From IMG/VR virus record IMGVR_UViG_3300042197_000731, positions 1 through 64,000 of that record: a stretch of DNA of 64,000 bases. One strand, written 5' to 3'. This DNA comes from a virus. The first letter of the stretch is position 1, and every line of letters begins with the position of its first letter. Both the position numbers and the translations under genes were made by a program. This document shows, piece by piece, positions 1 to 64,000 of this stretch. The notes under the pieces are model-generated. The model did not search any database. It had not been told where the DNA came from and saw nothing but the letters and a program-made list of their open reading frames with translations.

Positions 1-1162
1 TATGATCAGTACTAGTAAAATTTACACGACCATAATTCGTTTCACGAACTTCTTTTGATGGATCAGGAATTCCACCAAACTGAGGCAATGCTGTTGCTGA
101 ATTTGTACCTGCTCCAACGTACTCAAATGTATGAGCACTAGCACTGATTGTACTTACCTGATAACCTATTGTTGATGTTGAATTACTAATAATGTTACCA
201 GTATTTGTACTAAATCTTGAAGATATGTTTACATTCCAAACATTTCCATGTGTACCACCATAGTCAGCCGTTACATTACTGAATGTAGTAATGAAATACA
301 TATTTGTATCACCAGCGAAAAGTATTCCATTATTTGTTCTAGGTGGAGAAGATACCTGTGCTATATTACAAGTAGTAGCGCCAACTTGTATGTTACCTAA
401 TACATTTCCAGTAAATTGTTGATCTATTCCATCTGCCCATAAGCCGTAATTACCTATGCCATTATCACTGCCGTTTAGCGTTAAGAAACTACCAGATTCA
501 ACTTTTATACCTACATCGCAGCCTATAGTATATATATTAACTGCCTGACTATAAGCACGATTCTGCATGACCAAACCATAACCACCACTATTGATGCTGG
601 TTATAAATCCTAAAATAAATGCGCGAGTGCTAATAGCATTCAGTGTCTTGTTAGCATCAATCAATACAGTAGTACCAGTGGTTGTAAAACTGGTAACATT
701 CTGAATATATGGGCTTACAGTTACTGCTTCTGTTATGCCTCCGGGCGGGAAACTAAACGCTGCACCAAGATAATTTCTAACAGTAATGCCCCACACATAA
801 GAACCGCCACGCATGTAAAACATATCGTTATTACTATCACTAGGTTGTACAAATACACTTCGTAGTGTATCTCCAACGATAGCCACATTTTGAGGAATTT
901 CAAATGGCATGTCTTCAGTGTAAACACCACTGGCAACTTTAATAGCAGTGCCTGATGTAGCAACCGTACATGCGGATTTTATAGTCAATTTAGGAGTCGC
1001 CAAACTCTTACCATCATTAGCGTCATTACCATTCTTTGAAACATAAAGTGTATTTTCAAAAGTACTATTGGCAACAGTCAATACAGGACTGTTGTTAGCC
1101 AATATAGTAGTAGCATTTAGTGTGCTAATTTCTATTTCAGGATTTTTTGCCGAGCGTCCCAT
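1..1162 (-). CDS. Fibre-like virion protein with probable right-handed beta-helix, 3' end beyond the window
   Basis: The frame is open from the ATG at 1160-1162 to the left edge with no stop (387 codons visible), so the C-terminus is missing. An in-frame stop lies just upstream, which supports this start. The N-terminal part has the pattern YVSKNGNDANDGKSLATPK (about residues 40-58), typical of pectate-lyase-like beta-helix folds in phage fibres and surface-degrading spikes. The rest is rich in Gly, Asn, Thr and Ser with no obvious membrane segment. It ends the run of structural genes on this strand, 12 nt after the previous gene. Likely virion-exposed (inference). The exact role, fibre, spike or capsid-associated, is not known. 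Confidence 0.75.
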   Translation of the reverse strand, partial: MGRSAKNPEIEISTLNATTILANNSPVLTVANSTFENTLYVSKNGNDANDGKSLATPKLTIKSACTVATSGTAIKVASGVYTEDMPFEIPQNVAIVGDTLRSVFVQPSDSNNDMFYMRGGSYVWGITVRNYLGAAFSFPPGGITEAVTVSPYIQNVTSFTTTGTTVLIDANKTLNAISTRAFILGFITSINSGGYGLVMQNRAYSQAVNIYTIGCDVGIKVESGSFLTLNGSDNGIGNYGLWADGIDQQFTGNVLGNIQVGATTCNIAQVSSPPRTNNGILFAGDTNMYFITTFSNVTADYGGTHGNVWNVNISSRFSTNTGNIISNSTSTIGYQVSTISASAHTFEYVGAGTNSATALPQFGGIPDPSKEVRETNYGRVNFTSTDH

Positions 1163-1174
1163 GTTTAATTCACT

Positions 1175-1486
1175 TTATACTGTTGTATATGTTAATGTAC
1201 AAGATATCGTGTTGTTAGCATTAGCAAAACCACATAACCTGTCACCGTTTTCCAAAAATAGTCTTTCTCTGTCCATTACATACGTATCACCAGCAACAAC
1301 CAATATGTTACTATATAGCACATTTACATTGCCTGGTTCATTACCGCTTGGAACAGCCCATAAACTAAACGTCGCATTACTACTTGTCGTATAATTAGAA
1401 AAGTAGAAAGTCATTGCTGCCGTTGATGTACTACTAACATAAATGTTAGAAGTTGTTGTAGTTAAATTTGCGTTTTGTATTGACAT
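1175..1486 (-). CDS. Small structural-type protein, function unknown
   Basis: A 103-residue protein rich in Asn, Thr, Ser and Val, with a composition like its fibre-type neighbours and no charged or catalytic motif. It lies 5 nt after the previous gene (1492-2019) and 12 nt before the next, so the three are probably co-transcribed. A short beta-rich virion protein is the most likely reading: a fibre accessory, decoration or attachment protein. The opposite strand also carries an open frame here, but its composition and orientation do not fit the surrounding operon. I do not recognise a family. Confidence 0.6.
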   Translation of the reverse strand: MSIQNANLTTTTSNIYVSSTSTAAMTFYFSNYTTSSNATFSLWAVPSGNEPGNVNVLYSNILVVAGDTYVMDRERLFLENGDRLCGFANANNTISCTLTYTTV

Positions 1487-1491
1487 ATAAT

Positions 1492-2019
1492 TTATCCAAA
1501 AATTATTCCGTATTTTCTTATCTTAGCAGTTGTCACTAGTTCATCAGATAAAACTCCAGCGTTTACGTACAAGCCGCTACCACCAGCACCAGCAACATTT
1601 CCGGTTATCACAGTATAACCAGCCTCTCCAACAGCATTGCTAGTTGTTTGATCAATTTTTACATTGTAACTAGTAAGTATAGGACCTATATTTCCAACCG
1701 AATTATTTGCTACCCACTCTCCAGAGTATGTACCAGTTTCATACCAATATAATCCTACGTTACTAACGTTACCACGATTATTTTCAAAACCATTAATTCC
1801 ATTTCTCGGAGCGTCACTAGTTGTTAAATCCGCATTTATTTGAAATATCTGCTTGGTAGTATCAAATGCTTGTATGTTAGCAGTATTCCCGACAACCTCT
1901 AGATTACCATCAATTCTCAACGTATGTGTATATACAAAAATATTGCCTTCAGGATTACCATCATACTTGAAGGTATCAATAGTATAATCACCAGTGTTGA
2001 TTCGCTTAGTTACGCTCAT
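1492..2019 (-). CDS. Putative virion structural or fibre protein
   Basis: A 175-residue protein starting MSVTKRINTGDY. The segment VYTHTLRIDGNLEVVGNTANI (about residues 30-50) resembles the short beta-structured lead-in of many T4-like fibre and neck proteins, where a HTL-x-IDGNL-x-V-x-G pattern recurs. The remainder is Gly/Asn/Thr-rich. A candidate late-promoter box lies about 20 nt upstream and a terminator separates it from the gene at 2117-2842, so it probably begins its own late transcription unit with the next two genes. Structural role is inferred from composition and neighbours; the exact position in the virion is unknown. Confidence 0.65.
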   Translation of the reverse strand: MSVTKRINTGDYTIDTFKYDGNPEGNIFVYTHTLRIDGNLEVVGNTANIQAFDTTKQIFQINADLTTSDAPRNGINGFENNRGNVSNVGLYWYETGTYSGEWVANNSVGNIGPILTSYNVKIDQTTSNAVGEAGYTVITGNVAGAGGSGLYVNAGVLSDELVTTAKIRKYGIIFG

Positions 2020-2038
2020 GCTATTTCTCTATTTACAG

Positions 2039-2045
2039 TATTTAT
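2039..2045 (-). promoter_or_regulatory. Candidate late promoter box (ATAAATA)
   Basis: ATAAATA read on the minus strand, 19 nt before the ATG of the gene at 1492-2019 and just after the terminator of the preceding gene. It matches the core of the T4 late promoter TATAAATA read by the gp55 sigma factor. The box is short and A+T-rich, so position rather than sequence carries most of the support. Confidence 0.5.
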
Positions 2046-2072
2046 TCAAACTGTGGATTATCTCCAAATGAA

Positions 2073-2096
2073 AATAGGCTGTAAAAACAGCCTATT
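2073..2096 (-). terminator. Hairpin, probable terminator after the 2117-2842 gene
   Basis: A perfect 10-bp inverted repeat, aataggctgt and acagcctatt, with a 4-nt loop, 20 nt after the stop of the gene at 2117-2842. The minus-strand sequence after the stem is T-rich but interrupted (TTCATTTGG), so termination may be partial. Confidence 0.55.
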
Positions 2097-2116
2097 CCTA
2101 TAAAGTCAATTCAAAA

Positions 2117-2842
2117 TTAATTGTTGTTGACTTGAACGAATACAGTATCTTGCCAACCTGGTTGACTGCTTAACGCAGTAGCAGAGTAACTAGGCGCTGA
2201 GAACCAATATCTATACTTTTCAATATTCCAGTCCCATACATACTTGTTGGTAATACGTGATGCGTTAAACTGAACACTAACGTTAATTTGTTCATCAGAA
2301 ACATCCTGCGTGGCAACTGCTACCGTTACGTTACCAGTTGAGTTTACGGCAACAACAGTAACATTACCAGTTAAACTTGTGCCATTGATCTGGTGTCCAA
2401 CACTAATGGTAGGTGTTCCAGTAACGTTGCCAGTAGCATACTGAACATAAGCATAATCCTGATTAGCAGTGAAACCTCCGCTACCAGCACCAATATTTGC
2501 TACGTTTGCTCCAACAATAGTCGCAGTGGTAACAAGAATAGTCATGGTGTCAGCAGCAGTTAATTCAGAAGATAATTTATTTACAAGAGTAGCAACGGTT
2601 GTGTTGGCATCGCTGGTATTGCTAACTTCAAACTTACGCATACCTTTTTGGAAATTGATATATCCTGTGTCAACGGCATCACCAACATCTTTTAGAAAAC
2701 TACATCTAATAGTTGGTACTGTTTGACTATTATCACCACCAGTACCACCGATATGATTTCCATTGATCAGAGTTGGGCTTACATAACTGTCAACAACAGT
2801 GCTTGTAACCGAGTTTGTTTTTTGTATCTTTAATTTTGCCAT
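2117..2842 (-). CDS. Putative capsid-associated or decoration protein next to gp23
   Basis: A 241-residue protein with no charged enzyme motif. Residues about 120-190 are dominated by Gly, Thr, Val and Asn with repeated TGNVTV strings, suggesting an immunoglobulin-like or other beta fold. The C-terminal part has an aromatic cluster (YVWDWNIEKYRYWF). It sits directly downstream of the major capsid gene but behind two terminators and its own late-type box, so it can be expressed separately. A head decoration protein or other virion component is a reasonable inference from position. No family is recognised. The start is preceded by AAGGAAATT. Confidence 0.6.
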   Translation of the reverse strand: MAKLKIQKTNSVTSTVVDSYVSPTLINGNHIGGTGGDNSQTVPTIRCSFLKDVGDAVDTGYINFQKGMRKFEVSNTSDANTTVATLVNKLSSELTAADTMTILVTTATIVGANVANIGAGSGGFTANQDYAYVQYATGNVTGTPTISVGHQINGTSLTGNVTVVAVNSTGNVTVAVATQDVSDEQINVSVQFNASRITNKYVWDWNIEKYRYWFSAPSYSATALSSQPGWQDTVFVQVNNN

Positions 2843-2916
2843 TTTAATTTCCTTTATGTTTTAGCGTTCTAGGCTACCCGGAGTTGGCTACTCAACGAGA
2901 TGATTAGTAACTAATG

Positions 2917-2923
2917 TATTTAT
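2917..2923 (-). promoter_or_regulatory. Candidate late promoter box (GATAAATA)
   Basis: Read on the minus strand, GATAAATA lies about 75 nt before the ATG of the gene at 2117-2842 and immediately beyond the capsid-gene terminators. This is the spacing expected for a separate late promoter for the decoration-type gene. Confidence 0.55.
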
Positions 2924-2937
2924 CATAATCAATAAAA

Positions 2938-2957
2938 AGAGGGACCGTAGTCCCTCT
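2938..2957 (-). terminator. Second terminator after gp23
   Basis: An 8-bp perfect stem, agagggac and gtccctct, with a 4-nt loop, followed on the minus strand by TTTTATT. It lies about 100 nt after the gp23 stop and backs up the stronger hairpin at 3011-3032. Confidence 0.65.
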
Positions 2958-3010
2958 AGTCTTCCCATCCCGATTGAGAATCTTTACATCTTTATTTATG
3001 CTATAAAGCA

Positions 3011-3032
3011 AAAACCCGCCGAAGCGGGTTTT
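3011..3032 (-). terminator. Strong terminator after the gp23 gene
   Basis: Stem aaaacccgc and gcgggtttt with a TTCG tetraloop on the minus strand and a T run after it. It begins about 23 nt beyond the gp23 stop. The flanking A and T runs could let it work in both directions. This is a standard intrinsic terminator for a heavily transcribed capsid gene. Confidence 0.85.
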
Positions 3033-3054
3033 TTCTTATCAAATAAAAATTTGA

Positions 3055-4239
3055 TTACTGGAAGCTTAGGTTAGCAACAGAGATTTCTGATAGATAATCT
3101 CCGGCATTGCCTAAAGAACTAGCAGTATTGGTGAGCTCCACGTATCCGTAACGTGTCATAAATCCAACTACTGGCTCGAAGGTACTTGGATCAAGTACAA
3201 CTCCAGAACTCATTAGAGGAATATATGGGCAATAGAAAGCAGCGGCATCAGCCTCGCTTGAACCCTTATATCCAACTAGAACTGCTTGTGTATCAGCAGC
3301 ATAGCTGTCTACGTAGATACGCATAGCGCCGTTTAGGGTACCAACGAACTTGGTGTTTGTTGGAGCCTCAAAGGTACCTTCTGTGGTACGTGCGAAAGCA
3401 CTGGTGGTAGCACTCTGTAGCACTGTTAGCGCAGCAGGTGATACAACTGCCCAGTTACCAGCACCACGACGAGTACGTTGAGCAATTAGGTTAGCAGCAC
3501 GATTGATCAGAACTGCTAGGGCAGCATGTTCGTCACCAACGAATGTTGCGGTACCAGAAACAGCAGCCTGGTCATAAGCAAAATCGGTAGCGGCTAGTGA
3601 ACGTAGTGAACCTAGAACTTCTTGGTCAATTTCAACTGTGATTTCTTGAGCAAGAGCGGCCATGATTTCGGCTTCGATGTCTAGACCGTGCATACTTTGA
3701 GCATCTTGAGCGGCCTCAAATGTCCAACGTGCGCTTAGTTTACGTGTCTTGGCTTCTACAACTTGCTTCAAGATTTGTACGTTGATCTTACGACCTGGTA
3801 CACCTTCTAGTGAAGAAGTGCTAGCAGCGCGGCCAGTAGTTAAACTACCAGAGTATGCTGTAGCGATCTTGAATGGGCTTAGTGCTTCGTCACCAGCGGT
3901 TGTGCTTGTGTCGAATGGACTTGGAGCGGTAGCGGTAGCAGTCTCAGCATAACGCACACGTAGAGTGTGAATCTGTGCTACTGGGCCAGTCATTGGCTGA
4001 ACACCAACGATTTCGTTAGCGATAACGGTTGGCATTACACGACGGATAACTGGAAGAATAACACGGTTAAGTGTTGCTACGTTACCAGCACTGGTTGCGC
4101 CAGCGGTTGCGTTTTCAAGAAGATTCTTACGTGTATTTTCTAGAATAACGCCCATGGTGGTTCTACGAGAACCTTGTAGACCTTCTAACAGGGCTTCTCT
4201 AGTTTCGCCCCAGCGGCCTTCTAATAGTACTTGTGTCAT
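3055..4239 (-). CDS. 23: Major capsid protein, gp23 family
   Basis: The main shell protein of the T4-type head, made as a precursor and trimmed at the N-terminus by the gp21 protease. It is identified by the conserved string around residues 60-105 (LNRVILPVIRRVMPT, IVGVQPMTGP, HTLRVRY) typical of T4-like gp23, and by its place at the end of the 20-21-22-23 order. At 394 residues it is clearly shorter than T4 gp23 (521). Several LLE or ILE triplets in the first 45 residues fit the (L/I)-x-E cleavage preference of gp21. A good ribosome site (AAGGAAAAAAG) precedes the ATG, 24 nt after the gp22 stop. Confidence 0.95.
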   Translation of the reverse strand: MTQVLLEGRWGETREALLEGLQGSRRTTMGVILENTRKNLLENATAGATSAGNVATLNRVILPVIRRVMPTVIANEIVGVQPMTGPVAQIHTLRVRYAETATATAPSPFDTSTTAGDEALSPFKIATAYSGSLTTGRAASTSSLEGVPGRKINVQILKQVVEAKTRKLSARWTFEAAQDAQSMHGLDIEAEIMAALAQEITVEIDQEVLGSLRSLAATDFAYDQAAVSGTATFVGDEHAALAVLINRAANLIAQRTRRGAGNWAVVSPAALTVLQSATTSAFARTTEGTFEAPTNTKFVGTLNGAMRIYVDSYAADTQAVLVGYKGSSEADAAAFYCPYIPLMSSGVVLDPSTFEPVVGFMTRYGYVELTNTASSLGNAGDYLSEISVANLSFQ

Positions 4240-4263
4240 TTTTTCTTTTTTCCTTCTTAGGGT

Positions 4264-5370
4264 TTACTTAAGCCCTGCTAAACGTTTAATTTCGATGACA
4301 TTATTATCACCGGTTTCAACGCTGACCTTAGCAGATTTATCACCAGTTACTTCTGTGCGACTTTCAACTAGCATAGTAGATTTCTCTACTGTTCTTTGTT
4401 GTGAAGTAGTATTATTCAGAACGGCTGGAAGATACTTATCAAATGCTGACCTTAATTTTTCAGTCTGAACATTCTCTAATAACTGCGTCATAACGGATTG
4501 CTTTTCTTTGTTTAGTGTTTTTAGCAATTCGTTAAGAGTCTCTTTACGCTCTTGTGATTCCTTCAGAATGCGAATTTCGCGCTCTTTGGATTCAAGTAGT
4601 GATGCTTTTTGTTGCTCTGCTTTCTTTGCTTCGGCAATAATTGCTTCACGTTTTTTTACCGCTTGGTGCAACTTAGCGATTTCTTTGTTCTCATTTAGGT
4701 GAGTCACAGCGAATTCGGTTGCAAAAGCTTCAAAAAGTTTACGTCCAAAATTGTTTTCTCTAGCAATTTGGATATCTTCTTTCAATTGTGACATCTCAGC
4801 ATTTAGATGTTTGGTCACAGATTCATTCACAAGACGGGCAGAACGTTGTACAAACTCTTTTTGAATTTTTGAAAGTTTACCTTTCGCTTCTCTAACTAGT
4901 TTAACTTTTGTTTCTACCAAATCTTGCTTGTCTTTGTGGAATTCTTGAATTTCTTCAGATAGAGAGTGAATTACAAACTGTTCTAGTTTGCCAATGCTTT
5001 CTTTCTGAATAGAACGATCAGCACGTAGTTCTTTAATTTCTTCTGCTAATTTAGCAACTAAGAATTTATCAAACTTCTTAGCATTTTCAGACATAGCACG
5101 TGAGTAACGAACTCTATCTGCTGCCATTTGTGCTTTCTCTTCTGCGAATTCACGGATTTCTTCCTGGAGACCTTCTGTTACCATCTTGTCTATTGCTTCG
5201 ACCATTACACTTCTATCGTGGTCATACTTACGAGCAAACTCTTCGCGGATTTCGGCACGAAGTTGTTGGCGCGCTTCATTTAACTTAGTTTCCCAGGCCT
5301 CATTTATAGCGGTCTTGGTTTCTTCGTTAATGATACCACTGTCTATTAATGGCTTGATAGCGTCAAACAT
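4264..5370 (-). CDS. 22: Prohead core scaffold protein, gp22 family
   Basis: The main internal scaffold around which the gp23 shell assembles; in T4 it is destroyed by gp21 during maturation. The 368-residue product is almost entirely charged and helical (long runs of Glu, Lys, Arg and Ala with heptad spacing), consistent with coiled coil from about residue 20 to 290. It lies between gp21 and gp23, the T4 order. Its start MFDAIKPLIDSGIINEE resembles the N-terminus of T4-like scaffold proteins. The ATG has an AGGAGA ribosome site. Assignment rests on order, composition and length rather than one signature motif. Confidence 0.88.
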   Translation of the reverse strand: MFDAIKPLIDSGIINEETKTAINEAWETKLNEARQQLRAEIREEFARKYDHDRSVMVEAIDKMVTEGLQEEIREFAEEKAQMAADRVRYSRAMSENAKKFDKFLVAKLAEEIKELRADRSIQKESIGKLEQFVIHSLSEEIQEFHKDKQDLVETKVKLVREAKGKLSKIQKEFVQRSARLVNESVTKHLNAEMSQLKEDIQIARENNFGRKLFEAFATEFAVTHLNENKEIAKLHQAVKKREAIIAEAKKAEQQKASLLESKEREIRILKESQERKETLNELLKTLNKEKQSVMTQLLENVQTEKLRSAFDKYLPAVLNNTTSQQRTVEKSTMLVESRTEVTGDKSAKVSVETGDNNVIEIKRLAGLK

Positions 5371-5384
5371 GTATCATTCTCCTG

Positions 5385-6020
5385 TTAAATTTTTAAGTCC
5401 TGTATGAGGCGTCTTACTTCCTCTGCCAAATATTTTTGGACTCGCTTATTGGCATTTGCATCCTTAGTCATTTCTAAAACTCTATGACCATGTCTCATGT
5501 TCATTAGACCTTCATAAACTGGCTTAGGATATGCATTCGGTGCGCTTGGTTGGGCTACTATATCAACTGTTACAATATCAAAATCACTTACATGTCCAGT
5601 ACTTTCATTAACATTACCACTGCCTCTACTGGATACACCTAGTTTTACACCAGATTCCAGCATAGTTGTAACTAGTTGACCCATAGGTGTGTTAAGAACT
5701 TTTAACTTACCATAGCCATTTGGACCATCCATCCACATATCAGTAATAACGTGACATACGCGATCAAGATTTATTTTCAAATCATCGGGGTGATCTAACT
5801 CACCAAGAACACTATAGCCGCCCTTTATCTGCTTACCAACACTCTCGACGGCATTAGCGATTTCATCAACAGGATATACACGTTGATTGGCATTCTTGAC
5901 ACCACCTTGTACAAAAATGCCTTTCATGTATAAATTTTTTCCTTTGCCGTCTGGAGCCGATTCAGTCATCAACTCCATCCGTGCGCCGTCAAAACTTAAA
6001 TGTTCTTGTAGCAGTAACAT
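5385..6020 (-). CDS. 21: Prohead core protease, gp21 family
   Basis: A serine protease that cleaves scaffold and capsid precursors inside the prohead. The 211-residue protein shows the expected catalytic surroundings: His77 in LGELDHPDD and Ser130/131 in KLGVSSRGSG, with the downstream SDFDIVTVDIVAQPSAPNA stretch typical of T4-type gp21. The length matches T4 gp21 (212). It sits 14 nt upstream of gp22 and 10 nt after the acidic core protein, as part of the head operon. The N-terminal 15 residues vary in the family, so the ATG at 6020 is likely but not certain. Confidence 0.93.
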   Translation of the reverse strand: MLLLQEHLSFDGARMELMTESAPDGKGKNLYMKGIFVQGGVKNANQRVYPVDEIANAVESVGKQIKGGYSVLGELDHPDDLKINLDRVCHVITDMWMDGPNGYGKLKVLNTPMGQLVTTMLESGVKLGVSSRGSGNVNESTGHVSDFDIVTVDIVAQPSAPNAYPKPVYEGLMNMRHGHRVLEMTKDANANKRVQKYLAEEVRRLIQDLKI

Positions 6021-6030
6021 TGTTTATCTC

Positions 6031-7083
6031 TTAGTGTCCTAGTAAACTCTTCTTATCTACGCTCATTGAGCCAGCAGTGGTCTGACCTTCTTTATCATGA
6101 GCCTTTGAATACTCTTTGCCAGCACTGGTCTTGTAACCAGTTTTTCCAGCATTAGCACCAGGACTATTCTGTACCTTACCGATTAGATCTCCACCCTTCT
6201 TTAACAAACCACTTGGCTTGTTGCTTGGAGTTCCCTTTGGATCTGCTTCTGAACCACCGCGAGCGATATTTTGTGTAGTACCACCCATATCGTTCTTACC
6301 AGCAACGATGCTCTTCTTGTTAAGAGTTACAGAACCACCAGCGCCAACTTCGTGCGTATCAGAGTTGTTACCTGGGAAAGGTTCACCAATCTTTTCAACA
6401 TACTCACGAATCCACTCAGCCTCAGTCATTTTCTTTTTGACTTTGGCTTTTTTATCCTTGAGCATCTCCTCTTTTTTCATTTTGGATTCCATTGGCCCGC
6501 TTGGGTTCTTTGGGCTGTGATGATCCATATTCGGTACTACTTCCAAGGTCTCCGGCATCATTTCTTCGTCGCCCATGTCGGCATCCATGTCTCCGCCCAT
6601 ATCTTCGCCGCCTTGATCGCCCATTAGTTCTTCAAACTCACGCTTTAGTTCTTCAAGTGAGTCTTCTAGATCCATAACGCGATCTTCTAAACCTTCATCA
6701 CCATCGTCATCCATGTCCATGTCCATGTCCATGTCGCCTTCAGCGTCGTCCATGTCCATTTCTGCGTCATCCATATCGTCTTCAGCATCATCCATGTCGC
6801 CTTCAGCGTCGTCCATGTCCATCTCTGCGTCATCCATGTCGTCTTCGGCATCGTCCATGTCCATGTCTTCATCTTCGGCTTCTAACATTCCATCTTCATC
6901 AGCAGTGATTTCGTCAACTAAGTCTTCAACTTCGTCACCACCGATTTCAGCCAAATCTTCTTCGTCAATTAGTGACTCATAAATCTGGCGTGAACGCTCA
7001 ACAACTAGTTGGTGAAATAGTTCACGGGCTTTTTCTTCCTGCTCGTTAACAATGTATTCAATTAACTTTTCGTATTTTGACAT
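6031..7083 (-). CDS. Acidic prohead-core protein with DDAE/DMD repeats (gp67/gp68 position)
   Basis: Residues 1-45 (MSKYEKLIEYIVNEQEEKARELF and onward) are helical and resemble the N-terminus of prohead-core proteins of aquatic T4-like phages. Residues about 70-125 are a low-complexity tract of DMDDAE and DDAEGDMDDAE units, extremely acidic. Then come a short coiled-coil stretch, a Lys-rich patch (about 205-220) and a Gly/Ser/Lys tail. The position between gp20 and gp21 is that of T4 gp67 and gp68, internal core proteins cleaved by gp21; T4 gp67 is also very acidic. A core role is inferred from position and composition. It is far longer than T4 gp67 (80 residues). Confidence 0.7.
   Translation of the reverse strand: MSKYEKLIEYIVNEQEEKARELFHQLVVERSRQIYESLIDEEDLAEIGGDEVEDLVDEITADEDGMLEAEDEDMDMDDAEDDMDDAEMDMDDAEGDMDDAEDDMDDAEMDMDDAEGDMDMDMDMDDDGDEGLEDRVMDLEDSLEELKREFEELMGDQGGEDMGGDMDADMGDEEMMPETLEVVPNMDHHSPKNPSGPMESKMKKEEMLKDKKAKVKKKMTEAEWIREYVEKIGEPFPGNNSDTHEVGAGGSVTLNKKSIVAGKNDMGGTTQNIARGGSEADPKGTPSNKPSGLLKKGGDLIGKVQNSPGANAGKTGYKTSAGKEYSKAHDKEGQTTAGSMSVDKKSLLGH
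6710..6870 (-). repeat. Tandem acidic-codon repeat inside the prohead-core gene
   Basis: The DNA repeats a pattern of gtccat and gtcgtc(c/t)at(g/a) units, giving repeated DMD and DDAE(M/G)DM in the protein. Units of about 33 and 66 bp recur with few changes, so length variation by slippage between related phages would be expected. Confidence 0.8.
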
Positions 7084-7137
7084 TTTTTATTCCTTTATAA
7101 AAATATCCAATTAAGTATAATTATTTACACCATATAG

Positions 7138-7166
7138 AAAAAAAGTGCTCATAATGAGCACTTTTT
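7138..7166 (-). terminator. Hairpin terminator between the small core gene and the acidic core gene
   Basis: Stem gtgctca and tgagcac with a 3-nt loop, extended by an A run on one side and a T run on the other, so it can act on either strand. It follows the stop of the gene at 7188 by about 20 nt on the minus strand. It separates gp20 and the small gene from the downstream head genes. Confidence 0.8.
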
Positions 7167-7187
7167 GCTGTTTTTATGTATGGATAT

Positions 7188-7421
7188 TTAAATTCCGCCT
7201 AATCCACCACCAGGCGCAGCGGCGGGCTTATATTGTTTTGACAGTTTTTCTAATTTCAATTCGTGCTCAAGTTTTCTAGTGTCATTCATCTTACGAAGTT
7301 TATTGAGTCTATCCAACGATAGACGCAACTTCCTAGTATCAGAAAGTTTTATAGAAGTGTTATCTTCCTTTTCCGATCTATAACCACTAGGGGTAGGTTC
7401 TAATAATTCCATTAGTATCAT
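7188..7421 (-). CDS. Small basic prohead-core-type protein, function unknown
   Basis: The frame has a GTG at 7436 overlapping the gp20 stop, and in-frame ATGs at 7421 and 7412. None has a good ribosome site, so 7421 is a compromise. The product (about 77 residues) has a central helical, basic segment with RKLRLSLDRLNKLRKMND followed by a similar TRKLEHELKLEKLSKQY, suggesting two related helices, and a Gly-rich tail ending GGGLGGI. The position right after gp20 is where T4 has gene 67. It could be a head-core or portal-associated protein; the function is not established. A late-type box overlaps its 5' end. Confidence 0.6.
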   Translation of the reverse strand: MILMELLEPTPSGYRSEKEDNTSIKLSDTRKLRLSLDRLNKLRKMNDTRKLEHELKLEKLSKQYKPAAAPGGGLGGI

Positions 7422-7426
7422 AATAT

Positions 7427-7433
7427 TATTTAT
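7427..7433 (-). promoter_or_regulatory. Candidate late promoter box (GATAAATA) at the gp20/small-gene junction
   Basis: GATAAATA on the minus strand immediately follows the gp20 stop and precedes the ATG choices of the small gene. If used, the transcript would begin close to those ATGs with almost no leader, so it may be a chance A+T-rich match. Confidence 0.35.
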
Positions 7434-9160
7434 CACATTGCTGGTGCTATTGGTCCTGGCGGTGGTAATGGAGGTACTGCTCCGCCAGCGCCGCCAGGTG
7501 CAGCACCTGCCGCTCCTTCACCTTCACCGCCCTCAGGAGGTGGCGCACCTGCAATTTCGGCAGCCTCAATTCCCATGTCTAATCCACCAGGACTAATACC
7601 AACACTTCTTAATCCAACCGCATCTGGTTTAGCAGCATCAGCATTACCCTGTTCTTGTTCCCACAACTTTTCGTTTTCAGACATTTCTTCTTCAGTCAAT
7701 CCTAGGAATCTAGACATCAAGAAACGCTTGCTTAGATATGGGAATGCTTCCAACTGAGTGAAACTAGTTATGCGAGCACTGTCTACTTCTGCTTGACGAT
7801 AACTAGCAAAATTTTGTGGCTCATTAAATTGAAGTTCAAACAGTGATCCATCAATGTTAATTCCACGCCAACGCATGAACATCTTGAACTCTTGATCTAA
7901 TTTTTCAGCAATTGAACGCTGTAATCTAATACAGTATTGATTGAAACGCCACTCTTGTATTAAGGCAGTGCCTACACGACCATCACTGAATGTGTTTGGA
8001 TTGCTTGTTCCATCATCTAAACCAGTAGGTAAATAACTGGCTGGTATTCTCAAACCACGAAATAACTTATTGGTAAAGAAGTGTAAGTCAGTTATTTCGC
8101 CTAAGTTCGTACCGCCGGCTAGAGTGTCAACCTTACTACCACGGCCATCCGCCGTTTGTGGGAAGAAGTAATCTTCATTTGTAGATAAAGGATTGTAGGT
8201 TGCGTCCATCATGTTTTGACCGCCACCAGTTTGTGTTGGTATTCTACGCTGATGTACTTCATTTTTAACACGTTCAACGAATGCCATAGCCATATGGCTC
8301 GGCATGTTACCTACGTCTATATAGAAAATTCTACGCTCTGGAGCACGCTGTACACGGTAGATAATGATGGCATCTTCTAGTAATTCTTTTTGCTTGAAAA
8401 CTTTGAATACGTTTTCAAGTACACTATTACCAAACGGCCAACTGAAATCTAAACCTTCAGTTAAACTGAGATGTACTATATGTTCAGCATTTATAGCCTG
8501 TTCGTTTTGTGCTTTACTAAATCTGCTACCACCGCTATATGGTGACTTTGGTTGTATATAGGCGCCATTTGGTCCGCCAACTTGTGGGTGATTTACACTT
8601 ACATCGCTACTGTTTAGGGCGGTGGCTGTTAAGTTTTCAAAGTTTGGAGCAAGTTCTTTGACGATGTATTGCTCTGGCTTTTTACCTTCGGCTTCGTTTA
8701 CTATTACTTTAACAACTTTACTCATTTCAACCCAGAACAACTTGAATGTTTCTGGATCTCTAATAAAAACTTGATCGCCGTACTTGATTGTGTTTCTAAA
8801 AATCTTGAATATACGTTTGTTAAGTTCGTTTAGACTTACCCACTGTGTCAATTGTTCTTTAATGATTTTTATTTCGTTGTCTGTTGGCTTTTCTTTCCAA
8901 ACAAACTGAAACGCTGAACTATTTTCTTTGTTGATTTGCGTACTGAATTCACTTAAAATATCCAGGGCGGCATTTACTTCACTGTCCATATCCATTTGTT
9001 CGTACTGATTGTAACGCTCAATACGATTTGGATGACCAATGTACACATCAGGCAGATTGCTTTGATAATTTCTATAAGTAAAGTGATTGCCGCTTGAGCC
9101 ATTTATCGGACTCACTGAACCCGATAAATTTGCTACACGAAAATATTTTTTCCAAGTCAT
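7433..9160 (-). CDS. 20: Portal vertex protein, gp20 family
   Basis: Forms the dodecameric portal through which DNA enters and leaves the head and on which the prohead is initiated. The 575-residue length is close to T4 gp20 (524). Conserved T4-like stretches are visible: YEQMDMDSEVNAALDILSEF (about 52-71), a PFGNSVLENVFKVFKQKELLEDA region (about 240-262), RAPERRIFYIDVGNMP (about 268-283) and LRIPASYLPTGLDDG (about 370-384). The C-terminus is a Pro/Gly/Ala-rich tail from about residue 515. A late-type box lies 16 nt before the ATG. It begins the head operon 7433 to 3055. Confidence 0.95.
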   Translation of the reverse strand: MTWKKYFRVANLSGSVSPINGSSGNHFTYRNYQSNLPDVYIGHPNRIERYNQYEQMDMDSEVNAALDILSEFSTQINKENSSAFQFVWKEKPTDNEIKIIKEQLTQWVSLNELNKRIFKIFRNTIKYGDQVFIRDPETFKLFWVEMSKVVKVIVNEAEGKKPEQYIVKELAPNFENLTATALNSSDVSVNHPQVGGPNGAYIQPKSPYSGGSRFSKAQNEQAINAEHIVHLSLTEGLDFSWPFGNSVLENVFKVFKQKELLEDAIIIYRVQRAPERRIFYIDVGNMPSHMAMAFVERVKNEVHQRRIPTQTGGGQNMMDATYNPLSTNEDYFFPQTADGRGSKVDTLAGGTNLGEITDLHFFTNKLFRGLRIPASYLPTGLDDGTSNPNTFSDGRVGTALIQEWRFNQYCIRLQRSIAEKLDQEFKMFMRWRGINIDGSLFELQFNEPQNFASYRQAEVDSARITSFTQLEAFPYLSKRFLMSRFLGLTEEEMSENEKLWEQEQGNADAAKPDAVGLRSVGISPGGLDMGIEAAEIAGAPPPEGGEGEGAAGAAPGGAGGAVPPLPPPGPIAPAM

Positions 9161-9175
9161 GAATAAACCTCTACT

Positions 9176-9182
9176 TATTTAT
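9176..9182 (-). promoter_or_regulatory. Candidate late promoter box before gp20
   Basis: CATAAATA on the minus strand, 15 nt before the gp20 ATG and overlapping the stop codon of the upstream tape-measure-like gene. It is well placed to start the head operon late in infection. Confidence 0.5.
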
Positions 9183-11266
9183 GCCATTCTATCTACTGCT
9201 CTTCTAATTTGACCACCTTGATTACCCAAGGCAGTTGCTAATTCTCGAAGAGCCACAGTTTGATTATCAAATGAAGGCTGCAACATAGCACGCAATGGTT
9301 CAAAATCTACAGGTATTGAAGAGACTACTGGTGATGTTCCGTTGCCCGAAGTGTTGCCAAGTAACATTGTTTTGTTTTGTTCTCTTAACTCTTGTTCGCG
9401 TTTTTTCCTTTTTTCTTCAGCCTCCCTGGCATCTTCTTGATCATTTATATTCTTTATTCCTTTTTCTAAATTTTCTAGACGTTGTAATCTAAGTTGTATA
9501 TTTTGATCCAAATGATTAATTTGACGTCTTATCTCATCGGGCACTGGTGTATTTTCGTCAATTTGCTGGGTAGGCTCATAATGCTGTCTCAGCAAATCAT
9601 GTCGTGCTCTTCTGATTCCTTCTATTTCTGTTTGAGTTTGAGTTATTCTTTCAGTTTGAGCGGCTATTCTTTGTTCTCGCGGTATACCATATCCACCGAT
9701 CATAGTTACAATATCGTCTAATCCATCAACCATCTTTCCCATAACTCCAGTAGTATACACTACTGCTTCTGCAAACGACGAAAGTTTTTCCCCAGAGCCT
9801 TCTGTGCCTAATACTATTCCATTGAGTTTAACTGCTAAATTCGCTTGGGCAGCATATACACTTGCTATGCTAGTAGTAAATACACCGGCATTTGCTACCA
9901 GCGCGGCAGTTTGTTCGGCGAATTTAGCACTGTCTTCACCCATTGTTTTTAATCGTCCAGAATTACTATTGATGTCGGTTATTACTTTGTTTAGGGTATC
10001 AACCAATGAAGATGACAGGCGACCTGCCTGCTGTAAGTAAAACAAATCTCCCATCTGTTCGGTCAATTTACCAGCACTAACAGTTAAATTTTTAGATTCC
10101 TGATCCATAACCCGATTGAATTCGTCTGGGCCTTTATTTGCTGCCAACGCCATTCTTCTAATAGATTCCGCTGCTTCTGGTGCTGCCGCTTGTAATTGTA
10201 GAAATTCAGTACTGACTGGTTCCATACCTCTACTAAATGCTAAGAAAGCATCCTGCAATGGTCCCTTCACTGCGTCCGGCACTTTCAACATAGCGGCATC
10301 ATATTGTTTTCTCTGGGTGTCGGACATCTTACTCAACATACCTTGTGTGGCAGCATTTCTTGATCGCTGTTCTATTTCTTGCTTTAATTGCTTACTGCTT
10401 TTACCAGTCAAAGCACTAATCTCTTTTAACTGATATAGATAGGCCTTCGTACTTTCAATGTTGTTGTCACTGAGTAAATCTTGATCTACACCTCTACGTC
10501 GTTCCATTGCCATGTAATCAACTAGTTCATCACTTAAATTAGCAAAACCACCATACAGCGTAACTAATTGTGGTCCTAAATCATTTCTTGCTGCTTTTGC
10601 TACGGTTTCTAACGCACCACTAACACCTCCACCTAACAAAGCAAGATTTTCAGCATTACTTTGAGCAACTTTGGCTAACATCTCAAGTGGCATGCCTGTA
10701 TCTCTGATAATTCTCTGCATTTCTGTTAAACTGCCACCAAAAGTAACTCCAACGCTACTCAAAGAGTTAAAGGCACCCATTACCTTTTCACCCTGCTGTA
10801 AGTATTGATTAAAAATTTCTCCCGCTAGTTTCGCTATTTCCGCAGTGACGTTGCCAAACAATTTTCCAGCCATAGTAGCTATAATACCACCTGGCACACC
10901 GCCTACTAATGTACCAACTACTCCTAATAATTCTCCTCCCGCTTTAGTCATTTCTCCTATTATTGAAGTAGTTTTTGAAATTAATGGAGAAATTTGTGTA
11001 AAAACAGTATTAGAAGAGGCCATACCATCGGCAGTATTAATAATTTGCCCAGTAAAATCCACTAATGTATCTAAGGTACTCGCCATTTGATCACCTAATG
11101 TGCGTGTTTGCTGGGTTGCTCTTGCTACTGCCGCTGCTTCGGCATTCAACGCACTGGCACTTCTATCAGCAGAATTACTGGCTGCTTGCAATGATCTGGC
11201 CAATTGATCAGCAGCCGCTCCAGTAAAGCCCATAGATTGCGCTAGTTGTTCAAAGTTAATTGCCAT
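9179..11266 (-). CDS. Tape-measure-like tail protein
   Basis: A 695-residue protein with long Ala-, Ser-, Gln- and Thr-rich helices and a hydrophobic Gly-rich segment (about residues 110-150, with GVVGTLVGGVPGGIIATMAG) that looks membrane-active. This is the usual build of tail tape-measure proteins, which set tail length and can insert into the host membrane. The C-terminal part (about 540-640) is charged coiled coil. In T4 the tape measure is gp29 (590 residues) in the hub gene set. Here it stands between the portal and a divergent gp26 gene. The product could instead be another tail-lumen or internal protein. The start is supported by an A-rich upstream stretch and a clean ATG. Confidence 0.65.
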   Translation of the reverse strand: MAINFEQLAQSMGFTGAAADQLARSLQAASNSADRSASALNAEAAAVARATQQTRTLGDQMASTLDTLVDFTGQIINTADGMASSNTVFTQISPLISKTTSIIGEMTKAGGELLGVVGTLVGGVPGGIIATMAGKLFGNVTAEIAKLAGEIFNQYLQQGEKVMGAFNSLSSVGVTFGGSLTEMQRIIRDTGMPLEMLAKVAQSNAENLALLGGGVSGALETVAKAARNDLGPQLVTLYGGFANLSDELVDYMAMERRRGVDQDLLSDNNIESTKAYLYQLKEISALTGKSSKQLKQEIEQRSRNAATQGMLSKMSDTQRKQYDAAMLKVPDAVKGPLQDAFLAFSRGMEPVSTEFLQLQAAAPEAAESIRRMALAANKGPDEFNRVMDQESKNLTVSAGKLTEQMGDLFYLQQAGRLSSSLVDTLNKVITDINSNSGRLKTMGEDSAKFAEQTAALVANAGVFTTSIASVYAAQANLAVKLNGIVLGTEGSGEKLSSFAEAVVYTTGVMGKMVDGLDDIVTMIGGYGIPREQRIAAQTERITQTQTEIEGIRRARHDLLRQHYEPTQQIDENTPVPDEIRRQINHLDQNIQLRLQRLENLEKGIKNINDQEDAREAEEKRKKREQELREQNKTMLLGNTSGNGTSPVVSSIPVDFEPLRAMLQPSFDNQTVALRELATALGNQGGQIRRAVDRMA

Positions 11267-11319
11267 TTTTTAGTATTCGTTTTTCCACAAGATAAGTACA
11301 TATATTTAGCAGAACCATC

Positions 11320-12162
11320 ATGAATGAACAAATAGAAAATCCACTGAAAAAATACTATAGACAACCACAACTTTACATCAAATTACCCAGTCGCGGTGAA
11401 TGGTGGCCAGAAGGTAGTTTATCCAAAACAGTGACAAACGAATATCCCGTGTTCGCAATGACTGCCCGTGACGAACTGGCATTAAAAACACCAGATGCGC
11501 TACTAAACGGTCAATCAACAGTAGATGTTATTCAGAGTTGTGTTCCTAACATAAAAGACGCATGGCACACACCAATTTGCGACATAGATCACATTCTTAT
11601 CGCAATTAGATTGGCTACTTACGGCAATGCCATGGATTTCACCAGTTTATGTCCACACTGTAAACACAAGAATGAACATACTCTAGATCTTCAACTACTG
11701 CTAGACAAGTACAATACACTACCATCCTGGAACAAAACCCTACAAGTAAAAGATTTAACAATAAGTTTAAAGCCAGAATCATATAAAACATTCAACAACA
11801 AAAGTATCAAGACCTTTGAAGAGCAACGTGTCATTCAAATGATAAATCAGGAAAGTCTATCTGAAGCCGAAAAACTAGAAAAATTCAAAGAGATGTTCAA
11901 AAAACTGCTACAACTTACTGTGGAGCAAGTAGCAGGCAATATAAATTACATCAAGTTAGATGCACAAACTGTGGTAGACAATCACGCATTTATCAATGAC
12001 TTCTTCCAGAACTGTGATAGAGACATATGGAATACAGTCAATGATGCTATTGCTGAAATTAAATCCAACACACCAACGAACAAGATAGATCTACAGTGTG
12101 AATCATGTACTAAAGAATATCAAACACCCTTAGTTTTTGAGATGTCCAATTTTTTCGGCTAA
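11320..12162 (+). CDS. 26: Baseplate hub assembly protein, gp26 family
   Basis: The 280-residue protein carries the T4_baseplate (gp26) pattern: LYIKLPSRGEWWPEG near residue 20, then a region with MTARDELALKTPDALLNG. Two Cys pairs, CPHC at about 110 and CESC at about 266, may bind one zinc ion. T4 gp26 (208 residues) is needed for building the central hub of the baseplate; it is shorter than this protein. It is divergently arranged from the tape-measure-like gene, with only 53 nt between them, and is followed 5 nt later by a small partner gene. Family assignment is firm; details of its role are from T4. Confidence 0.88.
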   Translation: MNEQIENPLKKYYRQPQLYIKLPSRGEWWPEGSLSKTVTNEYPVFAMTARDELALKTPDALLNGQSTVDVIQSCVPNIKDAWHTPICDIDHILIAIRLATYGNAMDFTSLCPHCKHKNEHTLDLQLLLDKYNTLPSWNKTLQVKDLTISLKPESYKTFNNKSIKTFEEQRVIQMINQESLSEAEKLEKFKEMFKKLLQLTVEQVAGNINYIKLDAQTVVDNHAFINDFFQNCDRDIWNTVNDAIAEIKSNTPTNKIDLQCESCTKEYQTPLVFEMSNFFG

Positions 12163-12167
12163 CGCTT

Positions 12168-12386
12168 TTGACTCTTTCCAATGAGGAAGTAATCAAACTA
12201 CTTAATGATTACGACCGGGAGTCAAAAGCACTACGAAAATACATATACAAACTAGTCTGGTACATGCGAGGTGGAGTCAATATAGATCAAGGCTTTGAGA
12301 TGGGACATCAAGATCGTGAGATCATCAACGACATCATCAAGGAAAACATAGAGAAAACCAACGAGACTGGTTATCTATTCATTTGA
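12168..12386 (+). CDS. Small baseplate-hub accessory protein (gp51-like)
   Basis: A 72-residue helical protein with the pattern YDRESKALRKYIYKLVWYMRG and EMGHQDREIINDIIKEN, which I associate with the short gene that follows gp26 in many T4-like phages of aquatic hosts and is often labelled gp51 or hub accessory. The start is a TTG at 12168; no in-frame ATG occurs before WYMRG, so TTG is required. It lies 5 nt after the gp26 stop and is almost certainly translated with it. The role in hub assembly is inferred from the neighbour. Confidence 0.65.
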   Translation: MTLSNEEVIKLLNDYDRESKALRKYIYKLVWYMRGGVNIDQGFEMGHQDREIINDIIKENIEKTNETGYLFI

Positions 12387-12451
12387 TCAACTCTAGACGC
12401 CATAGTTCATTTATACAACACATTTTTTTACTAGCGTTTTATACCGTATTA

Positions 12452-13041
12452 ATATGAGGTGTGCGAAGCACACCCATATCGTCTGCGTTAATCTTCGTCG
12501 CTATTCGCTCCTGCGATTAACTTGACGATCTTTTCGAGAGGAACATACTAGAACCAGGATTCAACCTATTACCATTCATCTAGATTACTGCCTCCCTTTC
12601 GCCCACGCAGGGCGAAAAAAAATCGTAGTGATACACTACGACTTCTATGGTGTTTCATCTGAGTTGACCACCACACAGCATTGGGACTACAACAACATCT
12701 GAATTTTTCAACTCAGGAAATGTAACGTAGGCGGTTGTCCGGTACCTACTCATCCAGTCTTTCTTACAACGGCGGGTTATATTGCTAATGCTGTCCTTCA
12801 ATATAACCGTGCGATATCTCTATCGCGTCTTTTTACCCATAATTCCTGTTCAAACAATCAAACCGCGGGATTAGCGATCTACGTCCTGTCAAGGATAGTG
12901 ATTGAGTTCTCGTAACAGCGACGAGGTTTCCATTCCCTGTGACCCGGCGGTCCAGTTTTAGGGCATCCGAAATTAGGCCGATGCTAGCCATTACTGTTTG
13001 AAAGTTTGCCTGTAGATTTCGCAGATGTGCGGTGCGTCGCT
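12452..13041 (-). ncRNA. Candidate large structured RNA region (strand and ends uncertain)
   Basis: About 670 bases (12387-13057) hold no credible protein gene but are packed with paired segments. They include 12452-12456/12475-12479 around 12458-12464/12468-12474; 12478-12483 plus 12487-12493 with 12515-12521 plus 12524-12529; 12597-12604/12610-12617; 12659-12667/12708-12716 (9 bp); 12727-12731/12745-12749 with an inner 3-bp stem; 12775-12784/12799-12808 (10 bp); 12811-12816/12821-12826 (6 bp, a GAGA loop on the minus strand); and 12917-12923/13035-13041 (7 bp). G+C is higher than in neighbours (31 of 60 at 12901-12960). A hairpin plus T8 at 12615-12641 and the GNRA loop favour the minus strand for 12642-13057. 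Possible families include GOLLD-type phage RNAs or a degenerate self-splicing intron; none is confirmed. Confidence 0.6.
12615..12641 (-). terminator. Intrinsic terminator inside the structured region
   Basis: Stem tcgtagtg and cactacga with a 3-nt loop, followed on the minus strand by eight T residues. It is a textbook Rho-independent signal and would end a transcript running from the GIY-YIG gene through 13057-12642. The T8 overlaps the next hairpin (12597-12617). Confidence 0.8.
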
Positions 13042-13057
13042 ATTAAACCATGATGAA

Positions 13058-13474
13058 TTAAATCTTCAATTTACGAACTTTGACCGATATCCATTCGTTG
13101 TACCAGTCATCACTGAGTAAAACACCGTAATCAAATTGATACTTCGCTTCCCAGTAGTTTAGTTCGTTCTTTGAATAACAATACCTTAATATTTGTCTAT
13201 TAAAATTTTCTGAACCTGTTGTTTTTACTTCTTCTGATAATACCGTGTTTGAGCCATAATAAGTTTGCCAGTCACTATCAATTTCATATCTTATTTTAGA
13301 TTTCTTTTTAGTGCCGTTTTTGAGCCTTGATGTTTTTAACCTGATTTTTTTAAATTTAGATAATTTTTTGCCTATATATTTTCGTCCAGTTGACCGATTG
13401 GTTATCATATATACAAAACCAACCACATCTTCTGGTAATGTTTCAATAATTTTTTCTTCAAATATCCAAGTCAC
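13058..13474 (-). CDS. GIY-YIG endonuclease (SegE-like homing nuclease)
   Basis: A DNA-cutting enzyme of free-standing homing type. The GIY-YIG core is seen as GFVYMITNRSTGRKYIGKK (about residues 18-37), followed by a basic stretch (KFKKIRLKTSRLKNG) and YYGSN, a pattern typical of Seg-type nucleases of T4-like phages. There is no ATG before the core: the frame has TTG at 13477 and GTG at 13474 after an in-frame stop, so GTG is chosen. A perfect TATAAATA late box overlaps the start, which would give a nearly leaderless late transcript. It lies 13 nt after gp46 and directly before the structured RNA region. It may have been mobile together with that region (inference). Confidence 0.8.
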   Translation of the reverse strand: MTWIFEEKIIETLPEDVVGFVYMITNRSTGRKYIGKKLSKFKKIRLKTSRLKNGTKKKSKIRYEIDSDWQTYYGSNTVLSEEVKTTGSENFNRQILRYCYSKNELNYWEAKYQFDYGVLLSDDWYNEWISVKVRKLKI

Positions 13475-13478
13475 CAAC

Positions 13479-13486
13479 TATTTATA
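13479..13486 (-). promoter_or_regulatory. Late promoter box TATAAATA at the GIY-YIG gene start
   Basis: An exact match to the T4 late promoter box on the minus strand, ending 4 nt before the GTG start. A transcript from here would have little or no leader and would then run into the structured region and its terminator. In T4, homing-nuclease genes are often placed under late promoters. Confidence 0.6.
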
Positions 13487-13490
13487 CACA

Positions 13491-15281
13491 TCATATGGTA
13501 TCGGAATTTTTCACAATCTCCACATCAGAACTATATCTAGTAAAGCCACTCTCTTTAACTACGTACATTATATTATTAACTCTACTAGCCAATTCATCTT
13601 TATGGCTAATTAACCATACAGATTTACCGCCTCCTCTTGCCATTTTCTTCAAAATCTTCAGAGAATTTTCCACGCCAGAACTATCCATGCCACTATCTAC
13701 TAGTTCGTCAATGAACAGCAGATTGATAGGCTGATACAAACTTTCCCATACATCACGGAAAGCCCAACTCAGGCTTAGAATAAGACGGTTACGTTCACCA
13801 CGTGAAAGATTATCAAAATCCAACTCACGACCCAGTTCTTCAATTGAAACTGATAGATCATTATTGAACTTAACGGTGTGTGGCAGTTCAATATCGTTCA
13901 AGTAGTACGCAAGTCTGCCGTTCAGGAAGTTTAGATTCTGATCAATAATTTGCTTACGTATAAAACTATCCTTGTTAGTAAGTAACTTGAGCAAGAATTC
14001 TTGATGATCACGAACCCTGGTCAAACTGTTAATCAAATCGTATGAAACTTCTTCAATGCCATTCTTTTCCATTTCTGTAATCTGTTCAGCATATGGGTCA
14101 GTCTCTGACACCTTCTTTTCTATCTGTGAGAATAGATGATTGATACTGCTTTTGTGAGCAACCGCTTCACTTTCCGTGTCATAAAATACAACGGGAGAAA
14201 CACCTAATGAACCGATAGCATCTATCTTCTTATTAACTTCTGCCAAACTTTCTGTTATCCGTTCAAGAAGTTCAGCCGTTTTACTTAAATCTGTTTCTTT
14301 GCGTTCAAGTAGAGTAGCATGATTATCATCATGTAGGGCTTGACCGCAACTGTGACACTTATGATCTTTCAGTGACTGAACATCAGCATTCAATTGAAAT
14401 AAAGTTTTTTCCTCTCGGACAAAATCCTTCTTCAGTGACTTCTTTGTTTTTTCTAAGTCTGTTAGATTTGTTTCCTTGACTTTATATGCTGCCAACTGCT
14501 TATGTGAGGCTAACTCAATATCAATATCAAGTTTAAGTAGTTCATCGTAAGCAGCAGTTAATTCTGTTAGTTCGTCATCATGCTTCTTTTGCCACAGTTT
14601 TTGTCTACGTTTGGTAGAATCAATTTGTTCTTGAATTCTGGTATTAGCATCTTTGACTGCTTTGATACGAAATTCTTCTTGCTGGATAGCATCCTTGGTG
14701 ATGCGGATCTGTTCTTTAAGACCTTCCGCTTTCTCACTCAGTAAGGTGATACCTAGCAATTGTTCAATGATAGTTCTTTGATCGGCCGCTTTTAGGCTTA
14801 GAAAAGGTTCTGTGTACGTGTTAAGTGCCACGATATGCTTAAACATATCATGGCGCATGTTTATCAAACGTTCAATTTCCTGTTGCGTTTCTCTACTGTC
14901 ACCCTGACTATTGTCGTCAGAACTTTCCATCTCACGATCATTGACAAAGAATTTCAGGACGTTAGGTTTACGCCCACGTTCAATTCTGTAAGATGTATTA
15001 CCACATTCAAAATCAACAGTTACCAGCATATTTTTGCCGTTGGTTTTGTTGATCAGATTATCTTTTTTGATGTTAGTGAGGGCTTGCCCGTAGAACGCAT
15101 AACTTAGGGCATTGATGATAGAAGTCTTGCCCGTGCCATTACGACTACCAGCGTCATCGCCACCTAAGTCAATGTTACTGCCTAACACCAAAGTTAAATT
15201 ATCTCTATCAAAATTTACGGCCTGTGTTTGATTGCCTATTGATAGAAAATTTTTCGCGGTGATGTTCTTGATTTTTAGCAT
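13491..15281 (-). CDS. 46: Recombination nuclease subunit gp46 (Rad50/SbcC-like ATPase)
   Basis: With gp47 it forms the SbcCD/Mre11-Rad50-type complex that resects DNA ends for recombination-dependent replication and host DNA breakdown. Of 596 residues, Walker A is GSRNGTGKTS (about 45-54), a zinc hook CHSC lies near residue 309 between two coiled-coil arms, the ABC signature LSRGERNR is near 490, and Walker B LLFIDELVD is near 520, followed by the SHKDE switch. The length is close to T4 gp46 (560). It lies 7 nt after gp47, so the two are expressed together. All motifs are intact. Confidence 0.95.
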   Translation of the reverse strand: MLKIKNITAKNFLSIGNQTQAVNFDRDNLTLVLGSNIDLGGDDAGSRNGTGKTSIINALSYAFYGQALTNIKKDNLINKTNGKNMLVTVDFECGNTSYRIERGRKPNVLKFFVNDREMESSDDNSQGDSRETQQEIERLINMRHDMFKHIVALNTYTEPFLSLKAADQRTIIEQLLGITLLSEKAEGLKEQIRITKDAIQQEEFRIKAVKDANTRIQEQIDSTKRRQKLWQKKHDDELTELTAAYDELLKLDIDIELASHKQLAAYKVKETNLTDLEKTKKSLKKDFVREEKTLFQLNADVQSLKDHKCHSCGQALHDDNHATLLERKETDLSKTAELLERITESLAEVNKKIDAIGSLGVSPVVFYDTESEAVAHKSSINHLFSQIEKKVSETDPYAEQITEMEKNGIEEVSYDLINSLTRVRDHQEFLLKLLTNKDSFIRKQIIDQNLNFLNGRLAYYLNDIELPHTVKFNNDLSVSIEELGRELDFDNLSRGERNRLILSLSWAFRDVWESLYQPINLLFIDELVDSGMDSSGVENSLKILKKMARGGGKSVWLISHKDELASRVNNIMYVVKESGFTRYSSDVEIVKNSDTI

Positions 15282-15288
15282 GACTTAC

Positions 15289-16305
15289 TTATAGTCCTCT
15301 GTACAGTTCCAGTAATAATGCTGGATCATACTGTTCACTGTTGATTTGATTAAGTTGATTGGTAACGATCTGATCCACGGTTTGAAAATTAATGTTACCC
15401 TTGATTTCGTGTTGATCCATGTCTGTGTTTTTGTTACGCAGAATTGATATCTCACGCAAGCCATGAGACTTGACGAACGTTTCCTTGATGAAGTTGGCTT
15501 CCTCGTATGAAATGTCAATATCAATGTTCACCCGAACATGCATCTTTGGCTTCAATACCTCATCAGTTCTATTGAGCAAATCACTCAGTGTAAGAACACG
15601 ATAGGTCGGTTGATCTGGCCAGACATGATAGGTTGGCTCTCCGCCCCAATCTAGGATCATTACTCCACGAGCATCGTCGCCAGCATCGGCGTAATTGTGT
15701 GGGAAACAATTGCCTATGTATGTAATGTTTTTGTATGTTTGACGTTTATGGAAATGACCGCTGAACACATGATCAAATTGCGAAAAATGTTCACGTTTGA
15801 TTTCACTGTGATCTGGCATTGCTACCATAGCATTCATCAAGAAGTGTGGTAGTTCAAAGTGGCCAAAAATGTATTTGCCATTCATTTTTGGAATACGTTT
15901 GTAATCATCGCCTACCATCCAGGGAGCAATGATGACATCGCCTTCCCTGTGCCAATCGTTACAAATAGTAACCTTATCAAGATGTTTGGCCCACTCTACA
16001 CTCTGAATATCACGCTTATCACGGTAATAGAGATCATGATTGCCTGGAATGAAAAATACTCTATCAAAATTGTCATTAAGATGCTCAAGAGCACGGATGC
16101 TATAGTTCAGTGTAAGAATGTTGATCGCAGCACGATTGTTATTCCAATCGCCTAGAAAAAACGCTACATCACAACCTTGTTCCTTTCCCGTTTTGGTTGC
16201 CCATTTGATGAAAGATAGACAATCATCGTTATGGAGTTGACTGTTTGACTTGAGGCCAAAATGAATGTCTGTACAGACTAGTGCTTTTTTAAATAGATTA
16301 CTCAT
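15289..16305 (-). CDS. 47: Recombination nuclease subunit gp47 (Mre11/SbcD-like)
   Basis: Metal-dependent phosphoesterase partner of gp46. The metal-binding motifs are present in order: DIH at residues 13-15, FLGDWNNN near 50, GNHD near 99, and the downstream GHFELPHF and SGHFHKR histidine motifs. The 338-residue length matches T4 gp47 (339). It leads the gp47-gp46 pair; a sigma70-type promoter is visible just upstream. No clear ribosome site precedes the ATG, but the DIH motif so close to the N-terminus fixes the start within a few residues. Confidence 0.95.
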   Translation of the reverse strand: MSNLFKKALVCTDIHFGLKSNSQLHNDDCLSFIKWATKTGKEQGCDVAFFLGDWNNNRAAINILTLNYSIRALEHLNDNFDRVFFIPGNHDLYYRDKRDIQSVEWAKHLDKVTICNDWHREGDVIIAPWMVGDDYKRIPKMNGKYIFGHFELPHFLMNAMVAMPDHSEIKREHFSQFDHVFSGHFHKRQTYKNITYIGNCFPHNYADAGDDARGVMILDWGGEPTYHVWPDQPTYRVLTLSDLLNRTDEVLKPKMHVRVNIDIDISYEEANFIKETFVKSHGLREISILRNKNTDMDQHEIKGNINFQTVDQIVTNQLNQINSEQYDPALLLELYRGL

Positions 16306-16311
16306 CTAAGA

Positions 16312-16341
16312 ATTGTACTCTTTTCTAATAGCGCAAGTCAA
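16312..16341 (-). promoter_or_regulatory. Candidate sigma70-type promoter before gp47
   Basis: On the minus strand TTGACT (16336-16341), an 18-nt spacer and TACAAT (16312-16317). It would start transcription at or very near the gp47 ATG, giving an almost leaderless message, so either the true start point is further on or the match is fortuitous. It fits early or middle expression of gp47/gp46. Confidence 0.4.
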
Positions 16342-16357
16342 ACAGTGCTTTACCAAA

Positions 16358-17218
16358 TCAATCTTCGTAAAATCCACTTCCCGTGTGCATACCCTGCCTG
16401 GTATATGAAGGATTTAGGTTGTTGAGTTCCAGGATATCATCACGTAAATTTTGATTTCGTTTTTCTATGTTCAAAACTCTAGTAAACGCATTCGTGATAG
16501 CAGCCGTATAATAAGCAAATGGATTCAAACTTTTGCTTTCGTCAAACTGTAGTCCAATCTGACTTAATTGTAGTAGGGCTTGGCTACGCATTTCATCATT
16601 GTAGGTATAGCCCCGCCAGTTACTACGAGTAGCATACCGTTCACATAACTTAATGAACATGTGAGCCAACTTGTTAGTCATCTTTCCGTGATCCTTGCTG
16701 AATTGACCATCAATTAGAGAACCCTTCCAGTGACTTTTGCCGACTAGATATGGCTTATCGTTATCGCCTAATTTGTAGTGTACGAATGGTGGAAAATTAA
16801 CTTTTATGTATTTCGTGGGTTTGGTATCTTCGTCATCATATTCCGTGACGATGATGTCCTCGTCTTCTTCAACTTCTTTTGCTTTACTGATTTTTGCTAT
16901 ATCACTAGGAACATGTTCCCAGGACATGACTCTGAATACCAAATCAGTTCTTTTTATGTCTTCTTCTTTTATTTGAAAATCATCTAAACGCTTTTTCTCC
17001 CCACTTTCAGCCGCACTCAGATCATATTGTAGTTTGGTCAATCGTTCAGCACGATTTTTTATTGCTTCTACAATTTTATCTTCGATGATATCTTCAACGC
17101 TGCTTAGAATAATATCGTAATCAGCACAGGTAGCATCCATATAGCAGCAATAAGAATTCTTGCTCTTGTGTATTTCTTTTAGTATATCTTTATTGTTGAG
17201 ATAATTTGTTTTGGTCAT
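16358..17218 (-). CDS. 55: Late-transcription sigma factor, gp55 family
   Basis: Redirects host RNA polymerase to late promoters of the TATAAATA type. The C-terminal half carries the family pattern: EMRSQALLQLSQIGLQFDE, then LNPFAYYTAAITNAFTRVLN and a basic EKRNQNLRDDI tail (about residues 210-265), equivalent to sigma region 2. The N-terminal 150 residues are acidic and variable; the product (286 residues) is longer than T4 gp55 (185). The chosen ATG at 17218 has an AAGGAAAA ribosome site. A longer in-frame start would run deep into the upstream GIY-YIG gene, with which it already overlaps by 29 nt. Confidence 0.9.
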   Translation of the reverse strand: MTKTNYLNNKDILKEIHKSKNSYCCYMDATCADYDIILSSVEDIIEDKIVEAIKNRAERLTKLQYDLSAAESGEKKRLDDFQIKEEDIKRTDLVFRVMSWEHVPSDIAKISKAKEVEEDEDIIVTEYDDEDTKPTKYIKVNFPPFVHYKLGDNDKPYLVGKSHWKGSLIDGQFSKDHGKMTNKLAHMFIKLCERYATRSNWRGYTYNDEMRSQALLQLSQIGLQFDESKSLNPFAYYTAAITNAFTRVLNIEKRNQNLRDDILELNNLNPSYTRQGMHTGSGFYED

Positions 17219-17834
17219 TAAAATTTTCCTTTTTATGTTTACATTGATCAAAATGCCATCGTTTCATCTGAGGCAATCCGCCTATTGTCTCGCAGTGAGG
17301 GCACTGAATTTTTGGTTTTTCTTTCCGCAATTTTTGTTTAGTTTCTTCGGTATGTTTTGGACCATTTTTTCCTATCTTTGAAACTGATATATTCTTTTTC
17401 TGATCTGTACTTCTTTTTTTACCTTTGTTCGCAATAGAAATTTTTTGCTTGGTTTCATTAGATAATGGTTCTCTCTTACGATTTTTTGCGGCAAGGGATC
17501 TCTTTTCCTTAGTTTCCTTGGACTCGTTACATTTTGCTTTTGCCATTTTTTCTCTAGTCTGGGGTGAAGGATTAGAAATCCCCTCACCCCCGTCTGTCAT
17601 ATTAATCAAAATGCCAGTGCCCAAATCTTTTCTTCCGTATTTGGAAATAAGTAATTTTTCTAGCTCTAATGCCTCAGATTCGAGAAGATTTGTTTTGACA
17701 AATCTTATTTTAGATATGTCATTTGGCATGCCTCTGTTGTGTTTAACAAACGCTCTACGCCCGCACCCTTTTCCAATGTAATAAGGACTTCCGTCATTTC
17801 TTACATACTCGTAAACATAAAAAATATTTTTCAT
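17190..17834 (-). CDS. GIY-YIG homing endonuclease with NUMOD-type repeats
   Basis: The N-terminal GIY-YIG domain reads YVYEYVRNDGSPYYIGKG (about residues 6-23) with the later conserved Arg and Glu region (LLESEALELEKLLISKYG). Residues about 90-165 hold several short Lys-rich helices (SNETKQKISIANKGK and similar units) of the NUMOD3 DNA-binding type. A C-terminal CPHC-x(n)-H-x3-C element looks like a zinc finger. It overlaps the gp55 start by 29 nt and has a late-type box directly upstream. Homing nucleases inserted beside essential phage genes are common in T4-like genomes. The basic, A-rich codon use differs from gp55. Confidence 0.85.
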   Translation of the reverse strand: MKNIFYVYEYVRNDGSPYYIGKGCGRRAFVKHNRGMPNDISKIRFVKTNLLESEALELEKLLISKYGRKDLGTGILINMTDGGEGISNPSPQTREKMAKAKCNESKETKEKRSLAAKNRKREPLSNETKQKISIANKGKKRSTDQKKNISVSKIGKNGPKHTEETKQKLRKEKPKIQCPHCETIGGLPQMKRWHFDQCKHKKENFNDQNKLSQQ

Positions 17835-17838
17835 ATTA

Positions 17839-17845
17839 TATTTAT
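17839..17845 (-). promoter_or_regulatory. Candidate late box before the GIY-YIG gene
   Basis: CATAAATA on the minus strand, 4 nt upstream of the ATG at 17834. It is too close for a normal leader, so function is doubtful. Confidence 0.3.
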
Positions 17846-17948
17846 GTTTTAAGGTAATTAGTCTTTATAAAATTACTTCTCTTCGAAACAGTACATGGTA
17901 ACACATAATTAATCCCCAGTCAACATAATAAACATATATTATTATGAG

Positions 17949-17955
17949 ATAAATA
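17949..17955 (+). promoter_or_regulatory. Late promoter box (GATAAATA) for the baseplate operon
   Basis: GATAAATA lies 22 nt before the ATG of the gp48-type gene at 17978, in the 143-nt divergent gap between the DNA-metabolism genes and the tail operon. The same octamer precedes gp6 and the fibre gene at 42564. Confidence 0.65.
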
Positions 17956-17977
17956 GTTTTACTAACTATGGATTATT

Positions 17978-18895
17978 ATGACAGGCCTTGAAAGTGATTT
18001 TGAATCCGGCGGTGTTTCAAGAAATATTTTATCAACTTCTGGCACCTCCGTACTTGCTAATAATTTAAGCCCAGGAAATTCCAGTGGAGCGCGATTAGCA
18101 CAGGCTGGATTAATGTCTGGTGCTACGGGGTTATTAAAAGATATAGCAGGTAGTGTATTTAACATAAATTTTCAAAATTCAGATGGATCTGTTATTGCTC
18201 CTGAAAATGACTGGCGTGTACGTGTAAGTATGAGTTCACAGGTCGCTAACTTGTTCTACGACAATCCAGCAAATACATTGATGCGTCCATTAAACAGTCA
18301 AAATGGTACATCTGGTGTTGTATTCCCATATACTCCAACAGTAACTCTATCGCATACTGCTAGATACGGAACACAAGCATTAACACATTCCAACTACAAC
18401 AGTTACTTTTACGAAGGCAGCGAAATTGGAGCAATTCAAATCAATGGTGAATTTACTGTACAAAATGTTAGAGAAGGCCAATACTTGATGGCAGCCATAC
18501 AGTTTTTTAGAATATGTACAAAAATGTTCTTTGGCAGAGATGAATATGCTGGCAGTCCGCCGCCGCTTGTATTTTTAGATGGCTATGGCGATGCTTATCT
18601 ACCGCATATTCCATGTGTAGTAACGCAGTTTTCGCATACTATGCAGGGCGAAGTTGACTATGTTCAAATACCAATAGGTGTTGAAATTGGATCATCTGGA
18701 GAATTACCAGTGGGCCCACCGTCGCCTAGTGATTCATATGGTGGTATTGTTAGATTGCCTACAAGTAGTACGATAACCATAAATCTACAACCTGTATACA
18801 GTAGAAAGAATATTGCTGAAAACTTTACACTAGAAAATTACGCTCGTGGACTAACCATTCAGGGTGGAAATAGTACTAGGGGAGGATTTATTTAA
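17978..18895 (+). CDS. 48: Baseplate tail-tube cap/initiator, gp48/gp54 family
   Basis: A 305-residue protein at the head of the baseplate operon. In T4, gp48 and gp54 sit on top of the hub and start tube growth. The central region (about 70-210) has the pattern WRVRVSMSSQVANLFYDNP, VVFPYTPTVTLSHTARYG and FFGRDEYAGSPPPLVFL, which matches the gp48/gp54 fold shared with tail-tube proteins. Only one such gene is seen, so it may do the work of both; gp48 is used as the label because of gene order. Its stop overlaps the gp53 start (TAATG), so translation is coupled. Confidence 0.8.
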   Translation: MTGLESDFESGGVSRNILSTSGTSVLANNLSPGNSSGARLAQAGLMSGATGLLKDIAGSVFNINFQNSDGSVIAPENDWRVRVSMSSQVANLFYDNPANTLMRPLNSQNGTSGVVFPYTPTVTLSHTARYGTQALTHSNYNSYFYEGSEIGAIQINGEFTVQNVREGQYLMAAIQFFRICTKMFFGRDEYAGSPPPLVFLDGYGDAYLPHIPCVVTQFSHTMQGEVDYVQIPIGVEIGSSGELPVGPPSPSDSYGGIVRLPTSSTITINLQPVYSRKNIAENFTLENYARGLTIQGGNSTRGGFI

Positions 18896-19197
18896 TGGCC
18901 GAAGTTACATACGCTAGAAATAGTCCATATGCTCGTACCAAATTTTATGGCAATTTTTTAGATGTCGCTCAATTTCCTAACATACCTAAAAATTCTGATG
19001 ATGTAGTATTTGAAATAAATCGTACATATCAATATCGTCCAGACTTGTTGGCATTTGACTTGTATGGTGATGCTAATTTGTGGTGGGTATTTGCTCTCAG
19101 AAATCCTAACACGATTAAAGATTCAATATTTGATATGCGTTCTGGCACTAAGATTTATTTGCCAAAAAAATCAACCTTAGATTCACTACTAGGATGA
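18895..19197 (+). CDS. 53: Baseplate wedge protein, gp53 family
   Basis: A 100-residue protein, shorter than T4 gp53 (196). The conserved part is YQYRPDLLAFDLYGDANLWWVFALRNPN, followed by DSIFDMRSGTKIYLPKK: the LysM-like gp53 wedge pattern that ends in a Lys-rich loop. In T4 gp53 joins wedges round the hub. The ATG overlaps the previous stop by one base and the next gene starts 4 nt after its stop, so all are in one operon. Confidence 0.9.
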   Translation: MAEVTYARNSPYARTKFYGNFLDVAQFPNIPKNSDDVVFEINRTYQYRPDLLAFDLYGDANLWWVFALRNPNTIKDSIFDMRSGTKIYLPKKSTLDSLLG

Positions 19198-19201
19198 TTA
19201 T

Positions 19202-22045
19202 ATGAGTGTTGATGGCAGTTTAATACCTTTTGCAGTGACACCGTTGAATACTCCGTTGGGAGACAGTTTAGGTGATTTATCAGGAGATTTTGAATTAACT
19301 CCAGAAGATAGACAACGTGTTGCTGATATTCAATCAGGCGCTATTAATGTTCAAAATAATATTGTCGCTCAGAGCAATACAAATGACGAAACTTTCGCGG
19401 ACGAAGCCCTAGTCGCAGAATCAAATAGAGTATACGGTAGTTTGGGCCGTGAAGGTTTTACTGGCCCCGGAAGATATGAAGTTTCTGGATTCTTTGAACC
19501 ACAACGTCCAATTGAAAACCCTCTACATGAATATGCGTCGTATACGTATAATTTAAGTTTGCATATGCTCTCTATTGAGGGATATAACAGAATAGTTAAT
19601 AACAATTTTGAAAACACAACACCATCGCCTTATGTTCCAGAAAACGTACTAATAAGTGGCGCTGGCAGATATAACGATACTGACTTTAAGCGTAATAGAA
19701 ACTTCAAAGAAGATTTTTACTTTGAAGATTTTAAAATGCAGACAGTTATTACGCCTAATATGCGAAACAGAAACACGAACGTTATTGAGTGTTCTTTTAC
19801 TATCATTGAACCAAACGGCTTTACGTTAATTAATAGAATGATAGCCGCTGCTAATGAAGTAAATGCTAATTATGTCAGAGGACCAGGCTCATACATTCAT
19901 GTTCCTTATGTTTTACAAATAGATTTTTTCGGATACAAAGAAACTGAAGATTCAAAGCCAGAAAAGATTAAAGACTTAACCAAAATTATACCAATAAAAA
20001 TTGTTAATATAGAAACAAGCGTTCGCCAAAGTGGCGCTGAATATCGTTTTGATGCGGTTCCCTACAACCATTCTGCGTATAGTCAGATAAATGTCGCATT
20101 ACCATATACTACTAAAGTACAAGGATCTACGGTAGCAGAAATATTTAATCCATTAAGCGGTGAATCTAATAATATAAGTATATTCACTAACTTTTCAGAA
20201 AATAGAAAAAATACGGAACGAGAAATATCTCAATTGAGAGCAACTCAAACGGATTTACTTAACAGTGAAGTAGATAGCGCATCTATAACAAGCAGTCTTA
20301 ATGATGTAGACACCAGACTATCAACAGCAACTAATAATTTGAAAAAAATAAAAGATACTGTGTTAGAGGTTAATAGTATTTGTGGAGCATTTAATGATTA
20401 TTATGCTACATTAAAAGAGAAAGGTGATATAAAACATGCTCCCGTTTATATTATACAATTTGACGAAGAAATTGCCAAATCAAAATTATTTTCTGGGCCT
20501 CAACCAGTTGATGTAGCGTCAGCCGCAACTGCTAAACGTGATGCCAAAACGGATGCTCAAGTGGCAGGAGGAGCATCAAAGGGTAGTTCGTTATCTCTTA
20601 GATCTGGAGTTATTAATATACCAGCGGGTACAAGCATAGAACAATTGATTGACTTTGTAGTACGTCAAAGTGATTATGTTTTAGATCAAATTTTCTTGCC
20701 TCAGCAAGGTATTACAACTATTGATTTACAAAACAAAATTCAATCTGGTGAAAATGTAGCAAACATAGTTGATAAATTAGCAAAACCACTAAAATGGTTC
20801 AAAATTGTACCTACCGTGAAAATAGGTCAATGGGATGATACACAGGGCAGATATGTGCCAGAAATAATAATGTTTAGCGTAAAAACGTTTACGATTTCAT
20901 CAAAGTATCCATATGCTCCAAGAGGTAGAGTTCCCGGCTATGTTAAAAAATACGACTATCTGTTTACGGGAAGAAATCGAGATATCATAGATTGGAACAT
21001 AAATTTCAATACACTTTTTATGATGGCGATAACTGCTGGATTAGATAAAAACATACAAGGATCTACTGGATCAGGATTAAATCCTTCTGGGCAAGCAGCA
21101 GACCCGAATGCTCCAAAAACAACAGCGGGACAACCAGTACTGGGTGATCAAGTGGCGACGCCAGCAATTGCTCCTACTGCTGGTAACAATAAAGACACGA
21201 ATCTTGATGGTGGAAATACACAGAAAAATATTGCTTCGGCTGACTTAAAAAACTCCTTGTTTCTGGATTCAAGAGGAGATATGATTGAGTTAGATCTAAA
21301 AATCATCGGCGATCCATTATTCATAAAACAAGATGATGTGTTCTACAGTAGACCACGAGATGGCGAAAATCAAGCACTAACTCCTAACAAAAGTCTGTAC
21401 ATGGATACTGGAGAATTGTACATATTTGTTAACTTTCTTACTCCAGTAGACTATGATGAAGAAAAGGGTCTTGCTGAAGTAAAGGCAAATGATATACTAG
21501 GTCCGGAAGAAAATATTATTGAGGCAAGTAATTTAGGATACAGTAATTTCAGTGGCGTTTACAAATTGATTACAGTAGATTCAACATTTGTTAGAGGAAA
21601 GTTTGAACAGAATTTACGTATGGCAAAAGTTCTGTTTGATCAGGTTGGATTGAGTATTAGTGAACTCAGACAGAGACAAGCCGCAGAAATAGCACAGTCA
21701 GTTAATCTTGGCATTCAGAGAAGTGCTAGATTCGCTCCGTCAAATCCTTCAACTATAGGCGAATTTTTCTCTGATGTAAATAAAACAAATGCCCTGCTAT
21801 TAAACAATTTTGGACTTACAGGGAATGACATTTTAGGTCAAGGCTTAACTGTTTTGAATTCAATTCCAGAAGTTGGAAGAATAACCACGGGCATACAAAA
21901 CCTAGGATCAACGGTACAGAGAACTTTTGGTGAAATACAGGAAGGACTAAGTACAGTTAAACAAACCGTAACACAGGCATTACCAACTCCAACACCTCCT
22001 ATTAGAGAAGTTAATTGGGAATCTGTGCCGGGTAATGGAATTTAA
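19202..22045 (+). CDS. Large baseplate hub-type protein, unassigned
   Basis: A 947-residue protein between gp53 and gp5. The N-terminal third has YTYNLSLHMLSIEGYNRI and a structured region FKMQTVITPNMRNRNTNVIECSFTI (about 180-205), followed by GSYIHVPYVLQIDFFGY, a pattern like hub proteins of gp27 or P2 gpD type. A coiled-coil stretch lies at about 330-400 and an Ala/Gly/Pro-rich linker at about 610-680. Residues 500-600 contain YVLDQIFLPQQGITT and WFKIVPTVKIG. By position and size it may serve as the hub that holds gp5. No T4 gene is matched with confidence. Confidence 0.65.
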   Translation: MSVDGSLIPFAVTPLNTPLGDSLGDLSGDFELTPEDRQRVADIQSGAINVQNNIVAQSNTNDETFADEALVAESNRVYGSLGREGFTGPGRYEVSGFFEPQRPIENPLHEYASYTYNLSLHMLSIEGYNRIVNNNFENTTPSPYVPENVLISGAGRYNDTDFKRNRNFKEDFYFEDFKMQTVITPNMRNRNTNVIECSFTIIEPNGFTLINRMIAAANEVNANYVRGPGSYIHVPYVLQIDFFGYKETEDSKPEKIKDLTKIIPIKIVNIETSVRQSGAEYRFDAVPYNHSAYSQINVALPYTTKVQGSTVAEIFNPLSGESNNISIFTNFSENRKNTEREISQLRATQTDLLNSEVDSASITSSLNDVDTRLSTATNNLKKIKDTVLEVNSICGAFNDYYATLKEKGDIKHAPVYIIQFDEEIAKSKLFSGPQPVDVASAATAKRDAKTDAQVAGGASKGSSLSLRSGVINIPAGTSIEQLIDFVVRQSDYVLDQIFLPQQGITTIDLQNKIQSGENVANIVDKLAKPLKWFKIVPTVKIGQWDDTQGRYVPEIIMFSVKTFTISSKYPYAPRGRVPGYVKKYDYLFTGRNRDIIDWNINFNTLFMMAITAGLDKNIQGSTGSGLNPSGQAADPNAPKTTAGQPVLGDQVATPAIAPTAGNNKDTNLDGGNTQKNIASADLKNSLFLDSRGDMIELDLKIIGDPLFIKQDDVFYSRPRDGENQALTPNKSLYMDTGELYIFVNFLTPVDYDEEKGLAEVKANDILGPEENIIEASNLGYSNFSGVYKLITVDSTFVRGKFEQNLRMAKVLFDQVGLSISELRQRQAAEIAQSVNLGIQRSARFAPSNPSTIGEFFSDVNKTNALLLNNFGLTGNDILGQGLTVLNSIPEVGRITTGIQNLGSTVQRTFGEIQEGLSTVKQTVTQALPTPTPPIREVNWESVPGNGI

Positions 22046-22054
22046 GGTATAAAA

Positions 22055-24193
22055 GTGTCATCATCTTTAAGCAGACCATATTTAGGAACTAAGTTACCAA
22101 GCTATATTGATTCTGTCGGCGCAGAATTGCCAAAACAATCTGGCATATTTGTAGGTGTAGTTAAGCAAATAGACACGACTACCAGAACTGGTAGACTACA
22201 GGTATATATAAAACAATTGGGCGGGCCAGATCCTGACAATCCTTCAAATTGGAAGTTGGTATCTTATGCTAGTCCATTTTTTGGTCAGACCTCAGGCAAA
22301 AAAGGCACTGAGTTCGTTAAAGCAGGATCAGATCAAAATACATTTTTGAACACAACTCAGACTTATGGTTTCCACATGGTTTCTCCCGATATAGGTAATC
22401 AAGTTCTTTGTTGTTTCGTTGAAGGAGAAGTCGCTGGTTATTGGTTTGCTTGCATAAACAAAAGTGCCAGTATTTACATGACTCCTGGGATAGGTGCTGT
22501 TGATGTTAGGTTAATAGATCCTGTAAGCATACAAGAGTCTGGTTTAACCCTTGATTCAAATAAAAAATATCCAGTTAGTGAATGGAATGAAAACTTACCA
22601 GCGGGATATTCAAAACCAACTAAAGAGGTGCCTAAGCCTCTTCACATATACAAAACAGTTCAATTGTTAGTTGCTGGATTAGATGGTGATGAAGTTCGTG
22701 GTCCGATTACGAGTAGTAGTCAGCGTGATCCAATAAGTAGTGTTTTTGGCTTCAGTACACCTGGCCGACCTATACCACCTCAAGATCCAGCAAATGATGA
22801 AAATTTAGCAACACGATTAGCCACTGGTGATTTTAATCCAAAAGAGTTTGAAGTAACCGCTAGAGTAGGTGGACACTCATTGGTAATGGACGATGGTGAC
22901 ATCTATGGTAAAAACAATTTAGTCAGACTTAAATCTGGAAATGGCCACCAAATATTGATGCATGATACGGAAGGTATCATATACATAAGCAATGCGAATG
23001 GTAATGCGTGGGTAGAGTTGACCCGCGAGGGTGATATTCTAATTTATGGTGCCAGAGATATGTCGATTAGGACAAGTGGTAATCTGATGATGCACAGCGA
23101 TAAAAATATTAGTTTTTTTGCTAGAGAAGACATTAATATTGCTGCGGCAAAAAACTTAAATGTTGAAGCATTGGAGATTAATCAAACAGCACTAACTAAA
23201 TTGGCATTGTTGGGAAAGAAAATTCAAATGAAGAGTGGTAGTACATTTGATGTTGTTTCAAACTCAGCTATGCGCGTAAAGGCGTCGGGTAAAGTGTCTA
23301 TCAACGGAAGTAGTATTGCGTTAAACGGCAGCGGTAATAGTCCAACCATAGATGATGTAGAACGAATTAAGCAATATAAATTACCAGACGTAATACCATT
23401 TGAAAATGGCCCAGCCGTTCAATTTGTTGTTAGTGATGGAATATTGTTTACAACAAATTATAAAGTGCCAACTCATGAGCCATATTTTAGACAGGGTATA
23501 GAACAAGCAGCACAAGAATTACAGGCTCAGGCAGATACACTTAGCACTGATGTTGATGGAAATCCAATAAATCCTCAGCCAATAGTAAATCCACAAGGAC
23601 CTGCGGCAGCCGAAAATACTGATCTAGTAGGTGCCGCAACTCCAGCAACATTCATTAGTCAACCGACGCCACCAGAGGGAATTGGAGAGTTAACAACAAA
23701 TGAAGTTCGTGCTTTTATGGCACAATTAGGAGATGCTGAAAGTGGTGGTTTATATGATGCTATTCAAAACGCCGGATTTGTGGGCAAATATCAATTCAGC
23801 GTAGAGGATTTACAAAATTTGGGATACATTAAAGAAGGACTAGAAAACACAATAGATAGTCTACAAAACCCAAATAACTGGATCAGTAAAGACAGCATAA
23901 CAAACTTAGACGAGTTTTTGAAGTCTCCAGACTTACAAGAACAGGCTATGTTTGATCTAGCAAAGTCAAATTATGCTACGCTTCAGGCAACGGGCGCAAT
24001 AACAAAGAGTACTTCAAAAGAAGTCATATCTGGATTACTATCGGTGGCACATCTTGCTGGCGCGAGTGGTGCGACAACATGGTTCAAAACTGGTAAATAT
24101 AGTGTTAATGCCAATGGATATACCGCTGCTGATTACTTCAACCGTGGTAAATTTAGTTCTACTCAGACTAGTCTATATGACGATGAACAATAA
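22055..24193 (+). CDS. 5: Baseplate hub/spike protein gp5 with C-terminal lysozyme-like domain
   Basis: A 712-residue protein starting from GTG at 22055. The N-terminal OB-fold of gp5/VgrG type is seen at about 28-120 (GIFVGVVKQIDTTTRTGRLQVYI). A beta-helix spike follows at about 280-430, with repeated short strands (GDILIYGARDMSIRTSGN, KNISFFAREDINI, KASGKVSING). The C-terminal 170 residues have the pattern GDAESGGLYDAIQ, GFVGKYQF and AHLAGASGATTWF, the layout of a transglycosylase-type cell-wall hydrolase with a candidate catalytic Glu in AESGG. In T4 the lysozyme domain sits in the middle; here it is at the end. It would pierce the outer membrane and digest peptidoglycan during injection. 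Confidence 0.85.
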   Translation: MSSSLSRPYLGTKLPSYIDSVGAELPKQSGIFVGVVKQIDTTTRTGRLQVYIKQLGGPDPDNPSNWKLVSYASPFFGQTSGKKGTEFVKAGSDQNTFLNTTQTYGFHMVSPDIGNQVLCCFVEGEVAGYWFACINKSASIYMTPGIGAVDVRLIDPVSIQESGLTLDSNKKYPVSEWNENLPAGYSKPTKEVPKPLHIYKTVQLLVAGLDGDEVRGPITSSSQRDPISSVFGFSTPGRPIPPQDPANDENLATRLATGDFNPKEFEVTARVGGHSLVMDDGDIYGKNNLVRLKSGNGHQILMHDTEGIIYISNANGNAWVELTREGDILIYGARDMSIRTSGNLMMHSDKNISFFAREDINIAAAKNLNVEALEINQTALTKLALLGKKIQMKSGSTFDVVSNSAMRVKASGKVSINGSSIALNGSGNSPTIDDVERIKQYKLPDVIPFENGPAVQFVVSDGILFTTNYKVPTHEPYFRQGIEQAAQELQAQADTLSTDVDGNPINPQPIVNPQGPAAAENTDLVGAATPATFISQPTPPEGIGELTTNEVRAFMAQLGDAESGGLYDAIQNAGFVGKYQFSVEDLQNLGYIKEGLENTIDSLQNPNNWISKDSITNLDEFLKSPDLQEQAMFDLAKSNYATLQATGAITKSTSKEVISGLLSVAHLAGASGATTWFKTGKYSVNANGYTAADYFNRGKFSSTQTSLYDDEQ

Positions 24194-24196
24194 ATA
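24190..24196 (+). promoter_or_regulatory. Possible late box before gp25
   Basis: AATAAATA spans the gp5 stop and ends 5 nt before the gp25 ATG. The transcript would begin at the ATG, so this may be a chance match. Confidence 0.25.
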
Positions 24197-24201
24197 CATC
24201 T

Positions 24202-24573
24202 ATGTATAAAGGCTTTAGTACTAACACAGATGGTAAAAAGTTTAGTTTAACTAATTTTGATTTAGTTAAACGTGACTTACAAAATCATTTTTATATTCGT
24301 AAGGGTGAAAAGTTAATGAATCCTAACTTCGGCACCATTATATGGGATATGATATTTGAGCCATTAACCCAAGAAACAAAGAATGTTATTATTCAAGATA
24401 TAAAAAAGATTATAGCAAATGATCCAAGAATTTCCGCAAAGAATGTTATAGTAACTCAATTTGATCGTGGAATTCAAATAGAATTAGAATTGATTTATAT
24501 ATCAACTGGTCAAGTAGAAAGATTAGAACTACAATTCGAGCGGAATAGCCAAACTTCAACTACTAATCTTTAA
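24202..24573 (+). CDS. 25: Baseplate wedge protein, gp25 family
   Basis: A 123-residue protein of the GPW/gp25 family, which forms part of the inner baseplate and the first sheath-binding layer. The signature is clear: FYIRKGEKLMNPNFGTIIWDMIFEPL (about 33-58). The EPR-type core of other gp25 members is represented by MNPNFGT. The length matches T4 gp25 (132). It starts 8 nt after gp5 and is followed by a 43-nt gap containing a late box before gp6. Confidence 0.95.
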   Translation: MYKGFSTNTDGKKFSLTNFDLVKRDLQNHFYIRKGEKLMNPNFGTIIWDMIFEPLTQETKNVIIQDIKKIIANDPRISAKNVIVTQFDRGIQIELELIYISTGQVERLELQFERNSQTSTTNL

Positions 24574-24593
24574 TAGTAGCATATATTTTTTTG

Positions 24594-24600
24594 ATAAATA
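24594..24600 (+). promoter_or_regulatory. Late promoter box (GATAAATA) before gp6
   Basis: GATAAATA lies 16 nt before the gp6 ATG, in the only real gap of the inner baseplate operon, with an AAAGAGAAG ribosome site between box and start. Confidence 0.65.
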
Positions 24601-24616
24601 ACAAAAAGAGAAGTTT

Positions 24617-27600
24617 ATGGCTATTACTGAACGACAAAATAACCTTATTGTTAATCAAGACTGGACAAAGATTTATCAAAGTTTTAGAAACGCTGATTTT
24701 CAGAGTTATGATTTTCAGACGTTACGAAAAACAATGATAGATTATCTAAAAATCTATTATCCAGAAAATTTTAATGACTTTATTGAGTCAAGTGAATATA
24801 TAGCACTTATAGATTTAATCGCATATTTAGGGCAGAGTCTGGCATTTAGAACAGATTTGAATGCCAGAGAAAATTTCATAGATACTGCTGAACGCAGAGA
24901 TAGTGTTCTAAAATTAGCCAGATTAATAAGTTACAATTCAAGTAGAAATCAAGCGGCAACCGGCTATCTTAAGATAGAGAGTATTCAGACAACTCAATCT
25001 CTTCGTGATATTGTTGGAAATGACATCACCAATTCCATTATAACATGGAATGATTCAACAAATCCAGAATGGTATGAACAATTTGTTATTGTATTAAATT
25101 CAGCACTATCTTCTGGGCAAAGTGTTGGTAATCCCGTAGGATCAAAAGTCATTGATGGCATAACTGTAAGCGAATACAACTTAAATTCAACCCAAGGATC
25201 ACTGCCTATTCTACCATTTTCAGTTCAAATAGATAGCACTGCACTGAATTTTGAAATAGTTAGTCCTACTATTGCTAATGAAGACTATGTATACGAGTCT
25301 TCACCATTACCAGGCAAGCCATTGAATATACTTTATCGTAGTGATAATTTAGGCAATGCCAGCAACAATACTGGATTTTTCTTGTATTTTAAACAAGGTT
25401 CGCTATCTAATACTGCTTTTGCTTTTCCAGAAAGCATACCAAACAATATAGCAAATATAAACATAAACAATATTAATAATAGTGATGTTTGGCTGTATGA
25501 ATTAAACAGTATAGGTCAAGCAATTGCTTTGTGGGAAAAAGTTCCTAGTGTCAACGGCACAAATATCATATACAACGACAATGCTGCCAGAAAGAGTTAT
25601 CAGGTAAGTACCAGAGCAGGTGATCAAATTGATTTGGTTTTCGGTGATGGAACATATGCTCAGATACCTGTTGGCTCATATAGAGCCTATTACAGAACTA
25701 GCGTTGGTTTATCTTACCGCATTACTCCAGATGAAATGAGTAATGTTGTATTCGCTATTCCGTATGTAAGCAGATTAGGTAGATTAGAAACATTAACTGT
25801 TACTGCTAGTTTAAAATATACGGTAGCAAATGCCCTGCCGCGTGAGAGTTTAGCCGAGATAAAAACAAAAGCACCACAACTATACTATACCCAAAATCGT
25901 ATGGTAACAGGTGAAGATTATAACATATTCCCATATGCTAACTACAGTTCAATAAGCAAAGTAAAAGCAGTAAACAGAACTAGCAGTGGTGTAAGTAGAT
26001 ATCTAGATGTTAGTGATACTACTGGTAGATATAGTAGTACGAATATATTCGCACAAGACGGAATATTCTATAAAGAAGATGGAGCAAGCAGCTTTACTTT
26101 TACATTCAATACAACATCTGAAATTAACAGAATAATTCAAAATCAAGTATTAGAATATGTAAGAGGTAAATCTCTACTACACTTTTATTATTATTATTTT
26201 GATAGATTTCAGATAACTAATCTTTACTGGAACAGAGTAGTAGCGGGATCTGGTTCAAGTTCTGGTTATTTTAAAAGTAGTATTACGTCCACTACACCAG
26301 TATCTGTTGGAGTAGGTCAAGTTGATGGCAGGCAATATATAACTGAAGGATCAATAATCATATTGAGTCCTGGCACTGGAAATTATTTTAACACGGCTAA
26401 TGAAATATTGCCTCTACCTAGTAATGGGGTAATACCACAGAACGGTCGTTCTTTACTATATGTATCTATTGCTAATTTAGTTGGAAATGGTAGCCAAGCC
26501 GTACTGAGTGATGGCCAAGGTCCGATTAATGTAAGTGTTAATTTGAGTTCAAATGCTCAAGTAATAGCGGTAATACCTGCATTCAGTAATCAGTTTACAA
26601 CACCATTTCTAAGTCAATTGATATCTTTAATAAACAATTATAATAATTTCGGTTTAAGATACGATCAAAGTAGTAGAACTTGGAAAATTATAAACGCTCA
26701 GGACTTAGATACTACCAATCAATTTAGCCAAGAATTTGAAGGTGATATCACTGGTCTTAATAAAGATTCCAGTTGGCTGTTAAAATTTAGTGTGAATAAT
26801 TCAATATATACCGTTGATGTTCGTGGATTAAATTACATATTTGAAAGTACGGAAGAAACTAAATTTTATTTTGATCCACAAACTAAAGTGTATGATCCAG
26901 CAACAGGTACTACAATAAATGACAATGTAAAAGTGTTGAAAGTAAATGGCAATGCCAGTACTGGATCGCCACTAACAAATGATATTGTGCTGAATATATA
27001 CAATCAGATTCCAGAATCGGATGGGTATGTTGATGCCAGTAAGATATTGGTAACCTATAGTGATGACAATGCCAATGATATACCCGATAATCCAGATATA
27101 TTCAATGTAGTTGTACAGCCGATAATTGACATTTATGAAACTACAACAGCAATATCTAGTTTGATAAACATATTTGAAATAGGTCAAATATTCTATACAA
27201 GCAGTGATGAAAAATACTATCAATTAATATTAAGTTCTGGCACTAGATCACTGCTTGAAATAACATATCCAGGAGATAAATTTATTTACTTTGAGAAGAC
27301 TTTCTCATATAACAATTTTATAACGTATGAACCACTTGACAGTAATATAGTAAACGATGATTTTGCGACAGAGAATGACATTCTTCAAAATATTAATAAT
27401 TATATTGTAGGACAAATATTTTACGCATATACCGATGATCAGTTTTATGTATTAACGTCTGAGAATGGAATTAGGACATTAGTTATAAGTGATAGTTATT
27501 TGGCTAGAATAGGTAGAAATGATTTATATTTTCAGTATAGACACAATTCACCCGGTAGCAGAAGAATAGATCCAAGTCCAAGTAACTTGATAGATATGTA

Positions 27601-28162
27601 TATTCTTACTAAAGAATATGAGACTAGTTATAGAGCATGGATTTTAGATAACACTGGTACAGTGAGTGAGCCTGAAATGCCTACTGCCACTCAATTAAAA
27701 ATATCATTCTCTGATATAGAGCAATTTAAATCAGTTAGTGATGCTATCATTTATAATTCTGCGAAGTACAAACCACTATTTGGTAACAAAGCATCTCCAG
27801 AGTTACAGGCAACATTCAAGGTAATTAAAAATCAAAATATCAATCTGTCCGATACTGAGATAAAGAGTAGAGTAATATCATTCATCAATGTATTTTTCTC
27901 TGCTGGTAATTGGGACTTTGGTGAAACTTTTTACTTTACTGAATTAGCCACCTTTATACAACAGAGTATGGCTCCAAATATTTCAAGTATTGTGATAGTT
28001 CCGAATAGTGTTGGACAAGTATATGGTTCATTACAACAAATAGGTAGTGAGCCTAATGAAATATTAATAAGTTGTGCAACGGTAGACAATGTTCAGATAA
28101 TTTCTTCTATAACAGCATCTCAATTAAATTTACAAGCATTGTCAATGGATACATTAGTTTAA
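24617..28162 (+). CDS. 6: Baseplate wedge protein, gp6 (baseplate J) family
   Basis: A core wedge protein that forms the iris ring of the baseplate. The N-terminal 130 residues carry the gp6 pattern (DYLKIYYPENFNDFIESSE, LIAYLGQSLAFRTDLNARE, RRDSVLKLARLISYN). The C-terminal half has VTGEDYNIFPYANYSSISK (about 433-451), a standard baseplate-J segment. At 1181 residues it is much longer than T4 gp6 (660); the extra length lies mainly between the J-type segment and a final domain near 1040-1130 (FGNKASPELQATFKVIKN). It starts after a late box and ends 16 nt before the giant protein. Confidence 0.92.
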   Translation: MAITERQNNLIVNQDWTKIYQSFRNADFQSYDFQTLRKTMIDYLKIYYPENFNDFIESSEYIALIDLIAYLGQSLAFRTDLNARENFIDTAERRDSVLKLARLISYNSSRNQAATGYLKIESIQTTQSLRDIVGNDITNSIITWNDSTNPEWYEQFVIVLNSALSSGQSVGNPVGSKVIDGITVSEYNLNSTQGSLPILPFSVQIDSTALNFEIVSPTIANEDYVYESSPLPGKPLNILYRSDNLGNASNNTGFFLYFKQGSLSNTAFAFPESIPNNIANININNINNSDVWLYELNSIGQAIALWEKVPSVNGTNIIYNDNAARKSYQVSTRAGDQIDLVFGDGTYAQIPVGSYRAYYRTSVGLSYRITPDEMSNVVFAIPYVSRLGRLETLTVTASLKYTVANALPRESLAEIKTKAPQLYYTQNRMVTGEDYNIFPYANYSSISKVKAVNRTSSGVSRYLDVSDTTGRYSSTNIFAQDGIFYKEDGASSFTFTFNTTSEINRIIQNQVLEYVRGKSLLHFYYYYFDRFQITNLYWNRVVAGSGSSSGYFKSSITSTTPVSVGVGQVDGRQYITEGSIIILSPGTGNYFNTANEILPLPSNGVIPQNGRSLLYVSIANLVGNGSQAVLSDGQGPINVSVNLSSNAQVIAVIPAFSNQFTTPFLSQLISLINNYNNFGLRYDQSSRTWKIINAQDLDTTNQFSQEFEGDITGLNKDSSWLLKFSVNNSIYTVDVRGLNYIFESTEETKFYFDPQTKVYDPATGTTINDNVKVLKVNGNASTGSPLTNDIVLNIYNQIPESDGYVDASKILVTYSDDNANDIPDNPDIFNVVVQPIIDIYETTTAISSLINIFEIGQIFYTSSDEKYYQLILSSGTRSLLEITYPGDKFIYFEKTFSYNNFITYEPLDSNIVNDDFATENDILQNINNYIVGQIFYAYTDDQFYVLTSENGIRTLVISDSYLARIGRNDLYFQYRHNSPGSRRIDPSPSNLIDMYILTKEYETSYRAWILDNTGTVSEPEMPTATQLKISFSDIEQFKSVSDAIIYNSAKYKPLFGNKASPELQATFKVIKNQNINLSDTEIKSRVISFINVFFSAGNWDFGETFYFTELATFIQQSMAPNISSIVIVPNSVGQVYGSLQQIGSEPNEILISCATVDNVQIISSITASQLNLQALSMDTLV

Positions 28163-28178
28163 GAGAAGATAACATATT

Positions 28179-31100
28179 ATGGCAGTAACTAAAACAACAG
28201 ATTTTTTACCTAGCGTATTTCAAACGGACGCAAATAAAAAGTTTCTTGGCGCAACACTTGATCAGTTATTAACTGAATCTAATTTGTCGCCAATTAACGG
28301 TTATGTTGGTAGAAAATTTGCTCCAGGTTATTCTGGCATAGACACCTATGTACGAGAAAATACTGCCTTCCGTGCAGATTATCAATTAGAACCTACAGTT
28401 GTCTATAAGAACACTGATAACTCTGAAGTAGAATTTGCCAAAACATACCCAGAAACACTACAAAAAATAGCATATTTTGGCGGTAACGTAACAAATCAAA
28501 ATAATCTATGGCAAAGTGATTATTATAGTTACAATCCTAGATTTAATGCCGATGCTTTTATCAACTTTAGTCAGTATTACTGGGTTCCCAATGGACCAGA
28601 TGCTGTAAACGTTTTTGCTGGTGGTATTGATCTTGAAAAGAAATTTTACATTTATCCAGATAATAATGTAAAAACATACAATGTAAGTGGATACGGCTTA
28701 ACACCTAGTCCTGATATAGTATTGGGCAGAAAAGGATCTTATGAATTTGTTATAAACCAACCAGGTAAACCTTTCTGGATACAAACAGAACCTGGCTTGA
28801 GTGGAAAAAACTCTAACACCAATCTAAACACCAGACAAATTTTGGGTGTCACAAATAATGGTATTGATGTAGGAACTATTACATTTGAAGTACCTACGAC
28901 TACGGCACAAGATTTCTATATTACAATGCCATTACTTCAAACTGTTGATTTGGTATCTACTGTAAGTTACGCCGATTTACAGGGTAAGTTACTATCTGAA
29001 ATAAAAGCCAATTATGGTGGAATAGATGGTCAAATATCAAACTTAGCAGGCAAATATTTAATATTTGGAACGTATTCAACAAATACTGCTGATTGGACCA
29101 GTAGTAGTACAGTAGTGCCAATCTCTCAACGTTATGGTATATGGCAGATACTATTAATACCCAGTGGCATTGATTTCATAATTAATTTAGTGGCATATGT
29201 GCCAATTCCAGTCAATAATAAAGTTATTGTACTTTCTGGTATTAATTACGGTAATACTGAATGGTTTTATAATGTTGATAATCGTTTAGAACAGATACCA
29301 GTAATTACTGCAACTCTTGATACCTTATATTATCAAGATGGCATAGATGTAGAGCAATACGGAATTATAAGATTAGTAGAACCAACTAATAACTACATTG
29401 ATATTGATTCTGAAATTTTAGGTAAAACTAACTATGTAAGTCCAAATGGTGTAACTTTTACTAATGGATTAAAAATAATTTTTGATTCTGCTGTTACCCC
29501 AGATTCCTATAAAAATAAAGAGTATTATGTTGAGGGTGTTGGTTCCGCTATAAAGTTGATCAGTGTTGATGATTTAGTCATTAACGCACCAGTATCAAAA
29601 AATAATTATAGACCACAGCAAAATTTTGTATTATATGCTAATGCTAGTTTAAATCAGGCAGCGGATCAACTTACTGTTTCTACCACGAATTTTCCAGATG
29701 GAGTAACTGTATTAACTGGAAATTTTCCAAATGCTAATAATCTAACACCAATAGCACAACAGGACATAAAATTTAAATATCCATATCGTGCGGGAATTAA
29801 CGAAGCTGGTGAACATCAAAGTATAAGATTTTCTGGCGAAACTATAGGCATTACACTGCCTGGAATATTGATTAATGGTGTTTCTAACGGAGTAACAGTC
29901 AGAGGCTCGAATGAAACGGTGTGGCATTATGATGTAAATCAAACACTAATAAATGGCCAAGATCAGTATGGCGGTCAAACCATAGGTGATGGAAAATATG
30001 TATATACAAATGGTAATTTTGTATCCGCTAACGCATGGGGTAACGTATCTGGCTTTTCTTCAGGGTATGTTGATTCGGCAACTGGACATAGTAAAATAAT
30101 AGGTTTCAGTGCTGATGGATATCCAATTTATGGTCCGTTTGGATTTTTGAATCCAGATGTTGAAAGTACAGACACCAGTACGGTGAGAATGAGAAGTTCT
30201 TACAGTTATGGCGATATCACAACGTCAACAAGACCTCAGCCAAGAACAGTAACAATAACATCAAATGTAATTTCTAATAATTATATTACGGTAGATAGTT
30301 CTTTTGGTATAAATCCAGGAATGAGAGTTACACTTAACACAGCAAGTATAACTTCAGGCAGTGTATGGGTTATTGACAATTCATTAAAAACCACAGAAGG
30401 ATTGCCGGAATATATAGGACCAATAAATCAAATAAAATTAAGCTCTAATGTTACAGTCTCGGCTGGACAAACAATAACTTTTGAATTTTTACCAGGAGCA
30501 TTTATTGAAGATTATGTGTATGAGCCGAATTCTGGTACTCTTGATCAGTATAATGGTAGATATGGTAGAACTCCAGACTTTCCAAATGGAACATACGCTT
30601 ATTTTATAACAGATTCTTTTGGTGGTGAAATAGCATATCCATATATAATTGGCCCACAGTTTTATGGTGACACCACGCTAGATACTAATAGCAGTTTGGA
30701 TACACCTGACTACATTATAATTAATAGAGCAAGTCAAGATCTTAATCCTTGGACTAGACGTAATCGTTGGTTTCATCAAAACATACTTGAATTAACTAGC
30801 ACATATAATGGAACTCCATTAACACTAGATTCAAACTATCGTGCTAAACGTCCAATTATAGAATTTGATCCTGATATACAGTTGTTGAATTTTGGCAAAA
30901 TAGCAAAAAGACCAGTTGATTTATTTGATACAACCACAACTGATCCATTTTTGTCTATAGAAGGCAGTCAAGGTTTCTATGTTGATGGTACAAACCTAGT
31001 AGAGGGAATGCGAGTTATATTCAGTTTAGATCAAGATCCATTAACTAGAAATAAAATATGGGTTGTTAATTTCATAGATCAAGACGCAAGTAGTTTAACT

Positions 31101-34100
31101 CCACAAATAATACATTTGGTTGAAGCAGACGATAGCGACGTTCTTGATTATGACGTTGTATCTGCGTTTAATGGTCAACTTAATTCTGGCAAAAGTTTTT
31201 GGTTGTTAAACAATATATGGCGAGAAGGGCAAAATAAAACAGACATTAATCAAACACCATATTTTGATGTGTTTGATGACGTTGAAGTTAGTTTTTCAGA
31301 TCTAACAAAATATCCATCAGTTAAAACATCAACCAAATTCATAGGAACAAAACTTTTTGGATATAGATTAGGTACGGGATCTGTTGATTCAGTATTAGGA
31401 TTTCCACTTTCTTATAAAAATTTAAATAATATTGGTGATATACAATTTACTAATTATTTTGACGTTGATACATTTCAGTATTCATTAAATAATGCTGTCG
31501 TATCTAAGAAAGTAAATTCAGGGTTCTTACATAAAAATAATTCAGACGGAACGTTTGAAAAATTAAATGTATGGACTAATACAAATACACCAACTAGGCA
31601 AATGCAAGACTTAGCCTTTGTTTATGACGGTGTAGATAATTCATTTAGATTAGATATTAAGCCTGAATCAGCATCGGTTAAACCTAATTTCTTGGTATAT
31701 ATAAACTATAAAAAGTTAGATATAGACAAATTTCAGTTATACAATATTCCAAATGATTCTCTATTGCTTACTATTAACAAAACTGAAATCAATAAAAATG
31801 ATAGAGTAGATGTATTAATATACAACGAAAATAAAACTAGTAATATAGGTTTTTATCAGATACCGGATAATCTAAATTATAACCCACAAAATAGTGTATT
31901 AGATAATCCAACATTAGGTGAAATGAGAAATCATATAGGAACTGTTGCTGAAAATAATTTATTTTTCTCAGGCAGTTATCCAGGCAGAAGTAATCTTCGT
32001 GATTTACAAATAGAAAATCAATCCGGTATAATGTTACAACATAGTGCTCCTGTAACATTTGCTAATATGTTTCTCAATAGTGATAAATTCAATGCGATAA
32101 ATGGCATTCAATATGCTCAAAGTGAATATAATAAATTCAAAAGTAAATTTTTAAATCTGGCTGGATTAATACCTATAACTGAGGCTGGAAACGTAGAAAG
32201 TGCCGTAAACTATATTCTAAAAAATATAAATCAAGTTAAAAATTCTACGTTTCCATGGTTTTATAGTGATATGGTAGCATATCAAGGAACAAGAAATGTA
32301 ATTAATTATAACATTTTTAATCCACTACAAAGATCATATGAAATAACAAATATTTTTACACTAACAGAAATAACAAATAAATCAATTCTGATTTATCTGA
32401 ATAAAGTACAATTAGTATATGGTAGAGATTATCTATTTTTGGCAGATTCAACTGGTGTACAGATAACTGATAGCGTAACATTGCAGATAGGTGATAAATT
32501 AACCATTATTGAATATGATAGCACTGATGGTTCTTATATACCAGAAACACCTACAAAATTAGGTCTATATCCTAAGTTTATACCAGAAATTTATGTTGAT
32601 CGTACATATACAACACCGCAGACTTTACTACGTGGTCACGACGGTAGTGTAATGCCAATATTTGGTGATCTACGTGATAATCTATTGCTGGAACTAGAAA
32701 AGAGAATATACAATAATCTGAAGGTAGAATACAGCGACAAGTTAGTTAATATATTTGAAACTATACCAGGTAAGTTTAGAAATACAGGATACAGATTAAC
32801 AGAATTTAATGCCGCCCTAGCAGCATCATATCTCCGCTGGACTTCTCAAAATAACCTGGACTATGTAAACAACGATACATTCCAGAATGATAACGCATTC
32901 TCGTATAATTATGCCCTGGCATACGATAAAATCAATAATGAATTGTTACCCGGTTCATGGAGAGCGTGTTATCAGTATTTTTATGATTGTCAAGATCCTA
33001 ATGTAAGTCCATGGAAAATGTTAGGTTTTACTATCAAGCCTGATTGGTGGGAAGAGGTTTATGGCCCAGCGCCGTACACTTCTGGAAACAGTATTCTTTG
33101 GACTGATTTAGAGAATGGATATATTGCTCGTGGTGATCGTGCTGGCTTTGATCCACTGTTTAAGCGTCCTGGTCTATCAGCAATAATCCCAGTTAACGAG
33201 AACGGTAAACTTATTCCGCCACTGCCGCTGTTAACTAACAAATTTGATGCTAACACATTCAATCGCTCCTGGAATATAGGTCAATTTAGCCCAACTGAAA
33301 CCGCATGGAGAAACAGTAGTGATTATCCATTTGCTCTACAGATAATAATGGCTATATTTAAACCGGCAAAGTATTTTGCTTACGGTATTAATACAAACAA
33401 ATATAGATACAATGTAGAATTGGATCAGTATTTAATTGCTGGAACCAACAATAGAATAACGCAAGATGATATTGATATTAATGGTTACGTAGAAAATGGC
33501 ATTGTTGTTCGCGCAACTGGTTATTTAAACTATATTACTGATTACTTGACTGGTTTAGGTATTTTAGATAAATCTGGATTATATAATTTTATCAGAGATT
33601 ATAGCGTTCAATTGAGTTATAGATTAGCGGGCTATAGCGATAAGAGTTTCTTAAAAATATTAGCAGAACAATATAGTCCTACCAGCACCAATGATAGTAT
33701 TCTAATACCAGATGGTGATTATGATTTAGTTATTAACAAATCTACACCAATATTAAATGTTAGATATAGCGGTGTTATAATTGAAAAAGTTGCTGCTGGA
33801 TTCAAAATATCTGGTTACGATAAAAATAGACCATATTTTAGTGTAATACCTCCAGATAGTAATGGCAAGTACATCACTATAAAAATACTAGATGCTACTT
33901 TAAACTATTACACTGAGTATACAAATATAAAAATTAATATACCATATGATACTGTTTTTACAAATACACAGCAGGTATCTAATTTCCTATCTGGCTATGG
34001 TAGATATTTACAATTACAGGGATTGTTATTTAACGATTATGATGGTAGTTTAAAACAAATAAAAAATTGGGAGTTAAGTACTAGAGAATTTTTAACATGG

Positions 34101-37100
34101 GTACAACAAGGTTGGAAAGTTAATAATTTGATAGCATTAAGTCCAGTAGGCAATGCCATTAAGTTTTTTAATCCATCCGCTATAGCAGATAAAATCCAAA
34201 ACTCTGTTTTCGGCAGCAAAGTTGTAAACAAAGATGGAAAAATTCTTAATTCTGATAGATATTCAGTTCTGCGTGACGGTAATAATTTTGAATTACGTAT
34301 TTTAAATCAAAAAGATTTGATAGGCTATCTTGAAATAGACTTAGTACAGAATGAACATAGTTTGATATTCAATAATAATACTGTTTTCAACGATGTGATT
34401 TATAACCCTATAATGGGTCAAAGACAGTACAGGTTAAAAGTTGTTGGAAAACGAACCGCTGAGTGGAATGGTTCAGTATATGCGCCAGGCTTTGTTTATA
34501 ATTCAAATATAGTTCAGCAGTGGTTACCTGGTGTTGATTACATGAAGGGCGATTTAGTTGATTTCAAAGGTTTCTATTACAGTTCCATACAGAATTTACC
34601 AGCAACATCTGAATTCAAGTTTAGTGATTGGTCACCCGTAGATAAGAACAAAATAAAAACTGGTCTATTAAGTAATTTCGCAAGAAATGCCGAAATAATA
34701 GAAACATTTTATGATGTGAATCAAGTTAATTTAGAAAGTGATTTTGATCTATATGCTCTATCATTAATAGGTTATAAAAATAGAGATTACTTAAACAACA
34801 TAGGCCTTGATGATGTTTCTCAAGTTAAATTCTATCAGGGATTTATCAAAGAGAAAGGAACAATTAATTCTATAAATGCTCTTGCGAATGTTGTTGTAAA
34901 TCAGCAACAATCCCAGGTTTCAATGTATGAAGATTGGGCATTTAGGGTTGGCACTTATGGTAGCACTGATATTAATAGATATGTTGAATTAGTATTAGAT
35001 GAGCGTTATGTTGTAAGTAATCCAGCAAGTCTTGAAGTTCTATCAAATAATCGTATATCATATGAATCTCAATTTGTTTCCGATGGTCTATACAAAACCT
35101 CAACTACAAATTGGACGTCTCCGTTTTTACTAACACGTAATAGTGATAGTGATTACGATACCGATATCAAAACAGCAGGCTTCGTAAGCATTGAAGATGT
35201 AGATTACACTGTGTTTGATATAAATGATATTAGAACACTAAACAACAATATAGAAAATATTGGCACTAATAGTATAATATGGGTAGCAAAAGATTTCAAT
35301 TTAGATTGGAATGTATATACACTTGAAGATATTAAGTGTGTAGTAACAAAAATATCAAACTCATTGAACAGTCGTGTTACTGTAACAACGGATAATTTTC
35401 ATAGATTGACAGTTAATGACGTGGTGATGTTATTCGGTGTAGATCAGTTTAATGGTTTTTACCGTGTGTTGACTGTAAGTTCATTGAATACCTTTGTTGT
35501 AGAATATGTAGGTAGATTGAGTGGATTTAACAATCAAATATACACCGGTGGTATATACAAATTAAAGAGCTTGAAAGTTGATACACCTAGTGATATTGTA
35601 ACGCTGAAAAATTCCACACAATGGAAGAACAATAATAAAGTTTGGGTAGAAAACACCACTACGACAAATATGTGGGAAGTCTACAATAAATCTGAACCAT
35701 GGGAATATACGAAAAATATTCGCATAGGTAGTATTACAGCGAACAGTAGATTTGGTAGTTCTGTTTCAGTAACAGCAGATAATAATTTTGCCGTAGTAGG
35801 TCAACCTACATCTAATAATGGTGAAGGATCTTTTACAAACTTTGTATTGAATTTTAACAACGATTTAGTAGAAGATGTAACATTAAGTTCTTTAGTAAAA
35901 AATTCTGTGGGTTTTGGATCAACTTTAGTAACAACAAACAATTATGTAGCAGTTGGGGCTCCAGAAAGTTATGGAAATATAGGTTATGTGTACATATATA
36001 AGAGAAATCTTGGAGGTGGTACTCTTACCGATACTCAAATATTGACGGCAAATGTAGTCTCATCCGCGCTATTTGGAAGTAGCATTGCGATGAGTTCAGA
36101 TAGTAGATGGCTATATGTTGGCGCACCTGATGTTGGTAATGTTTATGTATATGCGCTAAACACTACTATAGATTCTTTTGCGAATGTAGTTATTGCTGAT
36201 GGCATAGTAGATACATACACTCTGAATTTTACACCAGTAAGTGAAGAAAATATATTTGTTCGTTTTGTTTCTAACTCTGAAATATTAATGCCACATCAAG
36301 ATTACACATTAGTTGGAGATCAAATAACATTTACTTCTATGCCAGCGGCTGGAAACATAGTAGTTCAACAAATACCAGGTTATAAATTATTTGATGTCAT
36401 ACAAGGAAATGTAGAAGGAAAATTTGGTTACAGTGTAACCTGTACCACAGATGGCGAACAAATATTAATCTCATCACCATATGCTAATGTCACGTTAAAT
36501 TCAAATACATACACAACATCTGGTAATATATCAATATATAATAGATCAATTGATTCTTATATTTCTCAAAGTGATACGGTATTGTTTACTTCAACTGGAA
36601 TTGTTGATGAATATACAAGAGTATACATTGAAACTGTAGAACAAATTAGGGGAGTAGATTGGTTTAAATTTGGTCCTAATGGTGTACAATTCTTAGTACC
36701 GCCTGGAAAAGGTAAAATAGTAAGAATAGAATCAAATCAGATTCAAAAATTACAGGATCTTACACCTATATTGCCATATGAAGATCAGTTATTTGGTTAT
36801 AGTGTAGATATCTGTAGATACAATTGTAGTGTTTTTGCTGGTGCGCCATTCCAAAGCGTAACCAATACTTATAGTGGAGCAGTGTATAGATATCTAAATC
36901 AAGGTAGAGTTTATGGTGAAATAACAGGAACAGTTTTGAATCCTGTGGTAAATTCCGGAGATCAGTTAAGAATAAATAATTTCTTAGTAACTTTCTCTGA
37001 CACATCATTAAACACTGTGGTATCTACTATCAACAGTGCTAATATACCTGGAGTACGAGCCTATAATGTAAACAACTATCTAAGAATTGTTAGTGATTCT

Positions 37101-40100
37101 GCTGTAAATTCTGATAAACTTAGAATATTGCCAGGTCAAGGATCGGCAATTGCTGATCTTGGATTAGAAGTATTTAAACAAGTAGAAATAATTAATAATG
37201 CTTATGAAAAAGCGTATGATTATTTTGGAAAAATAGTTAAAGTAAATAACACAAGTGACAGTTTAATCGTCGGCAGTGATATTGCTGCTACGCTTGAAAA
37301 AACTATTTTTGATAGTGATACTACAACGTTTGATTCACTATCTACCACCTTTGTTGAGGCAATAGATAATAGCGGTGCCGTTTGGATTTATGGGTATCTT
37401 CCAAGTAACATAGATAATATTAACAATCCAGGTAATTTCTTATATATTCAACAGTTAAATTCTGTACTAGTTGGGTCATCATTAAGAACAAATGATGGAT
37501 TTGGTAGTAGTATAGCAATAAATGATTTTGAATTATACGTTGGTGCTAAAAATAATAAATCGTTGAATAATAATGCTGGAGCAGTCTATCGATTTGTAAA
37601 TGAAGACAACTTAATTGGCTGGGACTCATATAGAACGGAAGCAGCTAAAGTTGACATTGATGGTATTATAAACTGCTATACCTATAACACAGAAACTCAG
37701 AATGTTTTAGATTATCTGGACTTTATTGATCCAGTGAAGGGAAAAATTTTAGGTGTAGCAGAACAAAATATATCTTACAAGATTGATTATGATCCTGCTG
37801 TGTACAATGTCACTACAATACCAGAAGTAGCAAATGATAGTGATCTTTGCTGGGGTAGAAATAATGTAGGCAAAGTATGGTGGGATTTGAGTACTGTACG
37901 CTATGTAGAATACGAACAAGGTACTACCAGTTACAGAACAGCAAACTGGGGTAGAGTTTTCCCAGGAAGTTCTATAGACGTATACGAATGGGTTCAGAGT
38001 GACTATCCGCCAAGTCAATACGTTTCATCTGGTGGAGATGGAATTCCAAAGTATGGAAACAATCAAGCATATGTAACTGAAAGTTATATTGATCCTAATA
38101 CTAATTTTGCTGTAGTAAAGTATTACTATTGGGTTAAAGATAGATCAACTGTTAACTTAAATTATGCTAACAGAACCATGCCCACTGTATCTATAGCAAA
38201 TTACATAAGAGATCCAAAATCAAGTGGAATTAAGTACTTTGCTGCTGTAAGTCCATCCGCTATAGCAGTTTATAACGTTATAAATGATGTTATTGCTAGA
38301 CAAATAGTATTACATTTGAACTATAAAAAGATAGTCAACAGTAATGTCATTCATAATGAATACGCTCTGCTTTCAGAAGGTGGCAGTAAATCTAGAGAAA
38401 TACCAAACAACATATTTTCTAAGTTTGTAGATAGTTTGAGTGGTGTTGATCTTTTTGGAAATCAAGTGCCAGATCCTGTGTTGCCTGTACAAGATAGATA
38501 TGGCATAGATATTCGTCCTAGACAAACAATGGTTGTTGATCGTACTCAGGCATTAAAAGAAGTTATTTTATACGTAAATGATGTTCTTTCAAAATTTGTT
38601 GTTTCCAGAGGGTTTAATCTAGAAACTCTATTAGGTGGAGAACCAATACCAGTTGATGATTCTGAGACATACAATTTAATTGTAAACAACTTAGAAGAAT
38701 TGTCTTTTATTAACATTGAAATACTACCTGTAGGATACAAAATTTTAGTTAGAAATGATTCAACTGTTAATAATTTATGGACTATATATGTTAAAGATGC
38801 TGAAGTAGTTTTGTGGCAACCTAATACTACTTACAATCGCGGTCAATATATCACACGCAATGATGTAGTTTTTATAGTTACTAGCACTTTTACTAGTGGT
38901 AGTGAATTTAATTACGATAACGTAAATATATATGTAGCAACAAATACTTGGCAACTAATTAGAGTTCAAAGTTTCAGTGTTCCTGAATACTGGCAGTTTA
39001 AAGACTGGTATGCACCTGGATACAACAATACATTAACACCTAATTATATTATTGAAAACAATAGTCAGATAACTAACTTAACATTAAGATCTGGTGATAT
39101 TGTTGAAATTTTAAATAACGGACAAGGAAAATGGTATATTATACAGGTATTTCCAAATACGGTGAATACTATTGCTATACAAGATGGCACGATAGAATTC
39201 AGTGATAGTTTATATAATTTATCAGCGTATGGAATGGGATTTGATAATGATAACTTTGATAGTTTAAGATATGATCAAAATCCAAGTATAGAGATTAGAC
39301 AAATTATCAATTCATTGAAAAATGATATATTTATAAATGAATTAGACAATGAATTCTTAAAATTATACTTTGTTTTCATAAATTATATTCTCACTGAGCA
39401 AAAAAGTGTTGACTGGTTATTCAAAACAAGTTTTATTGATGTGCTTCAAAAATTCAGTGGATCAATTAAACCTCAAATATACTACAAAGAAAATCAAGAT
39501 TTTTACTTACAGTATATTCAAGAAGTTAAGCCATATAAAACTACTCTACGTGATTACATAGTTGGATACGATTATGTGGATAATTACACGGGATATGTAA
39601 CTGATTTTGATGTTCCTCCATATTATGATGAAGTATTAAAATTATCTCGCAGTCCAAGCGGTGAATTTTTAAATGATGCGATTGCTCTTCGTAGACCGGA
39701 ATATGTAGATTGGTTAACTAACTATAGTTATAGTATTGGTTCAGTTTCAATTCTTTCTGGTGGATCAGGATATACATTACCGCCAGTTGTTACTATCACA
39801 GGCAGTACTACTGGAAATAATGCTATAGTTAGAGTATTAGTTACTGGTGGTGTAGTTACCAGAGCAGTACTACTTTATGGTGGTACTAATTACATCACAG
39901 ATCCTATAATAACAATAACGGGTGGTAATGGATCTGGTCTAAAATTAAAAGTAACATTAACAAACAATTTGATCAGAAGTTTTGATACAACCATTGTATA
40001 TGATCGTATAACTTACGGCACTACCGTATTGGAATGGCAACCAAATACGGATTTTTTACAAGGATCTGTAGTAGCACACAATGGAATTGCTTATGTTGTA

Positions 40101-41753
40101 AACAGTACATTTACCACTGGTACAGTGTTCAATGAAACTAATTTAACACTATATTCAGTAAGTAATTTCCGCAATGCCAACGATAGAATTCAAGCATATT
40201 ATTCACCAGATGAACAAATGCCTAGTAAAAATTTCTCTTTATTACAAGACGGAATTGATTATCCAGGTGTTAAAGTAGTTGGCGCAAGTTTCGGTGAAAG
40301 CACTGGATTCGACGGCGTTGGATTTGATATGACTGTATTTGATCCTACAGAAATTGATAGTGATGGCACTTTCTTATTGAGTGAAAGTTTACTTGATACA
40401 AAAATTTCAAGCACTTATACTGATAGTACATTAGGTATAAAGCCAGAGGATATCATTATTGACGGCGGTCCTTATGTATACGATAGATACACCGATTGGA
40501 CAGCAAATACATCGTATGACCGTGGTGATTTAGTATATTACAACAATCGTGTGTGGTACACTGTTACGCCATTTGTATCTGGCAATGTGTTCTCGTCAAA
40601 TAACTTTACGATATATAACATTGGACCGTATGCAAGCCATGCTCCGGAAGAATTAGTGCCTGGTAGAGTCTACGATACTCTAGACATAACTGTATCCACT
40701 TTTGCTATAAATGCTACAAGTGCTGAATACAGCACCTGGGTATCAACCAACGCATTTAAACTTTCTGATGTTGTTATAGTTTCAAATGGTTTAGGATATA
40801 GTTCTGGTAGTATTTCAGTGTTAATAGATGGAGCGACTACTGGTGTACAGGCTAATGCTCAAGTAGTATTGAATGCTAATGGTTCTGCTATATCCTTTGA
40901 CGTAGTTGATGAAGGATATGGCTATACAACTACTCCTAATGTTATTATAACAGGAGCAAATATAGAGCCTATCGTAGCATCAGCGGTAATGGCACCTACA
41001 AATCCTTATGCACTAATGTCGTATAGAATATTCAAGGATATGAATGATAATTACACATTCTTGAGATTAGATACTAGCGCAACAACTACTCTTGCCGCCA
41101 ATTTAGGACTGACAGACACAGTTATAAGAGTTAGCGATGCGTATAAATTGCCAGAACCTGCCGCAGTTGGAGCAGTTCCTGGAGTTGTCTTTATAAATGG
41201 CGAAAGAATAGTGTACTATGCTAAAGATAATACCGCTAATACATTATCTCAATTACGTAGAGGAACTTCTGGAACTGGAGCAAGAACACATAGTGCTGGA
41301 GATACTGTAATTGATGGTAGTCAATCTCAGTTAATAATAGATAGTTCAGTTCGTGAGTGGTATGCTGGAAACGTAGGCACAGGCACGATAAATGTAGCAG
41401 CAAATTCTACTACGATTAACGGCACAGGAACACTATTTACCACTGAATTGACGACGGGGGGAAATATATTCTTATCTGATGGACGTTATGTAGGTATGAT
41501 AAGTAGCATTACCAGTGATACTGTAGCAATTGTTTCCGAGACACCAGTAATTAATGCGATTGATAGTACATTTGAATACTCTGCCAACGTAGTTGCGACA
41601 ACAACGTCTGGTAATTCTTACACATTCTATTCAAATACTGGTTATCTACGTAGTAATTTGTGGTACGCAAGTGGATCTGGTACAGCAACAAACGGCGGCG
41701 GACTGTTTACCAGTAATACAATTCAAGTTCAGTTCTTGAAAGAGGGTATTTGA
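28179..41753 (+). CDS. Giant baseplate/tail protein with YHYH, FG-GAP-like and other repeats
   Basis: One uninterrupted frame of 4524 codons. The N-terminal part (TTDFLPSVFQTDANKKFLGATLD) resembles wedge-initiator-type proteins of aquatic T4-like phages and takes the place where gp7, gp8 and gp10 lie in T4. Seen along it: a YHYH-type motif (VWHYDVN near 580, then HSKIIGFSADGYPIYGPFG near 635-653); a segment near 1605-1690 with PDWWEEVYGPAPYTSGN; seven or so FG-GAP-like units at about 2520-3140 (FGSSV, FGSTL, FGSSI, FGYSV); four W-x-P/A-N-T-x-Y-x-x-G units near 2115, 3546, 3952 and 4107; and GGSGYT-x-PP-type repeats near 3860 and 4200. Probably an outer-baseplate and host-contact protein. Roles are inferred. 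Confidence 0.85.
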   Translation: MAVTKTTDFLPSVFQTDANKKFLGATLDQLLTESNLSPINGYVGRKFAPGYSGIDTYVRENTAFRADYQLEPTVVYKNTDNSEVEFAKTYPETLQKIAYFGGNVTNQNNLWQSDYYSYNPRFNADAFINFSQYYWVPNGPDAVNVFAGGIDLEKKFYIYPDNNVKTYNVSGYGLTPSPDIVLGRKGSYEFVINQPGKPFWIQTEPGLSGKNSNTNLNTRQILGVTNNGIDVGTITFEVPTTTAQDFYITMPLLQTVDLVSTVSYADLQGKLLSEIKANYGGIDGQISNLAGKYLIFGTYSTNTADWTSSSTVVPISQRYGIWQILLIPSGIDFIINLVAYVPIPVNNKVIVLSGINYGNTEWFYNVDNRLEQIPVITATLDTLYYQDGIDVEQYGIIRLVEPTNNYIDIDSEILGKTNYVSPNGVTFTNGLKIIFDSAVTPDSYKNKEYYVEGVGSAIKLISVDDLVINAPVSKNNYRPQQNFVLYANASLNQAADQLTVSTTNFPDGVTVLTGNFPNANNLTPIAQQDIKFKYPYRAGINEAGEHQSIRFSGETIGITLPGILINGVSNGVTVRGSNETVWHYDVNQTLINGQDQYGGQTIGDGKYVYTNGNFVSANAWGNVSGFSSGYVDSATGHSKIIGFSADGYPIYGPFGFLNPDVESTDTSTVRMRSSYSYGDITTSTRPQPRTVTITSNVISNNYITVDSSFGINPGMRVTLNTASITSGSVWVIDNSLKTTEGLPEYIGPINQIKLSSNVTVSAGQTITFEFLPGAFIEDYVYEPNSGTLDQYNGRYGRTPDFPNGTYAYFITDSFGGEIAYPYIIGPQFYGDTTLDTNSSLDTPDYIIINRASQDLNPWTRRNRWFHQNILELTSTYNGTPLTLDSNYRAKRPIIEFDPDIQLLNFGKIAKRPVDLFDTTTTDPFLSIEGSQGFYVDGTNLVEGMRVIFSLDQDPLTRNKIWVVNFIDQDASSLTPQIIHLVEADDSDVLDYDVVSAFNGQLNSGKSFWLLNNIWREGQNKTDINQTPYFDVFDDVEVSFSDLTKYPSVKTSTKFIGTKLFGYRLGTGSVDSVLGFPLSYKNLNNIGDIQFTNYFDVDTFQYSLNNAVVSKKVNSGFLHKNNSDGTFEKLNVWTNTNTPTRQMQDLAFVYDGVDNSFRLDIKPESASVKPNFLVYINYKKLDIDKFQLYNIPNDSLLLTINKTEINKNDRVDVLIYNENKTSNIGFYQIPDNLNYNPQNSVLDNPTLGEMRNHIGTVAENNLFFSGSYPGRSNLRDLQIENQSGIMLQHSAPVTFANMFLNSDKFNAINGIQYAQSEYNKFKSKFLNLAGLIPITEAGNVESAVNYILKNINQVKNSTFPWFYSDMVAYQGTRNVINYNIFNPLQRSYEITNIFTLTEITNKSILIYLNKVQLVYGRDYLFLADSTGVQITDSVTLQIGDKLTIIEYDSTDGSYIPETPTKLGLYPKFIPEIYVDRTYTTPQTLLRGHDGSVMPIFGDLRDNLLLELEKRIYNNLKVEYSDKLVNIFETIPGKFRNTGYRLTEFNAALAASYLRWTSQNNLDYVNNDTFQNDNAFSYNYALAYDKINNELLPGSWRACYQYFYDCQDPNVSPWKMLGFTIKPDWWEEVYGPAPYTSGNSILWTDLENGYIARGDRAGFDPLFKRPGLSAIIPVNENGKLIPPLPLLTNKFDANTFNRSWNIGQFSPTETAWRNSSDYPFALQIIMAIFKPAKYFAYGINTNKYRYNVELDQYLIAGTNNRITQDDIDINGYVENGIVVRATGYLNYITDYLTGLGILDKSGLYNFIRDYSVQLSYRLAGYSDKSFLKILAEQYSPTSTNDSILIPDGDYDLVINKSTPILNVRYSGVIIEKVAAGFKISGYDKNRPYFSVIPPDSNGKYITIKILDATLNYYTEYTNIKINIPYDTVFTNTQQVSNFLSGYGRYLQLQGLLFNDYDGSLKQIKNWELSTREFLTWVQQGWKVNNLIALSPVGNAIKFFNPSAIADKIQNSVFGSKVVNKDGKILNSDRYSVLRDGNNFELRILNQKDLIGYLEIDLVQNEHSLIFNNNTVFNDVIYNPIMGQRQYRLKVVGKRTAEWNGSVYAPGFVYNSNIVQQWLPGVDYMKGDLVDFKGFYYSSIQNLPATSEFKFSDWSPVDKNKIKTGLLSNFARNAEIIETFYDVNQVNLESDFDLYALSLIGYKNRDYLNNIGLDDVSQVKFYQGFIKEKGTINSINALANVVVNQQQSQVSMYEDWAFRVGTYGSTDINRYVELVLDERYVVSNPASLEVLSNNRISYESQFVSDGLYKTSTTNWTSPFLLTRNSDSDYDTDIKTAGFVSIEDVDYTVFDINDIRTLNNNIENIGTNSIIWVAKDFNLDWNVYTLEDIKCVVTKISNSLNSRVTVTTDNFHRLTVNDVVMLFGVDQFNGFYRVLTVSSLNTFVVEYVGRLSGFNNQIYTGGIYKLKSLKVDTPSDIVTLKNSTQWKNNNKVWVENTTTTNMWEVYNKSEPWEYTKNIRIGSITANSRFGSSVSVTADNNFAVVGQPTSNNGEGSFTNFVLNFNNDLVEDVTLSSLVKNSVGFGSTLVTTNNYVAVGAPESYGNIGYVYIYKRNLGGGTLTDTQILTANVVSSALFGSSIAMSSDSRWLYVGAPDVGNVYVYALNTTIDSFANVVIADGIVDTYTLNFTPVSEENIFVRFVSNSEILMPHQDYTLVGDQITFTSMPAAGNIVVQQIPGYKLFDVIQGNVEGKFGYSVTCTTDGEQILISSPYANVTLNSNTYTTSGNISIYNRSIDSYISQSDTVLFTSTGIVDEYTRVYIETVEQIRGVDWFKFGPNGVQFLVPPGKGKIVRIESNQIQKLQDLTPILPYEDQLFGYSVDICRYNCSVFAGAPFQSVTNTYSGAVYRYLNQGRVYGEITGTVLNPVVNSGDQLRINNFLVTFSDTSLNTVVSTINSANIPGVRAYNVNNYLRIVSDSAVNSDKLRILPGQGSAIADLGLEVFKQVEIINNAYEKAYDYFGKIVKVNNTSDSLIVGSDIAATLEKTIFDSDTTTFDSLSTTFVEAIDNSGAVWIYGYLPSNIDNINNPGNFLYIQQLNSVLVGSSLRTNDGFGSSIAINDFELYVGAKNNKSLNNNAGAVYRFVNEDNLIGWDSYRTEAAKVDIDGIINCYTYNTETQNVLDYLDFIDPVKGKILGVAEQNISYKIDYDPAVYNVTTIPEVANDSDLCWGRNNVGKVWWDLSTVRYVEYEQGTTSYRTANWGRVFPGSSIDVYEWVQSDYPPSQYVSSGGDGIPKYGNNQAYVTESYIDPNTNFAVVKYYYWVKDRSTVNLNYANRTMPTVSIANYIRDPKSSGIKYFAAVSPSAIAVYNVINDVIARQIVLHLNYKKIVNSNVIHNEYALLSEGGSKSREIPNNIFSKFVDSLSGVDLFGNQVPDPVLPVQDRYGIDIRPRQTMVVDRTQALKEVILYVNDVLSKFVVSRGFNLETLLGGEPIPVDDSETYNLIVNNLEELSFINIEILPVGYKILVRNDSTVNNLWTIYVKDAEVVLWQPNTTYNRGQYITRNDVVFIVTSTFTSGSEFNYDNVNIYVATNTWQLIRVQSFSVPEYWQFKDWYAPGYNNTLTPNYIIENNSQITNLTLRSGDIVEILNNGQGKWYIIQVFPNTVNTIAIQDGTIEFSDSLYNLSAYGMGFDNDNFDSLRYDQNPSIEIRQIINSLKNDIFINELDNEFLKLYFVFINYILTEQKSVDWLFKTSFIDVLQKFSGSIKPQIYYKENQDFYLQYIQEVKPYKTTLRDYIVGYDYVDNYTGYVTDFDVPPYYDEVLKLSRSPSGEFLNDAIALRRPEYVDWLTNYSYSIGSVSILSGGSGYTLPPVVTITGSTTGNNAIVRVLVTGGVVTRAVLLYGGTNYITDPIITITGGNGSGLKLKVTLTNNLIRSFDTTIVYDRITYGTTVLEWQPNTDFLQGSVVAHNGIAYVVNSTFTTGTVFNETNLTLYSVSNFRNANDRIQAYYSPDEQMPSKNFSLLQDGIDYPGVKVVGASFGESTGFDGVGFDMTVFDPTEIDSDGTFLLSESLLDTKISSTYTDSTLGIKPEDIIIDGGPYVYDRYTDWTANTSYDRGDLVYYNNRVWYTVTPFVSGNVFSSNNFTIYNIGPYASHAPEELVPGRVYDTLDITVSTFAINATSAEYSTWVSTNAFKLSDVVIVSNGLGYSSGSISVLIDGATTGVQANAQVVLNANGSAISFDVVDEGYGYTTTPNVIITGANIEPIVASAVMAPTNPYALMSYRIFKDMNDNYTFLRLDTSATTTLAANLGLTDTVIRVSDAYKLPEPAAVGAVPGVVFINGERIVYYAKDNTANTLSQLRRGTSGTGARTHSAGDTVIDGSQSQLIIDSSVREWYAGNVGTGTINVAANSTTINGTGTLFTTELTTGGNIFLSDGRYVGMISSITSDTVAIVSETPVINAIDSTFEYSANVVATTTSGNSYTFYSNTGYLRSNLWYASGSGTATNGGGLFTSNTIQVQFLKEGI

Positions 41754-41768
41754 AAAAGGTAGCATTTT

Positions 41769-41930
41769 ATGAACATGATAAATAATAAAGATGATCAGGA
41801 AAAAGAATTAGAGGAAGCGATTCGCAATTCACCTAAGCCAACAAATGAATCCTCTGGTATATACGTCAGAGGATTTGTAAAAATTAGTGATCCTGAATCG
41901 GGAGAAATTCTAGTTCATACTGCTGATTGA
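41769..41930 (+). CDS. 53-residue protein resembling the N-terminus of the next gene
   Basis: A short frame from the ATG at 41769 to TGA at 41928-41930. After a charged N-terminus it reads YVRGFVKISDPESGEILV, which matches the beginning of the next protein, FIKGYVKIYDVGTGEILLD, at most positions, then stops where the neighbour continues with NAIHYENMS. It fills a gap of 187 nt between two structural genes with small spacers on both sides, which supports a real gene. It could be a partial duplication or a small structural partner of its neighbour. Confidence 0.6.
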   Translation: MNMINNKDDQEKELEEAIRNSPKPTNESSGIYVRGFVKISDPESGEILVHTAD

Positions 41931-41940
41931 TAGGTAAAAT

Positions 41941-42534
41941 ATGATAGATAAAAACAATACTTTTATTAAGGGATACGTCAAAATATATGATGTAGGTACT
42001 GGCGAAATCCTTCTTGATAAAACCAATGCTATTCACTATGAAAATATGAGTGAAGCATTGTCCTTAAGTTTAGCAAACAAGGGAACTGGATATATTGAAA
42101 AGATGGCATTTGGTAATGGTGCTACTGCGGTAGACAGTACTGGAGTAATTACATATTTGCCAACAAATACTTTTGGTCAAAATGCCAGTCTATATAATCA
42201 AACATATGAAAAAATCGTAGATAATACCAGCGCACTAAATTCAGATCCTTCAAAGAATTTTATTGAAGTTCGTCACACTCCTGGAGTAATTTTTACAGAT
42301 ATCTATGTTAGTTGTTTGTTGAATTATACAGAACCATCTGGTCAACAAGCATTTGATAATAGTGCAACAATGTCTGGTACATATGTATTTGATGAACTTG
42401 GTTTATTGAGTGAGTCTGGTAGATTGTTGACTCACGTAATCTTTCATCCAATTCAAAAATCACTGAATAGATTGATTCAGATTGATTATACAGTGAGAAT
42501 TCAAACGCTTACCAATTTAAGTACTAACTTGTAA
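41941..42534 (+). CDS. Virion structural protein of T4-like aquatic phages
   Basis: A 197-residue protein. The start GYVKIYDVGTGEILLDKTNAIHYENMS, followed by ALSLANKGTGYIEKMAFGNG, is a pattern I recognise from baseplate- or fibre-region structural proteins of T4-like phages of aquatic hosts, usually annotated only as structural. The rest alternates beta-type segments and ends LIQIDYTVRIQTLTNLSTNL. It follows the 53-codon relative by 10 nt and is followed by a late box and the next fibre gene. The function is not known beyond likely virion location. Confidence 0.7.
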   Translation: MIDKNNTFIKGYVKIYDVGTGEILLDKTNAIHYENMSEALSLSLANKGTGYIEKMAFGNGATAVDSTGVITYLPTNTFGQNASLYNQTYEKIVDNTSALNSDPSKNFIEVRHTPGVIFTDIYVSCLLNYTEPSGQQAFDNSATMSGTYVFDELGLLSESGRLLTHVIFHPIQKSLNRLIQIDYTVRIQTLTNLSTNL

Positions 42535-42535
42535 G

Positions 42536-42542
42536 ATAAATA
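42536..42542 (+). promoter_or_regulatory. Late promoter box (GATAAATA) for the fibre genes
   Basis: GATAAATAGT begins right at the stop of the 41941-42534 gene and lies 21 nt before the ATG at 42564. The flanks are nearly identical to the box before the baseplate operon (17949-17955). Confidence 0.65.
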
Positions 42543-42563
42543 GTTAAAACGGATTATTAACAA

Positions 42564-44363
42564 ATGGCTTATACAATTAACCTAACAAACGGCACGATTC
42601 TAACAACAGTTGCGGACGGTACTGTAAACAGTACTTCATCCAGTTTAACGTTGATTGGTAAAAATTACGCTGGATATGGCGACTTCTTGAACGAGAATTT
42701 CGTACATATTGTAGAAAACTTTGCTGATAGCAATGCTCCTACCACACCATTAATTGGTCAACTCTGGTGGGATAGTGCGGGAAATCTGAAAGTTTATACT
42801 GGTTCAGTATTTCGTACGATAGGCACGATGACTTCAAGTAATACTGCTCCGACATCTTCGGTAACTGGTAGTTCTTGGTGGGATACTTTTAATCAACAAT
42901 TGAATGTATATAACGGATCAGCGTGGGTTCTTGTGGGTCCAGCGTTTACTAGTAGTACTGGTCAGAGTGGAACAATCGTTGGCACAATTACTGATAGTTC
43001 TGCCGCCAGTCACGTTGCGGTAAACGTTTATGTTGAAAATACACTAGTTGGAATTATTAGTAAAGATTCAGAATATACTCCGCAATCTGTAATTTCAGGA
43101 TTCACTTCCGTTAAGCCAGGTTTTAACTTATCCACTGCTGTAACAAATAACAAGTTCGTAGGTAGTGCTACTAACGCAGATGCTCTTGGCTCAGTTGCGG
43201 CAGCAAATTATGCAAGAACTGACACAGGAACAACTTTTAACAGTACAGTAAATGTAGCAAGTGGTAGTGGTTTAACCGTAGGCTCAAGTAATAACTTTAC
43301 TATATCTCATACAGGTGCATTAACTAAGTTAACAAACAATATCAACAATGCTAATATTGCTATTGAAGCAAATGTTGCTGGTGTAAAAACGGCTGCTATT
43401 ACCATTGATGGAACTTACGGTAGTACCATTATTGCTAATCTGAGCACATCTGGAGCGTTTGAAACCAGCGGTTATATTAGAACAACTCAAGGCGATGCTG
43501 CTACAAGTACTACAACTGGTGCTTTGCGAGTAGTTGGCGGCATAGGTTTGTCTGGAAATGTATTCACAAGTGCGAATGTTTACTCTGGTAATGTAATAAC
43601 TACTTCTAATGTAACGACTGCGAATGTAAACGCTTCTAATAAAATTAGAGCAACCGGAGGTGTAAATTCAACAAATGCTACAACTGGTGATATTATAGTT
43701 TCTGGCGGTATAGGTGTTGGTGGTAAAGTTTATGCTACAGGCGGATTTCAATCTGACACTTTTCTCTATGCGAACGGCGCTTCAATCATATCGACATTGA
43801 ATTTTAGTAATGCAAACGTAGCAAGTTACTTGCCAACATATACGGGAACATTTGGTGACGGTTCATCTGGTGTAATATTTAATGGTAGAACACTAACAAC
43901 GGGAGCTTCGGGAACTGCTGGTACTATTACTGGTACTTGGACTTTAAGTGGTGGATCAACTTTACAAGCAACATATGCTGACTTGGCAGAAAGATTTGAA
44001 GCTGATCAAGCATATGACTATGGTACAGTGGTTCAGTTCGGTGGAGATAAAGAAATAACTGCGGTGCGTGATGAACTTAGTACAGATGTTTTCGGAGTGG
44101 TGTCGCAATCTGCTGCGTATTTAATGAATGCTGGTGCTGGATCCAGTTCAACTCACCCTGCCGTTGCTTTAAGCGGTAGAGTGCCAGTCAAAGTACGTGG
44201 CAGAGTAAAAAAACATGATCGTTTAGTGAGCGCAGGAAATGGTACTGCTAGATCCGCTAAGCCAGAGGAAACCAATCCGTTCACTGTTATAGGCAGAGCA
44301 TTGGAAGATAAAAATAACGAAGATGTTGGCTTATTAACTGCCATGGTGTTAGTAAATAAATGA
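42564..44363 (+). CDS. Tail-fibre-type protein with C-terminal peptidase-G2-like domain
   Basis: A 599-residue protein. Residues 1-130 contain two W-rich units (IGQLWWDSAGNLKVYTGSVF and GSSWWDTFNQQLNVYNGSAW) typical of phage fibre N-terminal regions. The middle is a Thr/Asn/Val/Gly-rich fibrous segment, including TTGALRVVGGIG and TTGDIIVSGGIG repeats near 320 and 380. The C-terminus from about 480 (YADLAERFEADQAYDYGTVV, VFGVVS, YLMNAG, GRVPVKVRG) is the intramolecular chaperone or peptidase-G2-like ending that trims itself after trimer assembly in related fibres. It has its own late box. Host-recognition role is inferred. Confidence 0.82.
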   Translation: MAYTINLTNGTILTTVADGTVNSTSSSLTLIGKNYAGYGDFLNENFVHIVENFADSNAPTTPLIGQLWWDSAGNLKVYTGSVFRTIGTMTSSNTAPTSSVTGSSWWDTFNQQLNVYNGSAWVLVGPAFTSSTGQSGTIVGTITDSSAASHVAVNVYVENTLVGIISKDSEYTPQSVISGFTSVKPGFNLSTAVTNNKFVGSATNADALGSVAAANYARTDTGTTFNSTVNVASGSGLTVGSSNNFTISHTGALTKLTNNINNANIAIEANVAGVKTAAITIDGTYGSTIIANLSTSGAFETSGYIRTTQGDAATSTTTGALRVVGGIGLSGNVFTSANVYSGNVITTSNVTTANVNASNKIRATGGVNSTNATTGDIIVSGGIGVGGKVYATGGFQSDTFLYANGASIISTLNFSNANVASYLPTYTGTFGDGSSGVIFNGRTLTTGASGTAGTITGTWTLSGGSTLQATYADLAERFEADQAYDYGTVVQFGGDKEITAVRDELSTDVFGVVSQSAAYLMNAGAGSSSTHPAVALSGRVPVKVRGRVKKHDRLVSAGNGTARSAKPEETNPFTVIGRALEDKNNEDVGLLTAMVLVNK

Positions 44364-44371
44364 GGTAACGT

Positions 44372-45310
44372 ATGACTTACGCATCTGGTGGATTAATACA
44401 AGCAAGTGATTTTAACACTTTTAACGGTGGTAGCGTCGCAAATGTTAGTGGACAGATAAACACGGTCTGGTCAACAGGAACTGGCAATGCCGGATATGGC
44501 CAGACCGCAGGATCAAATGTTAGTGTGAGTGGCACTATAAATGCCAGCGACTGGACAACATTATTTAATAACTTAAACGCGGCTAGAAAACATCAACTTG
44601 CTGGTAGTTATTCAAATCTGACTGTTCCAGCATCTGGCGGAACAATAACTTATGACGGTTCTTTATCCACCCAGTTAACCAATGCGTATACTGATAGATT
44701 AACAGCAGCAACAACTGGCTCAACCAGCACAGGAACTAATGACACTTGGAATCCATCGGCAGGAGCAACTACTGCTCTAGATACATTTAGAGATTGTAAT
44801 ATTGTTTTTGGCAGTTCAGATCAAGCACGATATTTTTTCAATGCTGGCGGAAGAATCGCTATGATATATAGTGCAGTGGATAATTCAGGGGCAAATGCCA
44901 GAAGTGTAAACATGCGTGATATGGTAAATCAAGTAGGTGGATTTAATACCTATAGAGGTTACAGTAATTCAGGCAGAACTGGCGCAGGTGGCAGTTTTAG
45001 CGTCAATAACACAGGTGTAGGTTATTATAATACTACATCAAGTGTAGTAACTTTCATTCAAAACGATGATACCGTTGCTCCATATAATTTATCTTATGTA
45101 CGAGTTCAACATTTTTATATTGGATTAACTACTAATGGAGCAAATGGTAATCAAGTAACTTTTAGATTATATCTTTATTCTCCTGCCGATGATGTTTACG
45201 GTGGATCTATCAATATAACTGTAACATCACGCTGTGATATAACTTTTCCATCTACCACCTATTTGTCTAATTCTTGGGGAACACCTACAATAAGTTATGA
45301 TAGTGCATAA
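44372..45310 (+). CDS. Putative fibre-associated structural protein
   Basis: A 312-residue, Gly/Ser/Thr/Asn-rich protein starting MTYASGGLIQASDFNTFNGG. The opening ASGGLIQASDFN and the later ARKHQ region are shared by structural proteins found near tail fibres of T4-like phages. The centre (SDQARYFFNAGGRIAMI) and C-terminal half are mainly beta-type with no enzyme motif. It follows the fibre gene by 8 nt and its end overlaps the next gene by 14 nt. It may be a fibre tip, adhesin or virion accessory protein. Confidence 0.65.
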   Translation: MTYASGGLIQASDFNTFNGGSVANVSGQINTVWSTGTGNAGYGQTAGSNVSVSGTINASDWTTLFNNLNAARKHQLAGSYSNLTVPASGGTITYDGSLSTQLTNAYTDRLTAATTGSTSTGTNDTWNPSAGATTALDTFRDCNIVFGSSDQARYFFNAGGRIAMIYSAVDNSGANARSVNMRDMVNQVGGFNTYRGYSNSGRTGAGGSFSVNNTGVGYYNTTSSVVTFIQNDDTVAPYNLSYVRVQHFYIGLTTNGANGNQVTFRLYLYSPADDVYGGSINITVTSRCDITFPSTTYLSNSWGTPTISYDSA

Positions 45311-45602
45311 TTTAATTGAACAAATTAAAAAATCAAATGATATTACTGTAAGCAAATTAGCAGTAAAAGAAAAAAAAGATATTGAATTACAAATATTGTA
45401 TAATGATGGGTTATTTAAAATAACGCCACAATTAATATCTTTTATTTCAGTATGGCCCAAAGATACAGTATATATTGAAGATTGTTGCGAAAAACCAATC
45501 ATAATTAATAAACAAGAATTTTTAGAAATTATTGTATCTACATATGATAATGCTATGAATAAATTTCATGAAGAATATAATAAAATTATAAATGAAATCT
45601 AA
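45297..45602 (+). CDS. Small unknown protein between fibre and glycosyltransferase-like genes
   Basis: A 101-residue protein with no recognised family. The N-terminal half is Lys/Glu-rich and helical; the centre has FISVWPKDTVYIEDCCEKP and the C-terminal part is helical again. It overlaps the preceding gene by 14 nt and the next by 11 nt, so it is translated in a tight chain. The base composition falls sharply here compared with the fibre genes (many A/T runs), as it does through the following genes to about 48950. It could be a fibre chaperone or an accessory of the sugar-transfer genes; nothing decides this. Confidence 0.6.
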   Translation: MIVHNLIEQIKKSNDITVSKLAVKEKKDIELQILYNDGLFKITPQLISFISVWPKDTVYIEDCCEKPIIINKQEFLEIIVSTYDNAMNKFHEEYNKIINEI

Positions 45603-46386
45603 AGGTGTTTTGCTATTTGCTTTTTCAACACAAGAAATAGATTATCTAAAAATAGCAGAAAAAAACAGTAGGTTAATTAAAAAATTTTTGAATTTGCCTG
45701 TATCGGTAGTAACCGACGTTGACTATAATTCTGATTTTTTTAATGTTATCAAAGTAGAAAAACAAGAAAAAAATAATGTTCGTATTGGCTTTAATCCATC
45801 AAAATCGTGGAAAAATTTTGACAGATGTGCCGCTTATGATTTGAGTCCATACGATACTACTTTATTATTAGATGTAGACTGTATAATTTTAGATAACTTT
45901 TTATTAAAATACTTTGATTTATGTGAAGATTATTTTATATTGAATAATCAATATTTTTTAAATGGCAAAGATGTTCATACAATGGGAATTTACGGAATTC
46001 CACATAAATGGGCTACGATAGTTATTTTTAATAAAACTAAAAAATCTCAACTAATGTTTGAATTAGTAAAAAAAATTCAAAATAATTATGAATATTACAG
46101 AAATTTATATCAAATAAGAGTAACTAATTTTAGAAACGATTTCGCATTTACGATAGCAGATTTGATAATAAATGGATATAATATACAATCAAAAAATGTA
46201 TTACAACATAAGATATTTGCCATTGATGAAAATGTGAAAGAATTAATTTTAAATGATGATATGATATATATGTTGACAGATAAATCTGGATATGTTATCC
46301 CTAAAATTACACTACATTTTATTGATAAGTATTTTTTATTTGATGAAAAATTTGATATTTTTTGTGATAGAATACTAAATGAGTGA
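45592..46386 (+). CDS. GT-A-type glycosyltransferase-like protein
   Basis: A 264-residue protein. The layout fits a nucleotide-sugar transferase of the GT-A fold: an N-terminal strand-helix-strand (VLLFAFSTQEIDYLKIAE, then PVSVVTDVDY) and a DxD-type metal motif in TTLLLDVDCIILD near residue 95. The C-terminal half is helical. It is a distant paralogue of the next gene (same spacing of the first strand, the YDLSPYDTTLLLD/YNLTPYYHTIKLE region and the acidic motif). It is A/T-rich. Likely targets are phage fibres, capsid or host surface sugars; the DNA is less likely because the family differs from the TAGT gene at 62660. Confidence 0.6.
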   Translation: MKSKGVLLFAFSTQEIDYLKIAEKNSRLIKKFLNLPVSVVTDVDYNSDFFNVIKVEKQEKNNVRIGFNPSKSWKNFDRCAAYDLSPYDTTLLLDVDCIILDNFLLKYFDLCEDYFILNNQYFLNGKDVHTMGIYGIPHKWATIVIFNKTKKSQLMFELVKKIQNNYEYYRNLYQIRVTNFRNDFAFTIADLIINGYNIQSKNVLQHKIFAIDENVKELILNDDMIYMLTDKSGYVIPKITLHFIDKYFLFDEKFDIFCDRILNE

Positions 46387-47197
46387 TATCGGCTTTTTAT
46401 CTATAGCACAAAATTCTGATGTAGATTATTTTCGGTTATGCTATTTTCAATGTTTATTTTTGAAAAAATCAATGCCTCAGATTCCGTATTCTGTAATTGT
46501 TGATCGTCATACATTTAATGATATTCCAGAAAAATGTAAAAATTATTTCAATTCAATAATTTTATTAGAAAAAAATTACGCCGCCGAAGATAATTGGAAA
46601 TTAAGCAATGAACCGCAAATATATAACTTAACACCATATTATCACACTATTAAATTAGAAAGTGATTTACTTATAACTAGAGATATTACGCATTGGATTC
46701 CTGCGCTATCAACTAAAGACATAGTTTTTAGTCATGGTTGTAAAAACTTTCTACAAGAAAAATCAAATAGTAAATTTTATAGACACTTTTTAGTAGATAA
46801 TGATTTACCAGATATATACAATGGATTAATGTATTTTAAGCGATCAGAATTGTCCAGAAAGTTTTTTGATATATCTCAAACAATATTTTTGAATTGGAAA
46901 GACATTGCTCCTAACTTTAACAATTATATAAACGTACCAGCATCAACTGATTTTGTTTATGCTATTGCGGCAAAAATATTAGGTGTAGAAAATTTTATTT
47001 TACCAACACTAGAGTTTTTTAATTTTGTTCATATGAAAAGGTATATAAACAACTGGTTATTTAACAATTGGCCTGATGTTGCTATTCATGAATTTGATGA
47101 TAGTATTCTTAGAATAGCAAATATAAATCAATATTATCCAGTTCACTATTATGATAAAAATTTAATTACAGATGATTTAATAGCACGTTATGAATAA
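46379..47197 (+). CDS. GT-A-like protein, paralogue with altered acidic motif
   Basis: A 272-residue protein parallel to its upstream neighbour: YNLTPYYHTIKLESDLLITRD takes the place of the DxD region, with Glu replacing the first Asp (ESD), so catalytic ability is uncertain. Other parts follow the GT-A pattern (FLSIAQNSDVDYFRL at the start; DIYNGLMYFKRSELSRKFF in the middle). It overlaps the preceding gene by 8 nt and the next by 8 nt. It may act with its paralogue on the same substrate, or have become a binding protein. Confidence 0.55.
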   Translation: MSDIGFLSIAQNSDVDYFRLCYFQCLFLKKSMPQIPYSVIVDRHTFNDIPEKCKNYFNSIILLEKNYAAEDNWKLSNEPQIYNLTPYYHTIKLESDLLITRDITHWIPALSTKDIVFSHGCKNFLQEKSNSKFYRHFLVDNDLPDIYNGLMYFKRSELSRKFFDISQTIFLNWKDIAPNFNNYINVPASTDFVYAIAAKILGVENFILPTLEFFNFVHMKRYINNWLFNNWPDVAIHEFDDSILRIANINQYYPVHYYDKNLITDDLIARYE

Positions 47198-47492
47198 AGA
47201 ATATGAATATAGAATATACTATGAAAATGAAACTGGTAGAATAAAAGGCCTTGCTCACGATAATTATCCTGACTGGGGTGAATATATAGTTGTAAATAAA
47301 CACGAATATGAAAACTATTTTAGATATTATGTTAAAAATGGTAAATTAGAGCCAGTAGTTATTGAACAAAGTTACTCTAATTTATTAAAGAAAAGCAATT
47401 CTGGATATAAAGTAGTAAAAAATAATGCAAATATATTAGTTGAAGATAACGAAGAATATTCAGATATTGAATACTATGATTACATTAAATGA
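47190..47492 (+). CDS. Small unknown protein in the glycosyltransferase-like cluster
   Basis: A 100-residue acidic and Tyr-rich protein (YEYRIYYENETGRIKGLAHDNYP at the start). It overlaps the preceding gene by 8 nt and the next one by about 17 nt. There are no recognised motifs. The tight overlap and the conserved reading direction argue that it is translated. I do not know its function. Confidence 0.55.
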   Translation: MNKEYEYRIYYENETGRIKGLAHDNYPDWGEYIVVNKHEYENYFRYYVKNGKLEPVVIEQSYSNLLKKSNSGYKVVKNNANILVEDNEEYSDIEYYDYIK

Positions 47493-48261
47493 ATTAGATT
47501 TTGTTTTCATTTCATACGATGAACCACGTAAGGAAGAATTTTTTGAGAAAAATTCATTAATAATTCCTAAGTTAAAAAGAGTAGATGGAATTACAGGAAT
47601 AGATACAGCACACAAAGTAGCAGCAAAATTATCTAAAACTGATTGGTTTGTAGTTATTGATGGTGATAATATAGTAGAGCAATCAATATTGAATGTAAGT
47701 ATAGAAGAAAATGAAGAATATAAATGTTTTAGATACAGATCTAAAAATTCAGTTAACGGTGTGGTGTCTGGTAATGGCGGTGTAAGTTGTTGGTCAAAAA
47801 ATTTTGTGCTTGGAATGTCTACACATGAAAATAGTGATGGATCTGATTTAGTTGAATTTGGAAATAAATGTAAGCCAACACGTGGTATATACAGTACGAC
47901 TTATATAAATCAAACAGCACATCAAGCATGGCGAGCAGGATTCAGAGAAGGTATAAAATTGTGTTTGATTGATGGTGTTAAACAATCAATTAAGAATTTT
48001 AATATACCTGTATTTCAAAATAAGAAAAATTTAAGTCTTTGGCATAATGTAGGCAAAGATGTTGAAAATGGTTTCTGGAGCATTTATGGCTCCAGATTTG
48101 GAACATATACTTTAATGTTTACCGATTTTGATATAAAAAAATTAAATGATTACAAATATCTACAAAATTTGTACTATAAAAATATTGATTTTGCTGAAAA
48201 AAATTGTATTAATCTAGGTGCTATATTGAAAGATAAACTTAATTTGGATATAATAAATTGA
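47476..48261 (+). CDS. GT-A-type glycosyltransferase-like protein with GD-type acidic motif
   Basis: A 261-residue protein from the ATG at 47476 (an ATG 12 codons earlier would lengthen the overlap with the previous gene). The pattern ELDFVFISYDEPRKEEFF at the N-terminus, AHKVAAKLSKTDWFVVIDGDN (about 42-62, with a DGD metal site) and INQTAHQAWRAGFREGIKL (about 145-163) is one I associate with glycosyltransferase-like proteins in T4-like aquatic phages. The next gene is a clear paralogue. Substrate is unknown. Confidence 0.6.
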   Translation: MITLNELDFVFISYDEPRKEEFFEKNSLIIPKLKRVDGITGIDTAHKVAAKLSKTDWFVVIDGDNIVEQSILNVSIEENEEYKCFRYRSKNSVNGVVSGNGGVSCWSKNFVLGMSTHENSDGSDLVEFGNKCKPTRGIYSTTYINQTAHQAWRAGFREGIKLCLIDGVKQSIKNFNIPVFQNKKNLSLWHNVGKDVENGFWSIYGSRFGTYTLMFTDFDIKKLNDYKYLQNLYYKNIDFAEKNCINLGAILKDKLNLDIIN

Positions 48262-48950
48262 TGATCTACGACAGTTTTTTTATCAGCAACGGTGAGCCAC
48301 TAGAAAATATACATTACGAACTGGCAAAGAGTACGTTTTCGGACTTAAAATGGATTCAAGGAATTAATTCCAGGGATTTGGCAATAAAAAAAGCAGCGAA
48401 AAATAGTACCACTGATTACTTCTATTGTGTGCCTGCTAAATTAAATATGTCAGAAAAATATTTAATTAATGATCCAGTAAATTCCATAGATCATAAACAT
48501 TATGTTTTTTATTGTCGTAATGTGTTAAATGATTTAGTATATGGACATCAAGGGTTAATATGTTATAATAAAAAATTAGTTTTAGAAACACTGTCCTGGG
48601 ATTTAGATTTTACGATGGCTCAGCCATTTCAAAGTATATTCAGAGTTATTGGCACTGCCGTATTTAATCAAACAGAGTTTATTACATGGAGGACTGCTTT
48701 TCGTGAAGTAATTAAATTATTACACCAACAGTCACTCAATCAGGGTGATATTAGAAATGGCAATAGATTGAATACTTGGTTAACATATACTAATGGTGGC
48801 AAATTTAGTGAGTGGTGTATACGTGGAGCAAATGATGGTAAAGAATATTACACATCTGTAGATGGTGAAATGTCCATGCTAAAGAAATCATTTAGTTGGG
48901 ATTGGCTGTATGAACATAGTAAATTATTAGGATACAATTTTAATAGGTAA
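48261..48950 (+). CDS. Paralogue of the preceding GT-like protein, acidic motif lost
   Basis: A 229-residue protein whose ATG overlaps the previous stop (TGATG). It shares the layout of its neighbour: YDSFFISNGEPLEN at the start, GLICYNKKLVLE against GVSCWSKNFVLG, and FNQTEFITWRTAFREVIKL against INQTAHQAWRAGFREGIKL. At the place of the DGD site it has CVPAKLN, so the metal motif is missing and the protein is probably inactive as a transferase or works as a partner. It ends the A/T-rich cluster and is 2 nt from the dCMP deaminase gene. Confidence 0.55.
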   Translation: MIYDSFFISNGEPLENIHYELAKSTFSDLKWIQGINSRDLAIKKAAKNSTTDYFYCVPAKLNMSEKYLINDPVNSIDHKHYVFYCRNVLNDLVYGHQGLICYNKKLVLETLSWDLDFTMAQPFQSIFRVIGTAVFNQTEFITWRTAFREVIKLLHQQSLNQGDIRNGNRLNTWLTYTNGGKFSEWCIRGANDGKEYYTSVDGEMSMLKKSFSWDWLYEHSKLLGYNFNR

Positions 48951-48952
48951 TT

Positions 48953-49468
48953 ATGAAAGAAAAATTCGTCAAAGCATATATGAAAACTGCGAAAATATTC
49001 GCGGATTTAAGCACAGCGGAAAAACTAAAAGTAGGTGCTATTGTCGTCAAAGACAATAGAATTGTTTCTATTGGCTATAATGGCACACCCGCTGGATGGG
49101 ATAACACTTGTGAAAACAAAGAGTGGATGGGTAATGTAGGAGGTTGGCTCGCTCCTGAAGAGATGAGAGAAGGCTGGCCATACGAAGGTACATATACGGA
49201 TTCCTCTGGTAATGTTATGAGTGGACGTTATCGTCTTAAAACAAAACCCGAAGTTATTCATGCGGAGCGGAATGCTCTTGATAAATTAGCACGAGATAAT
49301 GAAGGTGGAAATGGCGCATATATGTTTATAACACATGCGCCATGTCTAGAATGCGCCAAAAGTATATTTGGCGCTGGAATAAAAGAAGTTTTCTATAGTG
49401 AAGAGTATCGTAGTGTTGATGGCATTGAATTTCTAAAAAAGTGTAACATCAACACTACGAAAGTTTAA
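48953..49468 (+). CDS. cd: dCMP deaminase
   Basis: Converts dCMP to dUMP, feeding thymidylate synthase. The zinc-binding cytidine-deaminase motifs are complete: HAE at residues 103-105 (Glu catalytic) and PCLEC at about 130-134. An extra Cys and the GYNGTPAGWDN region near 41-51 fit the dCMP-deaminase branch with its allosteric site. The 171-residue length is close to T4 Cd (193). It is convergent with and overlaps the thymidylate synthase gene by 4 nt, and the two enzymes act in sequence. Confidence 0.95.
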   Translation: MKEKFVKAYMKTAKIFADLSTAEKLKVGAIVVKDNRIVSIGYNGTPAGWDNTCENKEWMGNVGGWLAPEEMREGWPYEGTYTDSSGNVMSGRYRLKTKPEVIHAERNALDKLARDNEGGNGAYMFITHAPCLECAKSIFGAGIKEVFYSEEYRSVDGIEFLKKCNINTTKV

Positions 49469-50388
49469 ACTGCCATCTTAGCAGTTATTGCTGGATGACA
49501 CTTATAGTTAATCAACTCTATATCAGCCATTGTGAATTTATCAATATCTTTGATAGATGAATTTAGTTTCAGAGTTGGCAACTCAAAATGTTCACGAGAT
49601 AATTGTTCTTTAACTTGATCCACGTGATTAAGATAGATATGAGAATCACCCAATACATGAACGAACTTACCAACTCGCATATCGCATACTTGTGCTATCA
49701 TGTGAGTTAGTAGGCTATAACTGGCGATGTTAAATGGAACACCTAAAAACATATCTGCTGAACGTTGATACATTTGACAACTAAGTTGTAATTCATCACC
49801 AACAGGTTCAACATAAAACTGAGCAAAACAATGACACGGTGGCAATGCCATTTGATCCAGTTCACCTACATTCCACGCAGTTAGAATGTGTCTACGGCTG
49901 AATGGGTCAACTTTTAAATCATGAATTAAATTCTTGAGTTGATCAATTTCAACTAATTGAGTAGTGGTTGTTCTACGATACACATTGCCGAAATTATCAC
50001 GATATGTACCTAGATCTCGTGGTATATGTTTACGCCACCGACGCCATTGAACGCCATAAATTCTGCCTAGATCACCGCTAAATTTACTTTTAGACTTCCA
50101 ATATTCAGCATTGGCATTAGCGGTCCAGATGGTATTTTTATCACTGTTGCGATCACCATGAAGAATTTCTTTTAGACGATTATCGTCACTGCTGCCCTCT
50201 ATAAACCACAGTAATTCACTGACTACTGACTTCCATGCTAATCTTTTAGTAGTAATTGCTGGAAAGCCGTCATTTAGATCAAAGGACATCTGTAGTCCGA
50301 ATGAACGAATGGTACCTACACCAGTTCTATCAGTTACCAACGTACCATTATCAAGTACATTTTGTAATGCGTCGTGATATGTTTTCAT
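49465..50388 (-). CDS. td: Thymidylate synthase (dUMP-specific)
   Basis: Makes dTMP from dUMP with methylenetetrahydrofolate. The start is the ATG at 50388; a TTG seven codons earlier would overlap DHFR. The catalytic Cys is C185 in LPPCHCF. Asn220 in VPFNIASYSLL, which selects dUMP, is kept, so this is not a dCMP hydroxymethylase. Other signatures are DRTGVGT near 20, GDLGRIYG near 105 and DSHIYLNH near 245. The length (307) fits T4 Td (286). The stop is 4 nt convergently overlapped with the dCMP deaminase stop. No intron is seen in this copy. Confidence 0.96.
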   Translation of the reverse strand: MKTYHDALQNVLDNGTLVTDRTGVGTIRSFGLQMSFDLNDGFPAITTKRLAWKSVVSELLWFIEGSSDDNRLKEILHGDRNSDKNTIWTANANAEYWKSKSKFSGDLGRIYGVQWRRWRKHIPRDLGTYRDNFGNVYRRTTTTQLVEIDQLKNLIHDLKVDPFSRRHILTAWNVGELDQMALPPCHCFAQFYVEPVGDELQLSCQMYQRSADMFLGVPFNIASYSLLTHMIAQVCDMRVGKFVHVLGDSHIYLNHVDQVKEQLSREHFELPTLKLNSSIKDIDKFTMADIELINYKCHPAITAKMAV

Positions 50389-50392
50389 ACTT

Positions 50393-50896
50393 TTATCTAA
50401 AAATATCAATATTCTTGTAAGTAGTCCAGTTACAACGTCTATCAGTGCTAGGACATGCGCTATATGCTCTAAACCATCGGAGATATTTTTTCATATCTAC
50501 AGATGTATCAGCACGATATTGTCCGTAGATATGTGTGACATGTGCTTCGTCCACTAAATCTTTAGTTTCTTCTATGATTTTAGCACCACCAATGATCCAT
50601 ATAGTTTTTGATGGGTACATGCTTTCAATTTTGCGAATTTCTTCTTTCAGATCTCCGCGTATTGTTTTTACGTCTTTATATCCAGTAAGTGGTTTGGTAG
50701 TTACCACATAATTGATCCTATCTGGCAATGGCTTAGGGAATTTAGGATCATCCCATGTTTTTCTGCCCATAACAACTACATGTCCTGTAGTCATTTCTTT
50801 AAAATACTTCATGTCCTCTTTTAGATGCGGCCATGGCAAAGATCCTTTATAGCCAAGATTACCCCAGTAATCTACAGCGAAAATAGATTTAATCAT
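50393..50896 (-). CDS. frd: Dihydrofolate reductase
   Basis: Regenerates tetrahydrofolate used up by thymidylate synthase. Typical DHFR motifs are in place: IFAVDYWGNLGYKGSLPWP (1-22, the Met20 loop region), MKYFKEMTTGHVVVMGRKTWDD (about 28-49) and IWIIGGAKIIEET near 95. The 167-residue length is normal (T4 Frd 193). It overlaps the upstream small gene by 4 nt and is 4 nt before thymidylate synthase: an operon of the same pathway, as in T4. Confidence 0.95.
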   Translation of the reverse strand: MIKSIFAVDYWGNLGYKGSLPWPHLKEDMKYFKEMTTGHVVVMGRKTWDDPKFPKPLPDRINYVVTTKPLTGYKDVKTIRGDLKEEIRKIESMYPSKTIWIIGGAKIIEETKDLVDEAHVTHIYGQYRADTSVDMKKYLRWFRAYSACPSTDRRCNWTTYKNIDIFR

Positions 50897-51225
50897 AATT
50901 TTGATAAAAGTTTATCTGTTTCGGGTTGAACTGTTTTTTCAACTAGTTTTACGTCTACAAAAAAGTCTACATTAAATACGTTTTCGGCTAAATTCTCTAA
51001 ATGTTCTGTTATCTGATCTTCTATTACTTCTGGATCAATACCATCTTCAATTAGACTTTTTATTTCAATAATAATAGAAGTTCCATCATGTAGATTTATA
51101 GCCAGTTTATCAAGTACATGAATAGGAACTTCTTGCTTATCAATTCCTTTTAGTATTTCTTGCCAACGTTTTTTGTTACTTGTATTAAGTTTCTTTGACT
51201 TTGGTCTTTTTGGATTTGCTGGCAT
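50893..51225 (-). CDS. Small conserved protein upstream of DHFR, function unknown
   Basis: A 110-residue protein with a very basic N-terminus (MPANPKRPKSKKLNTSNKKRW) and an acidic helical C-terminal part. It overlaps the upstream gene by 41 nt and DHFR by 4 nt. The basic head might contact nucleic acid. The pattern of a small gene in front of frd is common in T4-like phages of aquatic bacteria, but I cannot name the family. The start could be slightly different because of the long overlap. Confidence 0.55.
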   Translation of the reverse strand: MPANPKRPKSKKLNTSNKKRWQEILKGIDKQEVPIHVLDKLAINLHDGTSIIIEIKSLIEDGIDPEVIEDQITEHLENLAENVFNVDFFVDVKLVEKTVQPETDKLLSKL

Positions 51226-51871
51226 TTGTTGGAGTAGACCCGTCTAATTGTGTTGCTTCAGCCTGTAGTCTTTCAGCCTCTGCTAGTAATGCCTTTGCTT
51301 CTGCCTGCATACGTTGTGCTTGAGCAAGCCTTTGTTTAGCAAGATCGGCATCACTGAGTACCTCGTTAATGGCGATTTTTGTATCAACTTCCGCTGGCTG
51401 ACTTCTACTCGCTGGAGGTACTCTTACTTCTCCTAGATCTTTTTGCTCTCTAACACGTTTTTTGCCTGACATTCCAGAATTAGCATCCAACTCTGCTAAC
51501 TCCTTTACTGCGGCCTCGCCCTGTTCCATCTTGATTAGAATGTTGTTTAGTTCATCTAGGCGTACAGTGCTCTTGGCATTTGGCGTGATGATTACCTGAT
51601 TAGTAGGTACTTTTTTAATCATACCTTCTTTGTGTAGTGTGGCTAACGCATTATTACCATCACTTAGGGTATATCTGAATAGATAATCACTGAAATCTTT
51701 GGCTTGTTGTCCAGATTCACTTTCTAATGCCTTCATGATATCATCATGAATGTGTTTTGGTAGTGTTTCTGGATATATTACTAAACACATATGATCTTCG
51801 CCTGGCACTGTTTTAAACAACACTACCACACGTTTATTGTTGTGTTTTCCAACATGTTTTATAACGTTCAT
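51185..51871 (-). CDS. Conserved T4-like phage protein with C-terminal coiled coil
   Basis: A 228-residue protein. The first 130 residues start MNVIKHVGKHNNKRVVVLF with VPGEDHMCLVIYPETLPKHIHDD, a set that I recall from many T4-like phages of aquatic hosts, always of unknown function. The last 60 residues are an Ala/Gln/Glu-rich helix (ADLAKQRLAQAQRMQAEAKA) likely to form a coiled coil, with a Lys-rich end. It shares the operon with the genes on both sides. A structural or scaffolding role is conceivable but not shown. Confidence 0.6.
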   Translation of the reverse strand: MNVIKHVGKHNNKRVVVLFKTVPGEDHMCLVIYPETLPKHIHDDIMKALESESGQQAKDFSDYLFRYTLSDGNNALATLHKEGMIKKVPTNQVIITPNAKSTVRLDELNNILIKMEQGEAAVKELAELDANSGMSGKKRVREQKDLGEVRVPPASRSQPAEVDTKIAINEVLSDADLAKQRLAQAQRMQAEAKALLAEAERLQAEATQLDGSTPTNASKSKKTKVKET

Positions 51872-51894
51872 ATTTGAAATCGTCCTTGAAAATA

Positions 51895-52095
51895 TTATTG
51901 ATTACTGGTATTCTTCAGAACACCGATATCAGTTAAAAAAGAAAATAGTTTTTCATATGCTGAACCTACCATGGTAAATTCTTCTGGCCTAAACGCACCA
52001 CGGCTACTGGCTAATTGAATAGCACTTATTAATGACACTAACTCCTGTGCTGGAATTTGAATTTCAACATTTTTAGATTGTTCTTGCTCAGACAT
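51895..52095 (-). CDS. Small conserved phage protein, unknown
   Basis: A 66-residue protein with a short polar start, then EIQIPAQELVSLISAIQLASSRGAF and a C-terminal helix. The pattern VSLISAIQLASSRGAF-x-PEE is one I associate with small conserved genes in T4-like phages. It lies 23 nt upstream of the gene at 51871 on the same strand, with an AGAGGGAAA-like ribosome site. No function is known. Confidence 0.55.
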   Translation of the reverse strand: MSEQEQSKNVEIQIPAQELVSLISAIQLASSRGAFRPEEFTMVGSAYEKLFSFLTDIGVLKNTSNQ

Positions 52096-52145
52096 TATAT
52101 TTTCCCTCTGCTTTATTTACTCTATTGTTATGTATGTAAATATTT

Positions 52146-52418
52146 TTATTCAACTGAATACTTATTAATCATATCTAACTGTAGAGCAAATAGGGCTTTT
52201 TCAGAATGAATTTCAAAAGCAACACACTTTCTAAAATGTTTTTCATCAGTAACATCACCAATGAAAAATCTACCTTGAAGATTTTCTAATATCCAAACAA
52301 CAATATTTTTTTCTGCGGTTTTAATATCAAAATACAATCGTTCAAAATGCGGTGGGCAAAAGTCTAATCGTCGTAGACCATGAACGTTTAGCGGATTAAT
52401 AATCCCATATTTTAACAT
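52146..52418 (-). CDS. Hypothetical 90-residue protein
   Basis: No recognised family. The text reads LRRLDFCPPHFERLYFDIKTAEK, then a beta-rich centre (NIVVWILENLQGRFFIGDV) and a helical end. It starts 2 nt after the stop of the gene at 52421, so the two are co-translated. A gap of 50 nt follows it. Confidence 0.5.
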   Translation of the reverse strand: MLKYGIINPLNVHGLRRLDFCPPHFERLYFDIKTAEKNIVVWILENLQGRFFIGDVTDEKHFRKCVAFEIHSEKALFALQLDMINKYSVE

Positions 52419-52420
52419 AG

Positions 52421-52876
52421 TTATTTCTTTTCTTCAGACAAGGTAGCAATTAGCATAAATTGTTCATATGCTATTCTAGTGGACTCATTTTGAAGTAATT
52501 TATGTGCCTCGTGAATCATTACCTTAATGCCGGCATCTACACATTCCTGAATACTAGCGCCACGTAAAACACTTAGTTGGTCACCAGTTAATGTTCTAAA
52601 ATTTTCCCATGCTTTTATTTCTTCTTCGGTGTATGGTTTTACTGCAGGACGAAGTTCGCTGGCTTTTAGTATTGCTTTAACTATTACCTCTTCGGCAATT
52701 CTACTAGCAGCAATTAACGCGGCATAGTTAGGATCTATATTATACTTACGACTTTCTAAGCCTGGGCGACAGTATATTAAATGATGACCATGAGGTAATG
52801 CGTCAATAAAATCTGAATCATGTTCTTTTACAGGAACATATTTTTTCCCTATCTTTTCGTAAAATATCTTCTTCAT
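52421..52876 (-). CDS. Hypothetical 151-residue helical protein
   Basis: No recognised family. The N-terminal 30 residues are basic and aromatic (MKKIFYEKIGKKYVPVKEHD), the rest is mostly helical (NYAALIAASRIAEEVIVKAIL, then RPAVKPYTEEEIKAWENF). It starts 4 nt after the gene at 52881 ends. It is in the stretch of small genes of unknown role between the dTMP genes and the MoxR/VWA pair. Confidence 0.5.
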   Translation of the reverse strand: MKKIFYEKIGKKYVPVKEHDSDFIDALPHGHHLIYCRPGLESRKYNIDPNYAALIAASRIAEEVIVKAILKASELRPAVKPYTEEEIKAWENFRTLTGDQLSVLRGASIQECVDAGIKVMIHEAHKLLQNESTRIAYEQFMLIATLSEEKK

Positions 52877-52880
52877 ACTA

Positions 52881-53420
52881 TCAATCGTCTTCTTGTAATT
52901 TCTTTGTTGAAGAAATTAGTTCAGTTAAAATATTTTCAACCAGTTGGTTTAAGGTAATATCCTGTTCATGGGCAATTGTGAAAAGTTTCATCAGAGTATC
53001 ATCATCCAAATCAACAGGAACCATGACACGAGTATCATATTCATTGCCGTTCATAATGGCATCGGCTTTAGCGATGAAATCCTCGTCAATTTCTAAAGTA
53101 ACGTACCTTACGCCATCCCATGCTTCCTCAACATCAAAGAATTCCGTGCTACGCTCACTGGATTCTTTACGATAAGCACTAGCATATTCTGGATCAATTA
53201 GGCGATATGCTCGATCATTAGTGTAATCACATACGTCAACTTCATAAACTTTTTGATTTTTGGTATCAAAAATAATGTTAGAACTGAAACCACCATCGCC
53301 ATGAATGCCGTTCCAGAAACTTAGTGAATAAGCATTATTCCCATAACAATTCCAGCCATAATCACTACCTTCTGTAATACGATAGTTTACAAGTTCCATC
53401 CAACGCTTTAGTGTAATCAT
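52881..53420 (-). CDS. Hypothetical protein with ribbon-helix-helix-like C-terminus
   Basis: A 179-residue protein from the ATG at 53420, which has an AAGGAGA ribosome site; longer in-frame starts would run into the VWA gene. Residues about 10-60 contain DYGWNCYGNNAYSLSFWNG. The last 50 residues (RVMVPVDLDDDTLMKLFTIAHEQDITLNQLVENILTEL, spread over about 130-170) look like a ribbon-helix-helix DNA-binding unit: a strand, then two helices. It follows the VWA gene by 17 nt and shares its operon, but the base composition drops here. It could be a regulator of the MoxR/VWA genes (inference). Confidence 0.55.
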   Translation of the reverse strand: MITLKRWMELVNYRITEGSDYGWNCYGNNAYSLSFWNGIHGDGGFSSNIIFDTKNQKVYEVDVCDYTNDRAYRLIDPEYASAYRKESSERSTEFFDVEEAWDGVRYVTLEIDEDFIAKADAIMNGNEYDTRVMVPVDLDDDTLMKLFTIAHEQDITLNQLVENILTELISSTKKLQEDD

Positions 53421-53437
53421 GTTTAAATCTCCTTGTA

Positions 53438-54727
53438 TTAGGCCGCTTCGGCCAAAGCACGTTCGTAAATTGCCCACACACCGAACGGTGGTTGAGCGTT
53501 TTCATTACCCTTGATGATGAATACGGTATCGCAGTAATCAGGATCTCCCCACGAAGAATAGGGCATACCGTCCGTAAACATAATGAACTTCTTGGGTTCA
53601 ATATCATTAGATTTCATATATTCCCAGTTTGCCATGAAATCAGTGCCACCGCCACCCATGGGTTGATAGGTTTCAATATCTTCAAGATTTTCACTGGAAA
53701 AAGTCTGATGATTGTAAATTTCAGTATCAAAACTCCATACTTGAATTTTGTATTCATCATATGCTTCCATGATGCCACGAATTTCACTCAAGAATGCTTT
53801 GATATCCGCTTCGCCGATACTACCAGACGTATCAATAGCAATACAAACATCAATTTGAGTTCCAGGCTTCATGCCAGGCATAACGGCGTCCATATGCCAA
53901 CTACGACGATTAGGCTTCATCCAACTAAAATCGTCCTTGATTGTGGACTGAATTTGTTGTTGAAGCAATTCACGCCAGTTTACAACAGGCTTGGTAAGAT
54001 CCTTGATCAGACGCTTTACGCCAAGAGGAATATTACCGGCGCCAGAACTTTGCGCCGCTTGAAGAACCGCCTGTCGAATTTCATCACGAAGTTCTGCCTT
54101 CTCCTGCTCAGACAACCTCAACTTACGCTTACCCTTACCACTCTCGCCATTGCCGTCTTTGTCGTCCTCGCCATCGCCTGACCCATTGGAATCATCCTCC
54201 ATATGTTCGTCAAGGAGTTTATCCATCAGGCTGCTAATGTCAATCTTCTCGGCATTCTCATACAGATCGTCATAAACTTCTTCGGCACTCCAGCCCGTAT
54301 ACTTCTTATCGTACAGGCATGGATTAATTTGCGTACCGATTCGCTGATCAATAAGATCAGCATTTACGCAATAGTCCGCAGCGCAATTAAACAGCATACG
54401 ATCACGGAAGTCGCCATTACGGCCGATGTGATCATAAACATTGTGGAGAACTTCGTGACCAAACAGGAATTGAAGTTCACCTGCTGACAGATTGTTTACG
54501 AATTCCGTATTGTAGTAGAAATTACGACCATCGGTGGCGGCGGTAGGCAGCCAATCATCGGCATTGATCAGTTTCAGCCTGGTTGCCAGATTGCCAAAGA
54601 ATGGAGCACTGATTAGTAGAGCAATACGCGCGGTAATCAGTTTTTCGCGGGCAGCGGCATCCGCCACAGGACAAACGGTGTCCTTGAGTTTGCCACCGGC
54701 ACGCTTTTTGGAAGATGTCGTTGCCAT
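53438..54727 (-). CDS. VWA-domain protein with N-terminal putative metallopeptidase domain
   Basis: A 429-residue protein. Residues about 85-100 have FGHEVLHNVYDH, an HExxH zinc-peptidase-type site followed by HIGRN. The middle is an acidic and Gly/Asp/Lys-rich linker (about 180-210). The C-terminal VWA domain has its MIDAS residues: IAIDTSGSIGEAD (about 296-308), a GGGGTDF loop near 352 and FTDG near 377. This is the domain layout of VWA-like proteins paired with MoxR ATPases in bacteria, where the pair acts as a chaperone or metal-insertion machine. It starts 10 nt after the MoxR gene. G+C is high (32 of 60 at 54001-54060), pointing to recent transfer. Confidence 0.88.
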   Translation of the reverse strand: MATTSSKKRAGGKLKDTVCPVADAAAREKLITARIALLISAPFFGNLATRLKLINADDWLPTAATDGRNFYYNTEFVNNLSAGELQFLFGHEVLHNVYDHIGRNGDFRDRMLFNCAADYCVNADLIDQRIGTQINPCLYDKKYTGWSAEEVYDDLYENAEKIDISSLMDKLLDEHMEDDSNGSGDGEDDKDGNGESGKGKRKLRLSEQEKAELRDEIRQAVLQAAQSSGAGNIPLGVKRLIKDLTKPVVNWRELLQQQIQSTIKDDFSWMKPNRRSWHMDAVMPGMKPGTQIDVCIAIDTSGSIGEADIKAFLSEIRGIMEAYDEYKIQVWSFDTEIYNHQTFSSENLEDIETYQPMGGGGTDFMANWEYMKSNDIEPKKFIMFTDGMPYSSWGDPDYCDTVFIIKGNENAQPPFGVWAIYERALAEAA

Positions 54728-54737
54728 AGTTTACCTC

Positions 54738-55847
54738 TTAACGAGCATTAGCGTTGGTGATGTACTTACCGAATCGCTTATAGAATTCATCAAAATTCTT
54801 CAACTTACCAGGAACAATCGGCAGACCGTAAGTAGTCAGAGCAACACGAGCGCCCATGACTGCCAGTTCGGTCGTAAAATTGTCCATAGCGTAGCGGAAG
54901 AAATAATCGCACATTTGAAACCAGTCTGCGTTCGGCTTGCCATTGAGTTTCTTGAGTTCGTCCTGCAGAGTATAGCACAGGGAAATTGTCAAGGAGTACA
55001 TAGCACTAATTTCTTTACTGTTCAGGTTAGTAACCTTGCCAGTCAAGATATCTTCTGGACGAGGCAGTTGACCGGCAATCTTACGGTGAGCCATAAACTT
55101 GATCGCAACACCTTCGCCGACCGCGCCAGCGATCAGATCCGTAAGATCGGAATCACTGATGGTTTCATCATCCAACAGGCTGGAAACGAACGACCAACTA
55201 CGTGGTGTAGCGAAACTACGGCTGGAACTACGCGGATCAAAATCATACAGATCCTGTTTGGCGAAGCCAATGTAGCCTACCACGTCCTTGTGGACACGAT
55301 TGGTAGTTGCCCAGATTTCCCAACTTGAGTGATCAACCCGCATTTCCAGGTGAATAAAACGGTTTGCCAGAGGCGCAGGCATACGATAGGTAACACCCTT
55401 ATCGCTTTCACGATTACCCGCAGCAACCACAACTACATTGTTGGGCAACTTATACTTACCGATGCGACGGTTCAGAATCAGTTGATACGCACTGGCTTGA
55501 ATGCTAGGCGCAGCGGAATTCATCTCATCAAGAAACAGAACCACGATGGGATACTGGCTGGCGAATTCCTCATCAGGCAGATCGATAGGCGGTGCCCAGT
55601 CCATCTTGCCGTTGTCCTTATTAAAGAAGGGAATACCGCGAAGATCGGTAGGCTCCATCTGAGCCAGACGCAGGTCAATAAACGCACCGCCCATTTCCTG
55701 AGAGATATCAGCGACAACCTCGCTCTTGCCAATACCAGGAGGGCCCCACAGAAACACGGGACGCTGATGCTTGAAGCAGGTCATGATAGCCCTGCGAGCG
55801 GTTTGAGTGGTAACGGTACGACTTTCGCTGATGGTTTCTTTGGACAT
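54738..55847 (-). CDS. MoxR-family AAA+ ATPase
   Basis: A 369-residue ATPase. Walker A is GPPGIGKS (35-42), Walker B is VLFLDEMNSA (about 103-112), sensor 1 sits in VVVVAAGNRESD, and the Arg-containing PLANRFIHLEMR segment is near 170. MoxR proteins form rings that remodel protein complexes together with a VWA partner, which is the next gene here. The ATG has an AAGGAGTTTT ribosome site, and a good sigma70-type promoter (TATAAT) lies upstream, so the pair can be read by host polymerase early. The base composition matches the VWA gene and differs from the rest of the genome. The target is unknown. Confidence 0.92.
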   Translation of the reverse strand: MSKETISESRTVTTQTARRAIMTCFKHQRPVFLWGPPGIGKSEVVADISQEMGGAFIDLRLAQMEPTDLRGIPFFNKDNGKMDWAPPIDLPDEEFASQYPIVVLFLDEMNSAAPSIQASAYQLILNRRIGKYKLPNNVVVVAAGNRESDKGVTYRMPAPLANRFIHLEMRVDHSSWEIWATTNRVHKDVVGYIGFAKQDLYDFDPRSSSRSFATPRSWSFVSSLLDDETISDSDLTDLIAGAVGEGVAIKFMAHRKIAGQLPRPEDILTGKVTNLNSKEISAMYSLTISLCYTLQDELKKLNGKPNADWFQMCDYFFRYAMDNFTTELAVMGARVALTTYGLPIVPGKLKNFDEFYKRFGKYITNANAR

Positions 55848-55881
55848 TGTAAAACTCCTTGTGGTGTGAAAGAATGAACAG

Positions 55882-55910
55882 ATTATATACGCAAACTTAT
55901 TTACTGTCTG
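55882..55910 (-). promoter_or_regulatory. Sigma70-type promoter for the MoxR/VWA operon
   Basis: On the minus strand CAGACA (55905-55910), a 17-nt spacer and a perfect TATAAT (55882-55887), about 35 nt before the MoxR ATG. This is the best host-type promoter match noticed in the window and suggests early expression. Confidence 0.6.
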
Positions 55911-55916
55911 TAGTTT

Positions 55917-56114
55917 TTATGCTACATCCCAACAAATTTCTTCAATAATGTCTTCTACAGGAAGAGACGGATTATCCCATGTCTGAGACACAAGCTCGCT
56001 GTGGAAACTCAGATAGGTTCCATCACTGGAACGCAGCGCATTCATCACTGGAATCCTGTGTTCTGGTTCAATACGATTGATAACATTGTTAATCCTGATA
56101 GATAGACTGTTCAT
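55917..56114 (-). CDS. Small hypothetical protein upstream of the MoxR operon
   Basis: A 65-residue protein from the ATG at 56114 (AAAAAGGATA ribosome site; an upstream in-frame ATG lacks one). The text starts MNSLSIRINNVINRIEPEHRI and ends acidic (EDIIEEICWDVA). No family is recognised. It lies alone on the minus strand upstream of the MoxR promoter, with a possible sigma70-type promoter of its own. It may be a small early regulator or inhibitor; that is speculation. Confidence 0.5.
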   Translation of the reverse strand: MNSLSIRINNVINRIEPEHRIPVMNALRSSDGTYLSFHSELVSQTWDNPSLPVEDIIEEICWDVA

Positions 56115-56145
56115 GGGGTATCCTTTTTCGTTGACATGGGAGTAG

Positions 56146-56173
56146 TGTATCACGGATGGCTATTTACAGTCAA
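56146..56173 (-). promoter_or_regulatory. Possible sigma70-type promoter for the small early gene
   Basis: On the minus strand TTGACT (56168-56173), a 16-nt spacer and GATACA (56146-56151). The -35 is good and the -10 weak. It lies about 32 nt before the ATG at 56114. Confidence 0.35.
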
Positions 56174-56284
56174 AACTACTACTTTAAATTTTGGAAAGTT
56201 GTGTAAATACAACAGACAAGGAGGAAATAACGCACCAAAAATAATGAATTTCAATCATTCTTCGTTGTAGAAAAAGGGGCAAGT

Positions 56285-56806
56285 ATGATTGATCCATTTA
56301 CCGCATTTTCCGTTGCTAGTGCCGCATTCAACGGAATAAAAAAGGCAGTTGAAATAGGCAGAGAGGTACAGGACGTATATTCTCAATTGAGTCAATGGGC
56401 TGGTGCGATATCTGATTTACAGGAATCTATATCACAAATTGAAAATAGAAAACCTGGACTATTTGAGAAGATAGGATTCAGTAAGAACGAAACAGCGGAG
56501 GCATTCGACACATTTATAGCCAAACAAAAAATAATAGAAATGGAAAAAGAAATACATCATATGTTTACGTATGGTGAACTACAGCATTTAGGATCAGATG
56601 GTTATAAAGAATTTATTCAAATGCGTAGAAGCATAAAGGCTAAACGAGAAAAAATGATATATGAACAAATGCGTAGAAGACAGGAATTTGCTAGAAAAGT
56701 AAAAGATTACACATTAGCATTATTGTTACTAATACCTTCTACTATTTTAATATATCATATCATCAGTATTATTTACACAGCAGGAGTAAGTGCAGGCAAA
56801 TGGTAA
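56285..56806 (+). CDS. Conserved phage protein with C-terminal membrane segment
   Basis: A 173-residue protein. Its start MIDPFTAFSVASAAFNGIKKAVE and a charged helical body (RKPGLFEKIGFSKNETAEAFD, MRRSIKAKREKMIYEQMRRR) are followed by one membrane helix at about 146-166 (LALLLLIPSTILIYHIISII) and a short tail. I recall close relatives as proteins of unknown function in T4-like phages of aquatic bacteria. It begins an isolated plus-strand group with a lipoprotein and a two-helix membrane protein. A leader region with a ribosome-type site and a short hairpin precedes it. Possible roles are lysis control or superinfection exclusion, unproven. Confidence 0.65.
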   Translation: MIDPFTAFSVASAAFNGIKKAVEIGREVQDVYSQLSQWAGAISDLQESISQIENRKPGLFEKIGFSKNETAEAFDTFIAKQKIIEMEKEIHHMFTYGELQHLGSDGYKEFIQMRRSIKAKREKMIYEQMRRRQEFARKVKDYTLALLLLIPSTILIYHIISIIYTAGVSAGKW

Positions 56807-56824
56807 TTTAAGGAGTTTTGCGAT

Positions 56825-56989
56825 ATGATTAAAATTACTAAATATATAGTGTTATTTGTAGGTGTACTTGTTTTGTCTGGATGTCAGGAGCGTTATAGAT
56901 ATCCATGTCAGGATCCAGCAAGACATCATGAATACCAATGTAAACCAGAAATTTGTGAGGAAACTAGAACATGTCCGAAGATACCATAG
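56825..56989 (+). CDS. Small Cys-rich lipoprotein
   Basis: A 54-residue protein starting at the ATG at 56825. The N-terminus is MIKITKYIVLFVGVLVLSGC: a lysine-containing start, a hydrophobic stretch and a lipobox LSGC, so Cys20 should be lipid-modified by the host and the rest placed in the periplasm or outer membrane. The mature part contains four more Cys residues (YPCQD, YQCKP, EICEE, RTCPK). It lies 18 nt after the 173-residue membrane protein and overlaps the next gene by 19 nt. Size and position recall outer-membrane spanin (Rz1) lipoproteins, but no matching inner-membrane spanin is obvious. Confidence 0.65.
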   Translation: MIKITKYIVLFVGVLVLSGCQERYRYPCQDPARHHEYQCKPEICEETRTCPKIP

Positions 56990-57282
56990 ATATTGTAGAA
57001 ACTGAAAAAACATCAAAAATACGATTAACCATCGAAGAGTTGAATGCTCGCGTGAAAGCGTCAATAGTTATATGTTTAGCATTAACATTAATGGGTATCG
57101 TATTTGTTGTACTGTACAGCATAATATTTGTAACTCAGCCATTAGATGCTATTAGTCCAATTGATGCTAAATTTTTTGAATTAATAATTCCAATTGCTAC
57201 CTTTTTAACTGGCACATTGTCTGGATATATTCTATCCGGGGGCAAAGACGATAAAAAGGATTGTAAGGGATCCAAAGATTAA
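56971..57282 (+). CDS. Small membrane protein with two predicted helices
   Basis: A 103-residue protein. A charged head (about 1-28) includes RLTIEELNARVKAS. The first membrane helix is about 30-54 (IVICLALTLMGIVFVVLYSI) and the second about 70-90 (IIPIATFLTGTLSGYILSGG), with a Lys/Asp-rich tail. The pattern LTIEELNARVK...IFVTQP is one I associate with small membrane proteins of phages of aquatic hosts. It closes the three-gene group, and its stop overlaps that of the convergent gene at 57279 by 4 nt. It might be a holin-like or exclusion protein; unproven. Confidence 0.6.
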   Translation: MSEDTIDIVETEKTSKIRLTIEELNARVKASIVICLALTLMGIVFVVLYSIIFVTQPLDAISPIDAKFFELIIPIATFLTGTLSGYILSGGKDDKKDCKGSKD

Positions 57283-57638
57283 ATAGAATTTTCGTAGTTT
57301 CGCAGCAACGTTTTTATATCTCCATCCATTAATATAAGCGTTGCTGTGTACTCATCATCGAATGTATATAATTTGCCCTGGGCAGGCATCAAAAAATAGA
57401 AACTAGGATAATATCGTTCCAATTGAAGTAATAATTTATTTGTTACTAACCCATCTATATTAAAACAGAAAGATTTTAATTTACAGTCTTTTGTTAAAAA
57501 AGAAAAACCATTAAGAGTTAGCCGTAAACTATCATTATTGGAATTATTGAACCAAATAATATTTTTAAATTTTATCAGCGGCAGTCCAGATTGAGCCGCG
57601 AATATTTTATTCAATTCAGTTTGGGTATACTTTTTCAC
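57279..57638 (-). CDS. Hypothetical 119-residue protein
   Basis: No recognised family. The text begins MKKYTQTELNKIFAAQSGLP and is mainly beta-type with several aromatic residues. It overlaps the upstream gene by 23 nt and ends 4 nt inside the convergent membrane gene. The base composition is similar to its neighbours. Confidence 0.5.
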   Translation of the reverse strand: MKKYTQTELNKIFAAQSGLPLIKFKNIIWFNNSNNDSLRLTLNGFSFLTKDCKLKSFCFNIDGLVTNKLLLQLERYYPSFYFLMPAQGKLYTFDDEYTATLILMDGDIKTLLRNYENSI

Positions 57639-57906
57639 CTTGCTTCAACAGTATAACTTCAAACTGATTTGTCTTAAATAAGACGTTTAATTTCTTTGCT
57701 AAATTAATAGCATGACCTTTATTTGAAAAGGCAACTTTTTTGTATTTTGGACCAGGATAATTTACCAGCATATTGCTGGATTTAAGATTGAATGGTTGTC
57801 CATTATAAAACACAGCCCAAATGCCATCACTACTTAGTATCTGTTCGGTTTTATAATTACTTTTGTTTACATATTCAGTTAATATGTTGGGCTTGGGTCT
57901 ACTCAT
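57616..57906 (-). CDS. Hypothetical 96-residue protein
   Basis: No recognised family. The start MSRPKPNILTEYVNKSNYKTE is followed by short beta-type segments (GIWAVFYNGQPFNL) and a Lys-rich tail. It has a late-type box about 42 nt upstream inside a long inverted repeat (57912-57967). It is co-transcribed with the gene at 57279. Confidence 0.5.
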   Translation of the reverse strand: MSRPKPNILTEYVNKSNYKTEQILSSDGIWAVFYNGQPFNLKSSNMLVNYPGPKYKKVAFSNKGHAINLAKKLNVLFKTNQFEVILLKQGEKVYPN

Positions 57907-57911
57907 TTACA

Positions 57912-57967
57912 CACCTCTAACTTGATAAATTCAATAATATACTAATATATTTATCAAATACAGAGGT
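57912..57967. repeat. Imperfect palindrome with a late-type box
   Basis: Two paired segments: acctct (57912-57917) with agaggt (57962-57967), and ttgataaat (57922-57930) with atttatcaa (57949-57957). The arms are broken by 4-nt inserts and enclose an A/T loop. Each strand therefore carries a GATAAAT element. It lies in the 68-nt gap between two minus-strand genes. It could be a terminator without a T run, a protein-binding site or a paired promoter. Confidence 0.6.
57948..57954 (-). promoter_or_regulatory. Candidate late promoter box in the palindrome
   Basis: GATAAATA on the minus strand, about 42 nt before the ATG at 57906, with normal spacing for a short leader. It is embedded in the palindrome at 57912-57967. 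Confidence 0.45.
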
Positions 57968-57974
57968 AATATCC

Positions 57975-58205
57975 CTATTTGAATCCGCCGCCCGACATTA
58001 CAACTTGAATTACTTTATTTGGATCTTCTTGATTAGTAGCAGGCTTAGACGATAATCGTGCTATCATTGATAGTAATTCAAAAATATCTGCCTGTAGACC
58101 ACGTGCTTCTTGTGCGGAAAGTGTTAAATCTCGTGAACCAGACTGGTTCATTATTTTAAGTTTATCATTAAACTTTTTGATATGTAGAGTTAAATTATGC
58201 TCCAC
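57975..58205 (-). CDS. Small conserved phage protein
   Basis: A 76-residue protein with the pattern QSGSRDLTLSAQEARGLQADIFELL and an ending VIQVVMSGGGFK, which I recall from small proteins of T4-like phages of aquatic bacteria. It is helical and of unknown function. It overlaps the upstream gene by 11 nt. Confidence 0.6.
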   Translation of the reverse strand: MEHNLTLHIKKFNDKLKIMNQSGSRDLTLSAQEARGLQADIFELLSMIARLSSKPATNQEDPNKVIQVVMSGGGFK

Positions 58206-58659
58206 TGGATAATACCGCTTCCGCTTCTACTTTTGATTTGAATGGACCTAATGATTGATAACGATTTACCATGATAAGTTTAGGACAAAACATTATCTGC
58301 CATTCATTTTGAAATTTGATTGCGAAATACCCAGCACAATAGTGGCATTTACTGTTTTTCTTTTTAGTATATGCAGCAAACTTTTTCCTTACATTCCATA
58401 TGATATTATATGGTTTGCCGGATACTGGGTAATCGGTGATTAGATTTGAAGTGTTAGACTTTTTGCTATTTTTACGATCAAAGATGATATTATTTTCATC
58501 TCCTAACGTTGTAATACTGGCATAACGCTTTCGTTCTTGGTCTTTAACCAAAGAAAATCCACCAGCATCAATTGCTTGAATTGTGCCAATTTTTTGTCCA
58601 TTGGATTCAAGAATCCAATATTTGTTTGATAATACTGATTTTGCTATAGTTTTACTCAT
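58195..58659 (-). CDS. Hypothetical protein with a CxxC pair, next to RNase H
   Basis: A 154-residue protein from the ATG at 58659 (the frame has an earlier ATG inside RNase H). A basic central region KKNSKCHYCAGYFAIKFQ (near 110) includes a CxxC. It has beta-type segments at both ends (ILESNGQKIGTIQAIDAGGFS). It overlaps the RNase H gene by 8 nt. No family is recognised. Confidence 0.5.
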   Translation of the reverse strand: MSKTIAKSVLSNKYWILESNGQKIGTIQAIDAGGFSLVKDQERKRYASITTLGDENNIIFDRKNSKKSNTSNLITDYPVSGKPYNIIWNVRKKFAAYTKKKNSKCHYCAGYFAIKFQNEWQIMFCPKLIMVNRYQSLGPFKSKVEAEAVLSSGA

Positions 58660-59650
58660 TTGATGGATATGGGTTAGATAAAATATCGGCAATTGTATTA
58701 GACATCTCGCTTAGACGATTTAGTTCATACTTACCGCAAAACTTAAGAAACTCAATACCTACCATTGGTTTACTCTTGGGCACTGAGCCTGTGATAATAG
58801 TTTCTGTAATCCACTCTTTAACGTGGGCAGGTTGAGCCTTGAGATCAATTAGTGTTCGGTTGCGTTCGTAGTCATCTAGGACACGATGTTCGGTGCTATT
58901 GTGGTCAGTCCAACGCTGTAGCATTAGATTATTCCAGTTGAAGCCGCGAGTTTTACGATCTTCAAATGCTTCAATCAAACCTACTTTGTTCTTTGAGCCT
59001 TTAACACGAACGCCTGGGTAAGCACTGAATACATTATCAGAACTATCACCACGAATACACTTTTCAAAAAGTAGCCACTCTGGATCAGGAATAGTTTTTG
59101 GCTCTTTAGTCTTCTTGTCTATTACCTGCTTGTTCTTCTTATCAAAGATGCCATTAATGGTGTGTAGTTCTTCTGTAATACCATTGTACTGAGATACGTT
59201 TGACGCAAGTAGTTGATAGAAATCAGTATCACTACTAACGATGATATGTTCATCATTAGGATGATGTTGAATCCAACCACTGATTAGATCATCTGCCTCA
59301 AGATTATTGTGTTTAAGAACGGTACAATTGGTCTTTTCAATGAGAAAAGTCTTGAGTTTTTCAAAAGTTTCCCAGAAAAGTTTGTCTTCTTCTAGTTCAC
59401 TTTCTGTAAGTGCGGCTTTTGCTACGGTACGATTTTTCTTGTACGGTTCATAGAAGTCTTTACGCCAACTACGACCTTCAAGGCAAAATACAACATGTTT
59501 TGCGCCAAAATCACGGTATGCTTTATTGACGCTTGCTAGCGTTACGTGGATGGAAAATCCCAGCTTGTCCCATGTATCACTTTGCCGACTGGCGGTATGA
59601 CGAGCACGGAAAAAGGTGTTTGCGGTGTCTACGATTAGATATTTTGTCAT
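58652..59650 (-). CDS. rnh: RNase H / 5'-3' exonuclease, T4 Rnh family
   Basis: A FEN-1-like nuclease that removes RNA primers from Okazaki fragments. The acidic active-site residues are seen in order: D8 (IVDTANTFF), NNLEADDLISGW near 118, SSDTDFYQLL near 140 and RGDSSDNVFSAYPGV near 193, the last being the helix-hairpin-helix start. The 332-residue length is close to T4 Rnh (305). It overlaps the next gene slightly. A homing-type HNH gene lies immediately upstream. Confidence 0.94.
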   Translation of the reverse strand: MTKYLIVDTANTFFRARHTASRQSDTWDKLGFSIHVTLASVNKAYRDFGAKHVVFCLEGRSWRKDFYEPYKKNRTVAKAALTESELEEDKLFWETFEKLKTFLIEKTNCTVLKHNNLEADDLISGWIQHHPNDEHIIVSSDTDFYQLLASNVSQYNGITEELHTINGIFDKKNKQVIDKKTKEPKTIPDPEWLLFEKCIRGDSSDNVFSAYPGVRVKGSKNKVGLIEAFEDRKTRGFNWNNLMLQRWTDHNSTEHRVLDDYERNRTLIDLKAQPAHVKEWITETIITGSVPKSKPMVGIEFLKFCGKYELNRLSEMSNTIADILSNPYPSNE

Positions 59651-59685
59651 TTTAAATGGATGTTTTATGTGATGGCATCAGGTAA

Positions 59686-60357
59686 TTAATTTACTAAGAT
59701 CGCCTTTTGATTTTTCGTTTTCATTTTTTTTCTTCCGGGCGTTGAATAGTCCTTAGACACATGAGTTTTGTAAGTATGGCAATTAGCACATAATGTTTGG
59801 CAATTTTCTTCTCTGTTATCGTATGGATCACCATTAATGTGATCAACCTGCAATTGAGCAGAAATTTTAATAGGATAGTTACAAATATACCCTAAGCGTC
59901 CATCAATATTTTCACAATAATTTTTTCTATGTTTTCTATATGAATGCTTTGAATTCATATAATCAATGTATGAGGCAAAGCCTGCCTCTTTCGCTCTTAA
60001 TTCATTCATTGAACTTACGCGATCAGCGTGTGAGGCAAAGCCTTCTCTTATCGCATTCGCATTCAACTGATCGGCGTATGAGGCAAAGCCTGCCTTTTTC
60101 GCCCTTACATTCAAATACTCATAGGGTGAGGCACAGCCCGCATTTTTGGCCACTACCTCTTCAATAGAATTTAGACCATGCTTTTCTGCGACTTTTTTGC
60201 CATGATGTTTAGCACATAGAGATCGAAAAAGAGGTGTACCATCTTTACGATATGTTCCCATATGTTGCCTAGCATTATTACACTCGGGGTTAACACATTT
60301 CGGACGATCACCGATGGGAATAAAAATTTTATATGTGCCTTCAGATGATTTTTTCAT
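59686..60357 (-). CDS. HNH endonuclease with internal A-G-F-A-S repeats
   Basis: A 223-residue protein. The C-terminal HNH domain is LQVDHINGDPYDNREENCQTLCANCHTYKT (about 168-197), with Cys pairs (CANC and N-terminal CVNPEC) that may bind zinc. Between them are four short units of the AGFASYADQLN type at about residues 74-138, likely DNA-binding repeats made from one another. It sits next to rnh and resembles free-standing homing nucleases inserted between phage genes. Confidence 0.8.
   Translation of the reverse strand: MKKSSEGTYKIFIPIGDRPKCVNPECNNARQHMGTYRKDGTPLFRSLCAKHHGKKVAEKHGLNSIEEVVAKNAGCASPYEYLNVRAKKAGFASYADQLNANAIREGFASHADRVSSMNELRAKEAGFASYIDYMNSKHSYRKHRKNYCENIDGRLGYICNYPIKISAQLQVDHINGDPYDNREENCQTLCANCHTYKTHVSKDYSTPGRKKMKTKNQKAILVN
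59971..60136 (-). repeat. Four copies of a short repeat within the HNH gene
   Basis: The decamer tgaggcaaag begins at 59971, 60031 and 60079, and tgaggcacag begins at 60127 (steps of 60, 48 and 48 bp). Surrounding bases are also similar. All steps are multiples of 3, so the repeats keep frame and encode the A-G-F/C-A-S units. Confidence 0.85.
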
Positions 60358-60396
60358 GATGCTATTACACTGATTGCTTGTTAAACACCGTGAACT

Positions 60397-60422
60397 GTAT
60401 CATGACTTCATTTTTTTGTCAA
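60397..60422 (-). promoter_or_regulatory. Possible sigma70-type promoter for the HNH gene
   Basis: A perfect TTGACA on the minus strand (60417-60422) and a weak -10 element (TGATAC/GATACA, 60396-60402) with 14 to 15 nt between. The spacing is short, so the call is tentative. Confidence 0.35.
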
Positions 60423-60426
60423 GCGA

Positions 60427-60891
60427 TTACGAAATTTCTGTTCTGCCTGATCCTATGTCTTTTTTCTGAACACCTGACACTGGTCTAGGATTGTTGGCTT
60501 CGTATTGTTCAAATGTTTCTAGTACGACATTCCTACATACATCCTGAAACCATTGATCCACAATTTGTGAATCGTCATTGCCTTTATACCCAGCACGGAT
60601 CAATTTAGCAACAAAAAATTCGTTCCAATCTAATTCAAAAGCGCCATTACCGATATTATTAGGATCTAAATCCACATTTACAATACTAACATAAGGTTCG
60701 CCTTTTTCAGTGGCAATTTCTTTTGCGGTTTTCTTAACAATTGGTTTAGATTCCGTTGGCTTCTTAACACGTTTCTTTTTCTCTTTTACTGATTCAGAAA
60801 CAGGTTCTACAACAGTTTCAATATTAGATATCTGTTGAACACCTTGTTCTGGTTGTTTTTGAGAAAGTAAATTTTTGATTATATTGAGCAT
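60427..60891 (-). CDS. Conserved T4-like phage protein, unknown
   Basis: A 154-residue protein. The N-terminal half is low-complexity, Lys/Glu/Val/Pro-rich (linker-like). The second half carries PYVSIVNVDLDPNNIGNGAFELDWNEFFVAKLIRAGY, spread over about 68-104, and VDQWFQDVCRN, a set I recognise from conserved proteins of T4-like aquatic phages without known function. It follows the next gene upstream at 60901 by 9 nt and so is probably co-transcribed. Confidence 0.6.
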   Translation of the reverse strand: MLNIIKNLLSQKQPEQGVQQISNIETVVEPVSESVKEKKKRVKKPTESKPIVKKTAKEIATEKGEPYVSIVNVDLDPNNIGNGAFELDWNEFFVAKLIRAGYKGNDDSQIVDQWFQDVCRNVVLETFEQYEANNPRPVSGVQKKDIGSGRTEIS

Positions 60892-60900
60892 TTTAGTACT

Positions 60901-61146
60901 TTAATGTTTTAGTGACCATATGATAAATTCATGTTTATCAATATAAAATTTTTCAATAGTGAATGATCCAGGCGGGGAACCTGGACCAATCATTCTTGTA
61001 CCTTTGTAGCAATGTGTTAGCCACAGCCTCTTTTCTGTTAGAAAACATTTTCTTGGTAATATACAAAAATGTAAATGCCAATCTTTGACATATTTTAAAT
61101 ATGGAGTTATAAAATCAATATAATCCAAAGCGGCTGGACCTAACAT
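60901..61146 (-). CDS. Hypothetical 81-residue protein
   Basis: No recognised family. Aromatic and basic residues dominate (YIDFITPYLKYVKDWHLHF, LPRKCFLTEKRLWLTHCYKG). It lies 12 nt after a small membrane-type frame and 9 nt before the gene at 60891. Confidence 0.5.
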   Translation of the reverse strand: MLGPAALDYIDFITPYLKYVKDWHLHFCILPRKCFLTEKRLWLTHCYKGTRMIGPGSPPGSFTIEKFYIDKHEFIIWSLKH

Positions 61147-61158
61147 AGACGGAAACTT

Positions 61159-61287
61159 TCATTGATTGCTTCTATTTATTTTTGAAACAATTTTGTATAA
61201 AAATTTCTGAAACCAAACTGTACTAATAATATATACAAAACTTAATATTGATAATGGAATAAATAGATATACTAAGTTATTGAACAT
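61159..61287 (-). CDS. 42-residue putative membrane peptide
   Basis: A short frame from the ATG at 61287 to TGA at 61159-61161. The product begins MFNNLVYLFIPLSILSFVYI, a hydrophobic helix of about 20 residues, then a basic tail (FLYKIVSKINRSNQ): a single-pass membrane peptide with positive C-terminus. The ATG is 1 nt after the stop of the gene at 61289 (TAGTATG), and the next gene starts 12 nt after its stop, so it fits the operon exactly. Function is unknown. Confidence 0.5.
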   Translation of the reverse strand: MFNNLVYLFIPLSILSFVYIISTVWFQKFLYKIVSKINRSNQ

Positions 61288-61288
61288 A

Positions 61289-61492
61289 CTAAATTGTTTT
61301 TCCCAAATCAATATAAATTAATCTGTCTAGCAAATCTTCGTAATTCTTGCCCAGTCTTCTTGCCTGCCAGATGTCTGTAAGCAATTGGATATGTTCAAAT
61401 GTTTTATCTAGGCCGCGATCTTTTACTGCTTCGATTAAAATATCATCGTCTATATCATCTACGTCAATATCTATAGTAATTTTTCTACTCAT
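61289..61492 (-). CDS. Hypothetical 67-residue acidic protein
   Basis: No recognised family. The text begins MSRKITIDIDVDDIDDDILIE, very acidic, then a basic and helical C-terminal half. It is part of the run of small genes on this strand and is likely coupled with the membrane peptide that follows. Confidence 0.5.
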   Translation of the reverse strand: MSRKITIDIDVDDIDDDILIEAVKDRGLDKTFEHIQLLTDIWQARRLGKNYEDLLDRLIYIDLGKTI

Positions 61493-61524
61493 AGTGTGCC
61501 TTAGTATTAATTATATTAAAACAT

Positions 61525-61815
61525 TTATCTACCGATATTATCAATAAATATGATTTTTTCTACAGTTTTAGATACTTCTTCCTCTTCGTGAACGATATAA
61601 AGCACATTGTCGAATTCATCTATCTTTTTATTGTATCGTCTTGATGATAGAACATAACCGCCATTGGCATTGTGAACTGTAATAGTTAGTGGATATCTGG
61701 TATGTAGTGAGTTGACATCTTCTGCTACCGAAACTTCTAAGTTTCCCTTTAAGGCTCTACCAGACAACTTATTTGCCCCACTCCTACTGAACAGATTTCT
61801 TATCTTACTTAACAT
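61525..61815 (-). CDS. Hypothetical 96-residue protein
   Basis: No recognised family. A basic start (MLSKIRNLFSRSGANKLSGRA) is followed by beta-type segments (RYPLTITVHNANGGYVLS). It lies 5 nt after the small gene at 61821 and belongs to the same small-gene operon. Confidence 0.5.
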   Translation of the reverse strand: MLSKIRNLFSRSGANKLSGRALKGNLEVSVAEDVNSLHTRYPLTITVHNANGGYVLSSRRYNKKIDEFDNVLYIVHEEEEVSKTVEKIIFIDNIGR

Positions 61816-61820
61816 TGATA

Positions 61821-62000
61821 TTATCCTAGAATTCGTTGCTTTTCGAACTTTTTATATTGATCTGACTTGTATAAATCACGCTCATCAAACTTAAGCATGT
61901 TTTCTTTACAGAATTCTCTATACGCATCAAGATCATTAAAGATTCTAGTTACTTCAGGCTTCATTGTTAGATGCTTTTCGATGTACTTTGGCACTGCCAT
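61821..62000 (-). CDS. Small conserved protein of T4-like aquatic phages
   Basis: A 59-residue protein from the ATG at 62000 (AAAAGGAAAA ribosome site) to TAA at 61821-61823. The text MAVPKYIEKHLTMKPEVTRI, then FNDLDAYREFCKENMLKFDER and DLYKSDQYKKF, is a pattern I recognise from many T4-like phages of aquatic bacteria, where it has no known role. It is too short for a coarse gene search but fills the 200-nt gap between neighbours exactly. Confidence 0.7.
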   Translation of the reverse strand: MAVPKYIEKHLTMKPEVTRIFNDLDAYREFCKENMLKFDERDLYKSDQYKKFEKQRILG

Positions 62001-62014
62001 GATAAATTTTCCTT

Positions 62015-62386
62015 TTAGATTTTAAGTAACATACTAGGTGTTCTCGTTTCATACTTTGCGAGAATACCCATATTTGAGTTGTTTAATTCTATCCAAATGT
62101 TTTTGTCTGGATAAAAAGTTGCTAATCTTTCATAGATATCATCCACTAATAGATGATAATTACTAGTATTTAACGACGAATCATCCTCTGGATATAAATT
62201 CATAATAGAAGGAATAACTTCATTCATATTTGTTGTTTGATTATTCCAAGTAGAACAATCAATCCACACTTTAAAAGATAGTTCTTCGCCATTGACATTT
62301 CGAACAAATTTTGCCCAGAATTTTTTGTCTGAATGTTTAATAATTCTCTGTCGTTGCTCAGAAAGCATTTGATCACGCTGTAACAT
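62015..62386 (-). CDS. Hypothetical 123-residue protein
   Basis: No recognised family. The text begins MLQRDQMLSEQRQRIIKHSD and has a beta-type centre (FWAKFVRNVNGEELSFKVWI). The start overlaps the upstream gene by 14 nt. A role with its similar-sized neighbour at 62373 is possible. Confidence 0.5.
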   Translation of the reverse strand: MLQRDQMLSEQRQRIIKHSDKKFWAKFVRNVNGEELSFKVWIDCSTWNNQTTNMNEVIPSIMNLYPEDDSSLNTSNYHLLVDDIYERLATFYPDKNIWIELNNSNMGILAKYETRTPSMLLKI

Positions 62387-62687
62387 ATAGTCCCTTCACT
62401 TCTTCAAGTTCTTTCATATTGTGATTAACGATATTGTCTTTGAACAATAGCAAGAACAACAATGCTGAATTTTTTTGAGAAAAATCTAAATGTAATCTCA
62501 TACCACCATTTCTTTGTTGTACCGAAACCTTGCTATTTTGAAATTGTATCGTGGTTATTTTCTTCGTGGAATCATAATTTATCTCTGCCTCCTGCATACG
62601 TGCCCACTCTATGACTTCATCAGTGAGTTTATCTATATCTATTGTTATAGGAAATAGTCTCATGAGTTTGCTTTTATATCTTGCCAT
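62373..62687 (-). CDS. Hypothetical 104-residue protein
   Basis: No recognised family. A basic start (MARYKSKLMRLFPITIDIDK), then KKITTIQFQNSKVSVQQRNG and a hydrophobic C-terminal part (ALLFLLLFKDNIVN). It overlaps both neighbours (28 nt upstream, 14 nt downstream), so expression is coupled with the TAGT-like gene. Confidence 0.5.
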   Translation of the reverse strand: MARYKSKLMRLFPITIDIDKLTDEVIEWARMQEAEINYDSTKKITTIQFQNSKVSVQQRNGGMRLHLDFSQKNSALLFLLLFKDNIVNHNMKELEEVKGLYVTA

Positions 62688-63583
62688 CCACTTTTCAGTG
62701 TTAATCCGTAGTCGTTAGTGCCCTGTATTGGCACATAATCGTCCTTGAAAAGCAATGGTATATTTTTGAAGGGATTATAATTTACTTCGTGATGAACTCT
62801 GCCAAATTTCCAGGTCAGTTTACTAACGTCTGGATGCATATCAACCTGCATTTGACTTTTAGCATTAGTGCCTTCTTTGGCGTAAAATTCAGCAGTATTA
62901 CCGCCACCTAATTTCTGAGTACGCATTTTATCTTGTAAGAAAGCATTAAACTGTACGGTTGCCCAACCTGCTTTAAGCATTCTTAAACTTATATCAGTGT
63001 CTTCATTATATCGACCACGCCATCTGAATGGAGTATCATTACGAATTAAGTTACAACTATAAATTCTGGTATTCGCAACAAAGGGTGGAATCTTGGAGTT
63101 TTGTGGAGCAAAAGCACGATATTGTGGACCCGCCATACCGATATTTTTATATCTGAGTACGAAGTCTTCCATGATCCTAAAACAAGTACCATCACCAAAT
63201 CTGATTTTCTTATTATCAGTCAATCGTAAAAATTCAGCAATGTTATCATCACTAATCCAATGCCAATCATGGCCAGTAGAAATACTATGATCCCACGCGA
63301 AGTTTCTGGCAGGGCCTGGCCCAGTTGATTTAGTCAATCCTAGATTATCAAAGCAATCATAATTGCGTTTATACGACATATCTAATTCTAATATCGTAGA
63401 AAATGACTTTTGTCCTGTATCTTTTTCCCAATTTCTTATTGACTTGTAATACAATTCACATTCTTGCGGCTCTACAACTAAGTAATGAGGTACTTTCATG
63501 AGATCCAATATTTTACTAGTCAATCTCATATTATTTTCAAATCTACCTTTTGTTGGAATATAGTATGGAAATTTTGGATTCAT
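62660..63583 (-). CDS. TAGT-type glycosyltransferase candidate (DNA hypermodification)
   Basis: A 307-residue protein with the pattern YYIPTKGRFENNMRLTSKIL (about 7-26), STGPGPARNFAWDHSISTGHDWHWISDDNIAEFL (about 85-118, with a DDN metal site) and FRWRGRYNEDTDISLRMLKAG (about 190-210), ending in KFGRVHHEVNYNPF. I recognise this set from the TET-associated glycosyltransferase (TAGT) family of phage GT-A enzymes. Members add sugars to 5-hydroxymethylcytosine made by a phage TET oxygenase, protecting phage DNA from restriction. No TET or cytosine methylase gene is in the window, so the substrate is open. Its start overlaps the HNH stop by 4 nt. Confidence 0.75.
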   Translation of the reverse strand: MNPKFPYYIPTKGRFENNMRLTSKILDLMKVPHYLVVEPQECELYYKSIRNWEKDTGQKSFSTILELDMSYKRNYDCFDNLGLTKSTGPGPARNFAWDHSISTGHDWHWISDDNIAEFLRLTDNKKIRFGDGTCFRIMEDFVLRYKNIGMAGPQYRAFAPQNSKIPPFVANTRIYSCNLIRNDTPFRWRGRYNEDTDISLRMLKAGWATVQFNAFLQDKMRTQKLGGGNTAEFYAKEGTNAKSQMQVDMHPDVSKLTWKFGRVHHEVNYNPFKNIPLLFKDDYVPIQGTNDYGLTLKSGWQDIKANS

Positions 63584-64000
63584 ATTACATCTTTGTATGT
63601 TCTGTATCTTTTTATTTCACGCACGACATTAAAACTGACATTATAATCATCTGCTATTTCTTTCATCAAGCGTGAGTCATTTCTTATTGACCTTACATCA
63701 TTCTCTGACAGCGTTCGTTCTTTATATTTGTGATTACGTTTTTTATTATACATATCACGCACATTGTCTAAATGAGTTCCTAAAAATAAATGTTCTGGAT
63801 TTACACACAGTCTGTTGTCGCATTTATGACACACATAAAAATTATCAAGGATCATTCCAGACATTTCAGCGGAAAGTCTATGTGCTTTTACAGATTTTCC
63901 ATTATATGAAAAAGCACCATATCCAGTAGCATATCTTCCAGCAGTCCATTCCCAGCAACCATTAGATGTGTTTTTGTTTACTTTTTCCCAAAATCTTTGT
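63580..64000 (-). CDS. HNH endonuclease, 5' end beyond the window
   Basis: The frame is open to the right edge, so the true start is missing; an internal ATG at 63864 is not the start because homology continues upstream. Visible parts: FWEKVNKNTSNGCWEWTAG near the edge, YGAFSYNGKSVKAHRLSAEM, then VCHKCDNRLCVNPEHLFLG, the HNH_3 pattern with its zinc-type Cys pairs, and an ending helix-turn-helix-like segment (LMKEIADDYNVSFNVVREIK). Together these are the usual parts of a free-standing homing nuclease. It overlaps the TAGT-like gene by 4 nt. Confidence 0.85.
   Translation of the reverse strand, partial: QRFWEKVNKNTSNGCWEWTAGRYATGYGAFSYNGKSVKAHRLSAEMSGMILDNFYVCHKCDNRLCVNPEHLFLGTHLDNVRDMYNKKRNHKYKERTLSENDVRSIRNDSRLMKEIADDYNVSFNVVREIKRYRTYKDVI

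Follow-up and report, generated by a model that had tools for sequence, protein, structure and literature searches.

HEARO, the HNH endonuclease-associated RNA, is a structured RNA that lies beside an endonuclease gene. Of the large RNAs of phages, GOLLD has a conserved 3′ region and a less conserved 5′ region, and ROOL is a large pseudoknotted RNA whose function is not known (PMC12286853). Polynucleobacter-1 (RF01718) was judged probably cis-regulatory by Weinberg et al. 2010 (PMC2864571), the only paper in the searched literature in which that name occurs. The locus described here lies in a window of 64,000 nucleotides (the whole stretch of DNA that was analysed), which belongs to a 123-kb virus record containing one copy of the RNA.

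A preliminary description of the window had proposed a candidate large structured RNA, with no credible protein gene, in the region 12387-13057, and cmscan of both strands, homologues and covariation all supported it. RF01718, on the minus strand, was the only Rfam family matched in the window, at full length and far above its gathering cut-off of 37 bits, and nothing else in Rfam reached E = 1 in 12100-13600. The G+C content noted earlier (31 of 60 at 12901-12960) was confirmed, and 12387-13057 has 44% compared with 36% in the window as a whole. None of the small open-reading frames on either strand of this region had a Pfam match or made a credible protein gene, and no reading frame is conserved across the two repeats described below because the distance between them varies modulo 3. 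For the same reason a short open-reading frame running from repeat 1 to repeat 2, apparently open in a few sequences, was rejected. On the minus strand, 12450-13013 has a folding energy of -177 kcal/mol, lower than that of any of 100 dinucleotide shuffles (z = -3.7); on the plus strand the departure is smaller (z = -2.8). We regard this interval as almost certainly the gene for a large, intricately folded non-coding RNA, of which the previously catalogued part is the front third only, the remainder falling outside every Rfam family. Its 3′ end would lie near 12450, not far from the 12387 first proposed, and its 5′ limit closer to 13000 than to 13057.

Coordinates of the RNA, its structural parts and its neighbours (window positions unless stated otherwise)
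Feature	Positions	Strand	Basis and remarks
Whole RNA	12450..13013	-	about 550 nt (500-560), ends inferred; 51-sequence alignment A1 and structure counts
5′ domain, RF01718 Polynucleobacter-1	12852..12989	-	cmscan 114.8 bits, E 3.6e-24, full model 1-141
Pseudoknot P1, 5′ strand ACAG	12994..12997	-	covarying pairs -8:74 and -6:72; pairs with hairpin loop 12915-12918
Pseudoknot P1, 3′ strand CUGU (hairpin loop)	12915..12918	-	covariation, structure counts
3′ core, outside Rfam	12597..12799	-	held-out match to model R1, E 8.2e-6; covariation
Hairpin GGUUAUAUUG..CAAUAUAACC	12775..12808	-	loop 12788-12794 pairs with 12675-12681 (pseudoknot); structure counts
Conserved hairpin UAGGUACCGGACAACCGCCUA	12728..12748	-	structure counts
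Direct repeat 1, CUC + AGAUGAA	12654..12663	-	identity covariation
Hairpin + T8, window-clade insertion	12615..12642	-	alignment A1; follows repeat 1 and precedes the next conserved hairpin
Conserved hairpin UUUCGCCC..GGGCGAAA between the repeats	12597..12617	-	structure counts
Direct repeat 2, UCU + AGAUGAA	12575..12584	-	identity covariation
Hairpin B, GAGCG..AGCGA apex, 3′ side	12478..12530	-	recurs in homologues; covaries in class B
Hairpin C, terminal, GGGTGTGCTTCGCACACC	12458..12475	-	variable-sequence perfect stem in homologues
SegE-like GIY-YIG endonuclease gene	13058..13477	-	directly upstream; PF19835, E 1.4e-29; synteny
gp46 / SbcC-like recombination endonuclease subunit	13491..15281	-	upstream; phrog_77, E 7.6e-103
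RNA copy L511	G010:62600-64600		
RNA copy L512	G010:11800-14200		

Homologues were sought by scanning IMG/VR with DNA patterns taken from the RF01718 motif, followed by nhmmer, which gave a first set of 76 homologous places. The 3′ core was present in at least 374 fetched loci, some of them overlapping, and the carriers are hundreds of uncultured T4-like viruses of bacteria. Sequence conservation runs past the end of the Rfam model: viral contigs share a second block, in unchanged register, that extends through the repeats. This block is followed by a small hairpin, by hairpin B and finally by hairpin C. Fifty-one full-length RNAs of 438-564 nt were placed in a sequence-based alignment, A1, in which the window row is one base out of register at the 5′ pseudoknot. 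RNAalifold predicted 62 pairs on this alignment, 38 of them changed on both sides. Covariation was assessed with a home-made test (a G statistic with average-product correction, compared with a null in which the substitutions are reassigned over the branches of the tree); the top pairs lay above every null value and about 29 had E <= 0.15. The covarying pairs are mostly Watson-Crick and are found in the 5′ domain and the 3′ core alike. A named structure of 67 pairs with three pseudoknots, derived from the same alignment on which its pairs were counted, was paired in 97.0% of A1 cells. Double-sided changes were seen in 46 of the 67 pairs, with 405 double-change cells compared to 103 in shuffles, and sliding the partner by 1-3 columns as a control lowered pairing to 33-42%.

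The conserved structure differs in several parts from the one first proposed. A 7-bp helix between 12917-12923 and 13035-13041 is an exact match in the window but is not conserved and is attributable to chance, being broken in a near relative (L131) that has CGACGCT against an unchanged AGCGACG. Pseudoknots do exist, as had been surmised, but between other segments. The covarying P1 is the actual pseudoknot of the loop to which the 7-bp helix had been assigned; in another, the GGUACCGG hairpin (12728-12748) pairs through its loop with GUUG near 12766-12771. The intrinsic terminator reported earlier is a real minus-strand hairpin with a T8 run, but it lies inside the RNA, in the window clade only, as a terminator-like, lineage-specific insertion. 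Within that clade (the window, L131, L180, L183 and L212) its stem varies among members with pairing kept. The window-clade RNA might end at 12615, at this strong terminator-like hairpin preceding repeat 2; if the hairpin does terminate transcription, the window's RNA would be without repeat 2. Otherwise the 3′ end of the RNA, in the window as in its relatives, is probably hairpin C, a perfect stem of at least 6 bp in 57 of the 59 homologues examined, with a changing stem sequence. A private insertion of about 30 nt, possibly an extra hairpin, follows the Polynucleobacter-1 domain in one RNA (L289, 2273-2776).

A pattern built from the 3′ core alone matched at least 120 contigs and, among the matches listed, about 30 loci had the core with no detectable Polynucleobacter-1 domain. 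Some few have merely diverged (L483, 47 bits) or are cut at a contig end, and most have a different, unrelated 5′ domain, which we term class B as distinct from class A, with Polynucleobacter-1. The class B RNAs (at least 97 distinct sequences) have covarying helices in the new 5′ domain and covarying 3′ hairpins, and their core is of the same kind as that of class A; none of the class B examples tested against Rfam was recognised. From the sequences compared, the core is what both classes share, and it can be joined to at least two alternative 5′ domains, one of them Polynucleobacter-1. A combined class A and B model, R1, from which the window core had been left out, nevertheless matched that core; the alignment did not match the helices of one class to those of the other, so that R1 retains only 7 pairs and behaves largely like a sequence profile.

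The RNA has a conserved place in the genome, in the order gp47 (SbcD-like), gp46 (SbcC-like), SegE-like GIY-YIG gene and RNA. It is followed in the window and many relatives by a convergent small gene and a baseplate gene, and in other lineages by a co-oriented gene. The 72-aa protein encoded at 12168-12386 of the window has no Pfam or PHROG match and is conserved beside the baseplate gene in many RNA carriers. No conserved promoter was found upstream of the RNA, and transcription by read-through from the gp46/GIY-YIG operon with subsequent processing is therefore probable. A late-type promoter, TATAAATA, lies directly after hairpin C in 17 of 67 loci and serves the next gene. This arrangement bears on whether the RNA is a cis-regulatory element of a neighbouring phage gene, either a riboswitch or attenuator in a 5′ UTR or a control element in a 3′ UTR, as the listing by Weinberg et al. 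2010 (PMC2864571) would have it. Its nearly constant position after the gp46/GIY-YIG operon, the co-oriented gene that comes next in some phages and the hairpin with T8 within the window-clade RNA are all consistent with such a role. A 5′ UTR position for RF01718 is nevertheless not what was found, as the gene that comes next runs convergently in the window and many relatives and the context is variable, and downstream neighbours that differ between lineages speak against a cis element tied to a single gene. In addition, the RNA closes with its own variable hairpin, after which, in those 17 loci, the promoter separates it from the next gene, and, at about 500 nt and with three pseudoknots, it greatly exceeds usual attenuators. 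We consider a cis-regulatory role unlikely, and an RNA acting in trans probable.

The core contains two direct repeats, A-CUC-[xGAUyAz]-G and, 3′ of a GC-rich hairpin, A-UCU-[xGAUyAz]-A. Among 186 distinct cores, 178 had the same 7-mer in both places, with x being A or G (95:93), y G or A (95:93) and z variable, whereas the three flanking positions (CUC/UCU) were identical in only 0-3 of the 186. The class A tree showed 15 changes of x and 5 of y, every one of them in both copies on the same branch, and in class B, which is independent, changes were joint in 12 of 17 cases for x and 6 of 8 for y. Several strongly diverged members have a shifted or altered 7-mer and still carry a common string in both copies (ACGAAAU in L346, GACGAA in L270). 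One 145-kb phage record (G010) has two diverged RNA copies on opposite strands, in which all four repeats are the rare 7-mer AGAUGAG; the second copy adjoins an open-reading frame of tandem peptide repeats.

Coupling of this kind could have arisen by template-switching copying between the repeats instead of through a common partner. Short direct repeats that flank a hairpin favour slippage, and the coupled changes occur without mixed intermediates. Copying would, however, be expected to spread into CUC/UCU, where identity stops sharply; the homology is just 7 nt, and all four repeats agree in two distant copies within one genome. Template switching thus appears quite unlikely as the source of the identity. 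A complement of the 7-mers in cis (an anti-repeat) was not found by 9-mer search or by column covariation, and identity rather than complementarity suggests that both repeats meet the same partner, a reading that we hold tentatively, as a serious possibility. As speculation, CUC and UCU could each pair with GGG; a search of seven long phage records for a GGG-type complement in trans to both gave isolated matches and no consistent site. Nor did those seven records show a consistent site for a third copy of the repeat, two extra copies apparently falling within coding sequence. In the window, a 12-nt copy of repeat 1 with its flank (CTCAGATGAAAC) occurs on the minus strand at 17263-17274, just upstream of a late sigma factor gene, and is probably a coding coincidence.

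The neighbouring GIY-YIG gene, which scores 103.3 bits against PF19835 (SegE_GIY-YIG; Pfam gathering score 25), raises the question of whether RNA and endonuclease form a ribonucleoprotein in which the RNA acts as guide or scaffold. Such a complex would be HEARO-like, and the coupled repeats could serve as its reading sites. A protein-similarity search gave 75 GIY-YIG loci with room for the RNA, and in 61 of them the core lies directly downstream, and RNAs of either class can follow the same GIY-YIG gene. Against this, 13 of these close GIY-YIG relatives are without the RNA, the RNA occurs with no adjacent GIY-YIG gene in L288 and with a more distant one in L269, and SegE-like proteins of other T4-like phages are encoded at other loci where the RNA is absent. 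The association may be mere synteny, and an RNA-guided nuclease, though possible, seems improbable, as the link, while strong, is not obligate and SegE-like proteins occur without the RNA. The neighbour noted in the preliminary description is thus real and conserved, but the link drawn there to homing or mobile elements is not supported, the locus being syntenic. The adjoining homing-endonuclease-like gene and the possibly splice-site-like direct repeats might recall a self-splicing intron tied to a homing endonuclease, either as a remnant or as a variant. This is highly improbable, given that no group I or II intron model of Rfam matched the RNA at E up to 1, that the RNA lies between genes and splits none, and that no cis guide complementary to the repeats was found.

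On balance we favour a trans-acting phage RNA of about 500-560 nt, composed of a 5′ domain and a pseudoknotted 3′ core with repeats that share a partner. In the proposed mechanism, the Polynucleobacter-1 domain, or the other 5′ domain in class B, is joined to the conserved core, and the RNA would be transcribed downstream of the gp46/GIY-YIG operon. The core would expose both identical 7-mers (CUC-xGAUyAz and UCU-xGAUyAz) unpaired, and both may bind the same partner, which could be a protein, another RNA or a site on DNA. In that case the RNA may serve as a ribonucleoprotein scaffold or a guide, or may act late in infection in host takeover. A more specific picture, conceivable but unlikely, is that of a phage RNA machine with exchangeable 5′ domains, a common core and twin co-evolving 7-nt reading sites that match one fast-changing partner. 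If the repeats do act as such twin guides, the partner would be a host or phage nucleic acid, possibly together with the adjacent GIY-YIG nuclease, and the role would be in host takeover or DNA targeting.

The RNA was also seen in jumbo-sized phage records of 354-364 kb (L265, L276 and L286), and the nearest gp46 proteins are those of PA5oct-type jumbo phages, at 50% identity. No match was found by blastn of several RNA types against 50,697 isolate phages or of one RNA type against 72,556 plasmids; PA5oct, Atu_ph07 and Melnitz had no match to RF01718 or R1, and four further phages had none to R1. Two pattern scans of bacterial genomes yielded nothing in one case and three chance-looking loci in the other, and the whole genomes of two of these, when searched, contained no RF01718. 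Across 399 Pseudomonadota genomes there was a single sub-threshold RF01718 match (25.8 bits), at L671:1501-1656 on the minus strand of a genome of about 1.7 Mb, which retains the CACUAUCCUUAAC-GGACG block and the closing helix and has no detectable 3′ core. A literature search, outside which most subscription journals lay, found no paper describing the full-length RNA.

A catalogued 141-nt RNA without known function is thus one third of a widespread pseudoknotted phage RNA of about 500 nt, and the analysis adds the two thirds that had been missing, a second class that has its own 5′ domain, and the 7-nt repeats that change in lockstep. The window RNA is a full-length member of Polynucleobacter-1 (RF01718, PMC2864571) over 12852-12989 of the minus strand, and the members found in this analysis are in phage records; the Rfam model covers the 5′ third and includes neither the 3′ core nor the repeats nor the terminal hairpins. 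Like HEARO, the RNA adjoins an endonuclease gene, but this gene is of the GIY-YIG and not the HNH type, the position is fixed and not that of a mobile element, and there is no Rfam match to HEARO. It is also, like ROOL, a large pseudoknotted phage RNA, and differs in having no Rfam match to ROOL and no tRNA genes in the window. The preliminary description had named GOLLD as an example of such RNAs, but the 5′ third is RF01718 instead; the RNA is shorter than GOLLD, differs from it in sequence and structure, has no Rfam match to it (E up to 1, 12100-13600) and, with no tRNA gene in the 64-kb window, is not located in or near a phage tRNA array. The remaining two thirds, the second class and the lockstep repeats, with the question of which partner both repeats read, offer concrete handles on why large phage RNAs exist, a question common to GOLLD and ROOL. 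Both GOLLD and the RNA described here are large, ornate RNAs of phages, and the combination of a common 3′ core with differing 5′ domains is reminiscent of GOLLD (PMC12286853).
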